Assembly (NCBI GenBank): GCA_002104985.1
Contig: MCGO01000009.1
Span: forward strand, 496,001-560,000
DNA: 64,000 nucleotides
Direction of reading: 5' to 3'
From: Rhizoclosmatium globosum
Lineage: Eukaryota; Chytridiomycota; Chytridiomycetes; Chytridiales; Chytriomycetaceae
Of this stretch, positions 1-64,000 are shown one piece after another (within the stretch, counting starts at the first letter, position 1; each line of letters starts with the position of its first letter). A program made the position numbers and the translations under genes. The notes beneath the pieces were generated by a model. It was not told where the DNA came from and did no database searches. It saw only the letters and a list, made by a program, of their open reading frames with translations.

Positions 1-16
1 TTCAGCTGAATTATAC

Positions 17-1030
17 CTGCAATGGACACTCGTTTGGTAGGCTTACTAACAACACGAACAAGTGATGATTTGATTCCACTCACACGAACAACACCCTTTG
101 CATCCTTTGGTTCTCCGTTCCCTTGAAATTCGATTATTCCTTGACTTCCAAACACAAACCGTCCCACAGACTCAATCATCGCCGCTTGTTCCTTCCTTTT
201 CCCAACATACACATCGTTGCCTTCATCACAATCATCGCCTTCTTGCGAAACGAGATTGTTCTTGGCACACCAAACGTCAACACTCATATCCATCTGCCGT
301 GCATCCGATTCATTGACAAAGACATGTGGAAACAGCCCGCGAACGACACGCGTTCTGTACAACAAATTGAACGAATCACGAAGATGGCTTGTCGTCGAAA
401 GAAGATCCACGCGTAAGAATTCTCCAACGACTTTCGAAACATGGACGCCGCCACTCGTTGTCGCCAAGAAACGTCGCGATGAAACATGATGGGGTTGAAG
501 AATAACGGCTTGTGCAGGAAACTGGTCTTGATGCCATCGGGTCCCAATCAGTGTGACTTGTGTGGGTGGGCAGAGGAATCTGTGGTGCACAGCCAAAAAA
601 TTGTCACCACGTGACTAATACAGACGAAAAAAGCCCTTTACCGTTTCTCAACGCCATAGCTCTTTTGTGTAATCTTTGTGCTCTGAACCAATACTGTGCA
701 TTCATCGGATGGATCGAGGAGGTAGCATTGCACGAGTTGACTCAATTCCCCATCATTCATCAGACTCTGACTGTCCCCTTCGTCTCCCACCGCAGCCACC
801 GCACCGAACACGCTTGCCATATCGTCCCATTGGAACTGCATTCCATTCTGATCAATGCCGACGATTTCATGGTCGCTTGAGGATGAGCTTGAGCTCTGAC
901 GCATTGAGTTTTCAAATTCAAAATCAAGGGTTGGAATCAGATCAATCGAATCACTGTTGGACGCAGTACCGCCGGCATAGGAAGTCAAAGTTGGAGTTCC
1001 CATATTGCCAATAACATCGTAAAGAAACAT
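17..1030 (-). CDS. CSL-family (CBF1/RBP-J/Su(H)) transcription factor, 5' part only
   Basis: Two exons are visible (1030-642 and 579-17), and a donor at 16-15 leads out of the window, so the C-terminal part is missing. The first ATG in the frame is at 1030. The spliced junction reads TQKSYGVEKRFLCPP, which matches the signature of the Rel-homology N-terminal (RHR-N) DNA-binding domain of RBP-J (AQKSYGNEKRFFCPP). Exon 2 ends with VVSKPTKR, matching the ISKPSKK motif at the end of that domain. About 130 acidic, Ser-rich residues precede the domain. The beta-trefoil and C-terminal Rel domains should lie beyond base 1. CSL proteins bind GTGRGAA-type sites in the nucleus. Animal CSL mediates Notch signalling; fungal CSL acts without Notch (Cbf11/Cbf12 in fission yeast). 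Splice phases agree (2, then 1). Confidence 0.85.
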
Positions 1031-1310
1031 GGGATGCGGCAAGGGTAAGTCTTGGTCTTCTGCTTGATCGGTTGTTAGGTTTGGCTGGGTTCAATCAAAA
1101 ACCAGAGATTGCAAGCAAGCCCCGACGTACCAAACAATGCATCAATAGAAGTACGCTTGTCCGATTCATTTCGCTCATTTGCAGGAACTGGCAGGAAGGA
1201 GCTCATGTATCGAAAACAGATATGATATTCGCAAGTTTTCCCACAAAGACTTTTTGGTCTGCAAGAGGACACGACGCAATAAAATGAATAAAATACACAC
1301 ATAAAATTTA

Positions 1311-4300
1311 TTATGAAAACACAGTTCGTGCCAATTCCTTATTCTCAATCTTTGCAGCAAACAAAGCCCTCTCATTCACAACTTGAGCAAACTCCTCATC
1401 ATTCATACCTCCCGACCCTCCAGCCCCGCCTACAACAAGACTACTCGAAACTCCAAACAGCGTTCTCCCAAAGACAACCTTGGAGCCAAACAACCGCGAC
1501 GGCCTCACCATCTTCAAATCATACTGGAAAATCACAAGCAACACCCGAATCATCACCAAATGATCCCTCACAAGTTCTCGACTAATCTCAAGCCCATTTT
1601 CCGCAGGTCCTTTGATTCGTCCCAAAATTCCAGCAAACGCATCATCCAAATACACGTCTAACCCAGCAACCCCCCAACTTCCCATCCCCGCAGCACTCAC
1701 AGTTACATCATCCTCGTGCAAACCAGAAACACCACCGTCACCACCACTCGCGACCCCAGAAACAAGCCCACTCACCTCCCTCAACGCATCCACCAAATCC
1801 CCACAAATCTCACGCGCACCAACAAGCCCCTCCTCAACAACCAAACACCCCTCACCCAACATCTCACTACACACCTCCAAAAAAACACGAACAGCAGAAA
1901 CATCCATCCCGCCCAAATTATGCATACACGCTTGGTCTTTGGGTGCTTTTCGGTTCTTGTCAATCATTTCAATCAGGGCACGGAGTTTCATGCTCATGAC
2001 GTGGTGGAACAGGAACAGGATCACAGCGTTGCGGAGGATCGGGTGGGTGATTGATTTGAGGGATGTGAGGCATTTGTGGAGGGCGGTTGTGTCTTGAGGG
2101 GATGTGAGCCAAATGTCGGCGTATTGGCGGCATAGGTAAATAGGGACGGTTGTTTTGGTTGAGGTGCCGAAGTGGGTGTATATTTTGGAGAGAGTTGCGG
2201 ATGACTCATGGGATGGTGGGATGTGGGATTGGTAAAGGGCAATGAATCGGGGTACGCTAGTTTTTTCGGTTTTACCGAGTAGTGCAGGTGAGAGTGGAGG
2301 TGTCAGGAGGCGTGAAGGAATTGTGCGGAGGAGGAAGAAACAGTCCTTTGATTTCGTAAGGAGAAGATCCAAGTGAGGCAAGTCCAGATGTTTCGCCGAT
2401 GACAATAGAGAGAGTATATGGACAATAACATAGCCGACAGGTATCTAATGGTGAAAACGTTCCAATTAGAAAGAGTTCGTTTGGCACATTGTTTGTGTTC
2501 CGAAAAAAAAATTGGTGAGAAAAAAATCCCACACCAAAACAACATCAACCACAACAACACCATTGGAACTTACCACACTCGACTTCCAGCAATAATCCAA
2601 GAGCCATTGAACCAAATCAGAAGAATCCCCACCACCCCCTTCTCCAAGCAACATTTCCAAAACCCCATACACTGCATCAACAACCCGTTCCCCCCAAACC
2701 TTCCTCTCCTCCAACACCTGCACCAGAACCTGCACAACATCCAGCGCACGAAACCGGTCTCCAATAACCCGACGCCACTCCTCCATCCCAACAACTCCAC
2801 CAAACAACCCCGAAAACAGAACCCGACCCACAACACCACCCCCACTTCTCCACCCCTCCTTCAAACAAAGCTTCACACTATTACCACCTTCAACATCTCC
2901 ATTCCGTTTTCTCCCACCACTGCTATTACTACATCCACACCGCACAACCCTCCCCTCAAACGAATGCACAAACTCCGAATGCCGCGTCTCGCCTAGGACC
3001 TTCACATCCCTTTCTTCTGCGCTATTGTCACGCTCTTCACCCGCAACACACACTGCATCACACACGTCGCGTAATACACCGGTACGAGCCCCGGAACCCG
3101 TACGAGGAGAAGAGGCATCGCGTTGCGTCAGGTCTTGCAAGACTGTGTACAGCGTGTTGAAGGCCCAAATGTCGATGCGTGCTGTGAGACCTGGACGGGT
3201 TGTGTATGGGTTATGGAGGAGATGGGATTTGGTTTCGAAGGTGGGTTCGTCGGCGGTGGTGGTGGTGGTGGTGGTGGTGTTGTCGGGTGTATCCGGTGGT
3301 GTGGGTGGGGAGGTGAGGAGCGGGGGTGTTGTGGAGGTTGCGAGGGTGGATGCGAGGGTGGTTGTTGCGGTGAGGGGGAGGTTGGGGGTTATTAGGTGGA
3401 GACACTGCAGATTTTAAGTTATTTTTTTTTATAGGTGTAAAAAGAGGAAGGGAGCTTACGGCGGCTTGGACGCGGATGTCGGGTTGGGAGAGGATAAAGT
3501 TTGTTAGTGTTGTGATGGATTCTGGTGTATTGGCGCGAAGAGACTCTTCCAGGACGTGTTTTAGGATTTGGCGGGATGTTATAAATTGCGGTGTTGCAGT
3601 GGCAGGGTTGGAGTTGGATTGTTGGAGGGCGGGACTTGTGGTGGGTGTTGTTGATGTAGAAGATGAGGATGGTGGAGGTAAATGAACAGGTTTGATTGCA
3701 CCTGTTGACTTTGACATAATGATTGCAGTGCTCAAGTCGGGTTTTGAAGGATCCTTTGAAGGAGAGGATTGTAAAAGTGTCCAATCCGTCCCAACAGAAA
3801 TGGCACAGACTCTCTTGAGGACTGACGATGTATCTGCTGAAAGAGTATAGAGAGTACGCGTCCACGGAGATGATGGCACTGAAGAAGGATCTTTTGGTTT
3901 ACTTCTAACCACCAACCAAAACTCGAGAACACCGCGTCCAAGAAGAAGAACGAGGAACCAAAATCCATTTTCATAGATCCAAGCAACTTGAGCATCTCGC
4001 GCGCCTTTGATAATGTGGCAAGTTTCGCAAAATTGGACATCAAAGATGAGGACACGACCCCAAGAATCAAGGAGGGCAATCAGAGTTGGAGAGAAGGGTG
4101 AAGGGGCAGCATGAAGCAGTGTTCGCTGTTTGTCCTCTAATTTGACAAAGAGGGAGAGTTGTTGGAAGTCTGGAGCAATATCAGGGAGGTTGGATGAGTT
4201 TGTGGTAGGAGTGATTGGCGAAGAAGTCGACGAAGGTGCCGCAGCATCATCAGCAGTAAAGATAGCTTTCGTGAATGAAAAGAAACCCGTGACGAGTTTA

Positions 4301-5142
4301 TCGACTGAGGCAGAAAGGTCTTCAACGACACGTTGAGGTCGAACCGAGGAATCATTGTTAGCAAATAAGACTGCAAGCATTGGGTCTGAGCCGATTGAGA
4401 GAAAGCGACGAGAAGGAGGCGGTGCAGGGAGGGGAATCTAGTATCGAATAACAAGGAATCAGTCTGATTGCCTTACTGTGTCAGAGGGACCACCAACCAA
4501 CCTCCCGCGTCTGTGAATTCAGGGGTGGCATTGCTTCCAGTATCGCTGGTGCAATATGAGCATTGTGGATTGGAATGACCTGGATGGTGTTTGTGGATTG
4601 CGGGGGAGCAGCATAGACAGCCAGAACATCTGTGTTTGATTGATAGTTTTTAGAATGGTCGAGAGTGTTCTAATCCGACCGAGGATGAACAAACCTCCTT
4701 GGACAATGTCAATGTGGACAAAGGCGCGGCAGTGAGTCAGGACGGTGACCGAATCAAGAGCCGATGCCACGTGGATCGCGTGTGCCGCCTCGTCCGACAG
4801 CGGAACCACCACGCGCCGCACTTTGAATTCAAATTCAAATTGAAAGTGGTTTTGGTTCTGGTTCAATGTCCGATAAAGACCAACTAGAAGCACACTCGAC
4901 GACGATGTCCCAACTACTACGACACTGCCAACACTGCTAATACATGTTGCCGACACCCGCCCGAGCCCAAGTCGCACTCGTCCTGCCTCACTTCCACTCA
5001 GCGTTCGAACCACTAGCAAAGTGTCCTCGGATTCCCGCAGAAATGATGCAACAACTTGCTCAGTGCCAACAAATGTTTGTTGCATTTGTTTCAAGAAGAA
5101 TTCAGATGGAACCAAAGTACATAGAACAAAGCGAAATAACAT
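1311..5142 (-). CDS. Rab3GAP non-catalytic (regulatory) subunit, RAB3GAP2-like
   Basis: Five exons (5142-4695, 4629-4502, 4437-3460, 3404-2574, 2444-1311) join in phase to 1172 residues. The N-terminal third carries Rab3GAP2-N features: a repeated beta-strand region and the segment WGRVLIFD, KGARDAQVAWI, LLGRGVLEFW, which parallels the animal regulatory subunit (GRVLLxD, KGYRDA, RGxLEVW). The rest is helical and Ser/Thr/Pro-rich, with a poly-Thr tract near 3255-3280. In animals this subunit pairs with RAB3GAP1 to act on Rab3 and Rab18 in vesicle traffic, ER and lipid-droplet biology and autophagy. The catalytic partner is not in this window. The gene is absent from budding yeast as far as I know. 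Start chosen at the first ATG, MLFRFVL, which shares a 223-bp divergent promoter with the next gene. Confidence 0.8.
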
Positions 5143-5365
5143 TTTAACTTTTAAAAGTAAATCTACAAATGGATTAATACGTTCGAGGAATGATTATTTA
5201 ACAATTGAACTTTAGCTGAAAACACTGTAGAGTAATCGGCTTGATTTATCATCCAACAGAAGAGGAAGGGTGGCGACTCGCTAGAGGATACTTAGACTAC
5301 CAACCAATCTTTATTATTTCTCTTTATTATTTTGTTGCCTTCTTTTTGTTGACAGCCAGAAAAAG
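5143..5365. promoter_or_regulatory. Divergent intergenic promoter region
   Basis: This 223-bp AT-rich segment separates the start codons of the Rab3GAP2-like gene (minus) and the small membrane protein gene (plus). It must hold both promoters and 5' leaders. I see no clear TATA box or known operator. Confidence 0.5.
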
Positions 5366-5659
5366 ATGGCACCAAAGAAATCCGTTCCGCCAAAGACTGC
5401 CGGCAGCAGTTCCCCCGCTGCATCCACTTCCTCATCGAAACCAGAAACAAAGAAGAATGAACAACCTCCAAAAGAGTTTGTGCTCAAAATGTCTCATTTG
5501 ATGGACTCTGGCCTCATGTGTACGTGTTTTTGGTATTTGAAATCCCTTTGTCTTGCTAACGAGTGTTGATGATGATGGCCAGTCTTTATTCCGTTTGGAT
5601 ATGGTCTGTATATGGGACATGATCCACTCCGTCTTGCTATTGGGTTTGGTGAGTCTGGC

Positions 5660-5705
<46 letters not shown>

Positions 5706-6435
5706 GGGTTGTTTCTAAAAACAGAATTATGTAAATAGGACTTCAGGCACTTGTGTTTATTGTCTTGACGGTGACAGTGTATGGACCGTTTTATCCATCG
5801 TCGTTCCATCGGGCATGGGATTTGGTGTATCGGTACCAGGACCTCAAGACGAGTGACGTGATGTTGTGGGATTCGACGCCGGTTGTGGATGTGACTAAAG
5901 TGGCTGACGCACCACCACCGAATGCGAAGTTTAGGTGGATCTTGCGGCTGGTTCTGAGGAAGGCGTCTGGGTTCCATTTGTTGGTTGCATTGAGTTCGAT
6001 TGATTCGGCGTTTTTCGCGATTCCACTTGTGACAATGTCGAGTTACTATATGATGTATGTTTTGTTTGTTGTTGGGGGGAGGTTACTAAACAGTTGTCTG
6101 CAGGATTGTGGACAAGACGGGGTTGACGACTGTTGCGGGAGTGTTCCAGGAGATTCAGAAAATGATTCAGGGAGAATCGGAGACTAAAAGTACAGTACCA
6201 CTGACACGGGAAGAGACTTTGGATGAAATTGATGCTAGGCAGTTGAAGGAGATTCGTGAAGGGTGAGTTTTACCGGTATTCCGGCGGTAATATTTTTCTT
6301 AAAAACTAATAACATTGTATTCCAAGATTGGATACTACCTTTTGCGTTGGTGCGCCAGTTGCGGCTGCATCCGTGATGGTATGGTGGTTGGGTGAGCGAG
6401 GAAAGACATGGTCTCAGGCCATCTTGGGATTTTAA
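5366..6435 (+). CDS. Small multi-pass membrane protein, family not recognised
   Basis: Five exons (5366-5519, 5583-5648, 5739-6054, 6104-6262, 6327-6435) give 267 residues. The first ~40 residues are Lys/Ser/Pro-rich and soluble-looking. After them come IPFGYGLYMG and a hydrophobic stretch ending VFIVLTVTVYG, then a soluble loop with DVMLWDSTP, then a second hydrophobic pair (FHLLVALSS and FFAIPLVTM). Next is a charged helical stretch (DEIDARQLKEIREG), and the protein ends in a short hydrophobic tail (PVAAASVM). I do not recognise the family, and no catalytic motif is visible. Intron 2 contains a long GA microsatellite directly after the donor. It is divergent from the Rab3GAP2-like gene. Confidence 0.7.
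5663..5704. repeat. (GA)21 microsatellite inside an intron
   Basis: An uninterrupted GA dinucleotide run of about 42 bp begins 14 bp after the donor of intron 2 of the small membrane protein gene. It fills nearly half of the 90-nt intron, so length changes would alter intron size. Confidence 0.95.
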
Positions 6436-6515
6436 GTGAATGGCTATGAAATGAAATGAAATGAAAGTAATATTGTTCTTTGTTTTGTTTTTGGCATCAA
6501 TCAGAGGAGAAAGAG

Positions 6516-8672
6516 ATGGCAGCCCAAAAGCGCAAACACAGCCCCGACGATGAAGGGGAAGCGATCAAGGAGGGCACGATTGAGGGACTTCTTTCATGGG
6601 CTCGACAGAACGGCGGGCTGATTGACAACCTCCGAATTGAAGAGCGAGACGGACTCCGAGGAGTCACCGCAATTGAGTCGATTGGAGCAGGAAGCGAGAT
6701 TGGGCGGCTTCCCCCTCAATTGATTCTCTCTGAAAGCACCGGTCTCTCGTCGTCGTTTGGCCGGGCCCTCAACGCCCACTTGGATGCGCACCCAGAGGCC
6801 ACCCTCGCAATGACCGGCTCAACGGACACCTACGCCCGCGCCGCCGTCCAGTTCGCTGCCTTTCTTGCTTTCGAACGACGACGGGGGAGTGCCTCGTTCT
6901 GGGCCCCGTATCTGTCGACGCTGCCAGACGACTTTGGCCTGCCGCTTCAGTGGCCCAGTGAAGACGTTGCTGCTCTGCTCAGAGGAACGAATCTGCAGTT
7001 TATGGCGACGGAACGACGGCGGATGCTCTCGGATGCTATTCCACTTATTAGCGCTGCTGTCCCTGATTCAAACATTGACTTCGACGATCTGGCTTGGGCC
7101 TATGCTGCAATTGTGTCGCGTGCATTTCCAAAGGGGAGAACTGTGGTTGTGGATGACTCGCATGACTTGTTGGATGTGTTGACGGAAAACGATAAGGGCA
7201 GTGGAATCAACAACCCAAACACTAAAGTTGTTGAACTGTGTCTGTATCCTGTCTTGGATATGGTAAAAATTGTTTTTTACTTTGCTTGTGCCGATTCTGT
7301 ATTCCTGACTGCTGCTGAACCCCAGATCAACCACAAACGAAACCAGAAAATTGAGTGGAACGCTGAAAAAGTTCCTGGTGGAATTTCATTCATTTCACCC
7401 AACGGCGTTCCAGCTGGCGACATTATCTGGAATAATTGTATGTCACATTCGTTTCTGTTTTGCACTTCCTATTCTAGCCTTTCTTACCACAACCACTACC
7501 ACCAATACTATCAAGACGGATCCAAAGGAAACGAAAACTTGCTCTCAAATTACGGCTTTGTCCTCTCCCCAAACCCAGAAGACTACGCCAAAATCGCTCT
7601 CAACATCAGCCCCACAGACCCCCTGCACCATTACAGACACTCCATCCTCTCCCTCGGTCTCGCCCGCCACATTTCAACTGTCCACCTCTTTTTCGCTGAC
7701 GACGTCAAACTCTCTGACGAACTCCTGACTGCAACCCGGATCCTTGTCGGCACCGAACCTGAAGTCGAAAGTGTCGTTCAATCCATGGTTGATTTAGCTG
7801 CATCTCAGGGATACAAAACAAACAGAGATGCCTCGCGTGCGTCTGCGAAACTTGATTTAGTGGCCCTGAGTACACTCTACGCGCTTGTTTCTGCGAAAGT
7901 GGATGCGATTGTGAAAGGATCGATTGAGTTGGAGTCCTATGTGTGTGCGGATGGGAGTGATTTGGCGAAGGAGAGGTTTAGGATGGCGAATGTGTATCGA
8001 CAAGGTAAAGGAGACCCTTTTATTATTATTATTATTTTAAACACATCCATGGGGGGTGAAAAAATACAGGTCAAATTGCAGTCTTTAAAAACGCATTGAG
8101 ACTATGTCAAGAGCATTTCAAGCGTGTCTTGAGCAATAACACGGATGAAGCGACAAGCTCCTATATTCTCACTTTACGAAACTCAAAGCAATCGGGGCTT
8201 GTTCTTGAAGCTGTCGCGGAACTTGCTCAGGTCGATCAAGAAGGGTTACTGGATCAGGATACGATTCTGGCTTTGGTGTTGATGCATGAACGGATGTTGG
8301 GTGATGACAGCGAATTCGCAGCGTTTTTCAAGGCGTTGAATCGAAGTAATGAGGAGGCGCGTAAGTTGATGAGGTATTTCTGTTTTCTGATCTTGCTTTG
8401 TAAAATGCGATTATTAAATTTCTGACAGTGAGCAAGTGGAAGACATGTCGCAATTCTTTGAGGACGCTTTACTGCCCTTCTTGAGCCAGTCTCCGTTTTT
8501 TGCAAACTTGTCCACGACTGAATACTCGGCCGCTCAATTCGTGTGGGCCAATTCGTTGCTTGATACGCATGGAATCACGCTGAATTCAAACATCTTGAAG
8601 GCGATGGACTTGTTTGATTTGTTTGATGATGAGGACGCGGATGAGTCCATTTTCGGGGTTGTTCTTATGTAA
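6516..8672 (+). CDS. SET-domain protein lysine methyltransferase (SETD3/RKM1/Rubisco-LSMT type)
   Basis: Five exons (6516-7262, 7326-7437, 7516-8004, 8070-8373, 8429-8672) give 631 residues from the ATG in MAAQKRKHS. The N-terminal SET half contains a GLRGVTAIESIGAG-like opening. Across the first splice it reads LYPVLDMINH, the family's insert-SET substrate and cofactor region. NENLLSNYGFVL follows, matching the conserved E-L-x-x-x-YGF motif; the Tyr is the catalytic residue in relatives. The C-terminal half is helical and matches the Rubisco-LSMT substrate-binding domain by position. Such enzymes methylate ribosomal proteins or other non-histone targets in the cytosol; the substrate here cannot be told. 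Intron 1 is 63 nt, in frame and without stops, so an unspliced mRNA would also be translatable. Homology argues that it is removed. Confidence 0.85.
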
Positions 8673-8704
8673 TAAACTCTTCTCCTTTATTATGTTATTT
8701 AAAA

Positions 8705-9981
8705 ATGCCACACAAACTCCATTCAGACTTTCATCCTGTCACCATACACGACAAGAATCCTCAACCAAATCCAATTTCAGCATCAATGTCTTTGCATACA
8801 TTCTATCGTATTCTTGGAATCATGCGGACGCGGTTGTGGGCAGTTGCGAATATGGTTATTCGAAATCGACGGCATCTTCAACGATGGATTGAAATATTCC
8901 TTGTCACTGCATCTATTCTTGTGTTGTGGAATACACCTAGTGGAAGTCGGCCTCTTGCCTCGTTTGAAAGGTTGGTTCATTGACAGGCAGCTGTCAAGGA
9001 AATGCACTCAACACTTTTTTCTTTCCCTTGATTTGAGTGTAGTTCAACGGACGCTGCCATGCACGACTTATCTTTGGATCAGATTGTTCTCTTTGGAGAC
9101 TCGATTACGCAGGTAACTGATTAGGAGAGGGGAGCGGAAGGGTCTAACCATACTGATTGTGTGTCTACATAGCATTCATTCAACCCTGAAATCCAAGGCT
9201 GGGGTGCCACTGTCGCACATACATACATGCGTAAGCTCGATGTTATCAACAGAGGCTACTCAGGTAAGCATTGATCACCCTTCATGGAGAGCCAAGACTT
9301 AAAAACCCCAATTTACAAGGATACAACACCCTCTGGGCCAAAGAGATCCTTGCCTCCACCATCAAATCCACACTCCCACCTCCTTCCACAGGCGCCTCTG
9401 TACCCCGCTCCCTCCCACGCATCAAACTCATGACCCTCTTCTTTGGCGCAAACGATGCTGTCCTCCCCGACATCAACCCAAAACAACACGTCCCTCTCCG
9501 CGAATACAAACTATACCTACACGAGATGCTCGACACGATCCGGCGCGAGAGTCCCGGCACTAAAGTGCTTGTGATCACACCGCCGCCGATTGACCCGACT
9601 GTATGGGGGAACAAGTGTATTGGAAAGGGGAATCAGCCGGACAGGACTGTTGCGCAGACGCGGGCGTATCGCAATGCGGTTGTGCAGGTTGGGAGGGAGG
9701 CGAAGGAGACGTGGGGTGCGGATTTGGTGTTGGTTGATACGTGGAAAGAGTTTTTGGGGGAACGGAGTGAAGTTGAGTATGGGATGGAAGAGGTTGCGGA
9801 TCTTTTGTCGGATGGATTGCATTTGGCTGCGAAGGGGAATCAGTTGCTTGCGAAAGGGGTTTTGAAGGCGATTGCTGAGAATTGGCCGGAGCTGAAGGCG
9901 GAGGGTTTGAAGCCTCGCGTTATTACTCATGATCAGGTTGATACGGATAACCTTCCAGATTGTTTGTATGGCAATTTATGA
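8705..9981 (+). CDS. SGNH/GDSL hydrolase, isoamyl-acetate esterase (IAH1)-like, copy A
   Basis: Four exons (8705-8970, 9043-9112, 9173-9263, 9320-9981) give 362 residues; in-frame ATGs at 8786 and 8823 are alternative starts. All SGNH blocks are visible: GDSIT (catalytic Ser, about residue 109), INRGYSG (Gly), GAND (Asn) and DGLHL (Asp/His pair near the C-terminus). An N-terminal hydrophobic segment (IFLVTASILVLW) could be a signal anchor, unlike cytosolic yeast Iah1. The enzyme should hydrolyse short acyl esters. A close paralogue follows directly on the same strand, and the two share the PSG linker after the hydrophobic segment, the block sequences and most intron positions. This copy keeps an intron within GYSG/GYNT that copy B lacks. 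Confidence 0.88.
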
Positions 9982-10018
9982 TTTACTAAATAAACTGTCA
10001 AAGTTTGGGGTTCCGAAA

Positions 10019-10964
10019 ATGCGATTCTACTACACCCATCGATCTTTCCGGCTAATTCTAGAAGCTGTTGTTGTCGCCACAGCAGTTTGGCGTTTGAATC
10101 GCCCATCAGGTATTGCTTTCTCCTTTATTTGGGAGCATTAAATTCATCTCCAAAAGGGCAGAGCTCGCTAGAATGACACAAGACCGCGCATTAGATCAAA
10201 TTCTACTATTTGGAGACTCCATTACGCAGGTAACTTGATGAATGCATGTGTTTGGACACTAATCATCTCATGGACAGTTTGCATCCAATCCCGCACTGCA
10301 AGGCTGGGGAGCCATCCTAGCACACAAATACATGCGCAAGTTGGACGTAATCAACCGCGGATTTTCCGGATTCAACACTGAATGGTGCAAACACCTCCTT
10401 GCAGACACTCTCAGAACTGTCCTTCCCAATGCCACCAACTCCCAAACCCAACCACCCAAAATCCGAATCATGACTCTCTTTCTTGGCGCAAACGATGGCG
10501 TTGATCCAGAGTTTAACCAGCGACACCATGTTTCACTGCCAAACTACAACCAAAATATGCACGAAATGCTGGAAACGGTTCGCACACACAGTCCTGGCAC
10601 TAAAGTTATCGTGATCACGCCTCCGCCAGTGAATCCAGAAGCTTGGGCGGTTGTTTGCAGGGCGAAAGGGAAGGTTCCTGATCGAAATGCAGCGCACACA
10701 AAGAAGTATAGGGATGAATGCATCCGCATTTATGAAGAAGCTAAACCCAAGTGGGGCAGGGATTTGATTCTGGTTGATATTTGGGAGGTGTTCTTTGGGC
10801 CTGGACGCACAGAATATGAAATGAGTGAATTGGATGAATTGTTGATTGATGGACTTCATCTTGGGATGAAAGGAAACAAATTGTTGGGCTACGCTTTGGT
10901 TAAGGCCATTTCGGATATTTGGCCGGAACTAGATTACGAGAAGATGGAAAATGCGTTCTTTTAA
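10019..10964 (+). CDS. SGNH/GDSL hydrolase, isoamyl-acetate esterase (IAH1)-like, copy B
   Basis: Three exons (10019-10109, 10162-10229, 10278-10964) give 281 residues. An in-frame ATG at 9968 would lengthen it by 17 residues but lies inside the last codons of copy A, so 10019 is preferred. SGNH motifs: GDSITQ, INRGFSG, LFLGANDG and DGLHLGMKG. The N-terminus has a hydrophobic stretch (ILEAVVVATAVW) followed by RPSG, as in copy A. The third intron of copy A is missing and the sequence runs straight through GFSGFNT, a precise intron difference between tandem paralogues. The gap to copy A's stop is only 37 bp. Confidence 0.87.
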
Positions 10965-11051
10965 AGAATAAGAGATTAAACTCAATGTACATGAACTAGT
11001 TTCGTTGTGTTTTGGATCGTTGGAAATTTCATCCCCACCCATCAACAGCCA

Positions 11052-14000
11052 ATGACGCTGCCAATTATCGGAAGCTACAGGCTCATGCGCACCATTGGAG
11101 AGGGCGAATTCGGGAAAGTGAAGCTGGCGGTACATATAGAGACTGGTGTTGAGGTACGCAGCCTATCACATAGGGCATCCCCTGCCATCTCCACTATACC
11201 CTACCTCCAAGCGAATGTACCGTATACTGATTTTGGTACAATATCTCGTATGTCACTATAATAGGTTGCTATCAAGCTATGCAAGAAGTCCCAGGTCGTT
11301 GCCACCCCAAATGGATACACCAAACTCATGCGAGAGATATCAACACTGAAACTCGTCAAAAACCACCCATTCATCATTACCCTTATCGAAGTCATTGAAA
11401 ACGAAACTTATATTGCTATTGTGATGGAACTTGCAAAGGGTGTGTGTTCGACATTGCCTCAAAATCACAAACCCTCTTTAAGGACTGGATTTATGGCTGA
11501 AAAACTCGAATTCGAATGCAGAAACGTCTGGAACTTATCGTTTAATGTTGACGTTGGGTATAACTGGGGTGGAGCTTATAATAAGGGGGCGTCGGGCGTG
11601 GCGGACTGTTTGACATTGGGAGCAAGACACAAAGATAGCTAAAATCGATTTCCAGGCGGTGAATTATTCGAGCATATTCTGACGAAACGAAGTCTTGAGG
11701 AAAATGAAACAAGGAAGTTGTTTGCTCAAATCATGTCTGGTACGTGTTGTGAAACCACGCCCCATCTTTATTCACAATCTGTTACAGCCGTTGGATATAT
11801 CCACAGTCTCGAAATTGTACACCGTGACTTGAAATTGGTGAGTGTCGTTCGCGTCTATTTCTTGTTTCCTAAGCCTTGTTTTACCAGGAAAACATCTTAT
11901 TGGACGAACATCAAAATGTTGTTTTAATCGATTTTGGATTCGCAAACAAAACAAAGGGCCCTGACGTTCTGATGCGAACTTCATGTGGTTCACCTTGTTA
12001 TGCGGCACCAGAACTGGTGACAACTGAGGCAAGTTTTCTTGTATATATCAACAGAAATAACTCTGTCTTTTATAGGGTTACATTGGAGAGAAAGCAGATT
12101 TATGGAGTTGCGGTGTGATTTTGGTAAGAGGGATCATTCGTGGCAACAACTAACCTCTCTCCTCATAGTTTTCCATGATTGCGGGATATTTGCCTTGGGA
12201 CGATGATCCAGATAACCCAGAAGGAGACAACATTAATCTTCTCTATAACTACATTATGCACACTCCCCTCGATTTTCCAGATCATGTTCCTTACGACTGC
12301 CGACTTCTGATCAACAGAATTTTGGAACCCAATCCAGACAAGCGCGCTGATATTGAAGAAATCATAAACCACGTCTGGTTGCAACCTGTTAAACATATCT
12401 TTGATGCAGAAATGGATCGTCGAAAGGTGTGGCATGCGTCTAACTTCGTGAACTTATGTGTCTTCATCAGAATCTTGTGGCCAATATTCCTATAGGACCT
12501 GGTTCTGGAAGTCTGAATTCTCCCAAACTGTCTCCTACCAGGTCTTCAAGTATTGCTGTTGAGCAGCAAGTTCCTATGCCTGCAATTCAAGGTGACACAA
12601 GTATGGAAGCATCCAGTTTACCTGTTACACCCAAGCGCGGTAATTCTGGCTCGTCTACACCGATGATTGTGGAGCAGCTGGGAATATCGACAATCACTCC
12701 TCCTCCAACACCAGGAAGCAAACGAGTAGTTCCAGCAGATCCTCGCGTATCTCCTATTTCTAGTCCTACTGCTCCCATTGCGTCGCTATCTATTCCTTAT
12801 GCACCAAATGCTCGATCAACTAGCTTAGTTGTTGGCGAAATCTATGGAAACTCGGAACGAACTGTTTCTGAAGCTGAAACTATGGTTGCTGGTGATGATA
12901 TTGGTTCGGTGAATCCAGCTACGCCGGGAGTAGTTGTGTCTGACCGGATTGTTGTAGATGAGCCATCGTCGTTTGAACCTGCAGGAATCCAAGCACACTC
13001 AGGTCACCATGTTGTTGATAGCTATAGCACAGTTGCGAATGAAGCTATGGTTGTGGATGAAGATCAGCCAGTATACTTGCCAAAGAACGAGAAAGGGCCA
13101 CAAAGTGACATTGTCACAGACTTGCGCGGAATGCTCACAACTCTCAGTAGTGACAATAAGACGCTTCCCACTACTCCTGAAGTGTCTATTTTAAAGCAAG
13201 AAGAACGGGACCTGTCGTCAGAAATCACAACAAGCTCTTCCACAGATATTTCTCATAACCGATCCAAGCATGAGTCAAGAGAACTTCACCCATCAAGCTT
13301 TGCGGAGTTTATGAGAAAAGCAATGGACAGGCCACTGCCTGATCTCCCACCAGAAGCAGACGAAATTTCGGAACCCAGGGGAATTTTGCGCGGTTTCACA
13401 ACTCCGCTGATTTCAAATGATGATAGCAGTCGTGGAAGCTCAACCAAAAAGCGGGTATCCATTCAAGAACCGTCTTTGACTCTGGCAAATGGAAACCGGT
13501 CTTCTTCGCGTGCCAGCTGGCTAAGTAGTTTGACTTCAAAACTATTTGGAAAATCAGCGGAACCCGAAGCCTTAAGTAGAGATACTTCTGCTGTTGGTGT
13601 ACAGGGACGTGCAGATCCATTGTCGTGAGTCCTTGACTTTTCTTTATTTTCAATGCTAACTTCATGAATGAAGTGCAAGCAAGCGTTCTAGCGCGACATA
13701 TAGCATCTTTCCTTTCAGGTCAACTTCGCGTCGCTCCACACCAGTTTCTCCCACACCAGGCGTTTTTGAAACTGGCTATGAGTTGCCTCCTATTCCAACA
13801 GAGCCAGGACCAAGAGTAACACAGTCTCCATTACCAGAGCCTCAACGTGCTAGAAATCTTCTTTCAGGATTCTTTGGCGGATTGGTGACGACTCCACGAG
13901 CCACTTCACCAAACCGACGACAAGATTCACAACAAAGCAATATGAGTCGTGCGCAAACACCTTTGTCATGGTATGCTACAAGTCGGCCGTCAACTCCTTT

Positions 14001-14868
14001 GACCACTCGCGATATTCAAAGAACAGCAAGTGGACGTGTAACTCCTGCGGCTCCAGATATGGCCCGGTCTGACACTGTTCTGTCACTAAGCGCCAGCGAC
14101 TATCATGTTCACTTTTCAAATCGATCGCGAGGTAGTTTGTCAAGCCGATTGGGATCTCGCATGAATGTTGTAAAGAGTATGCGAGTCCATGTGGGAAACA
14201 CGGATGTTCGCGCCATAAGTCGAAGAGACCCTGAGACATTACTTGAAGACTTGCGTAGTATGCTCGAGCAGCGTGGATTTGAGGTTCTTCAAAGTGGGCA
14301 GGTTGATATTGGCGAATATCGCTTGAAGGTTGTCCAACCAGGAACTCTGTCAAGAGTATCTCCGGCGGATAAGAGAAAAGAAGGCGTAGTGGTTTCGGCG
14401 CTGGAGTTGGCAACATTCATGGATATTCCGGATGAGCTATTGATGCCGGGAGACTCGGATACAATTATCCAGTTATCACCGGCAGTTTCACGAACTATCA
14501 GCAAGCACGAAAAGCTTAAACAAAGCTCAAAGTTTGGAAGAGCTCTTGCAGGTGTGCCACAATCTTGGTTGAAGAAGGTTCGGTACGTCAAGGAGTATGG
14601 AATGCGATACAATAGCGGGTTTGATCCAAAGGTCAATGTGAATCAACGCACAAGTGCGGCTGTTGGTGGCAGCGAAAGTACCGCAGATGATACTGTGCCA
14701 AGTCGAGACAAGCTGCAATTCGTGGATGAGATTGTGTTCTATGTTGAACTGCAAAAGGTTGCAAATGTGCCTGGCGTGTGTGTTGTAGACTTCAAGAGGG
14801 TGCGGGGTAATATCTGGCAGTTTAAGCGGCTGTACAATGGACTGATAGAGGCACTGCCTGTGGTATAA
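11052..14868 (+). CDS. KIN4-like Ser/Thr protein kinase with C-terminal KA1 domain, copy 1
   Basis: Nine exons (11052-11153, 11265-11439, 11656-11739, 11788-11837, 11888-12028, 12076-12123, 12169-12426, 12471-13624, 13719-14868) give 1053 residues. Kinase motifs: GEGEFGKV (16-23), VAIK (Lys38), HRDLK (Asp134), DFG (152-154) and [19 protein letters not shown] followed by [14 protein letters not shown] is the signature that places it near fungal Kin4 and relatives (CAMKL group). A long disordered Ser/Thr/Pro region follows. The last ~100 residues look like a KA1 membrane-binding domain ([14 protein letters not shown]). Kin4 in yeast is the spindle-position checkpoint kinase; the role here is inferred only from family. 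The fifth intron has a GC donor (GAG|GCAAGT). A diverged second copy lies in mirror orientation at 17718-21675. Confidence 0.87.
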
Positions 14869-16189
14869 CCACCTGGGTAGTATAATTGTGAGTTTTTAGT
14901 CGTGTTGTAACACCCGCTTTGTCCGATAGAGGCATGGCACGTATAGTATAGTACAATAGTTTATCTTCATTCCCTAACCCGAAATAAATGGATATGTGTA
15001 GAACAAACATTACTCTTTTTTTCGTTTGTCTAGTTTTCTTTTTTCCAGCCCTTTCACACGCCAAACAAAATGAAGCTCCGCAACAACCCACACGCCATTC
15101 TGCAGACACAGCAAGCACAGCGTCTGGTAGCAGAAGCAACATCGCGTGGAGGAAACGTGCGTAATGCGGCATGGGTCGCTGCCGTAGCCCGTCACCCACC
15201 TGCACCCGCAGCCCTTCCCTATGTCGTTCCCTCAGCCGTGGGCCACTTTGGCCACGCTGCCGCCGCCGAACGCACCGCCGCGGCCCAGTTGGCGTCCGTG
15301 GAACAGCCGTCTCGCCGCCGAATGCTCAAGCCACAGTACACAAAGACAGCTCCGCAGATCGTGTACCCTGAAGACAGCTTGCGTCAGGCGTTCTATGCCA
15401 CGCATCCGTTTGAGCGTTTGCGTCCACGTGCGTTGGTGGAGCATGCGGAGGATCTGAAGGCGGGAACTAGTTCTGATGACAGTGTTACTGGCGAAAGGTA
15501 CGCATTCAGACGCATTCTTGTACCTCTACGATCGTGAATACAGTATGATCAGTTTGGATCGTTGGATGGAAGGGAATTTGGATCTATGAAGTATTGGCTG
15601 TGGCTATGACTCATGCATCTGAGTGGAAACTATGGGCATTCATAATTAGTACAGGAAATGAAAGATGAATACCGTGAGAAGGGCCGATTGGATCTATGTG
15701 GAAACTACCACTCCATATTTTCATCAACTACTAACTCACAACCAGCGTTATCCGAAAAACGATCGAATACGAAAAGACTGAAACAAAATCAGCCGCATAC
15801 AACAAAGCGCTTTCTGAATTCTATACACACCGTCGTCAGGAGGAGCAAACCGAACATCAGAACGCGACAAGAAAGAGACTCGAACTGTTGAAGCGACTGG
15901 ATCACTTGATGAAGCAAGAGCCTGCCAATGAGGAAGGCATTGAGGCAACAAAGAAGAAGTTGGAACACAAGCAGGTGTCATGGTTCAGGGAGAGAGAAGC
16001 TGAGCAGCTGGCCAAGAGCAAGGAGTTCTTGGACAAGCTCGAGAAAGAGTTGAGTTTTTTGTTTGGTTATTGCAGAGCTGTGATTCTTACCATAATACTT
16101 TTAGACGTGAGGAGAAGAGACAGTTGCAGGATAAGATGGCACAGTTTGAGGCTCGTAACATGAAGAAAGAGCAACGAACTTCAGCATAA
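14568..16189 (+). repeat. Left arm of a near-identical inverted repeat (~1.62 kb)
   Basis: This arm covers the last ~300 bp of kinase copy 1, the 201-bp intergenic region and all of mS23 copy 1. Read against the reverse complement of 16397-18017 it is almost identical. I count four substitutions in the kinase tail, none in the intergenic part or mS23 exon 1, a patch of differences at about 15669-15880, and none after that except the stop codon. Outside the arm the two kinases are clearly diverged paralogues. Confidence 0.9.
15070..16189 (+). CDS. Mitochondrial small-subunit ribosomal protein mS23 (Rsm25/MRPS23), copy 1
   Basis: Three exons (15070-15497, 15746-16048, 16105-16189) give 271 residues. 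The segment IVYPEDSLRQAFYATHPFER matches the fungal Rsm25/mS23 signature (YPED-LR--F---HP-E--RP), and the downstream charged helix containing AYNKALSEFYTHRRQEEQ matches its C-terminal half. The N-terminus is basic with Arg and Ala, suited to mitochondrial import. It belongs to the body of the mitochondrial 37S/28S subunit. Copy 2 at 16397-17516 encodes the identical protein; six differences in exon 2 are all synonymous. The stop is TAA here and TAG there. Two identical copies of a ribosomal protein gene that is normally single are unusual. Confidence 0.85.
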
Positions 16190-16396
16190 TGTGTATTTGT
16201 ATTGGGATGATGGAATGGGAATGGGTGTTTACGTCAGCCCAAATCAATAAAACTACTGGCATTTTTCTTTCGAAGTTTCTATGAACTTAAATTTCTGACA
16301 ATGTATCAGTAGAGGGAAGTAATTTTGCAAAAACTGTTTTTATTGGGCTATGGAATAACCCGATTCCCATCCTCATCTCTGCCTTAATCCTACACA
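16190..16396. other. Central spacer of the inverted duplication, shared 3' region
   Basis: The 207 bp between the stop codons of the two convergent mS23 genes. The halves can still be roughly aligned as mirror images (GATGATGGAATGGGAATGGG on the left against a related stretch on the right) but are much more diverged than the arms. It carries AATAAA-like motifs on both strands (about 16246 plus and 16337 minus), probably the poly(A) signals. Confidence 0.6.
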
Positions 16397-17516
16397 CTAT
16401 GCTGAAGTTCGTTGCTCTTTCTTCATGTTACGAGCCTCAAACTGTGCCATCTTATCCTGCAACTGTCTCTTCTCCTCACGTCTAAAAGTATTATGGTAAG
16501 AATCACAGCTCTGCAATAACCAAACAAAAAACTCAACTCTTTCTCGAGCTTGTCCAAGAACTCCTTGCTCTTGGCCAGCTGCTCAGCTTCTCTCTCCCTG
16601 AACCATGACACCTGTTTGTGTTCCAACTTCTTCTTTGTTGCCTCAATGCCTTCCTCATTGGCTGGCTCTTGCTTCATCAAGTGATCCAGTCGCTTCAACA
16701 GTTCGAGTCTCTTTCTTGTCGCGTTTTGGTGTTCAGTTTGCTCCTCCTGACGACGGTGTGTATAGAATTCAGAAAGCGCTTTGTTGTATGCAGCTGATTT
16801 TGTTTCGGTCTTTTCATATTCGATCGTTTTTCGGATAACGCTGGCTGTGAGTTAGTATTTGGTGAAAATATAGAGTGGAAGTTTCCAGATAGATCCGATC
16901 GGCTTTTCTCACAGTATTCATCTTTCATTTCCTGTACTAATTATGAATGCCCATAGTTTCCACTCAGATGCATGAGTCATAGCCACAGCCAATACTTCAT
17001 AGATCCAAATTCCCTTCCATCCAACGATCCAAACTGATCATACTGTATTCACGATCGTAGAGGTACAAGAATGCGTCTGAATGCGTACCTTTCGCCAGTA
17101 ACACTGTCATCAGAACTAGTTCCCGCCTTCAGATCCTCCGCATGCTCCACCAACGCACGTGGACGCAAACGCTCAAACGGATGCGTGGCATAGAACGCCT
17201 GACGCAAGCTGTCTTCAGGGTACACGATCTGCGGAGCTGTCTTTGTGTACTGTGGCTTGAGCATTCGGCGGCGAGACGGCTGTTCCACGGACGCCAACTG
17301 GGCCGCGGCGGTGCGTTCGGCGGCGGCAGCGTGGCCAAAGTGGCCCACGGCTGAGGGAACGACATAGGGAAGGGCTGCGGGTGCAGGTGGGTGACGGGCT
17401 ACGGCAGCGACCCATGCCGCATTACGCACGTTTCCTCCACGCGATGTTGCTTCTGCTACCAGACGCTGTGCTTGCTGTGTCTGCAGAATGGCGTGTGGGT
17501 TGTTGCGGAGCTTCAT
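16397..17516 (-). CDS. Mitochondrial small-subunit ribosomal protein mS23 (Rsm25/MRPS23), copy 2
   Basis: Mirror copy of the gene at 15070-16189, with exons 17516-17089, 16840-16538 and 16481-16397 of exactly the same lengths (428, 303 and 85 nt). The translated protein is identical. Six silent differences fall in the first half of exon 2, and the adjoining 3' end of intron 1 also differs, whereas exon 1, most of intron 1 and exon 3 match base for base. Either strong purifying selection on both copies or recent gene conversion explains this; the mosaic pattern favours conversion. Confidence 0.85.
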
Positions 17517-18017
17517 TTTGTTTGGCGTGTGAAAGGGCTGGAAAAAAGAAAACTAGACAAACGAAAAAAAGAGTAATGTTTGTTCTACACATATCCATTT
17601 ATTTCGGGTTAGGGAATGAAGATAAACTATTGTACTATACTATACGTGCCATGCCTCTATCGGACAAAGCGGGTGTTACAACACGACTAAAAACTCACAA
17701 TTATACTACCCAGGTGGTTATACCACAGGCAGTGCCTCTATCAGTCCATTGTACAGCCGCTTAAACTGCCAGATATTACCCCGCACCCTCTTGAAGTCTA
17801 CAACACACACGCCAGGCACATTTGCAACCTTCTGCAGTTCAACATAGAACACAATCTCATCCACGAATTGCAACTTGTCTCGACTTGGCACAGTATCATC
17901 TGCGGTACTTTCGCTGCCAACAACAGCCGCACTTGTGCGTTGATTCACATTGACCTTTGGATCAAACCCGCTATTGTATCGCATTCCATACTCCTTGACA
18001 TACCGAACCTTCTTCAA
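16397..18017 (-). repeat. Right arm of a near-identical inverted repeat (~1.62 kb)
   Basis: Reverse complement of 14568-16189, of almost the same length. Identity starts abruptly in the KA1 region of kinase copy 2, where the codons for [10 protein letters not shown] become nearly identical, and ends at the mS23 stop codon. Confidence 0.9.
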
Positions 18018-21000
18018 CAATGAAGCAGGAATAAACTTGGACCCTTGCTTCACCTTTTCATTCTTTGCAATTGTCCTTGCCATCATAGGTGACAACGTCA
18101 TAGACACACCATCGTCCTGTGAATCAAGCAATTGATCCGGTAACTCCATAAACGTCTTGAGTTCCGCTACAGACACAAGCACACCTTCCCCCCCAGCAGC
18201 TGCATTTCCACCGGAAGGTACTTTCGACAACATCCCCGGTTTAACAACCTTCAACCGAAACTCGGCAAACTCAAGGGACCCGCCGCTGGGAAGGACCTCG
18301 AACCCACGTTGCTCGAGCATGCTTTGGATGTCTTCAAGGAGGGTTTCAGGGTCTCGACGGCTGATGGCGCGGACGTCCGCGTATCCAACGTGCATTCGCA
18401 TTTTCCGTGTTCGGTGAATGCTTTGGCGGCTGGATGTGCTTCCCCCGCCGCGTGAGCGGTTCGAGAATTGGACGTGGTAGTCGCTGCCGCTGAGGGAGAG
18501 TGCGGTTTGGGAGCGGGACATGTCGGGTGGAGGAGGAATTGTTGTGGTTGTGGAGGCTCCGATTTGTGTTGGATCGCGAGAGGTTAAGGGTGTGGAGGGG
18601 CGGCTTGTGGCGTACCATGAAAGTGGGGTCTGTGCGCGGCTCAAATTGCTTTGGTTTGAATCTTGGCGTCGGGATGGGGAGCTTGCACGCGGTGTTGTAA
18701 CGAGACCGCCAAAGAATCCGGAGAGCAGGTTCTTTGAGCGTCGGGACTCGAGTTGAGCGGTAGATTGGTTGTAAGCAGGTGGAACAGGTGGAAGTTCTCG
18801 TTCAAAGTCTTGTATACCAGGAGTTGGTGAGACAGGCTGAGGAGGAGGCAGAGAATTACGACGACTGAACCAAACGAAAAATCAAACCCAATTAGAAAAC
18901 AATCCTCGAAGAAAAAAGAAGAGAGAGAGAGAAACTTTCCACAAACCTTATCAAATCAGATCCGGATTGCCCCGCAACAGGTGTCGCCCCCCTTCCTCCC
19001 TCTTCCCCTCCAGCACCACCAGCCCCGAAAAACTTGTTTGTCAAGTTAAGCAACCAACTCTTCCTCTGCTCCTGCTGTTGCTGCTGCTGCTGCGCCGCCA
19101 CACTCTGCATAGAAACAGCCGGCTCCAAAATCGAAACCCGTTTCTTTGTCGTCGAGCTCCCCCGACTTATATCCCCACCCACCCCAGCACCCCCCAACGG
19201 CGCCGAAAACCCTCCCCGCAAGATCCCGCGCGGTTCATCAGACTCGACGGGTGGTAACTCCGGCAGCGGCCTGTTCATTGCTTTCCACATGAATTCAGCG
19301 AAACTGGAGGGTCGTAGTTCGATTGACTCTTGGGTGTGGAGTTGGGATGGGTGGTTTGGGTTTGGGTGTGTCCAGTCCAGTGTGTGGGTGTTGTTGTTGT
19401 TGTTGCTGTTGTTGTCGGAGGTTGGTTTTGTGGGGAGGAGGGGGCTGACTTCTGGAGTTGTTGGGAGGGATTTTGTGGAGGCATTGCTGAGGGTTGTGAG
19501 AAGGCCGCGAAGGTCTGTGAGTTGTGGGGTTGTGTCTTCCTCTGGGTCTTCTTTCTTGAGGGGTGGAGTGTTGGAGGGTTGGTTGCTGTCTGTGTCATCG
19601 TTGGTTGCCGTTATGAAGCTGTCTATGACGTGGACGGAGGGGGGAGGACGCAGGTCGGAGGGGGTGAAGGATGTTGGTTCGTCGACTACCATTCTGTCCG
19701 ACACCATAGCTGCAGGAGATGAATTGGAGTCTTCATCGGCATTTCCGTTGACAACGAATACTGTTTCTGCTTCGGATATAGATCGTTCAGTGGATGTTTC
19801 GACAACGATGCTTATGGGGCGTGGATTGGGGGCAGTAGGAATTGCCAATGTGGGGATTGGAATTGAAGGAGCCGCTGAGGCTGCCACAACATGGACGCTA
19901 TTGACAGACTCAATTGTTTGCTTGTTTCCAGGTGTTGAAGCGGGCACTGTTGAAGCAACTGGTTCAATGACTTGAATTGGAGACGTTGCAGCAGCAGATG
20001 GTTTACGGCTTCGAGGCGGGGCAGGCGGAGGCCCAGGAAATTCAGCGTCCATAAGAATCGCTGGAACTTGCTGATCTGTGGATCCATTAGCCACTTTGGC
20101 TGGATTTTGGCTTGACAGGCTGCCAGTAAGACTCTACAACGAATTTTTAATTTCAAACGAATGAAACTATTACTCCTCACCATTCTTCTGTCCATTTCAA
20201 TGTCAAAGATGTGTTTGATGGGTTTCAACCAGACATGATTGATAATTTCATCGATATCAGCTCGTTTGTCTGGATTTGGTTCCAAAATTCTATTGATGAG
20301 GAGTCTGCATTCGTATGGAACGTGATCGGGGTAGTCGAGGGGTGTATTCATGATGTAGTTATAGAGCATATTGATGTTGTCTCCTTCCGGATTATTTGGA
20401 TCGTCGTCCCAAGGCAAATATCCCGCAATCATTGAAAACTGAGAAAATGGTAAGTTAACGTAGGACCGATGAAAGAGGGTGGTTACTCACAAGAATAACT
20501 CCACAACTCCACAAATCGGCCTTTTCTCCAATATATCCCTAAAAGAGTTTCAATGATAACTTTGTAGAATATAAAAATACTTACATCAGATGTTACCAGT
20601 TCCGGTGCAGCATAACAAGGAGAACCACACGAAGTCCGCATCATAACATTGGGGCCTCTTGTCTTGTTTGCGAATCCAAAATCAATCAGTACTACATCTT
20701 GATTTTCGTCCAATAAAATGTTTTCCTATTTGGCAACAGTTAGCTGCAGTCACATGTCTCTTTCAAACACATTACCAACTTCAAATCACGGTGTACAATC
20801 CCAAGGCTATGAATGTATCCAACCGCTAAAATATATGGGCATATGGTTAGAATCAGCATGAGAAGATATGCCCAAAGAAAAAGACAAAACCTGAAATGAT
20901 TTGAGCAAACAACTTTCTTGTCTCTTGTTCCCCAAGACTGCGTTTTGCAAGAATGTGTTCAAATAATTCGCCGCCTAACAAAGAATACTGTTTTAATATC

Positions 21001-21675
21001 TGTGTTGCTGTTTGTTGAATGGTGGGGTGCAGTGCATGTTTAGGTAGGCAGATTGGTGGTGTGTCTCTGTGATAGTCCGCCAAGCCCTGATTCCCTTAAA
21101 GTACATCGATGGGTGCCAATCTCATCGCCAATGCATTCATTCATATCAACAGTTGTATCATTTGCATACTCGGTACGATCTGCAGTCGGAGAACAGCGGT
21201 CTCTTTGAATGATTCTCAAATAGGAATGGAGATTTGGTCATAGTTTTAGGGGCTGACAAGGGATACACACCCTTTGCCAGTTCCATAACAATAGCAATGT
21301 ATGCTTCAGTTTCGATAACTTCGATCAGGGTAATGATGAATGGGTGGTGTTTGACGAGTTTGAGGGTTGATATCTCTCGCATGAGTTTGGTGTATCCATT
21401 TGGGGTGGCAACGACCTGGGACTTCTTGCATAGCTTGATAGCAACCTATTAAAGTAGTAATACAATGATCAGCATACCAGTGTTATTCGTTCAGGGGATG
21501 GTGCTGGGTGCAAGTGGGGACAGGAGAAGGAAGCGATTGCGCCCCTTCCCTCCAATGTGAGAAGCATGCTCACCTCAGCACCCGTCTCTGAATGCACTGC
21601 CAACTTCACTTTCCCGAATTCACCCTCTCCAATGGTGCGCATGAGCCTATAACTCCCGATGGATGGGTATGTCAT
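17718..21675 (-). CDS. KIN4-like Ser/Thr protein kinase with C-terminal KA1 domain, copy 2
   Basis: Nine exons (21675-21574, 21445-21271, 20974-20891, 20825-20776, 20725-20585, 20538-20491, 20438-20181, 20133-18947, 18864-17718) give 1063 residues. The first seven exons have exactly the lengths of copy 1, and the kinase motifs are intact ([37 protein letters not shown]). The long middle region has diverged strongly and gained Gln and Asn runs (about 19060-19100 and 19390-19430) not present in copy 1. The last ~100 codons (KA1) are again nearly identical to copy 1. The fifth intron has an ordinary GT donor, unlike copy 1. It is probably an expressed paralogue, since no stop or frameshift is seen. 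Confidence 0.86.
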
Positions 21676-21719
21676 TTCCACTGTTCCCAAACCAGAAAAT
21701 CAATTGTGTTGAAACAACA
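21676..21719. promoter_or_regulatory. 44-bp divergent gap between two start codons
   Basis: Only 44 bp separate the ATG of kinase copy 2 (minus) and the preferred ATG of the SDR gene (plus). Each promoter must therefore overlap the other gene's transcript or first exon. Confidence 0.5.
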
Positions 21720-22565
21720 ATGAACTTTGCAGGAACACACGTCTTCATCACAGGAGCATCCGGAGGCGTCGGACTTGTCGCAGCAACAGCGTTCCTTCGC
21801 GCTGGAGCCAAGGTGACGCTTCACTGCAATTCAAACACTTCCGCTGCCCTCGCCGTTGCTTCCGAATTCAACAACAACAACAACAAACCAATCGCTTTCG
21901 TCGTGTCCGCCAATGTTACGAGTGAGTCCGATGTGTCCCGGTGCGTGTCCGAATCAGTTTCCGCACTTGGTCCTATTTCCACTCTTGTTGTGTGCCACGG
22001 CATCTGGCCCACTGACGATATTCAAGTGAAGGACCTGTCTCTGGCTCGCTGGAAAAACACTCTTGCTGTCAACTTGGACGGCACGTTCCTCTTTGCCCGC
22101 GAGTACCTGCGCCAATTGGATGCGGCGGTAAAGGCAAACATTCAGCTTACGAATGTTGCTATTGTCATGATTGGTTCCACCGCCGGAAAGTTTGGGGAGG
22201 CGTTCCATGCTGATTACAGTGCTTCCAAGTCGGCCATGATGTATGGTCTTACTCTGTCCCTCAAGAATGAAATCGTGAAGGTTCACCCGAAAGGTCGCGT
22301 TAATACTGTCTCCCCTGGATGGATCCGCACTCCTATGGCCGAAAAAGCCATGAACGATCCTTCCTTGCTATATCAGGCGCTTGCGAGTTCCCCTCTCAAG
22401 AAAGTTTCGGAGCCACACGACATTGCCCAAGCTATCCTGTTTTTGAGTAGTAGCGACATGAGTGGGAATATCACTGGTATTTCCTTGGATGTCAATGCCG
22501 GTATGGAAGGCCGATTGCTCAACAAACCAACCGATTTCGCCACAACCAAGCCCAGTAAATTGTAG
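21720..22565 (+). CDS. Short-chain dehydrogenase/reductase (SDR, FabG-like)
   Basis: A single-exon gene of 281 residues. TGASGGVG (about 11-18) is the Rossmann dinucleotide-binding glycine motif. The active-site Ser lies in IGSTAGKFG, and YSASK supplies the catalytic Tyr and Lys. PGWIRTPM follows, as in classical SDRs of the 3-oxoacyl-ACP reductase type. The usual NAG motif is replaced by CHG. The substrate cannot be told from sequence. An upstream in-frame ATG at 21663 would overlap the kinase start, so MNFAGTHVFITG is preferred. It is convergent with, and 83 bp from, an acyl-CoA oxidase, which hints at but does not show a lipid role. Confidence 0.88.
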   Translation: MNFAGTHVFITGASGGVGLVAATAFLRAGAKVTLHCNSNTSAALAVASEFNNNNNKPIAFVVSANVTSESDVSRCVSESVSALGPISTLVVCHGIWPTDDIQVKDLSLARWKNTLAVNLDGTFLFAREYLRQLDAAVKANIQLTNVAIVMIGSTAGKFGEAFHADYSASKSAMMYGLTLSLKNEIVKVHPKGRVNTVSPGWIRTPMAEKAMNDPSLLYQALASSPLKKVSEPHDIAQAILFLSSSDMSGNITGISLDVNAGMEGRLLNKPTDFATTKPSKL

Positions 22566-22648
22566 AGTAAGATTATAACATGAGATAATAAAACTGAATG
22601 TATTTTGAAACCATTTTCACGTATCCCGGGGAAAAAAACAAACTGTAC

Positions 22649-24899
22649 TCACAAACGCCCCTTCAACAACGGCTTCACCTCATCCTCGAAATACGGGGTT
22701 TTGAAGCAATCCGGTGCATTCTTCACCGTCTCAAAATAGTGCCGATAAATGTCTCCATCATATCTTCCAATTGGTGCCTTGAGGATAAAATCGGGGAATC
22801 CAAAAGCTAAGCAACAAAATTAGTTACAATACAAACAAGAGGAGAGAAAAGAAAAACAAACCATCAGTCAATCCAACAACATCCGCTCTCAACTCTTTCG
22901 CCCCGGAATACACCGTCTCTCTCAAACGCTCCACTTGCCCCTTCGTCATGCATTCATACTCCAACACGGAATCCAACAACTCTCGTCTCACAACATCCGC
23001 AGCAAACAATACACCGCATTTCAGGAGTACAGGCGAAATAGCCTCGTTTTTGAGGTCACTCATTCCTTGGTACAAAGAGAATAAATGCTGGTACACGAAA
23101 ATCGTGCCCAATTTTGTCAAGTCGACCATGTAAATGTTCCAAACGTCAGCGGTACTATTGCTTTTTCTGGTTTCCTTGAATTTGGAGACTAGATCTGCGC
23201 CCATTTTGACAACGAGGGAGGAAAAGAGGGTGACGTACGAGTGGAGGTCCTTGAACCCGTCTTGTGGGAATGTGTACTGTTGTTTCAAGATTTGTTGTGT
23301 GTTGGCGAGGAAGGCAGTGGAACCAATGCATGCCACTTGTTTGTTTGCGAGAACTTTTTGGATGATTCCCATAACGTATCTCTGTAGAATCATTTTTCGT
23401 GATCAATAGTGGGAAAATAGAGGGGGAAAAAATAAATAAACTCACAGCAAGTTGTTGAATCAAGGTGTAGTTGTCACCGCCACCTGTAGTTACAACACCC
23501 CAATCCGCAATATGTCCCGCAATAGCATTGTAGGCACTGTACGCATGCCCACCACACGCACGTCTACACGTCTCAAGCGCATAACTACCCCACCAAGTCC
23601 CCACCGCCTTAAACCCTGCCGAAACACTATGAATATCCGGCAACTCCTCCAAATAAACACTCGGATTCTTTACCGCCTCCAACCTCAACCGATCCCACCG
23701 CCCCTGAATCTTCCGCTCCGCATTCATATACACATACAACCCTGCAACAAGTGGAAGCGTGTTGACAGTCTGGATCTGGAAGTCAATGATCTGCGGGTTC
23801 CCAGGCCCCTGTCGACGAACGACGCCGTATCGAGACGCGATCGTCACGGATTGACCCACGAGGACTTGGAGGAGTGTTAACGCGCTGATGCGCTCCGGGA
23901 TCAAGGTTGCGTACATGACAGCCGGGTGTGGCGGGGGGCTCACGCGTGGTGGTTGAGTAAGGGAGGGAATCACTTGCATCCATTTTGAGAGCATGTTGTT
24001 TAGAGGGATTCGGACGGATGTGAGTTGGATCCAGCCGTTGTCGAGGCCGTGGCGGCCGGCTTTTGCGCCAATGTCGCCGCACGTGACGCCGGGGAGGAGG
24101 CGGCCTGTTTCGAGGCTGCGGAGGGGGACAATGAACCAGGATAGGCCGTGGTTTTCGGTGTTTACGATTGTTTGGGAGACGAGGACTGTGTGGGTTGCGG
24201 ATTGGCCTGCGGCGCCGATCCACCATTTTGTGGAGGTGAGTGTTGGAGAAGTTATGATCCATTCGTTTGTTTTTGGGTCGAATGTTGCGGTTGTTTCGAG
24301 GTCACGGAGGGACGATGAGTGGCCCAGTTCAGTCATTGCGAAACAACCAACAATGCGAGGGTCTTTTGGAATGAACTCTTTGATTTGGGCAGGAGTTCCA
24401 AAAAGCTGGATGCTTTGATGGTATAACATGTCGTGAACGTACATCTTCATACTCTGTTTGCAAGTTGTAGACCATGAGTTTGGTATTCAAAGAAGGGACA
24501 GATAAAAGAGACTCACCAAGCTTTCCGACAATTCACCGGCAGCTTTCGAGATCGCATCTGCTAGGAGTGGGTCGGTTTTTCCGAGGGTGGCGCGAATCTC
24601 ATTGATGCGAGAAACTTGTTGGGCAGTCTTCCAACGCCATTGGGCCCGAGTCAAATCAAATGGATTGGTTTCAAATGCGATTTGAGGGTCACGTTTGAGG
24701 ATGTTGTGGGCTAGTTTCTGTTGTTTGAAGTAAGTAAGCTTATTAGTACTTAGTAATCAGACTGTGAAGGAAAGCTCACTCTGGCATTGTGTAGGTCTTT
24801 CCCGCCATCCACGTATTCAGCCATAGCTTGAATGGAGAAGGACGTGTTCTTTCTCTCTCTTGCAATGTCGGCCATTGCCTGCTCTGTCATTGGGTCCAT
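22649..24899 (-). CDS. Acyl-CoA oxidase (peroxisomal beta-oxidation)
   Basis: Five exons (24899-24780, 24717-24517, 24453-23446, 23381-22862, 22806-22649) give 668 residues, the usual acyl-CoA oxidase length. Landmarks: CFAMTELGHSSS (FAD/substrate loop), WWIGAAGQSATH, the ACGGHAYSAYNAI motif near the flavin site, TGGGDNYTLIQQLA, and the C-terminal DAFGFPD and GRYDGDIY block. The enzyme should carry out the first, H2O2-producing step of fatty acyl-CoA oxidation. The protein ends in GRL, which is not a standard PTS1; several fungal acyl-CoA oxidases also lack PTS1, so import may be by another route. It is divergent from a membrane protein gene with 110 bp between the ATGs. Confidence 0.92.
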
Positions 24900-25009
24900 G
24901 TGTTTTCCTTCCTCTTTTCCTATTTCTTTTGATATTCCTTTTCTTTCTTCTTCCTTTGAGTAAGTTTGGTTTCAAAACCCCCCCTCAAACACAACCAAAT
25001 CCGCCCAAA
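24900..25009. promoter_or_regulatory. Divergent intergenic promoter region
   Basis: 110 bp between the acyl-CoA oxidase start and the next plus-strand start; pyrimidine-rich on the plus strand. Its plus-strand translation is hydrophobic but has no in-frame ATG, so it is not read as a signal peptide. Confidence 0.5.
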
Positions 25010-25462
25010 ATGACGTCCTCGGAAGCATGCTATCGGGCATACATCCACATGGACACGGCAGGACCAATCAAGTTCAGTTCAACTGTGGCCAACAACACGG
25101 CATCGTCCGCGACTTGCAACGCCTTCTGTTCCAAAGCGGATTCCAGCCTTGCGATCGCCTCATCGTCGCTCATGAAGGTTGACACGGCGCTCGAATGCTT
25201 CTGCCTTGCGACAATGGGTGATCCGATCGGCCAGGCTGAGTGTGTTCCGTGCGGTAAGGGCGATTCGAGCATGTGTGGCCTGATGGAGGGTAGTTTCATC
25301 AAGTCGTTTGCCCTTGTGCCCGTCAAGGCTTCCCTGTCTTCGAAGCCGAATTCAGGTGTTGCTGTTGGTGCTGGTTCTGTTGCTGGTGCCGGTGCCGGTG
25401 CCGGTGCTGGTGCTGGTAGTAGTGCGAGTTCGAATGGTGGCAGTGTGAATCTTGGACCTTCC

Positions 25463-25493
<31 letters not shown>

Positions 25494-26329
25494 CAATCAA
25501 TACTCCAATCGATTTGAATTCTACTGGCCCTACAAACCAGATCGTACCCTCAGTGGCTACGGTCACTCTCGCTGCCTCTGCGGCCGGCGCTAAAGTCCTT
25601 GCAACTGCAAACGTAAACACTGCATTGGGAAATGGAGTTCTGCCACAAAACTCCACCAATACAGCTGCTGCAAGTGACAACAACACCTCTCAATCTCCTT
25701 CAACACTCGTTATTGCCCTTTCCTCCGTGTTCTCAATCCTCGCAGTGCTTCTGCTTGTTTGTCTCTGCTGCTACTACAGACGCCGTCGCGCGGACAAGTC
25801 TCAATGGGCCCAAGTCATTGAGGACGATGAACACGGTGTTTCCGCCGCAGGAACGAAGCAAGAGGATGAAGATGTTGGTGCGAATTTGGTTCAAGAAGAA
25901 TCTCTGCTTGCAGGGTCTCCAGGACAACAAGGTCCATACAGCGATAATACAACGGCGGTGAAACCAACTGTGAAGCGATGGCCGTTTGCGTCCAGGGGTG
26001 GTATGTTTTCGCGCGATAATTCCGTCATGGTTGAACAAGAGAATGTGGCGCTGCAAACAAAGAAGGGAAGTGCTTTGGGTTCAACAGGAGCAGTGGCAAC
26101 TAAGGAATCTACTTTTGTTATCATGTCGGAGGACTCGGAGGAGAGAGACGAGTTGGTGGAACCCGTCAAAGAGTTTCCAGTGAATAGCGGAGTTGGTACC
26201 GGTTCTCGAAAATCAGTCACATTTGCACCAAAGCCATCTTTTGAGGCTGTCACGCTGCATTCTGTGCAGCATCAAGCATCACGAAAACCACAACCACTTC
26301 CTTCACAAGGTCCTTCGAGTTCCCGCTGA
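25010..26329 (+). CDS. Single-pass membrane protein with N-terminal Cys-containing domain, member 1
   Basis: A single-exon gene of 439 residues. The first ~100 residues hold seven cysteines (for example SATCNAFCSKA, LECFCLATMG, CVPCGKG), spaced somewhat like a WSC-type or similar small disulfide domain. Gly/Ala and Thr/Asn low-complexity tracts follow, then one transmembrane helix (VFSILAVLLLVCLCCYY) with a basic stop-transfer RRRR, then a ~170-residue cytoplasmic tail. No signal peptide is present from this ATG, so the N-terminus would have to be exported by the internal segment. The neighbour at 26454-27557 has the same layout, so the two look like a convergent duplicated pair. A wall-sensor role is possible but not shown. 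Confidence 0.75.
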
Positions 26330-26453
26330 TTGAAAAAATGTCGTCATGTTTCTTTCTTCTCATCCGTCTGTCTAATAAATATACAAAAGTACACTAAAAT
26401 CTATTGATCTTAACCAAAAGTAAAAATAAAACACGATAGAAAAACAATAAAAA

Positions 26454-27557
26454 TCAAAGAGTAACAGTCGTTGGAACGCGACCCACCAAAACAGCATCTC
26501 CAATTTGAACCGTTGCACCCCGCTGATGCTCCACATCCAACAAATAAGATGCACTTCCATCCAACGCCACGTATTCTTCACTTGACGACGACGACGACGA
26601 CGAAGACGACATGATCGGAACCCCTTCATCACCACGATCCACAACGTTCCTCCCCGTCGTATCCGATCTCCCGACAGTCCCATACGTAGTTGCATCCATC
26701 GACATCCACATTCCATTCCTGTTCCCTGACGAACCCGCCACCACCGCAACACCCGCTCCCTCTGAAACCCCAAACGGCCAGAACACGGTTCCCCGACGAG
26801 GTAGAGTCGACGTGTGTGATTCTTGACTCATTTGTCTTGATACACTGTTGGTGGTGGTGGTGGTGGTGGTGGTGGTGTTGGATGGGATCATGGGTTCTGC
26901 TGTTGAACTTGTTTTGAGTGTTTTGCCGCGACGGAGGAAGCAGAAGAGGGTTAGGAGGAGGGTGAGGAGGGCGAGGGTTGTGCAGATTGATATTGCTGCG
27001 ATTAGGGTTGGGGAGAGGGTGTTGGAGGGTTGGTCTTGTTGCTGGAGGTTGGTTGTGTTTGTGTTTGTGATTGTGGTTGTGTTGGGGCTGGTTGGGGGAG
27101 GGACGATGATAGTGGGGAGTATATTTGGGGCTGTGAGTGCGGAAGGGGATGTGGTGTTATTGTCGGAGGAGAGAGAGTGGATGGGAGATGTGGCGGATTC
27201 AAGGCCGATTTTGTTTTGCTGCAGAGTTCCTGTAGGTTTAATTAAAGGATTCTGAATAGGAATAAATGCGTATACGGTTGATTGCTCTGATTGAGCTAAT
27301 CCACACGTTTCTCTGTTGTTGTTGCATGGGATACAATCTGTCGACACAGACTGTTGTTGGCCCAATGTGGGTTCTTGACCTGCAAAACAGAAGCACTTGA
27401 GCCCTTCATTTTCAATCCTTGGAGATGCAAAAGTATATATCGTTCCTGTTCTTGTTGCTTCAGCGGCACAGGAGGCTCCACAAGTTGCTTCAACCAAGGC
27501 AATGGGATGTTCGGATGGAAGTGAGGTCGAATGAACGAGAGAGCACTTCACGGACAT
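26454..27557 (-). CDS. Single-pass membrane protein with N-terminal Cys-containing domain, member 2
   Basis: A single-exon gene of 367 residues from the ATG at 27557 (MSVKCSLVHS). An in-frame ATG at 27635 would add 26 residues. Layout and cysteines (ATCGASCAA, LKCFCFAGQEP, CIPCNNN) parallel member 1. A Thr/Pro/Asn-rich stalk follows, then a transmembrane segment (LALLTLLLTLFCFL), a basic flank (RRGK), and a tail with a poly-Thr run encoded by ACC repeats near 26850-26875 and a poly-Ser run near 26580-26610. The chosen start aligns with the start of member 1. It is convergent with member 1. Confidence 0.72.
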   Translation of the reverse strand: MSVKCSLVHSTSLPSEHPIALVEATCGASCAAEATRTGTIYTFASPRIENEGLKCFCFAGQEPTLGQQQSVSTDCIPCNNNRETCGLAQSEQSTVYAFIPIQNPLIKPTGTLQQNKIGLESATSPIHSLSSDNNTTSPSALTAPNILPTIIVPPPTSPNTTTITNTNTTNLQQQDQPSNTLSPTLIAAISICTTLALLTLLLTLFCFLRRGKTLKTSSTAEPMIPSNTTTTTTTTTNSVSRQMSQESHTSTLPRRGTVFWPFGVSEGAGVAVVAGSSGNRNGMWMSMDATTYGTVGRSDTTGRNVVDRGDEGVPIMSSSSSSSSSSEEYVALDGSASYLLDVEHQRGATVQIGDAVLVGRVPTTVTL

Positions 27558-28099
27558 TATTCGATCTCTTTTTGGGATGGTTTTCGAGAAGAACAAGGAT
27601 TGATGTGAGGCGGAGTTTGTTGTTCTTCCAACCATGGCCGAACATCGGTCCAACAAAACAAATTATTAAATTATTATGTTTCTGTCAACCTCGATTTGTG
27701 AAAGATTCTTGCTTTTGCAGACCACGTGCATAGGATGATGAATTGTAACATAATTTGTGGAAAGAGATGAGCTTTCCGTTTGGGTTGAAGACGTGTTGTT
27801 TTGAAATATATATGTTCGAAGTAGGATGATACCAAAGAATGAAGGGATTGAAATTCTTTGATTGTATCAGGAGAGAATTTAGAGTCTTGATACGGTAGTG
27901 GGAGGGGCTGGTCAGAGGGTTGACGGTTGAAGCCATAAGATACGATTTTGGAAGTTGAGAGTCGTCTTAAGTAACAGCCATAATCCTTACAATATACAAT
28001 TGCTACGGCTATGATTATGATTTCGGTCTTTTTAATGCTAACGTCTCAAGTTCAAGTTTGTACAAATTTATTACTTAAAGAGAGAAGGAAGAAGAAACA
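27558..28099. other. 542-bp region without a confident gene
   Basis: AT-rich sequence between two minus-strand membrane protein genes, probably the 5' region of member 2 and the 3' end of member 3. An 83-codon ATG-started minus-strand frame (27936-27685) has ordinary-looking composition but no recognisable motif and no clear splice partners. I leave it uncalled. Confidence 0.4.
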
Positions 28100-29489
28100 T
28101 CAAATATCGTCCACGTTCACGGGTACATATGGTTTGATGGCGGAATACGTTATGTCCCTCGACGAAGAAGCCTTTTTCATCCTGTATGTTTCAAACCAGA
28201 TTTAGTACCCATGACACAAGATTCTAAGAAACTTACACATGATCATCAGATTGGTGGCTTTTGAGAGACTTTACAGTGTTTGAGGGTGTTTCATTCACGC
28301 TACTTCTGGCCACCAACATCATTGGGTTGAACTCGAGTGACTCCACAGATTCCTTGATATCACGCTTCTTCACCATACGCTTCTTCACCGTCAAGAACAC
28401 AAACCAGCCACAAAATCCAACCAACATAAATACAGCTACGACAGAAATCCCAATACGACCACCTGTTGACAGCCCAGAACCATCATTAGTGCCGTCCATC
28501 CATTGAGTGTTGTTGCTGGGAATTCCGTACACAGCTGTCGAGTACAAATTCCGACATTTCGAGTCAGGAACGCCGTAGTCCAAGGTATCGTAGTAAATCA
28601 GACAACCTGAATCGAGATACCGAGTACGAAGCAAGGATCCATTCGTTGGGGAGAGAGACAAAGTCTTGGACAGGACAGTAATGTTTCCTTGAGTTGACTT
28701 TTGGGGAACACATTGGTCAAGGTATGTCACAAGTGCGTTTCGCGGCGCAGTGCAACTTGTGTCAGCAAATGCCCAAATGATTGAATAGGGACCGGCTTGG
28801 ATCAAGTTATTGGCGTCAATATATCCCTTGAGGAAGAGTGGGTCAAACACTTGGATACACGTCGAGGCAAGATATGCTTGTGTGTTGGAAGAGTATTGGC
28901 AAGTTTTTTGAGAAGAGCAAAAGAGGGTTGGACTGCGTTTGAATGAGAGCGAGACTGGCAACGAACAAGACGCGTCTGGAAAACGCGGAGTGACAACACC
29001 TTGATTTGTAGACGACGTGACAGCACAAGAAAGTGAAGTTGACGACACAAGGAATTGGCACTGAGGATCCGACCACGTTGACTGCACGACTTGGTTTGTG
29101 TTTGATGCATTCAAGGACAAAAGGGTGTATTGGTTCTTGGCTGGAAGTGGAGTGCACAGATCGAGTGAATACAGCTTGAGAATACCGGTGGCTGAGGAGG
29201 TCACGGGAGCATCCAAGCTTAGAGGTGCTGTGCATTTGGACGCTTCTGTCGCAGCCACAAAGGTGAAGTTTGCGTAGAGAGACGTTGCGAATGTGTTAAG
29301 AGAAAGGTTCGATGGGTCAAGGCAGATGGACTGCTGGGACCCGCCAGTTGCGCTGATTGGAGTGCACTTGTTGTTGGTGGTGGCGGAGCAGTCTGACAGC
29401 GTTCCTTGCATTTGCACTTGAACGTATTGGAGGGCGCTGGATGAGCAACTCGTGTCACTATACAGTGCGTATCCCACAAGAGCGGACAT
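28100..29489 (-). CDS. Cys-rich single-pass membrane protein, large extracellular part, member 3
   Basis: Two exons (29489-28237 and 28181-28100) give 444 residues. Without the second exon the protein would end at DDHV; the perfect donor (GTAAGT) and the in-phase acceptor add MKKASSSRDITYS and a short tail. The extracellular part has at least fifteen cysteines in loosely repeated units beginning like YALYSDTSC, TWSDPQCQF, FADTSCTAP and YLDSGCLIY, so it may be a tandem array of one small disulfide repeat. One transmembrane helix (ISVVAVFMLVGFCGWFVFL) is followed by a basic cytoplasmic tail. No signal peptide is seen from this ATG; a short upstream exon may have been missed. Function unknown. 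Confidence 0.72.
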
Positions 29490-29715
29490 TGGTTGATTGG
29501 CGCTGTTTGCTGTTGGGTTTTTTCGGCAATGCTTTTCTCCTGTAGAGCTTGTGAAATTTGGGGTGCTTGCGATGCTTGGCGAGCAAAGTGTCACAAATCT
29601 GTCTTCCTTACTGTTTTTATTAATTGTCAAACAATTCGAACCAATTTTTGTATATCAGGTGGCGGCAGTTGGCTTTGTTCTATTTGTTCTTTAAGAATTC
29701 ACGTGTCTCCCAACA

Positions 29716-30675
29716 ATGCAGTGGGACAAGTTGATAGCTGCGACTCCACGCGACTCCCATGTCGGCTCTCATGGAAGAGGTTCTCTATTTAGTGAAGGAA
29801 GAAGCAGTGAAGTTCACTGTAACGCGGGTGACGCTGCCGATTCCAGTCCTCTTGTTCGCGATGAAGAAATCGTGTCTGCGATCAAGCAAACTCCAACTTG
29901 TCTATTAAAACCATCACAATTCTTTGTTGGAACGTGTGGAGTCTTGTATCTCGCGTTTGCAGGATTTCCCGACCCCATAATGAGCCTGAAACAACAGTGG
30001 GAACAGATTCAAAATGTTAACATTGCAGAAGAAGGACCCACTTCAAAATGGCCGATGGTATATAGCTTTAATTGTATTACTCTATTGATTTTGACTTTGG
30101 TCCTGAATGTTCTTCCGACAGGTTGCGCTTGGTTGCCTCAACTCCGAAGATAAATCATACAAACTCGATACCCTCGAAGCAATCAGTACATTGTCGAAAA
30201 AGATTTCGATTCGCCTTAGGAAAGTTCAAATCTGTTTGACTGCTGTATCCTATGTCATCTTCTCGTCTCGCTGTCTTGAGAAGATTGTATTTCGCGCAGA
30301 TATTCCACTCCATGAATTCGAAGAAACCGAACCCGTTGCATATATTCCTGACGATCAAAAGAGCGTTGTGGAGCAGTATTTGGCGGCCACTGATGAGTAC
30401 AAGGTCCGTTTGAAGGAAGTAAATAAGCCTGGAATGAGGAGCCAGTGAGTACTTCATTACGTCCTGCCTTAACCGGCGATTTTAAAGTGTTCGTGTTTCA
30501 TAGATTCTACCGATCGTATTGCTCGGAAACTACCTTGGCGGTATTTATCTCACATCACAACGAGTTAATGGAAGTTATTGCAGAGTATAAACGGGCTGTT
30601 GACAAATTGCTGCCAGGATATTATAGTTGGTTCGAAAAAGATTCGCTACATGTTACAATCAGATGTGTTCGCTGA
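29716..30675 (+). CDS. Hypothetical protein, family not recognised
   Basis: Three exons (29716-30057, 30122-30444, 30504-30675) give 278 residues with matching phases. The C-terminus reads GYYSWFEKDSLHVTIRCVR. The H-x-T-x-R pattern resembles one half of the 2H-phosphoesterase motif, but the second histidine motif is not evident, so this is only a hint. The middle is helical and charged. Its stop codon lies only 12 bp before the longest possible start of the helicase gene on the same strand. No function is proposed. Confidence 0.6.
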
Positions 30676-30687
30676 AGTAGTAGCTCG

Positions 30688-33600
30688 ATGAATAAGAAAG
30701 TTATGAAGGAGTGGAGATATCGAGAGTTGAAAACTTTATTAAAAAACTTCGAAAGAAACCCTGTCCGAAATCATTCAATGTTTCCTTCACTTCGCGCGTA
30801 TTCATCGAATCGGCCGGCACCACCACAACCCTCTTCATCCACATCATCACCTGTTCGCGTGAATCACTACGCTGATCCTTCAATGCCTTTGTATCCACCG
30901 CCAAACGCCATGACCCACGCGTATCCCACCACTCAAACGCACACTCCGCCCAATCCACCCACACCGAACACTCAGATCAGAGCCCCAGTGCATCTCGCTG
31001 CTAATAACTCGAATGATCAAAGAGTTAGACCTAACTCAACGGGTCTACGCGCTGTAGCCGAGTTAAAAGGTGGGCTGTGTGTTCGGACGCATTCTTCAGA
31101 GTCTAACGCGATTTCCCAACAACACCAGGAGACTCATTCAAGGCCGTATTTCCATTCAAGCTCTTTAATCCAATGCAGTCGCTTTGCTTTGACGTGGTTA
31201 GTAAAGAGACTTTGTTTTCTCTATCGTCTTGCTAACTCAAATGAACAGGCGTACAAATCAGACAGTAACTTGGTTGTCTCTGCCCCAACTGGATCTGGAA
31301 AGACGTGTGTGATGGAACTCGGTGGGTTCTTTGCGTTGGAGGCGGTTGGTTGGTTGATTGCTGAACTTTGAAATTGTGCCACAGCAATCGTTCGTCTCAT
31401 ATCGAAGCCAGATGGTCAGCATGCTAAAATTGTCTACGTTGCTCCGACAAAGGTGGTTTGATAATTCCAACTTCACTGCCTCATTAGTATGGAAAACATC
31501 TTACTGTAATTCAAATCATAGGCACTCTGCTCTGAACGCGTCGCCGATTGGAAAAACAAGTTTCGAATGTTGGGCATTACTTGCGGCGAACTAACGGGTG
31601 ATACCGATTCAGCTAACGTGCGAGAAGTTCAACAGAGCAATATTATGTGAGATCCCTCCATTGCAATTATGCCGTAACAGAAATTTATTTAATTTGCAGC
31701 GTGACAACTCCTGAGAAGTGGGATTCAATGACACGCAGATGGCGAGACTACAAACAACTGATGGAACTTGTCCAACTCATTCTTGTGAGTAAAGCATCAC
31801 TCCGTTACATTTCTCTGCTAACAGACAATTAAGATTGACGAAGTTCACTTGCTTAATGAACCACGTCGAGGAGCTGTTCTTGAAGTCATTGTCTCCCGTA
31901 TGCGCACGGTTAACGCAGAATGTGCTATGATGAATCCCAACCGTCAAAACAAGAAAGCTCTTCGAATTCTAGCCATCTCCGCTACAGCACCCAATATCGA
32001 CGACATTGCCGTGTGGTTAAAAGAAGCGGACACAGGGCGAAGGGCAGAGTGTAAAGTATTTGGAGAAGAGTTTCGACCTGTTCAACTTGTGAAGCACGTC
32101 TTTGGATACCCCGCGCGAATGAACACGAACGACTTTCAGTTTGATAAAGTTCTTGATTATCGGCTAGGAGAAGTTATCAGTCGCTTTAGTGAAGGGAAGC
32201 CTGCACTCGTCGTAAGTTGTTTGCCATTTTTGAATGCGAATTCTTATTGCAGATATATCTTAGTTTTGCTCCACGCGAAAGTCTGTAGAGTCTGCCGCTG
32301 CGCAATTGGTTTCCGATTCCATGCCGTGTACTATCGGCCGTGATCACCCATACATACGAAGCCAACTTCATCAAATGGAACTTCAAGAGTTGTCCCAAAT
32401 GGTTTCTGACAAAAAACTGGCCGGTATACACAACCTTCTTTGAATCCATACATTACTAATCCTCGTTGATTTATGTAGAATATCTTCCACACGGCATCGC
32501 AATTCACTATGGATGTTCGTACCTCCGTTCTCTCAAGCAAAAGCTAATCGCTGTTTAGCACTCACGCAACAAGATCGCGCCCTTGTTGAATCAAAGTTCA
32601 TCTCTGGGCACCTGTCAATCGTCTGCGCTACATCTACCCTCAGTGTTGGCGTCAATCTCCCTGCTCACCTTGTCATCATCAAGGGCACTCAACAATACAG
32701 AGATACTGGATATGCTGAATACAGTGAACTTGACGTAATGCAAATGATGGGCCGTGCTGGACGCCCTCAGTTTGACGATAGCGGAGTTGTTGTGATTATG
32801 ACGACAGTTGATAAGGCGAAAGGATACGAGAATATGGTTTCAGGCAAGGAAATCATCGAGAGCAGTTTGCATGAGAACTTGATTGAGCATCTGAATGCGG
32901 AAGTTTGTTTGGGGACAATTCGGAATGTTGAGTTGTGTATTGAATGGTATGTCTATTGTCACATACATCTGATTGAATACTTAAACCGTATTTTATAGGC
33001 TGAAGTCTACATTTTTGAATGGTAAGCCGGCCCATCTTAATTTGTGGAAACTGATCTACATTGCCTCAGTCCGAATGAGCAAGAACCCAACACGATATAA
33101 AGACCCTCGTGATAAACAAGCTGCAAGTCTGGATAGTATGTGTATGAAGGATTTGAATCTTCTGGCCCAGGCACAATTGATTCAGCAGCAAGATGAAGGC
33201 ATGACTGTCTCTCCGACAGACTTTGGCAGGTAAAAAATGTTATTCCTTTCACCAACGAGTAATGCTTATTCTACTCCTCAGAGTCATGGCAAAGTATTAC
33301 GTACGTTTTGAAACTGCACGAGATATAATTGCAATATCAAAAGGACCCTCAGTGAAAAAGCTAGTAAGCGTTTTGGGAAGATTCTTGTTACCCGAGTACT
33401 TATCAACATCTCCAGCTTGAATGTCTCTCTAATTCGATTGAATTTTCGGAGCTAAAGTATCGAAATGATAAGACATACTTGAATACGCTCAACAAGGTTG
33501 TTAAGTATCCAATCAGCGGAAAGTTGAAAACTGTTGGCGAACGTGTGAATCTTTTGATTCAGGTTTGGCATTGTTTAGTTTGATAGTGTAATAGTTAATC

Positions 33601-36416
33601 AATATAACCACCCACAGTGTTGTCTTGGTTCTGTTAAGTTCACAGAGCAAAAGCTTGTCGGAATGTTGAGCCTAGACACGAATGTGATCATGAAGCATGC
33701 TGAGCGGTTGTCAAAATGTGAGTCACTTCAATTTCCGTACGAATATTATTAACCTCCTCATTACAGTTATGTTTGAAGTATGCCAATTGAAACGAGACTT
33801 CCAAGCAACTGAGGTTGCGCTAGAGATGTATGTTGCCACATTACTAATTTAAAATTTGTCCATAATTAATTCAAATATTGAAGATCAAATTCGATTCATG
33901 CGAAGGCTTGGGAAAGCAATGGACATCACTTAAAGCAAATCGAAAGTATCGGCCCTGTTCATGCAAAGGCCTTATTTGACGCTGGAGTCCGAACTGTCCA
34001 GGACTTCCTGCAAAAGTCTCCTGAGCACATTGAGGGCGTGAGTCAATCCATTTACTATAGTTTCCATCATCTTTACTTAGAAGCTTGAAAGATTTTGAAC
34101 AAGGGGCGGCTTACAGGAAATAAGTTGATGGAGGCTGCACGGTCTTTAGCTCAGATAAAATTAGAAGTTACTGAGGTAAGAGTTAAAGTTGATTTCAAGT
34201 TTAGAGGAATGATTAACTTTTTTTTATGTTCAGTGTGAGCTATATGGCAAAAATGACATTGAGTACTATGTTCATATTTCTTTGTTGAACCCAACCACTG
34301 CAAAACTTGTTGGCAAGAAAGGACCATTGAATGCGTATTTCTTTGCTGGCAGTGAATCTGATAACTTGCTTCTTGAGTTTCGAAAGTACTCGTTGAGTGA
34401 CTTTTACCTTTTTACATGCGCATTTCCATTTACTCCTTACGATTAGTTTGCGTGATATCCAAGCCGGTCAAAAACTTACTATTAAGGTGAAAAAGTTGTC
34501 TGCGATGTACAAACTTAAATTTGTCGTTGTAGTTGAAGACTATGGTTTGTTGCCATATTTGAACTGTTAATCCTGACAAAGTTCAAAATAGTTGGTCTGT
34601 CTGTTTACAAAACAGCAAATGTTCCCGGAAATGGATCCTACGTAATTCCTCAAACTGCTATCATACCTCCGATAGCTCCTATTTTCTTGACAGCCGCCGT
34701 CGCCAGTTCTCCCCCAAAACCCCAGCAAAACAATCAAAATTCTGGATTAAAATTTATGAGTGAAGATGACGACGAATTTCCTGTGGATCAAACTGTGGAC
34801 TGGGATCATGTGTCAGAATTGACGGAGAAAGCTATGGCGACATCAAGTCAATCATGGAAAGATCCTCCTTCAAATCCAACAAGGATTACAAGAACTGCAC
34901 TCCCGAGTGTGTCGCTGAAAGAGGGAAGAGTATCTTGCAAACATTTGTGTGCGAACAAGGACACGTGAGGACTGAGGACTTCTTTTCCCCGCTAATTTTT
35001 TAAAATCGTTCTTTGAACAGATGTGAACACTATTGCTGCAGACATGGTGTTGATCCAGACAAGAAACGAAAGAAGCGAAAGAAGGACACAACTGAGAGAA
35101 ATGATTTTGAAACTCCCGCACAAACAAAGTCCCCGTCTCGCAAAAAACCAGTTCCGCCAAAAATTAATTTCATCGATGATTCTTCCTCGGATTCTGACGA
35201 TGTTCCGTTAGCCAAGAAACCGCGACCACTTCGAACGATTTTGCCTTTAGCAACCGTCATTTCCTCTGACAGCGATAAAGACCTTGAAACTTGCGAGGAA
35301 CTGTTAGGGGTTTCCAAGTTACCTGCACCTGAACCAGCCATGACTGCTTTAATTACTGGAGAAAGTGAAGCCTGCGAATTACCCATACACTCACCAAACC
35401 ACCAGAATATATCTGAAATATTTGGGGACGATGAATGGTGTGATTATGTAGCGGATGCGGAAATGACGCCAGCCTACGATTCCCCACCTCTCTTTTCAGA
35501 CTCTGAACCTGTCCATAAATCTCGACGTATTTTGTCTCCAAAAACGGTGACATCATTTCTACAATCTCCATCCGCCATGAATCTTCCTCAAAAAAGTCTG
35601 ATTGGGTTATCGAGCAACGTCGCAATGGATGACTTGAATTCACTTCACTTGAAAATTCCAGCTTCGGCAGGAAGTAAGCCCTGGTTGTTTGGTGGAGGTG
35701 CAAGGTCAAGAACGGCTAGTCCTCTTCCTGACTTGGCTGTAAAAGCTTCAGTCAACAATCAACAGTTTTCGTCTAGCATGAATGTCAAAGGCGGAAGTTT
35801 TCGTCAACATCCAGATATTGTCAGTTTGAACCTGTTACATAATGGTAGTCTACAACACTCCTCAGCTACAAAACTTGGGAACATCGATCACATTATTGAA
35901 CCTTCAAACACGACAACCCGTTTATCACAAGATGCTTTCTTCACTCCTTTTCCCAAACGTACTCTTCTTCGTTCCACATCTTCGGAGGTAAACAAGGATT
36001 CAAGCCCTTTAGTACAAAGCCCGTTCAAGACAGTAGCCACGAGCCTTCTCTCTAGCATAAACAGTCATACATCAAAACCGATTCCAGAACCTGATAATGC
36101 GAAGCCTGAAAACAATGTGGTCGATACTTCAACTCGGTCAGGAAAATCAGTTCGTTTTATCACCGAAGACACAGAAAGCTATGAAAATGGTTCCCGTCCG
36201 CGTGCAGCTGCAGCCTTTGCATCCTTTGCATCGTTTTTGCCACAGTTGATGGTTTTTGATTCACCCGGCGATATTACAAGAAATGACGGAAGAAAAGTAT
36301 CTATAACGTCCACAAAGAAAGAATCAAGAATTGAGTTGGGTAATTCGGATATTTCCAAGAAGGGGAGTGACGAAGGAGAAATGGATCCAATTGAAATATT
36401 CAAAGGACTCTTTTAA
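30688..36416 (+). CDS. HFM1: Meiotic Ski2-like DNA helicase HFM1/MER3
   Basis: Twenty-two exons join in phase to 1530 residues: 30688-31069, 31129-31196, 31249-31321, 31385-31452, 31522-31646, 31700-31784, 31834-32211, 32264-32423, 32479-32514, 32559-32946, 32999-33021, 33070-33229, 33282-33363, 33416-33562, 33618-33717, 33767-33827, 33884-34037, 34092-34175, 34234-34385, 34447-34544, 34592-34964, 35021-36416. Motifs: FNPMQS, APTGSGKT (Walker A, ~161-168), TTPEKWD, IDEVH (DEVH box, ~267-271), ISATAPN, FCSTRKS, MGRAGRPQFD. A Sec63-like part contains the helix-hairpin-helix IGPVHAKALFDAGV. The zinc finger CKHLCANKDTCEHYCC is characteristic of HFM1/MER3. A ~450-residue Ser-rich tail follows. MER3 stabilises crossover intermediates in meiosis. 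An in-frame ATG at 30778 is an equally good start and would leave more room for a promoter. Confidence 0.92.
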
Positions 36417-36436
36417 TAATATGTACTGTAAAACGT

Positions 36437-39163
36437 TCAATAATAATCTCGTTTCTCACTCATTGCCATAACTTCACTTGGCGCCCCCAATATCAGCATC
36501 CCAATTGGATTTGGACGAGTGTGTCGGGATTCTCCAAACCTAACCAATACCTCGTCATAATGCGCTTTGACTGCACTAGCTGAATGATCCTCTGAGTAAT
36601 ATTCGCCCATTAAATCTGTTCCGCCAGCCCTCAGGTCATACAACAACTGCATTGGAGATTCTAATATCTTTGCTGCTCGATCATTCTTTTCTCCACCACC
36701 ACTCAACAAGAACCACCAAAATAACTGTGATAGTTCTGCCAACAAACAAATCACCACGGATGTCGCCGCAAGAGCAATTACGTAACTTGGACACTGAATA
36801 ACTCCTGCTCCTTGCATTCCGTAGTATTCGCAAACAGTCGTTGGTGCACTTGCATCGTACTGCATTAATACATAGTGTGCAACAATTGACATGGCGGCAG
36901 CCATTCCTTTCCAAGTCACGTCCGTATGGTAGTACCCATCTGGCAAGGTCGCCCACTGAAACAAGTTGCAAAACAAAGCACCTTGCGAAGTACCATACGA
37001 TGCGTTTCCAAACACAGCAGTTGTAGCCTCAATCACCCAACTCGTAATATTCTCGTACTCATTGTTGACACCCAGTGCATCCTGAACACGTCCAAAATAC
37101 GTATTCTCAGTATCATAAAGATCGAGACGCAGATCGTTCATACGCATACTCTGCATATTACCACTACTTATGCCTCCCCACTCATCACTTACAAATCCAA
37201 AGTTGATTGAGGCATCACCCATGATATATCGCACATGGCACTCCTGCATTATATCTGAGTCCGCAAATTGCGCCCAATCATGCGAACCACCTGGTAACTG
37301 CACATTAATCTTCATTGTGAACATTGTGCTCCAGACATCCATGTCGGAGATGTGAAACTGTGTCAACCCGTTTTCTGTACCATTTGGTGCAAGTCGGAGG
37401 TTTCCACAAACGGAATTAACGGCAAATGCGACACCGTATTGCTCGATACTAAACGAACTGGAGGGAACGTTTAGAGGCCACGCAGCAAGACCTCCAACAA
37501 CACCATCTCCCAACGGTAATCCGTAGTTGTAAATCATAGCAAGATCTGAGTCTCCTTGAATAAAATTACCTAGAGTTTGAGATATATTTGCAATGTCAGG
37601 TTTGTGGGGATATATGGTTTTTATACAGGCGTAGCTTCCCAAGTGTGAGATGGCAGGCTCCCATTCCATTTGGATACCGAGGAACCAGACGGTAGCTTCA
37701 ATGAGAAGTAATGCAAAAACGAATATATATCGGAGAGTTTTTCCTTCTTCTGCGTTGAGCTTCACAATAGGTACTGGATTGGTCATGGATGCCAGTGAGA
37801 CACCTTTTCCTCGTTTAATCATATTACGGGCTGTGAATTCTTTGGAAATGAGCTGAGCTGCACGCAATCCAATGCCGAAGCTAGCTTTTCCAAGAAGACC
37901 AGCAACTGTCAATATGTTTAAGTCATAAACGATTAATAGACAACAATGACTAACCTGCGTGAATCAAGTTGTAATAAAGAATACCGGAAACTAAGGACCC
38001 GATTGCATATCGTAGAATAAGCGCAATAGTTGCCAACACACCAATATGTACGATTGTGTAACAATAAATTAAAAAGCGAGTAGATTCATAAGTCGCCAAT
38101 AAAAGCTGGTAAATGTCCGTTGAGAAAATGTACTCTTTAAATTCCTCGAAAGTTTGAAGCCATTTAGTGATAATTCCTTCATCAGTCATATCGCTACTTG
38201 TGTGCGATTTCAATGTTCCATGTGACATTGAATAAGACACAGATACAGTGCTTTTGCTGCTGTTTGCTCCGTCTCTTCCGTCTCCGTCCGATGGAGGTTT
38301 TAATGATGCCATTTTTGGTTTTGGTTTGGCGGTGTCTTCTTTGGTAGAGGGATTTTCACCATTTCCATCCCCGTTTTCTTCTTCGTCTTCTTCCTCTTCC
38401 TCTACTTCATTTTTATTGGAAGGTCTGATTGTTGCGCTTGGACGAGACGGAGGTGCAGCTCTTGTACTTGCTGCAACTGACGTCCTCACTGAGATACGAG
38501 GAACTGAATTTGTCCCTGAAGCAGGTACTGCAGATGGTTTACGTTGAACGTCTAATTTCAATTGCTCTACAAGTGCTTCTTCTTCTTCGTCTTCTTCCTC
38601 TTCCTCATCTCTTGAAACCTATCATTATAAAATTAGAAGGAATAAAGAAGGGAAGTACCTACAGCAAAACTCAGCCTTCTCTTATGTTGCTGTGAACTTC
38701 TACGATGACTACTTCTCCTTCTCTCCCCTGTCAATGGGTCAATTAAATTTGTAGAATCTTCGGTATCTGATGTAACTGATCCGTTGAAAGACTTTCTTGA
38801 CGTGTTATTAAGAGCACTTTCTGGGGCCAATACTGAAGAGTTGGCTTTTAAAGCAGATGGTCGTTTGGTTGGGTTGAAAACACCATCAAGACTGCCTTGC
38901 TCTGAAGAATCGGACCTAGCCTTCACTTGCTCAATATCTTCTTCTTCTTCTTCGTCTTCTTCATCGTCATCAGTATTCCCTTTTGAAGTTTTGGCGATCA
39001 CTTGGGGTTTCGAACTGGAAATCGAGCCACCAGCACTTTGTCTCCGATCAAAAAGTTGTGGAATACGGAACCCTACAGAGTCTATCGACGCGCGGCGTGC
39101 CTCTCTCACAGGAACCGTACCCAGCGAAACGCGCTTCTCATGTAGCTCAAGTGGAGGATCCAT
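36437..39163 (-). CDS. Large multi-pass membrane protein of unknown family, copy A
   Basis: Three exons (39163-38663, 38618-37955, 37905-36437) give 877 residues. The first ~300 residues are disordered, with long Asp/Glu and Ser runs. TDEGIITKWLQTFEEF then leads into a hydrophobic region with several membrane segments (YCYTIVHIGVLATIALILRY, IFVFALLLIEATVWFLG). A ~250-residue soluble loop follows with conserved-looking PLGDGVVGGLAAWPLN and GGSHDWAQFADSDI, then two more membrane segments (WKGMAAAMSIVAHYVLM, VIALAATSVVICLLAELSQL), and a cytoplasmic tail. I do not recognise the family. The last exon (1469 nt) is the same length as that of copy B and about 90% identical in protein. Its stop is only 20 bp from the stop of HFM1. 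Confidence 0.8.
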
Positions 39164-39233
39164 TTGCAATTTTTTTTCCCCCCCTACCAAAGTCTGTAAA
39201 TCTCATCTTCAACCTGACTCGGATAATTACGCG
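39164..39233. promoter_or_regulatory. 70-bp bidirectional promoter of the head-to-head membrane protein pair
   Basis: Contains a run of T followed by a run of C (about 39171-39184). It separates the two divergent paralogues and must drive both, so the pair is probably co-expressed. Confidence 0.55.
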
Positions 39234-41658
39234 ATGGAAGACACAACCACGCCATCAACACCTCCCCCCATTGTTCGAAACAGCGAAGTTTCTTCCGCGT
39301 CGACTGAAAGCTCGGGGGGTAGACGGAAACAAAGTATTCTCACCCATTCAAATGTGCGATCTGTGTCTCAAAGCCGGCGATCTACGCGAATGTCGCTTGG
39401 TGCGGAATTGGTGCCTTTTCCGGAAGCGAGTGCTCCACCGCTTCCTGGAATGGAGGCGCAGTCAAACTCTCCCAAGAAACGACTGAGTTTCGTTGGTATG
39501 GGGGATGATGCAGGTGTCGAAGGGACGCCTAAGCAAGAATATCCGGTTGAAAAAGTTCCGTATGATGTACGTTCGTCTTCTGGAGATGATGATGATGACG
39601 AAGAGGACGCTGAGGATGAAAATGAAGTTGGGCAACGAAACAGCAAGATGCGGAACAAAAGTGCAACAATTCCTACCAAGAAACAAAATAATTCAAGCGG
39701 ATATCTTGTATCTGCTGCTTCTGCTACTACAAAACCATCCGGAGATATAAAGAGTTCTGTTGAAATTCTTCAAACAGAAAAACCTAAGAAACACCTCTCA
39801 AAAAGGCACGGCTCATTTGAAGATGCAAAAAGCACCAAAAGTAGCTCCTCGAGCGTTCAAAAAAGTCAGACAACTAGTTTACGGTCTGGTACAAGTGATA
39901 TGACAGATGATGGAATCATGACCAAGTGGCTGCAGAACTTTGACGAATTTCTGGAGTACTTCTACTCCTCTGACGTCTATAACTTGTTTTTGGGAATTTA
40001 TGAGTCCACTCGTTTCCTAATCTATTTCTACACGATACTCCACATTGGCGTGTTGGCAACTATTGCGCTTATTCTACGATATGCAATCGGGTCCTTAGTC
40101 TCCGGTATTCTTTATTACAACTTGATTCACGCAGGTTAGTCATCACTGTTTAATCTTTATGTGATTTAAATCGTCAATCTTAATGACAGTTGCTGGTCTC
40201 CTTGGAAAAGCCAGTTTCGCAATCGGTCTACGTGCAGCCCAGCTCATTTCCAAAGAGTTTACAGCTCGAAACATGATCAAGCGAGGAAAAGGTGTATCTC
40301 TCACTTCAATGACTCATCCAGTCCCCATCATCAAGCTGAACGCGGAAGAGGGAAAAACACTCCGATACATCTTCATATTTGCTCTTCTTCTTATTGAAGG
40401 CACAGTCTGGTTCCTCGGTATCCAAATGGAATGGGAACCTGCGGTGTCCCCACTTGGAAGATTCTCATGCATCAAGACTTTGTACAACAACAAACCCGAT
40501 ATTGCAAGCGTTTCAGAAAGTCTGGGAAACTTTATACAGGGAGATTCGGATCTTGCCATGATTTACAACTACGGATTACCATTAGGAGATGGCGTAGTCG
40601 GAGGTCTTGCTGCGTGGCCTCTAAACATTCCCTCCACTTCGTTCAGTATCGAGCAATACGGTGTCGCGTTTGCTGTCAACGCTGTCTGCGGAAATCTTCA
40701 ACTTGCTCCAAATGGCACAGAAAATGGATTGACGCAGTTTCACATCACGGATATGGATGTCTGGAGCACAATGTTCACAATGAAGATTAATGTGCAGTTA
40801 CCAGGTGGTTCGCATGATTGGGCGCAATTTGCGGACTCAGATATAATGCAGGAGTGCCAAGTTCGATATATCATGGGCGACGCTTCCATTAATTTTGGAT
40901 TCGTGAGTGATGAGTGGGGTGGTATCACGAGTGGGAATATGCAAGGCATGAAATTGAATGGTCTTCAGTTGGAGTTGTATAACACTGAGAGCACATACTT
41001 TGGACGAGTTCAGGATGCATTGGGTGTCAACAATGAGTACGAGAATATTACAAGTTGGGTGATTGAGGCTACAACTGCTGTGTTTGGAAACGCATCATAT
41101 GGTACTTCGCAAGGTGCTTTGTTTTGCAACTTGTTTCAGTGGGCAACCTTGCCAGATGGATACTACCATACAGAGATAACATGGAAAGGAATGGCTGCAG
41201 CCATGTCAATTGTTGCACACTATGTATTAATGCAGTACGATGCAAGTGCACCAACAACTGTTTGCGAATACTACGGAATGCAAGGAGCAGGAGTAATTCA
41301 GTGTCCAAGTTACGTAATTGCTCTTGCAGCGACATCCGTAGTCATTTGCTTGTTGGCAGAACTATCACAGTTATTTTGGTGGTTCTTGTTGAGTGGTGGT
41401 GGAGAAAAGAATGATCGAGCAGCAAAGATATTGGAATCACCAATGCAGTTGTTGTATGACTTGAGAGCGGGGGGCACGGAGCTCATGGGAGACTTGTATG
41501 GGGAAGATCAGTCTGCAAGTGCAATCAAAGCTCATTACGAAGAGGTTTTGGTGAGATTTGGAGAGTCGCGGCATACTCGGCCAAATCCGATTGGAATGCT
41601 TATTTTAGGTGCACCAAGTGAAGTTATGGCTATGAGCGACAAGAGAGAGTATTTTTGA
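39234..41658 (+). CDS. Large multi-pass membrane protein of unknown family, copy B
   Basis: Two exons (39234-40134 and 40190-41658) give 789 residues. The acidic, Ser-rich N-terminal third is unrelated in detail to copy A and lacks copy A's first intron. From SDMTDDGIMTKWLQNF onward the two proteins are nearly the same, including the position and phase of the last intron and an equal-length final exon with no gaps. Membrane segments and the large soluble loop are as in copy A. Conservation over a full exon with divergent N-termini suggests that the membrane part is functional and the N-termini carry paralogue-specific regulation. Possible channel, sensor or transporter roles are guesses. Confidence 0.82.
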
Positions 41659-41950
41659 TGAACATGGTCTGGGAGTTTCATTTCCTGACGATTAGAAGCA
41701 TTTATGTATAGAATAAGAAAAAGTAGTCATTTCCTCATGGACTGCATGCCGTTGAGATATCCAGGCTTACAGTTTTGTAACTGTCCTTTCGGAGGCCGAG
41801 AATTTAAATAGAGAGTTTTATAAGGTTTGTAAAATATTACTAAGCAAAAAGAACCAAGAGAAAACCAAAACGATACTGAAAGAAGCACATATAGATGGCC
41901 CAGAGTGTGAGAGAAGAAGAATGTGTAGAGACAGAAGACTATGTACTGTT

Positions 41951-42948
41951 TCAGAATGAATGATGAGATTGGTACGAGTCTTCGAGTACTACAGCCAAAA
42001 GGTCGACAGGACATGTTGTAAAGAGAGTAGCAGGATAATTGCGAGTACCCCTGTACAAGAATTGCGTTAGACGTACGGCACCGGACAAACAACAACAAAC
42101 GAACCAAACAGGGTGACTAATGATACGACAGCATCCGACGAGGTGGGTATTGTATTTGAGAAGACGGGCGGCACCATCAACGTCAGGGTAAAGGGAAGTG
42201 CCACGGGGAGTGTAAACAGGGTATCCAGAGCACGGGTCAGTCATATCTGCCCAGAAACCTTGAGCACGAATGCGTGAGATAACATAGCGGCCCCATGCAG
42301 AGAACTAATGATGAATATCGATGGGAGGTGATTTGGCTTAGTAAGTTGAAACTCAGTTGGGGGGTAGGGTACTAGTGAGAGGGGGGAAAGCAGAACACGC
42401 ACAGTTTCAAGGAGCAAGTTCCTTTCGTTGTTTGATTCGTCGTTAATGACCATCAAGTCTGAGTTTGAGCGTTGGAATGTCTGAACCACAATCAGGTTAT
42501 CTGGAGTCATTTGCGGGGCCTGTCTGCGGATGTCCATGTTTGACAGGAGGCGTTGAACGTTTGGACGGGCATTGTCTCTCTGCACCTCCGAGAAGGAGTT
42601 GTTTGATTGGGCGAGGGACTGTGAAAGGGAGAGGGACTGGGACTGGGGCGGCAGGGCAGTCAGGCCCTTTGCAACACAGTGTTCGGAGTAGTGCGGGAAC
42701 ACGAATTCAAGATCGCGAAAGAGCGTTCGACCGGGTCGGTGCGCGGATACTTGGAACACGGTTGCAACGGTCGAGTTGTTGAAACGGAGGACACGCTCGG
42801 TTGGTGCGATCACTGTCTCAGGGACCCGCGTTCCAGCCTTCGAAGTTACGGTACTTGTAGTAGTAGAAGCAGTAGTTGTAGTAGTGCCGTCAAAGGTGGC
42901 TGCTTCGTTGAGTGTCACGCCGGAATCGCTGCGGAAACACAAGGACAT
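41951..42948 (-). CDS. Cobalamin-trafficking protein MMADHC (cblD) homologue
   Basis: Three exons (42948-42403, 42304-42105, 42050-41951) give 281 residues. Across the splices the C-terminal part reads RIRAQGFWADMTDPCSGYPV, YNTHLVGCCRIISHPVWGT and RNYPATLFTTCPVD. This parallels human MMADHC ([50 protein letters not shown]). In animals MMADHC works with MMACHC to pass vitamin B12 to cytosolic methionine synthase and mitochondrial methylmalonyl-CoA mutase. It is not expected in yeasts or most Dikarya, which do not use B12. The N-terminal ~100 residues are Thr/Ser-rich and poorly conserved. The start is the first ATG in the frame; whether it carries a mitochondrial presequence is unclear. Confidence 0.82.
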
Positions 42949-43100
42949 TCGATGTTTGTTGTTTGAAATGTGGGTGATAAAAACAAAAGATAACACATTG
43001 GCCCCCCAAAATATGGGGTCATTTGAAACAAATGGTACCCCTTCAAACTCCTGATCGTGTTTTGAATTGAGTAGGAACCAAGGACCAAATCAAAGAGAAA

Positions 43101-44579
43101 ATGATTCCCCTTTTTGCCGCTGTGGCTGTCCTCGTTCCCCTTGTCCTCCTGATTTGGCGCGGCCGTCGTACTCTTCCAGGCCTCATTTTGTATTACTTAA
43201 CTGTTGCTATTCCTTCCATTCTCGTACGCCGCCTCCTTCCAGCTCGCTTCACTAAAACCAGTGACACTGCCACTCTCTCTTCTCACCCTGCAATTGAAAT
43301 CTTCTCTGCTGCATTATTACAAACAATGTCTTGGGGCTCAGAGACTCCTGATATCAAGGCAATTGCTAATGTCATTGAGGCCTCCAAAGAGCTTGGGAAG
43401 AAGGAACTCGAACAGTTGGGGGCAATCACCCGTACAACACCGCATGGGATTTGGATTGCTCAATCAGCTCAAGATATTCCAGTGCATTCAGATGCTGAAG
43501 CTGTCGATGGAGACCTGCAAACTGTGGTTGTAATGCATGTCCATGGTGAGTAATCACAATGTGCTCATGGGAGGGTATATATTCCCAGCATGAGTTATAT
43601 GGATCTTTCAGATGGTTTCATGGCAGAAAGCGTCTGATGAGGAATTCCGATGCTTTAAATCAGCAATAGTACAGTGTAACAGGACGGAGTTGAAGGACGG
43701 TGGAACAGGATTCTGTCGCAGGACTGAGTTGCAGGACTGTGTTGCAGGACGGTGTTGCAGAACAGAGTTGCAGGACTTTGCCAGGAAAGAGCAGGACGTA
43801 GGATTTTCCCCCCACTTGTATACCCCCATGCCATTCCATTCAAACAAGCAAATTCCAATAACAAACTTGAAATAGGCGGTGGATACTGCTCCGGCCACTT
43901 ATACCAAGTCACAACCCCAAGCTACGAAATAATCAAATCCTTCAACGCAACCACGCCCAACAAAAACCGCCGCCTCGTATATTTCATGATTGATTACAAA
44001 AAAGCACCAGAACATCCGTTCCCAGCTGCACTCCACGCTGCCACCGATTCATACAACTTCATCCTGTCTCACCAAGGTATTCATTCAATTGTAGTCGGCG
44101 GAGACAGTGCAGGCGCGCATGCGGTTATTTCCATGTTGAATGCATTCAAGAAGGAGAATAGAGTGATGCCGGACGCGTGTATCCTCCATTCTCCATGGGT
44201 CGATCCAAGCCTCAAGATTCTGCCCCGCGTTCTGTATACGGACGTGTTTTGTGTTGAGGCGTCTCGGCGGTTTAGTCGGGCTGCATTTACAGATGCGAAA
44301 GACAGAGATTTGGTTGATGTTCCGGTGGAGGATGTTGGAGTTGCGAAGAAGGGAACGTTTGTGATTTATGGTGGTGCAGAGATGTTGGTGGATGCAATTG
44401 ATACGTATGTGGAGGCTTTAAAGGAGGCGTCCAGCGAAAGGGGGGCGGCAGTGGAGGTTTGGAGGGTCGAGGGAATGCCACATACCTTTGCAACCTTGCC
44501 ACCTCTGCCAGGATTTAAAGGGCCGATTCAGGAGAGCCGGAGACGGACTGTGGACTTTCTTATCAAGTATATATCATGA
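43101..44579 (+). CDS. Membrane-anchored alpha/beta-hydrolase (HSL/BD-FAE-type esterase or lipase)
   Basis: Two exons (43101-43545 and 43876-44579) give 382 residues. A strongly hydrophobic N-terminus (LFAAVAVLVPLVLLIW) anchors it in a membrane. The splice rebuilds VVMHVHGGGY, the HGGG oxyanion-hole motif of the hormone-sensitive-lipase family. GGDSAGAHA carries the nucleophile Ser, and the late GMPHTFATLP gives the catalytic His; the acid residue is probably in the segment IYGGAEMLVDAID. The substrate is unknown; steryl esters or xenobiotic esters are typical for fungal relatives. The 330-nt intron is long for this genome and holds a 13-nt minisatellite. Confidence 0.85.
43726..43777. repeat. 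13-nt minisatellite in the esterase intron
   Basis: Four tandem 13-nt units, consensus GWGTTGCAGRACK, run without gaps; degenerate copies extend upstream to about 43681. Each unit contains TTGCAG, which looks like a 3' splice site. Confidence 0.85.
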
Positions 44580-44667
44580 GATAAAATGAAATGAATGATT
44601 GTTTATTGTGTCAATTTCAAAGAAATACCAATTGGTTTTTGGAATACGCTACACAAAACAATAGACT

Positions 44668-46095
<1,428 letters not shown>

Positions 46096-46335
46096 GTGGG
46101 TTGTTTCGGAGCAAGGTTTCGAGTCATCCGAAAAGGTCCGACATTCGTTTCTTCTTTCTCTCTCTTTTTTTCCAAAATAAATTAAAAGGTGTAAAAGAAA
46201 CGAAAGATAGACGAAAAATACATCCTTCCCCTTCCTCGTTTACCTAAGCACATCAGAAAAACAAACACCTTCCCCCCCTTTCCTAGTAAACACAGAACCA
46301 ATACCCATGATCTCTCCCCCCAAAAATTCCATTAT

Positions 46336-48517
46336 CTACCATCCAAACACAGTATTCAGAACCTGACTCCAGACACTTGCAGGCCTCACAATCCCTCCAC
46401 CCCCGTTTCCAAGAACCTGAACAGGCTGACCACTGCCTCCACGGCCATTTGCAAACACGCTTCCACTTGCATGTGAATGAACTCGTCGCGTGGCAAAGCG
46501 GTCTGGACTTGCACCACCAACCATTCCGCGACGGGGGGATGCTGTGTTTACGTGGAGTTTTGTTGGGGAGCCTGTGGGCTGGTTACTGCTACCACCGCGT
46601 GCGTATGGGTGGAATGAGGTTGGGTGGAGGTGGTGGAGGTGAGATCCTGAAGGGGAGTGTTGTTGAGGGTGTGGGTCAAAGGAGGAGGGCTTTACGGGAG
46701 AGCTGATTGATTTCCGGGGAAGAGAGTTTTGTTGTTGTTCAATCCCATTTCGGTATCCTGAATCTTGTTGGTGGTGGTTTGTTCCGTTGGAGGTTGTTGT
46801 GGCTGGGTTTGAGACTGACTTTACGACAATCATTACACCGCCTTCTAGTTCTTTCATGTCTTCACCCAATGCTTTTTCGTAGCCGGCAGCATCAGAATAT
46901 GTCAGTGTCATGTAATTTGAGCCAGGTTGGTGGTTCGCTGTTACGGGGTATTGGGAGAGAGACTCAAAGTGGGTGATGATTGGATTAGCTAGGTGGGGAG
47001 GGAATCCAACCACACGGACGGTAGTTGTAGGTTGCGATTGAGCAGGTTGGTGGGGTGGAAACAGGTGCGACGATGTCGGAGGTGGTGGGAGAATTGGATT
47101 TGGATTCAGCGATGACAAGTTGGAAGGGCGCTTGAATTACAATAGTATAAGTATGGAATTGAAAGAAATGTGGTTTCCAAGACGTACCACGTTTCGTAAC
47201 ACTGGAGTTCCAACCGCTGACGAATTTCTACTAATATTTGGACTCCATCCACTGCTAGAAGCTCCACTGGGAGCCAAGGAGCTGCCAAATTGTGGCTATG
47301 AGATAAAGTAGAAGTTAGAATTACAGAGAGAAAGAAAAGAAATCCAACAGGTTCTGTAGAATTCAAGATTTTGGCAATAGCTCTGCTTGCAGCCTTGATA
47401 ACTTTCTCACATGCATTCGCTTAAGCTCGCTACATTCGTAATTTCTCGATCGTAAAATCGCTACGCACTTCAAAAGGTGATTTGTTATGCGGCCACACTT
47501 TTCTTTCACAGTAACAAGCTTCGCTCGAGACTCACACGTCATTTCTTTCGGAGTAATAGTAACGGATAGTAAGTTCGCTACGCTCACACACGTCTTGCAG
47601 TAACAGAAACGAACATCGCTCGTAGTCCCCGACAGATCGTTCGCTATGTACGCTCACACAAGTAAACTATACTAAATCCCAAGAGAATGCCATCCACAAA
47701 CGCACCATATCAAACAAACTTCCAGTAGGCGGAGCATCCGCAGCATAGTTTGGAGTATTTGCAGCGCCACTATTTTTGAAAGAAGCCGAACGAGATTTTG
47801 GCGAAGCAGGGGAACCATAGTCCATTCCATAGTCGTCTGAGTACGCGGCCGAGTCTGACGAAGCTGCCGCCATGTTTGAAGCAAAAGAGGCGGAGAGGCC
47901 CAGGTTCAAGTGGGCATGTGTTGCTGGAGGTGTTGTTGGGTTGAGAGTGGCAGCGAGGGAGAGTGCTGGCATTGCTGAGGATGCTTGGGGTGGTGGTAGA
48001 GTGTTCTAAAGAAGTGGAAGATGTTAGTGTTGTGATAGCTTTTTAGCGATAGGAGTACCTGAAAGAGGGAGGGGGAGCGAGTCTGCTGCTGTTGCTGTTG
48101 TTGTTGCTGCTGCTGTTGGTGGTGGTGGTGGTGGTGTTGTTGTTGCTGAGCAGCAGTAGCAGCAGTAGCAGCACTGAGCTTTGAATCATTGGAGAGAAGT
48201 GAAGACGCGTGGCCATGCGATTGCGAGTGCGAGTGCGAGTGCGAGTGAGCTGCATTCGATGAGGTAGGCAACGAGTGAGGGGCAGCAAGGAAGGACGGGA
48301 TGAACAGCTTTGAGTTGGTGTTTGTGTTGTTGTTGTTTGTGGTGTTGTTTGTGTTCGTGGCTGATGGTGTCCCGTTGCTGCTGCCCGTGCCGCCACTGCC
48401 TCCATGCGACAGACTCAGTCCGAACCCTGTTTCTCGTTCTCGGTCGCGCATCGTTGCTGCCATGCCGGTGCTGGTCGACTGCCCAAAGAGCGACTGCGGC
48501 TGTGATGGTGAAAACAT
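46336..48517 (-). CDS. Nucleoporin Nup53/Nup35-like, RRM_Nup35 (MPPN) domain
   Basis: Four exons (48517-48059, 48005-47706, 47295-47188, 47130-46336) give 553 residues. The N-terminal half is Ser/Asn/Gln/His-rich with a long His/Gln run. The last exon has the Nup35-type RRM: TTTVRVVGFPPHLANPIITH, then SNYMTLTYSDAAGYEKAL and GGVMIVVKSV. The protein ends in VWSQVLNTVFGW, matching the amphipathic C-terminal helix of Nup53 that touches the pore membrane. It belongs to the inner ring of the nuclear pore complex. The 410-nt second intron contains degenerate repeats (see 47511-47663). Confidence 0.85.
47511..47663. repeat. Degenerate ~60-nt direct repeats inside a long intron
   Basis: Three related segments (about 47511-47540, 47569-47594, 47634-47663) share a GTAA-N-TTCGCT-N-CTCACACA core at roughly 60-65 nt spacing. 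Weaker TTCGCT/GCTCGCTAC matches continue upstream to about 47418. This intron is several times longer than its neighbours. Confidence 0.6.
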
Positions 48518-48572
48518 CCTTTTTTCGACAAAAAGAAACAACTTCTTTCTTCTTCTTTCTCACATTCTTCTC

Positions 48573-49471
48573 TTATTCTTTCTTCTCTTTCACGAGTTTC
48601 ATTCCAGGGATACCTCCGGTCTCCTGCACACGAATGATCCACACTACATTCCATACGTATAAAACAAAATGAACGAGTGCATTCGCAATCCACAGCCGGA
48701 TACGGTACGTCTTGACTAATTCATTCAACAAGTTCCCAATCACGACTGGCAACGCGCTCTGAGCTGGTCCCAACACTGGCGTGTCTCCAACGAATGACGA
48801 AAAGAGTACAATCAGGTGAAACAAGTGGTAGATTGCCATGGGAATAGCCTAATTACGTATAAGAATGTTATTAAAAAGTTGAGATGCCGAAACTCACAAT
48901 GGGAAGCAAGGCCTTGCGGTCCTTTGGAGAATAAACATAAACCAAGATAGCAGGAAGTCCAGCGAATGAAAGCATGGCTGTAGATAAGACGATTTCAGAT
49001 ATAATGTGATTGCGTGATTGTGTGAGTTGAGTTTGTGTGTTTGTGTTGGACAGGGCTCTCATTAACTCCATTTCAATCCCAGCCTCAATCCAGCCCACAC
49101 ACAGCCCCAATACAACGCGTTAACTCTTATAAACATACTCTGAATCCAATTATCTATTCTGATGCTTATTTTGCTGTGTTTTGGGATGAATACAATGTCT
49201 TGTCGGTTGCAATGTTCTCCCTCCCAGTCAAGGCAGGCAGGGACTACTCCAAACAAGGAAAATGCGTACCGGTAAACCACATTTCGAATCCGAGATCGCC
49301 GGCCTTTGACGACAGCCCAGGAAGGATAAAGTCCTGCACTGTCAAGTCTCCAAAGACAGCCTGTGCCGCAGCAGGTGCACGCAGAAGCAGCAATCCCGTC
49401 GCAGCAATCGCAGTGTGAATGAGTCCGGACACGAGAAACAGCGAATACGAGGGAACTGTGAATTTCGGCAT
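48573..49471 (-). CDS. Small four-TM membrane protein, family not recognised
   Basis: Three exons (49471-49270, 48977-48898, 48848-48573) give 185 residues with consistent phases. Four hydrophobic helices are evident: SLFLVSGLIHTAIAATGLLL, AMLSFAGLPAILVYVY, AIYHLFHLIVLFSSF and ANALVHFVLYVWNVVW. The tail is basic (KLVKEKKE) and might act as a Lys-based ER retrieval signal. No enzyme motif is seen. The first intron (292 nt) is longer than usual. It is divergent from the coiled-coil gene with 48 bp between the start codons. Confidence 0.7.
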
Positions 49472-49519
49472 TTCTCTTGAATTACTACTAATTCTGAGAG
49501 AAGAAGTCTCCATCAAAAA
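49472..49519. promoter_or_regulatory. 48-bp divergent gap between two start codons
   Basis: AT-rich spacer between the four-TM gene (minus) and the coiled-coil gene (plus). It is shorter than a normal core promoter, so transcription probably starts within or beyond the opposite gene's 5' end. Confidence 0.5.
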
Positions 49520-50421
49520 ATGCCATCGTCTCCCTACGAGCCCACCTTCAAAGACAAGTACATTGAGTCCCTCGAAGAACACTGTAACATGTCAGATGCT
49601 CTCCGTGCTGCTGAAACTGTCTCACATGCCCTCGAGAAAGACGTGGCAGCCCTCCAAAAGGATATTCAAATCTTACGGTCCTTGTTGCAAAGCAGTTTAG
49701 TAACCCTTCTCATCTGGCACATCCCTGTATTCCATATTCTTACTTCAACCTTCCCTTTCCCCCCTCCACAGACACAAAGAAACGACCCTCAGAATCACAC
49801 CCTGCTCCTCCAGCCAAGAAACCAACACCCTCTCAAAAGCAACAACAACATCAACAACACCCATCAACAGCTTCCTCCTCTCGCACGGCAACCCCCTCAA
49901 ACCTATCCCCACAACAACAAGGTGGCAGTGGAGTCCCTAAATTCATGCCAAACTACGTTCCATCAGCTATCGCCAAATCCCTTGATTTCACTCTCGCACC
50001 GCCCCCGGACGTGTTACCCAACGGGGCTGTGAATTCAGACAGGTTACGTGCGTGGACGGATGTGTTGAGAGCAAAGTATCCGACGTTTAAGAGGACGAGT
50101 CCGGCAATGAGTAAGAGTGCGAAGGAATTTATGGTTCCAAGGAATGATGGGGGGAAAGTGTATGTGGCTGCCTTGACTGGGTATGTTCTTGTGTGTTTTT
50201 TGTTTTTATTTGTTGTAAGGAGAGGGTAGGGTGGGAATATATGAAGGTGTTTCATGGAAGTGGTATTATACAGTAGTTCTAATTTTTTGTACTGTAGGGA
50301 TCGAGTAAGTAGGCCGACTCATGCTGTTCCTGAAGAGTTGATTAGGGAGTTTGTAGAATATATGGAGGGCTTGTATTTGAAAGATGGAATGTTTGGTGAT
50401 TCTAGTTGTCATGACTTGTGA
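49520..50421 (+). CDS. Small protein with N-terminal coiled coil, family not recognised
   Basis: Three exons (49520-49694, 49772-50180, 50298-50421) give 235 residues. The start region is a predicted coiled coil (heptad-like SLEEHCNMSDALRAAETVSH and ALEKDVAALQKDIQILRSLL). A disordered Lys/Pro/Gln/His-rich linker follows. The C-terminal ~100 residues (RAWTDVLRAKYPTFKRTSP, MSKSAKEFMVP, HAVPEELIREFVEYMEGLY) look folded and conserved in style. The weak donor of intron 1 (GTTTAG) is inferred from the reading frame. No function is proposed. Confidence 0.65.
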
Positions 50422-50778
50422 ACTTCACCTTTTATTTAATAAACAATCTTTAAATTTCAAATACGGTACCCCTGGTGTGGGAAAGAGAGGATGCATTTGT
50501 TTTTTCTTTTTGGTTTGGCTCGTGAATCCTTCTTTGGTCCAACGAATAGGTACGTCTCCGATCTAGACCTTCTTGGATGCATTCACCCTTCTCCTTCATG
50601 GTTTCAATGCCATACTATTGAATAATGGCAGTGTGGAAGGAGGGTGCTGTCAAACCAATATACCCTTTCCCAATCTCATCTCATGGTCACCCTTAAGTGA
50701 CCAGCGTTTCACCCTTTCTAACCCTTCTCCTTTTACCACCACCACAGAGACGTCCACCAACATCGATCGTCCTTTCGA
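50422..50778 (+). other. Intergenic region with no visible gene
   Basis: 357 bp upstream of the RRM gene. It holds the terminator of the coiled-coil gene (ATTTAATAAACAAT near 50434) and the presumed promoter and leader of the RRM gene. Nothing else is recognised. Confidence 0.5.
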
Positions 50779-53700
50779 ATGCCTTCATCCATCAGCTCCT
50801 CGCACCTCACCAGCTCCAGCCTTTACTCCAACAGCAGCGCAACAATCACTTCTTCCACTAGCAGAACGGATCCGGCTTCAGCCCTCGCCTCTTTAGCAAT
50901 TTCTTCTTCTTCTCCATCCTCCTCCTCCTCGGTGGACTATTCCCATCACAGCAACGGTCTCAGCAGTGGTGGTGGTGGTAACAGCGGATATCCAATCAAC
51001 AACTCCAACAACGGTTACAACAACAACTATAAACCACACGGCGTGACTATGGTGACTCCAACCACTATTATTCATTCCAAAAAGACGACGATCCACGTCT
51101 CCAACATTGTTTGAACCGTGCCCAATTACGTTTGGTAAATACTCAACTCCTTCCTTTTTCTTTTTGCCTACCACCTCCCCCTTCACCCCTCCACCTCCTC
51201 CCTCCCTTTTTTTAAATATGTTTTTATTGATTGTATTGTGAATAGCACTTTCGCGAATACGAAGGGTTCCGCCGCATCTCGTTCCACCAAGACTATGTCT
51301 TTGTCTGTTTCGGCGATGTCGTCACGGCTGCGAATGCGATTACTCGTATTCATACGGAGACGGATATGAATGCAGCGTATGCGAAGCATGGTGTTGCTAG
51401 TAACTCGACGCCAACGTTGCAGGTTGCTCCTAACCCGATTTTGTTTGTGAGCATCTTTCCGTGCTTTGGGGAGGCAGAGCTGTTGGAGATCTTTAGTGCG
51501 TATGAAGGATTTGATAGGTATAGTTTGTTTTCTTTTTGTGGGTCTGAGGGGCTAAATTTTTTTGGGGTTGCTAGTTGTCGCTTCTTTCCTATGCATGCGC
51601 TCGTTAGATTTACAAACTTGGAGACTGCAAAGAGAGCGTTGGAAGATTTGAATTTGACTACAAAGTAAGTCTTTTGCTTGGGTTTTCCCATTTTTTTGCA
51701 TTTTTTCCTTCCTCACCTTTTTTTCCTCCTTCCTTCCTCCCCCATATGTTATTAGCTTGTTTGCCAATTACTCTACCAAGAGTACCAAGAACGTAAATGA
51801 TCAGAAACCCCGCATTCCTTCGCGGTTGACGCAAGACCCTATTGCCCTAGACTTATCCCAAGGAAACATGATGATGCCCAAAATCCCAGGACAACCTCCA
51901 CAGATGCAACAGCTCCACTTGCAACAGCAACAACAGCAGCAATCGCTCTTATCCCCCTCCGCATCCTCCAACACCTCCGCCTCGGCTCCAAAGTGTACCA
52001 TCCACGTGACCAATTTAGACAAGGATATCCCCACCCTCCTTCAGTTTTTCAAAACCTTGCCCGGATTCGCCCGCGTCGCCTTCTACATTGACTATGCGTT
52101 TGTCATCTTCAAGGACAGCGACAGTGCCAGCATGGCGATTGAGACGATTCTGTTTGGGTCACGTATGAAAGCCAATTTCGCGCGCAGTGACTATACACCC
52201 CACATTGTCCCACACTCTGCTCTCGGTCCACCTAGTTGTCTTGTGCGTATCTCGGATTACCCGAGTACGACGACGGAAGAGGATCTGCGGCTGTTGTTGG
52301 ACACGTTCCCTGGTGTTACTGGGTTGAATGTGTTTCACAGTAGTTGTCTTGTTCAGTTTGAGAGTATTGAGGCTGCGAGTGGGCTTGTGGATGAGTTGAA
52401 TGGGTGTACGAATTTGACTTGTGTTTTTGGAAAGAGAAAGGGGAGCGGGAGTGGATTGTTTGGGGTTAGTGGAGTTTCTGCTGGTGGTGTTGGGCAGTCT
52501 GTTGTTGGTGGTAATATGAATGGGTCTGAGGATATGTTTATTGGAGGAGGTGGTGGTGGGTTTGAGTACGGAGGTGATATGGGAATGATGCAGCACCAAC
52601 AGCAACAGCTGTATATGGGCGGTGCTGTCGAGAAGGAATCGAATGCTTTTGAGTCCATGTTCCCGGCCCTGGGTTCCAACGGCGATTTGTACCAACAACA
52701 GCAGCAACAACAAAAGTACGCTCAGCCTCAACAAATGCACATGGTCTCACAGAGAAGCTCTTTGCCAGCTTTGATTAGTGAGTCTGAAATGAACGATCGT
52801 AGAAACGCAATGATGATTGGTGGAGGGGTCGTAAGACCTGGCAGTGGTGGACCTATGAGCAAGATGTCGATTCCACCTGGTTTCGGTCACTTGAACAACC
52901 AACAACAGTCCGCATTTTATGGACAACAACAGCAGCAACAGCAACAACAGTTGAACGGAATGGCTGGACACCCTCTTCACCAATCCAACAATGCTGCCAC
53001 TATTCTTCAGCCTCGCGCGACAAGCTTTCCTTCTTTGTCGACTTTTGCGAACAGTAATACCACCAATGGCAACAACGCCTTTGGAAACTTGTACAACCCA
53101 CATGATTCGTTACAACAGCAGCAGCAGCCGCAACAGCAGCAGCAACAACAACAAATGCCTCTTCGCCACCTGAACAGCTCGCAAGGTCTCTACACGAGCT
53201 ACAACCATCAATCAAATTCTGAGTTCCTGGGTAACAATTCCGCTGATGATGAATTCCAGCAACTCTTTGCTCCAAGCAGTGCAACTCCACCACCACCTGG
53301 CATTGGCCATTCTTTCCAGAAGACAATGGCTCCTCCTAAGAGACACTCGTTGAAACCCCAGCCACCTTCTGGAATGGGTGGATTGGTCGGTAATGTGTCT
53401 GGAAGTGTTGTGGGTGGCAGTGGACTGAGCACACCTCCACCAACACCATTCTCTCGCACGAGTAGTCCATTGTACCCCATGAACCCAGCAGCCAGTAGCG
53501 TTAACGGATCGAACGGCAGTATGGATCCACTTGCCGCTCGATTGGCGCAATTAGAAGCTGAGAATGCAGCTTTGAGACGTGGACGATTGTCGAGTGGAGG
53601 TAGTTCGTTGTCCATGGCTTCGTCGTCGGCTGTGACGCTTGCAGCGGGACCTACATCTGCGTCTCCAACGAGTGAGCATTTGTTTTCTGCGGCGATGTCG

Positions 53701-54084
53701 AATGGGGGGGCGACTGGAAGTGGTAGTGGGTTGGGAGTGATGACGACCCAGAGTTCGGGAACTGCTTCTGTGGCGGATTCGTCGCCCGCCAGTCCAGTTC
53801 TGAGTGAGGAATCTCGTCGCGCTGCACTTGTCAAGAGTCTTTTGGTCAAGATTGGTGGAGGCTCTGTTGGTGCAAGTGATGAAGATGATGGGTCTGCGAA
53901 CGCGACTGAGACTGCTGAAATCAATGATGATGAAGTTGACTGGAAGGCGTCGTTTGAGGCTGCCGTGTCTGAGTTGATGAAGGCGAAGCAGGTTTCTGTT
54001 ACCCAGAAGGCCGACTTTGAAAAGTTTCAAGCGTTGCACAAGAACTGTGGGTTCTTGCAGGGATTGTTGAACATTTGTGACTGA
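50779..54084 (+). CDS. Gln-rich RNA-binding protein with four RRM-like domains; apparent 1-nt frameshift
   Basis: Four exons: 50779-51134, 51246-51517, 51575-51664 and 51756-54084, about 1015 residues. RRM-like starts: TTIHVSNI, NPILFVSIFPCFGEAELLEIF, CTIHVTNLDKDIPTLLQFF and CLVRISDYPSTTTEEDLRLLL; each is followed by a strand such as DYVFVCF, HALVRF, DYAFVIF or SCLVQF. The remainder is Gln/Ser/Gly-rich, with several poly-Gln runs, and the C-terminus is acidic (DEDDGSANATETAEI). In exon 1 the frame breaks after IHVSNI: one base is missing in the T run at 51110-51112. One more base would restore LNRAQLRLHFREYEGF, which aligns with helix 1 of the third RRM and leads in phase to a good donor at 51135. 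Reading a GTTTGA donor at 51109 instead would delete that helix. It probably acts on mRNA; targets unknown. Confidence 0.75.
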
Positions 54085-55259
54085 GTTCCGGCCATCCCTT
54101 TCTGTTGGATTGATACGATGATGATGGTGGGAATCACTTTATTCTTTTTTTTTATCTTTTGTTTGTTGTGTCTTCAGTAGCTTAGAGAGAGCGGGTGGGA
54201 ATTGCTGGATAACCTTGAATATATGGAATGCCAATTGGGCACTACTTACTATTCTTTTCCCAAATTAAGACAATTAAACATGGTTTTTTTCTTTGCCAAA
54301 CTTAACCACAATATGCGATGGCTCATTCGCTCATTGCCAAACAGTACACTCTCGCATTTAAAGAACGCATTTAAAACAGAATACACAAATTGAGAAGAGT
54401 TCCTTGTTTGAAGAAGAGGAGAAAAAGTTCGGACACACAGTAAATTTCTATCGCCATTACCTTGATGCTGTATATCTTGTTCGATGTGATGCCTGATGCG
54501 CCTCAGGCGGAGAGTGGCTTCTGCGATGCACAGTAACCAAATGCGCCTCAGGCGAAACTTGTGTGTGTGTGTTGCAGTTGGCCCAATGGAGTCACATTGC
54601 GACTGAGAAATGCAGCATCCCAAGGTAGTTGGCGAGAGAAAACGTGGCAAGTAACATTGTTTATTGTCCTCCATCGTGCCCAGTACAGTCGGTAGGTCTA
54701 TCTTACCTCTTGACATGTCTTATCAACTAATATCTCGACACAGGTCACTGTCAGTCTGCCATGAACAATCCTTCCCAAATACTGCCTCCGCTCCATTCTC
54801 AGTTCTTTTGTAGCATTTGCAATCCATAAATTCCTCGTCCTCAGGAGTAGGTACACTCTTTGTCATAAGCAACCTTTCTTTAATCTATGCTATTACATTG
54901 CTTAGATTTGAAGTACATTACGCTGCAGCCTGTTTAAGCTATCGGAAAGAAGGGAGGAGAGCGATAAAGACTCTTTCTGCCGAAAGGGGTAATTCTAACT
55001 CCCATTTTCCTATCAACAACTCTGGTGAGTCGTCGCATTCTTGGATCCTCGCCTTTCTCTCCCCTTCAGTCCTCTTCCGTCTTTCCGTTGCTATGGATGC
55101 AACATATGAATGGAGTTCGAATGCTTTCAGAAGCGTATTCCTTAGACTGAATACAGTTTGGAAGTGAATGAGGGACCAATACGTACTGATTGCATTCCCT
55201 TCTTCATATATGAGCTCTCGTCCTTTCCTCCTTCATGTATCAACGATTAACAAAATACA
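54085..55259. other. 1.2-kb region without a confident gene, left flank of the Fanzor locus
   Basis: AT-rich and low in coding signal. It contains the 3' end of the RRM gene, two copies of a short palindrome (54499 and 54544), a short GT run (about 54561-54572) and presumably the promoter of the Fanzor gene. Open frames at 54716-54249 (minus) and 54817-55167 (plus) have no motifs or splice continuation and are not called. I see no obvious terminal inverted repeat matching the right flank. Confidence 0.5.
54499..54554. repeat. Two direct copies of the palindrome CGCCTCAGGCG
   Basis: The 14-mer ATGCGCCTCAGGCG occurs at 54496-54509 and 54541-54554, exactly 45 bp apart. Its core (54499-54509 and 54544-54554) is an 11-bp palindrome with a single central base. 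The first copy also forms a GCCTGA/TCAGGC hairpin with the bases before it. It is a possible dimeric zinc-cluster factor site or an element fragment. Confidence 0.7.
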
Positions 55260-58200
55260 ATGAACAGAAATGACAAGACTGCAGCATCCACCGCCTCCGC
55301 CCGAACCTCCTCCTCCAGTCGACGTGGTCAGTATTTTCTAGCTGCAATCTGTATAGCTGAGCTAAATGATTCTGTAGTCAAAAATCATGATACTATTCGC
55401 AGACCATTACACAGTGGAGGATCAACAACTCAACTGTTTGTCGTACTTTTCCATGGGTGGGGATCCACTTGCTACAGACAAAATCAACCACCTGTCTGCT
55501 GAACTCAGCCACTTGGAGTCACAGAATCCAAATAGTCCCAACGAGTACCTCGAGGCTGTTTCCACGTGTATTGGGTACAAAGTTCCATCAGCGTCACACA
55601 TCAAGAAAGTCTTTGATGCCGTAACTCTGGCGAAATCCTCCGGACTCCAAGTTTCTGGAGTTCATACTATGGCTCAGTGCTCTCTGGGTACTCTCTTTGG
55701 TTTCCATCAGGACTCGTTCACAGGTTCTTTCATTCACTCATCAATGCAAGCTGTTTGTGATGCCTCTGGGATATGCGTGTTGGAGTTGTCATTACCTAAT
55801 GGTCAGCCTGACCCAGAATATGCAGCAAAGGTAATTTTTTGTGTTTAGCTTGTTCCTGACAGATTTTTCATTGATTACTGACTGTTTCTTGGTTTAGTTT
55901 GATCTAGCAAAGAGAGACAAGTTGTATATGATTGTCGTCACCTCATCAGAGGCTGTTGGAGGTTGTAACAAGTCTCTCCATGCTGTGCAAAGTAATGCGT
56001 GCCAAAACATCTGCTCAGCTGACAAAGAGTTTACCCCTACTCTGAGCCATAATACTGCACGTAATCCGCAGCCTAAAATACCTTCCTATGTTCGTTTTGT
56101 CCCAAATCAGGATGGGCATCCTGCCTTCTATTGTCACAATAGTCACTTGTCCAGTTGGGAGCCTCCAGATTGTTATACTGTGTATTCTCCAGAACATGGA
56201 CATTGGTGGATTGCTTCTGGCGGAGGCGTGTCATGGGATACTGATGGATTTGTTTCTGGCACTGTCTTTCCTCCAGGTTTAGAAACTGGCCCATTTCCCT
56301 ACCCTCCTGCCTTTCCACCTGCACCTCCTTCAGAACAGACACCCTTTCTACAACCACCGCCTCTCCATCCTCCCATTCCATATTATATCAAACCCGCATC
56401 TGCTGCTTCTGGAACAAGGTTTAAGTTGGATCACCAAATCAACAGAGCCCAAACACTGGCTCTGACAAGTTTCTTGGAATATTCTGATGTTCAAATTGTT
56501 GGATCAATCGCTGCCGAGCATGCAAACGTGATGCCGTTTCTGTCTTCTGCTGGAGTTCAAAAGAGTCCGTTGTTTCCCAATGCAGCTGTTTACAGCCGTC
56601 TTCATCCTGCCAGTTTGACACATACTCTTGCTGGTTTCTTCCCTCCAAACTCAGCATTCTTGCCACAACTTCACCCACCGTCCCTAAACGATGGAAATCT
56701 GCCCAAGTACTTGAAGCAATTTACAGTCTCTCATCTGAAAGGACCATTGTATTCTGCACTGTGTCGGTTAATTGAGTTGGATGCTGAAAAAGTATTTGCT
56801 GTATTCAAAGACAACGCTGTGGGTCGTTGGTTTGTTGCTGGTTCAAGAACCATGAAATCAATGGAGAAAGATGCATTGGCCATGTCAAGATGTCTCTCTC
56901 AGGTTGTTAATGTGAACCCACCATTATCAGTCCCTGTTGAATCCAAGTTCAAGTACACCCCTCCACCTGTTTATGTCGCAACAGTCACAGCTGTTCAGAA
57001 TGGAAACTGTTTCTGTGGTGTTCGGGATCATGTCAAGACTACAAGCCGCAGTTGTTTGCTTCATTTTGACAACTATTCCAACCAGTGGATTCATCCTCTA
57101 CATCTGTGGCTTGAAGGTAAATTTCTTCCTTTCCTCAACCTTCCCTTAACTTTGTGACAGAATGGAAGGTTGCAAACCCCAACCATGTCCTTTCTCCATT
57201 TCTCTGTCGTGATGTAAATAGAAAGGAGAAACAGTTTCTTACAGCCATATCCTCCTCTGAATATAAGCAGTACTTGGAGCTTGTCCTTCAGCCCAAACTC
57301 GTTGAATGGAATGTTGCAGGAAAACCAACAGATGTTGAAGGAAAAGCTGCTACAGAGTTGTACGTCATCAAAATGCCATTAACAACAGTACTTCGTGATG
57401 CAACCTGGCTCCAGCCTCAAATTGAGATGCTTCTGCCTACGTGAGTGTCCACCTATCAGTATTCTTGTGATGTCTGAAGATATTGTGCAGGATAAACTTG
57501 ATTAGTACTATTGCGACCAAGTTTGGAACCAACGTTGGGTTACGAATGTATCATGAATCAAAAGCTGGGGAGCCAATGTTGCCGATAAATCAATCGTTCT
57601 TTATATCTGTCATCAAAACAGTTGCTACTAATGGAAAGAGCAAAACTTCTGGCCAGCACTCGAAACTGTGCCAATGGTGGATTGACTTCAAATCTGAAAC
57701 TGGTGTTCCACTGCTTCCACCATTGGATCATGTGTTGTTTAGTAATATGATTGTATATGCAGCTGAAAGGATGGCAACAGACTATCAGCGCCATATCACG
57801 GTATATATTGGTATCTTGTTTGAAAGCCTGTCCTAACTTTTGGTTACAGAAGGACTTGCACAATCACATGATCAACACCTTGTTCCAGCTATATCGAAAG
57901 TACATCCGTGACAACCATATTTCCTGCGATTTGACAGCACTTCGGAATGCCGCCCGCTTTGAGCTTCAACATCTGTTTGTGAACGACAAGAAACTCTTTG
58001 TTGAGCTTAGGAAAACTGCTGGCACTAGGGCGGCCTTGCCCAAGTTACCATTGCCATGGGTGTCTGTGGACAGAGTGTCTCCTGATCATCTGACCAAGTT
58101 GTTCACATTGGACATTGCAGAAGAATTGGCATGCAAGACATTGGCCTTCATCAAAGATCTGGAGGCTTGGTTTCCCAAACTGCTACCCCTGTGCAAAAGG

Positions 58201-61152
58201 ATGTTCAAATTCCATAAGCTGTCGTGAGTGATTTTCTATTTGCAAGTCTTTATTTAATACTAAGTTTGGCTATCAAGGTACTCCTCCGGACACTACTACC
58301 TCTTGGAGAGAAACCGCAGTCTTGAACCACAAAATATTCCCTCCACCAAGGAAGCTCCTTCTTTGAAAGCGCCAAAACCATTCCACATGAAAGGTGTGTA
58401 TTATTGTCAGCTCCTATTGTCACTGAACACTATAACACAGCTGCAGTGCGTGATGCTGTGTCCAAACCAATTTCTTTTTTGCAGATGTCAGTAATGGTTC
58501 CTGAATATTATAGAAGTGTTGATGCTGGTCTTGCCCACCCAGACCAAACTGATCCGCTGTATGGATTAAGATTCTTCAGACATCGTGGGATAGTTAAAGA
58601 AACTGATTCACTGGTTCGGTCCAAGCTACAGGCTTCTATCAATTCAGATATTGATAGAATCCAGCGTGGAGACTTTCGGATTGAGACATATGGAAGTCTG
58701 CCTCAAGGAGCAACTAAGGGCTGGAACGCCCACCCTCAGACCACATTCAAGGAGAAGTCTTTCCAATTAGATAGCACGTACGTATATGTATAGGGTTTTT
58801 TGTGTAAACTAACTGCTTGTATAAAGTGATCTGGCGATGATGACGTACAAGTATTTTCCCCGTGGCTCAGGATGGGATACTTTGTGTCTGAGTTTAAACC
58901 TGCCGACAGATTGTTTGCAATCTGACTTCAAGGTTGCTGGTATTCGGAAGCAGAGTATTTTGTGGGGAACTGTGTTGCCAGCTATTCGAAACGTTTTCAA
59001 GAAGGAAGAAATCGGTTCACAAGAGGATAAATCACAACCACGTCGATTTGGTGAGTTTCTTTTTAAACTTGTAAAACATTTGCTTACCCTCTGAAATAGG
59101 TGGGTCCATGATGGTAAACTCCATCTCAGTAAGTCTTCACTGTCTCCGCCCGAAGAAGAAAGCCTTGGATCCAAATCAGCCCATGCTGACCCCTGAGAAT
59201 CTCGTTCTACCTGCCGATTCTATAGTAATCAGTGGTGATCCTGGAGTCGTTACTCCAGTCATGTGGTACATGGCATTGAACCCGGGAAGTGCTCCTGGGC
59301 TTACACCAACCCAAGTGCCAAATATTTCAAGTAAATCCGGTTCCTATCACCAAGCAAATGAGAATAGGCGTAAAAAAGAAGTTGAAGTTGCGGAAGGATC
59401 ATATATGTACGTGTGCATTTCATTTGTCAACAAAGTCACTCATACTCTATAACAGCTATCATGCGCCAAAACTTCTTTCAGTACCTGAAGCTAATGCCAG
59501 AGTTGCAGTCATTGCAGCCAAGAAAAGGGCCAAAAAGAAAAGATACTTGAATAACCGGCGAAATCGTACGGCAGCTGAACAAAAAAAACTTGGAGAACAG
59601 ATTGGTGCTTACGCGTTTGAAAAGCTCTCCTGGGAGGAGCAGCTTAGTGGGCTATCGTTCAAGTTTGGACTTGCTGAATGGAAGGAGAAGACTCAGCAGA
59701 AATATGCTGAAATGCAACGTGTGAAGATCAGGGAAGTGTATGAAAAGGAGGCCAAGGTCAAGATCGACGCAGAGTTTGCAAAGTTGGCTGTTGCTTCCAG
59801 CAAGACTACGTCTGTTGCCGACTTCAACAAGTCCTCAAAGGTTTCTTTTGAAGTGTACCCGATACTCTATGAGCTCTATTGCCGTCAATCCCACCTACGA
59901 TTCTTGACGTATCAAGGAGAACAGCGAACTCTCAAGATCTTCATGTCGTACCTTCGTGGAAACTATCGGAGGGACCAAATTGTTCTTGCTATTGGGCACG
60001 CAGGCTATGGCGGAAATATGAAAGGAACAGTCTCTGGCCCAAGTCGGAAGCTCGTTCGGGAAGCCCAAAAGACGTTCACAACGGTCACTGTCAATGAAGG
60101 AAAGACGACATTTTGTTGTTCAGGTTGTCAAGGAACTGGAAAGTGCACTGATATTCTTGATTTGGGTCCTTCACCTGATGTCGTTTCAAAAGAGGAATTG
60201 GATTATATTCGGAACTTGATTATAGACCATGATATTGGCACATTGTTTGAAACTGGAGCGGATGGGAGAACAGTGAAGCACTGGGCTCGAATTGAGAAAG
60301 TGCTCCGACTACTTGGAGTCACTGATGAGGAGTTCGCTGATTTGGAGGACGAGGATATTGATCGTTATCTGAAACAAGTTGACACAAATGACGACGAAGA
60401 AGAAGATGTGGAAATCATGGAGCCAGAGGATTGCGAAGAAAGAGAACAAGAGAAGGAAATCGAAATGGAGGGGAATCTGGAGTCAAGCGACGAAGATGTA
60501 GCTGTTAACCAAGAGATTGACGACTTTCTCTTGGGATTGGATGGCATGAATATTGAGCCTGAGTTGTGGTACGGAGATTTTGGGGTTGAAGACAAGCTTG
60601 ATGACTTGATCCATGACTTGAGTGACTTAGAGGAGGATCGAATGGAAGTTGATTCATCGTTTGGTGGAGGCGATTGCGGTTTGATGGGCGATGGCAGTGA
60701 ACCTAATCCAATTGACAAAGTGTACAAAACAAATCCAGCACACTATTTTCTGCGGGAAGGGGTCGGTGACGTCGGTGCTGAAGGGCGAAAGAGGGAGTCT
60801 TTTACTCAGTCATATGTAACAACAACATCCAAGAACATCCTCAAACTGAAAAACAAAGCTTTTAGGGTGGGTTGGTTGGAGGAGTTTCCGCTGAGCGAGA
60901 GAGTGAGGAAGGCATTCCAGAATGGTGTTCCAGTTGGGAAACCACTTCGAGCTGTAAAGTATTGTCATAAGTGTGGTAATATTTGGGAGCGTGACAAGTG
61001 AGTTCACCTCTTGATATTATTCGTGCGGCTTACCTAATTGTATTTGAAGGAATGCTGCTAGAAATATCTGGACTCTGTTTTGGTATCTGCGTTTCAACAA
61101 AATGAAACGTCCGTTTCCGTTTCAAGTCACCAGAAGGAAGAAAGATGAATGA
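55260..61152 (+). CDS. Fanzor-type (eukaryotic TnpB-like, OMEGA) RNA-guided nuclease, long form
   Basis: Twelve exons join in phase to an intact 1768-residue protein: 55260-55326, 55403-55830, 55898-57116, 57161-57440, 57491-57800, 57850-58223, 58278-58393, 58441-58777, 58827-59050, 59100-59406, 59456-60997, 61050-61152. The C-terminal third has the split RuvC layout of TnpB/Fanzor: VISGDPGVVTPVM (RuvC-I Asp ~1165); VLAIGHAGYGGNMKG with Pro-x-x-x-Leu after it; VTVNEGKTTFCCSGC (candidate catalytic Glu ~1435 next to a CC-x-x-C cluster); and the terminal ribbon YCHKCGNIWERDKNAARNI (RuvC-III Asp ~1734), the best family marker. An acidic insert of ~200 residues separates the last two. The ~1100-residue N-terminus is unique; VYVATVTAVQNG to HFDNYSNQWIHPLHLW resembles a Tudor-like barrel. 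Fanzor proteins cut DNA using an RNA made from the locus. Exon 1 is the least certain; 55387 is an alternative start. Not recognised with certainty is how far this belongs to Fanzor1. Confidence 0.8.
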
Positions 61153-61393
61153 ATGATGAAAGAATTATGTGAATTATGCAACCGGAGCTGCGTGGGTCGT
61201 TAGAAAACCACGTGGGTCCTATTACTGTTTTCAAAGAAGGAGAGGAGGTTATGGGCTGGAGGGAAGAGGGGTTCTTTTTCTCTTTAAGTGTCTTATTTTC
61301 TGAGAAATACAGTAGCAGTGGTTTGTGATATATTTGTGGATCCATTTCCAACCAAACACCAAAACACCCCTCACACACTCACGCAAAAGTTTG
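61153..61393 (+). other. 3' flank of the Fanzor gene, candidate guide-RNA (omega-RNA) region
   Basis: 240 bp between the Fanzor stop and the CUL3 start. In known OMEGA systems the guide RNA overlaps or follows the 3' end of the nuclease ORF. Here the sequence has a repeated GCGTGGGTC / CACGTGGGTCC pair (about 61190-61218) and a purine-rich block (61234-61276) that could fold with the following T/C-rich stretch. It also holds the CUL3 promoter. No RNA can be called from sequence alone. Confidence 0.3.
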
Positions 61394-64000
61394 ATGCAAG
61401 GAACCTCTTCAGTTCGACGTGGAGCCAAAGTAGGCGGCAAGAGCATCCGGCCCGTACGAAAGGTTAGTAGTGTTTTCAAGCGGGGGAGGGTGCCAAAGCA
61501 AGGCCTTACTGACTGGTGGTTGTTTGTGGCAATCGCAGCCGGACAAGAGCTTTGAGGATTCGTGGCAGACCCTCGCAGATGCAATGCAGCACATCCACGA
61601 ACGCCGGGCATCGACACTGAGCTTTGAAGAACTGTACCGGTGCGTTGCGTTGCGTTGCGTTGTTACTTGGGGTTGGTTTACTAAGACTACCAAACCAATC
61701 CACCCACCACCTGAATTCACTCTAGAAACGCGTACAATCTTGTTCTTGCAAAGTCTGGCGACAGACTCTTTTCGGGTGTCGAGGGTGTTCTGCGGTCGCA
61801 TTTGGAGGCAGCAGCTCGTGACGTTGCCGCTGCCTTTCCCTCTTCAACAGCTGCAACTGCTCCAAACAATAACAATAGCAACAATAACAACAATGCCGAT
61901 TCTCAGAATCTGCTCGTGCTCGCGGGTCTTCCCGACAATGCCGTCCTCACAAACGCTGCTGCTTTTACTGCAACTCTGCGTCGCGTGTGGGATGCGCATA
62001 CAACAAAGATGGTTATGATCAGAGATATTCTGCTCTATATGGACAAGGTCTATGTCAAGACGGCAAACAAACCTATGATATACGATCTTGGCCTTGACTT
62101 GTTCCGTGATACTGTCCTACATTGCCCAACCCTCCCCATTCGTCAAAAGACAGTCGAAACTTTAATGTATCTAATTCTACTGGAACGGCAAGGCGAGATT
62201 ATCGATAGAAGCTCCATCAAAACTATCACAAACATGTTCTTGTCCCTGAATAACGTGAATGGTATGTAATCAATGGGACCCTAAAGCCTAGGAAACAGCA
62301 ATTGTGGAAACATATGTTGGATGAATCGGAAATCCGATGGAGTCAGCCTTGCTTGAGGGGAGAATCTGTTGCTAAAATGTACACACAACCTTGCAATCCA
62401 GCAATCGCCCAAGGAACCATGACAACTTCATCTATCTCCATTTACGAACAAGACTTTGAACGCTATTTCCTTGCCACATCTCGCGAATTCTACCGCCTCG
62501 AAGCTGCGCACCTCCTGGAAACCTGCGACGCAAAGACTTTCTTGAGTCGAGTGGCAGAACGAATTTCGGAAGAAGATCAACGTGTTGTTGCATATCTAAG
62601 TCCCGACACTGGTCCCAAACTCCAAAAGATTTTAGAAAATGTCCTGATTCAGCAGAATGTTACATCTGTTATCGAGGTACTTTCTTTTCAACGAGTCATT
62701 ATTTTAAACAACTAAAAATATGGAACAAATCATAGATGGAAAACTCGGGTCTCGTTGTGATGCTTACAAATAACACAACCGACGACTTGTCCCGCATGTA
62801 TCGTCTCTTTGAACGTGTCGAAAATGGCCACCATTCAATGCGCGATTGTATCTCCAAAGAAATCCAGCGACTTGGAAAATCAGTCAACGAGCTGTATGGT
62901 GGTACAACAACTACTTCTGCAGCAGGACAACACGGACGTCTCTCTTCCACTACATCAGTACCCTCCGCTCCAGAATCTTCATCCTCCACCGGTCCTGCCC
63001 CTCCCAATCCTGTGAAATGGGTGGAAGCGCTCCTAGAAATCAAGGGTCGATTTGACGCGCTTGTTGTAAATGCATTTGTAAAGAACAAGAGCTTCGTGAA
63101 TACTGTCAACGACGCTATGGGTCTTGTTGTGAATGCGAATCCGAAAGCTAGCGAGTATTTGAGTTTGTTTATTGATGAGAATCTGAAGAAGGGACAGAAA
63201 GGGGTACGTGGTTTCTTGGTGATTAGTATTCTGGTAACTAGTGTATTAACTTTCTTTTGGTTCGTTATTGTTGTTATAGAAAGATGAAAAGGATGTGGAT
63301 GCTGTGTTGGATAGCACTGTAATGTTGTTCAGGCTACTTGATCAAAAAGATGTCTTTGAGCGATATTATAAGTCGCATTTGGCGAAGCGATTACTCTATG
63401 GACGAAGTATAAGTGAGGATACAGAAAGGGCGTTTATTGGGAAGTTGAAGGTGCGTCTTTCACGCATCTGTTTCCCGGTTCAACTCAGACTTTTTTCTTT
63501 TAGATTGAATGCGGTTCTCAATTTACATCCAAACTGGAAGGAATGTTTGTGGATATGAAGGTTTCCGACGATATGATGGTACAATTCAGAAACCAGCCAA
63601 ACACTTCATCATCAACCGACGAAGCCATTGATTTATCCATCAAAGTCCTCACCGTTACTTTCTGGCCTTCTTTCCCAATTCACACACTCAACTACCCAGC
63701 CAACCTAATCGCTCCAATTCAACGTTTCGAACGCTACTACCTCCAAAAACGACACACAGGCCGTAGATTAACCTGGCTCCACAGCATGGGAAACGCCGAC
63801 CTCCGCGCAAACCTCCCCAAAGGCAAAAAAGAAGTCAACATGAACGTCTTTGCCATGATTGTCCTCCTCACATGTTTCAACGACGGCACGGCCGCGGACG
63901 ATGGCACACCAGTCACATACACCAAGATCCTCGAAGCAACAGGAATCCCTGAACCTGAACTCAAAAAGACGTTGCAGAGTCTGAGTCTTGGGAAGCATCG
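61394..64000 (+). CDS. CUL3: Cullin-3-like E3 ubiquitin ligase scaffold, 3' end beyond the window
   Basis: Seven exons are visible (61394-61462, 61539-61639, 61726-62261, 62402-62676, 62736-63203, 63280-63450, 63504 to the edge). Cullin landmarks: RRASTLSFEELYRNAYNLVL, YEQDFERYFLATSREFYR, VIEMENSGLVVMLTN, ASEYLSLFIDENLKKG, LLDQKDVFERYYKSHLAKRLL, ECGSQFTSKLEGMF, and LTWLHSMGNADLRA. MENSGL and SEYLSLFID point to CUL3 rather than CUL1 or CUL4. CUL3 binds BTB proteins through its N-terminus and RBX1 through its C-terminus to ubiquitinate targets. A low-complexity Asn-rich insert sits near 61860-61895, and a Ser/Thr-rich insert near 62900-63010. For exon 4 an acceptor at 62416 is also in frame. 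The C-terminal winged-helix and neddylation site lie outside the window. Confidence 0.92.

Follow-up and report, generated by a model that had tools for sequence, protein, structure and literature searches.

A giant Fanzor-like gene with a putative guide-RNA scaffold on a recently mobile, probably pogo-type transposon of Rhizoclosmatium globosum

An intron-rich gene of Rhizoclosmatium globosum lying between two host genes and annotated as coding for a "hypothetical protein" (BCR33DRAFT_713864) raises two questions: whether its product is a Fanzor-type RNA-guided nuclease, as an earlier note had proposed, and whether the gene belongs to the host or to a mobile element. The window, i.e., the whole stretch of DNA analysed, is 64,000 nucleotides long, and the features found in it are collected in Table 1. 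The gene has 12 exons, 11 GT..AG introns and a single open frame, and with exon 1 corrected, as in the annotated gene model of 1,773 amino acids, it gives the database protein (P0001) letter for letter. The earlier start at 55260, with a first intron at 55327-55402, gave the wrong frame for exon 1, whereas the annotated gene starts at 55270, with an intron at 55327-55377 and exon 2 from 55378. The diverged C1 copy matches the corrected exon 1 (MSVNQHPPPPPEPPP), as read by eye from the DNA, since the scripted alignment misplaces the C1 exon 1 out of frame. Residue numbers in the corrected model are those of the earlier note plus 5, giving D1170, E1440 and D1739.

Table 1. Positions of the element, its nuclease gene and its RNA-like end in the window.
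Feature	Position	Strand	Remarks
Left TA (target-site copy)	54247..54248	.	window copy CTTA, other copies mostly TTTA
Whole element, family A	54249..61312	+	7,064 bp (7.06 kb); ends CTATTCTTTTCCC...GAGAAATACAG
Remnant MAHSLIAKQYTLAFKERI*	54318..54374	+	resembles start (MADPLIRKQYTLAFKVCI) of family C upstream gene; 81% DNA identity over 54 bp, E 1e-10
5' region	54400..55185	+	89% identical to DNA following a pogo-type (DDE_1) transposase frame, contig C334
Exon 1	55270..55326	+	corrected frame, MTRLQHPPPPPEPPPPVDV
Exon 2	55378..55830	+	start corrected
Exon 3	55898..57116	+	
Exon 4	57161..57440	+	
Exon 5	57491..57800	+	
Exon 6	57850..58223	+	
Exon 7	58278..58393	+	
Exon 8	58441..58777	+	
Exon 9	58827..59050	+	
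Exon 10	59100..59406	+	contains DPG; D1170 codon 59237-59239
Exon 11	59456..60997	+	E1440 60096-60098; CSGC 60117-60128; CHKCG from 60963; D1739 60993-60995
Acidic insert, residues 1475-1700	60201-60878	+	within exon 11
Exon 12 and stop	61050..61152	+	
Putative omegaRNA (reRNA) scaffold	61178..61314	+	last ~135 bp of element
12-bp apical hairpin	61184..61219	+	near-invariant loop GTCGTTWGAMAA; omegaRNA-like
Right TA (target-site copy)	61313..61314	.	inside predicted closing helix
Predicted guide	61315..61334	+	host DNA right of element, varies among copies; inferred

The gene is the cargo of a recently mobile transposon and not a domesticated one, because the element that carries it (family A) is present in six copies, 99-100% identical, with differing flanks and TA on both sides. 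Its ends are imperfectly inverted (18 of 25 positions matching when one TA base is counted), and the functional unit is therefore the element at 54249-61312, wider than the gene span first described. Pre-insertion (empty) loci, chiefly of short relatives, were found in 13 cases, covering 11 of the 21 insertions queried, with a single TA flush in 10 of the 13 loci. The twelve-exon open frame claimed for the gene is kept in five of the six copies, the window copy counted, and broken in the sixth, and GT..AG stands at the mapped introns in all six, as checked with the earlier exon 1. Comparison with the C1 copy gave a dN/dS of 0.21 at a dS of 0.85 (exons 1 and 7 left out), with 0.21 in exons 2-6 and 0.20 in exons 8-12, in such a way that the N- and C-terminal parts alike are under purifying selection. 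An intact frame and purifying selection are also what a single host gene domesticated between its two neighbours would show, but the six near-identical copies with different flanks, the TA on both sides and the inverted ends make that explanation highly improbable. From the suggestion that the gene was "active or domesticated", mobility was thus upheld, also through the RNA-like 3' end described below, and domestication was discarded.

Pogo and Tc5 elements insert at TA or TNA, and the family A element has a TA target site and inverted ends. No transposase gene was found inside it, and the link to such enzymes comes from related loci. A DDE_1 match (E 8e-22) adjoins DNA similar to the 5' region of the element, at a related locus and not in the element itself. 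A second full-length family (family C), whose protein is 36% identical to that of family A, shows between its left end and the nuclease gene an HTH_Tnp_Tc5 match just over the cut-off (22.5 vs 22.2 bits), and the remnant listed in Table 1 resembles the start of its upstream gene. These data suggest that the family A element is probably a TA-inserting, pogo-type transposon. A candidate partner with perfect inverted ends was sought with a 13-base end pattern, found at 29 places (0 in the control), and was rejected: of the six places outside known copies, one is a 33-bp end fragment, and the remaining five resemble neither the element nor the short element except in the pattern itself.

The C-terminus of P0001 contains DPG, E-x6-CxxC, CxxC-x6-D and CHKCG..RDKNAARNI (RD-NAARNI), and this full signature, with free spacers, appeared in 0 of 20,000 shuffles of the protein. 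At RuvC-I, the DPG (D1170-G1172) is MDPG in the C1 copy and DKG in family C; at RuvC-II, E1440-x6-C1447 is identical in the C1 copy, and family C keeps the Glu and has lost the first CxxC. D1170, E1440 and D1739 are kept in families A, B and C, the last at 36% identity. The available text of PMC10711439 gives as Fanzor traits a DPG and an E six residues ahead of the zinc finger, and that of PMC3627910 gives the motif D-X(125,275)-[TS][TS]-XX-[C4 finger]-X(5,50)-RD; in P0001 there are 272 residues from D to TT and 5 from the last C to RD, both inside the limits, with the CxxC pair 278 apart. As the signature agrees with these traits and with the outer spacings, it was counted in favour of a Fanzor-like protein, and the Fanzor-type C-terminus proposed earlier is borne out in this sense. 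Its inner spacing is aberrant: E follows DPG after 267 residues, and 278 separate one CxxC from the other, whereas the search pattern for Fanzor-like TnpBs excerpted from PMC10711439 has 120-160 and 12-18. None of the TnpB/Fanzor profiles in Pfam and NCBIfam matched above cut-off; TNB (PF07282; 17.4 bits vs 26.3) and guided_TnpB (NF040570; 13.4 bits vs 100), the only ones that they gave for the C-terminus, each span around 20 residues, confined to the C-terminal motif, and no other family claimed this region. The matches of the PDB searches included no Fanzor or TnpB chain, a profile comparison with the Fanzor-like family D of the same genome was not significant (E 0.058, probability 0.9%), and two AlphaFold models had mean pLDDT values of 41.8 and 32.0, too low to be used for D-E-D convergence.

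With 1,773 residues, the protein has indeed more than twice the size of known Fanzors, as Fanzor1 proteins mostly have 600-700 residues and some up to around 800 in the available text of PMC11423790 and PMC10711439. The N-terminal excess is also real, but amounts to around 790 residues beyond SpuFz1 and not to the ~1100 first estimated, because other Fanzors also have sequence before the first catalytic Asp (D383 in SpuFz1, in the excerpts of PMC10432273 and PMC11423790). Pfam recognised no domain in the N-terminal ~650 residues, the weak TNB being the only match of P0001 at E<=1, and the chromatin-reader-like modules once suggested for this part are thus unsupported. The best PHROGs match of the N-terminus had an E of 0.15, a scan of viral_contigs with exon 11 gave no viral relatives, and in a set of 5.8 billion proteins P0001 matched itself only, in a search that needed shared 5-residue words, took only proteins of 0.55-1.75 times the query length and in part scored only the candidates with most shared words, so that relatives beyond these limits are invisible to it. 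The acidic insert reported in the RuvC region is present, with 28% D/E over residues 1475-1700, and is now located within 1451-1728, where it separates the zinc-finger halves. PpFz1 likewise has an insert in its catalytic region, of ~100 residues according to the excerpt of PMC11423790, that of family A being larger, acidic and between the zinc-finger halves.

Such an acidic insert and long N-terminus could be expected from a Fanzor-derived, non-cutting regulator that binds DNA under RNA guidance and acts on transcription through these parts, and the altered DPG and zinc finger of family C fit with it; yet families A, B and C all retain the three catalytic acids, under purifying selection, and the family A copies are recent and mobile, so we consider a regulator improbable.

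The closest parallel is SPu-1/SpuFz1 of Spizellomyces punctatus, another chytrid, compared here by description in the available parts of PMC3627910 and PMC10432273. Both elements have putative TA duplications, inverted ends, a nuclease (here a putative one) with D-E-D as sole encoded protein, a guide RNA at the right end (here predicted) and a motif left of the target (here a candidate). They differ in that the SPu-1 protein has 633 amino acids in one open frame against 1,773 in 12 exons, with ~790 residues fewer ahead of the first Asp, in the 278 residues between the zinc-finger halves of family A, and in the motif, CATA in SpuFz1 and the candidate TTA/TTTA in family A. Mariner-type Fanzor1 elements, some of which code for the Fanzor alone according to PMC3627910, share with family A the TA sites, the Fanzor cargo and, in those cases, the absence of a transposase; family A is linked instead to pogo/Tc5-like genes.

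The 3' end of the element was analyzed as a possible RNA. The predicted closing helix pairs UACUG (61223-61227) with CAGUA (61310-61314), thus including the right TA, and fold z-scores were -3.5, -3.7 and -4.7 in three families. After addition of family C to the alignment, 97.8% of 273 cells were paired, with double changes at 4 of 20 pairs, one of them resting on a single sequence. Paired cells, double-change cells and covariation score were reached in 0 of 500 shuffles, and the weaker measures, pairs with a double change and pair types, in 18 and 207 of 500; the alignment behind these shuffles was fitted to the model, and in an unfitted one two measures were reached in 500 of 500. A model built without family C recovered the 3' end of that family with 66 bits (E 4e-13 to 5e-13) at three of the four family C loci searched, the fourth ending before the 3' end. 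A hairpin pattern derived from these families occurs at 29 places in the genome (one in the reversed control), each of them at the end of an already known element or of a remnant (six in family A, two in B, five in C and 16 in short elements). These 16 short elements, of ~565 bp each, have in common with family A only the 3' RNA-like piece and similar ends. Rfam gave no match at gathering score within 53900-61500. Taken together, the conserved hairpin probably belongs to the guide RNA of the nuclease.

The left flank of the insertions is biased, with TTA in 18 of 20 and TTTA in 14 of 20, against A in 4 and AA in 1 of 20 on the right (Fisher p 1.7e-5 and 3.9e-5). Most TTTA flanks belong to short elements, 12 of 15 of which have it, against 2 of 5 long copies, and the window copy has CTTA. 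TTA/TTTA is a candidate TAM, in the sense of a sequence bias and not of a cutting requirement; at three of the 13 empty loci, TTTA and the entire 20-nt guide are matched without a mismatch, and no element is present. A one-sided bias might likewise come from an asymmetric transposase, and the giant protein might be a new enzyme of that kind, the conserved 3' segment being DNA bound at the end and not RNA: the element codes for no separate transposase, its ends are conserved, and the N-terminal ~650 residues could hide such a domain. Nevertheless, the C-terminus bears a TnpB/Fanzor-like signature, the family has pogo-type genes associated with it, and one G-U pair of the hairpin occurs in every one of the 14 sequences that have letters at that place, with G-U used elsewhere too, which suits RNA and not DNA, so that a new transposase seems unlikely, if slightly less so than the regulator.

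The explanation that we prefer, with a probability of about 0.72, is a Fanzor-like RNA-guided nuclease carried by a recently mobile, probably pogo-type cargo transposon, with the scaffold of its guide RNA at the right end of the element. Its observed basis is formed by the copies, the ends, the single-TA empty sites, the intact coding, the purifying selection, the covarying RNA-like fold and the TTA bias. The element would insert at TA, leaving TA on both flanks, with a pogo transposase presumably supplied in trans. A transcript across the right end would produce an RNA in which the conserved fold precedes a guide made of host sequence, and the guide would start after the right TA because this TA would be part of the scaffold. 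Nuclease and RNA would then cut DNA having TTA, often TTTA, beside a guide match, either a site emptied by excision or a sister allele lacking the element, and the element would be copied back during repair. Excision followed by copy-back is also the model for TnpB.

More tentatively, and with odds somewhat below even, these data could define a lineage of giant eukaryotic RNA-guided nucleases of ~1,800 residues, with at least two families, a zinc finger split by a large acidic domain and a new ~650-residue N-terminal module. Their transposon, of pogo type, would incorporate its own TA target site into the guide scaffold and be accompanied by ~565-bp guide-RNA-only parasites. As the latter share only RNA and ends with family A, they could make use of its nuclease to keep the sites that they occupy. 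If the nuclease reading is true, the giant protein widens the range of sizes and forms known for RNA-guided systems in complex cells, and its maintenance by selection, together with a second full-length family at 36% identity, raises the question of the role of the extra half. A survey of Fanzors reportedly published in Science Advances in 2023 may already list family A. As one genome holds many recent copies, sites in both the empty and the filled state and RNA-only relatives, the role of Fanzors in eukaryotic transposons becomes directly testable, including whether the one-sided bias is due to the nuclease and whether the RNA-only elements depend on it. In the IS607 TnpB and the SfAV Fanzor, as described in the available text of PMC10711439, fixed transposon-flanking bases lie inside the RNA scaffold, and the invariant right TA of family A is similarly predicted to be paired within its own.

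The 12-exon gene lies in a real transposable element, referred to here as element A, which is Fanzor-like and giant, has been mobile recently and has its own RNA-like end. When the R. globosum assembly (57 Mb, 420 contigs, C numbers below) was searched at the DNA level, six copies of 99-100% identity were found, the one in the window included, with the same end points and different flanks. The copy on C223 lacks around 20 bp at its left end, and the reading frame is kept in five of the six, being broken in that on C334 (locus L012). The ends form imperfect inverted repeats, with 18 matches in 25 positions if one base of the TA is included, a level reached by none of 20,000 shuffles. A lone piece of the right end, unaccompanied by any element, lies around 60 kb away in the same contig as the window (L072 in the table).

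Coordinates of element A and related features (positions without a contig name count within the window)
Feature	Position	Description
Element A	54249-61312	TA on both sides
Segment with further matches	54459-54630	about 172 bp
L072, lone piece	C410:617402-617434	33 bp, 97% identical to the right end of element A
Family C element	C89:28946-37199	about 8.25 kb; inverted ends matching at 20 of 23 positions by eye
L042, open pogo-type (DDE_1) transposase frame	C334:281035-282471	479 codons, then DNA like the 5' region of element A

The gene proposed in the earlier note is present, and splicing of its 12 exons in silico gives a single frame, except that the first exon suggested there is out of frame. 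The database protein P0001 (1,773 aa, "hypothetical protein" BCR33DRAFT_713864) represents this gene, differing in its first exon, and was reproduced exactly when its gene model was rebuilt from the window. This first exon was adopted because one of the same kind is readable in the DNA of a diverged copy on C1 (family B). P0001 contains D1170-P-G, E1440-x6-C1447xxC1450 and C1729xxC1732-G-x4-R-D1739-x-NAARNI. Neither the complete signature nor its C-terminal half was found in 20,000 shuffles; E-x6-CxxC by itself appeared in 684 of them, and is therefore weak on its own. The spacing is stretched, with 267 residues from DPG to the glutamate and 278 between the cysteine pairs, and the TnpB/Fanzor profiles (Pfam TNB and NCBIfam guided_TnpB) stay below their cut-offs, matching only around 20 residues at the C-terminal motif, so that P0001 is described as Fanzor-like, short of a proven member. 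Limited searches of a protein set and of viral contigs found no relatives beyond the R. globosum genome, which counts against the reading as an RNA-guided nuclease.

Comparison of element A with the C1 copy gave a dS of 0.85 and a dN of 0.17, the ratio dN/dS being 0.21 across exons 2-6 and 0.20 across exons 8-12, with exon 1 (misplaced by the alignment) and exon 7 (frame break in C1) omitted. The dS of individual exons from 2 to 12 lies between 0.25 and 2.2, a spread suggestive of exchange among copies. Searched at the protein level, the genome also yielded pieces of a second giant family, family C, at 33-46% identity on C256, C89, C63, C179 and C413 (loci L086-L089 and L093-L101). The spliced protein of the C89 element aligns with P0001 from end to end, N-terminal part and acidic insert included, at 36.4% identity (619 of 1,700 aligned positions), and thus the giant architecture is older than the split between A and C. 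Nine introns (2-10) can be placed in family C at positions matching those of A, intron 11 being absent; the splice sites were chosen with A as a guide, so that their exact positions are not independent evidence, whereas the fact that the coding pieces fall in different frames is. TNB scored 21.9 bits on the family C protein (E 2e-4; 26.3 needed). A further Fanzor-like family, family D, comprises L090-L092 and members on C201 (three), C223:518164, C399 and C89:41717; the two members read carry DIG, E-x6-CxxC and GRDxDAxDI and are 44% identical, TNB is below its cut-off, and an HTH-like frame follows just downstream of L092.

The final 130 bp or so of element A are common to family B and to 16 copies of a short element, at 72-75% identity. 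Besides this stretch, the short element resembles A at its ends only; these are imperfect inverted repeats too (17 of 25 positions, equalled in 1 of 20,000 shuffles). Its copies (L032-L036, L056-L066), of around 565 bp and 93-100% identical to the query copy, are on C13, C14, C24, C57, C103, C141, C148, C150, C208, C223 (two), C290, C366, C375, C401 and C416, with those of C24 and C103 being one duplicated locus. When folded, the common stretch has a z of -3.5 in A, -3.7 in B and -4.7 in the short element; of 200 shuffles each, 0, 1 and 0 respectively did as well. A 12-bp hairpin is paired in 97.8% of 136 cells when 12 sequences are aligned in the ordinary way, with both partners changed in one pair; on three measures all 500 shuffles were beaten, and two gave 500 of 500. 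A covariance model built from A, B and the short element matched family C immediately after the stop codon in L086, L087 and L088 (66 bits, E 4e-13 to 5e-13), L089 ending before that point. With family C added, in a 15-sequence alignment that leans to the covariance model, 97.8% of 273 cells are paired, double changes appear in 4 of 20 pairs (for one of the four, in a single sequence), GU, CG and UA states all occur in one pair, and shuffles counted 0 of 500 for three measures and 18 and 207 of 500 for two others. A hairpin pattern derived from these families occurs at 29 places genome-wide (one with a reversed control), all of them at ends of known elements or remnants: six of A, two of B, five of C and 16 of the short element. 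In the predicted closing helix, UACUG is paired with CAGUA at the very end, which would place the right TA of element A within the scaffold, similarly to SfAV Fanzor and IS607 TnpB, for which passages of PMC10711439 describe fixed flanking bases recoded into the RNA scaffold.

For 21 insertions, 6 of them long and 15 short, the two flanks were joined and searched against the genome. At least 13 loci (L073-L085), a lower bound as 40 of 52 candidates were scored, span the junctions of at least 11 insertions at 88-98% identity, which suggests that diverged alleles or duplicates stand on contigs of their own in the assembly. Ten of the 13 show a single TA in a flush alignment, in L081 the single TA is preceded by a changed base, and L080 and L085 are diverged at the insertion site. 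L085 is the only scored empty site of a long copy, and a poor one; therefore, the TA duplication of the long element rests on its ends and on its short relatives. Strictly, sequence cannot distinguish such a duplication from insertion after a TA by an element ending in TA.

The bases next to the TA were counted for 20 insertions, 5 long and 15 short, leaving aside the C223 copy, which is truncated, and the C24 locus, which is a duplicate. On the left, TTA was found in 18 and TTTA in 14 (5 and 2 of the 5 long copies, that of the window reading CTTA; 13 and 12 of the 15 short ones), against a background in the same flanks of 39% for T and 17% for TT before TA; on the right, A followed the TA in 4 and AA in 1. 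Outside this count, three left ends of family C were read: one has TTA, one has ATA, and the third, on C63, is diverged there. A left-only bias would not follow from a symmetric TA-inserting transposase alone; a nuclease requiring a motif to the left of its target would produce one, and an asymmetric transposase is another possible source. Against the reading as an RNA-guided nuclease, TTTA with a perfect 20-nt guide match is present in 3 of the 13 empty loci and two or fewer mismatches in 7, all still empty.

Element A encodes no transposase. Its 5' part keeps an 18-codon remnant resembling the start of a family C gene upstream of the nuclease gene; in that upstream gene a DNA-binding domain of Tc5 type scores 22.5 bits, marginally over the cut-off of 22.2. 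The 5' region of element A also matches, at 89%, the DNA that follows the frame with DDE_1 (E 8e-22) on C334. A pogo-type enzyme might thus mobilise element A in trans, a link that is suggestive only because the left end of the C334 locus was examined and the end of element A was not found there. The segment at 54459-54630 has ten further matches on C190, C40 and C283 at 86-87% identity, which sit within long duplicated units that match themselves at offsets of 70 bp.
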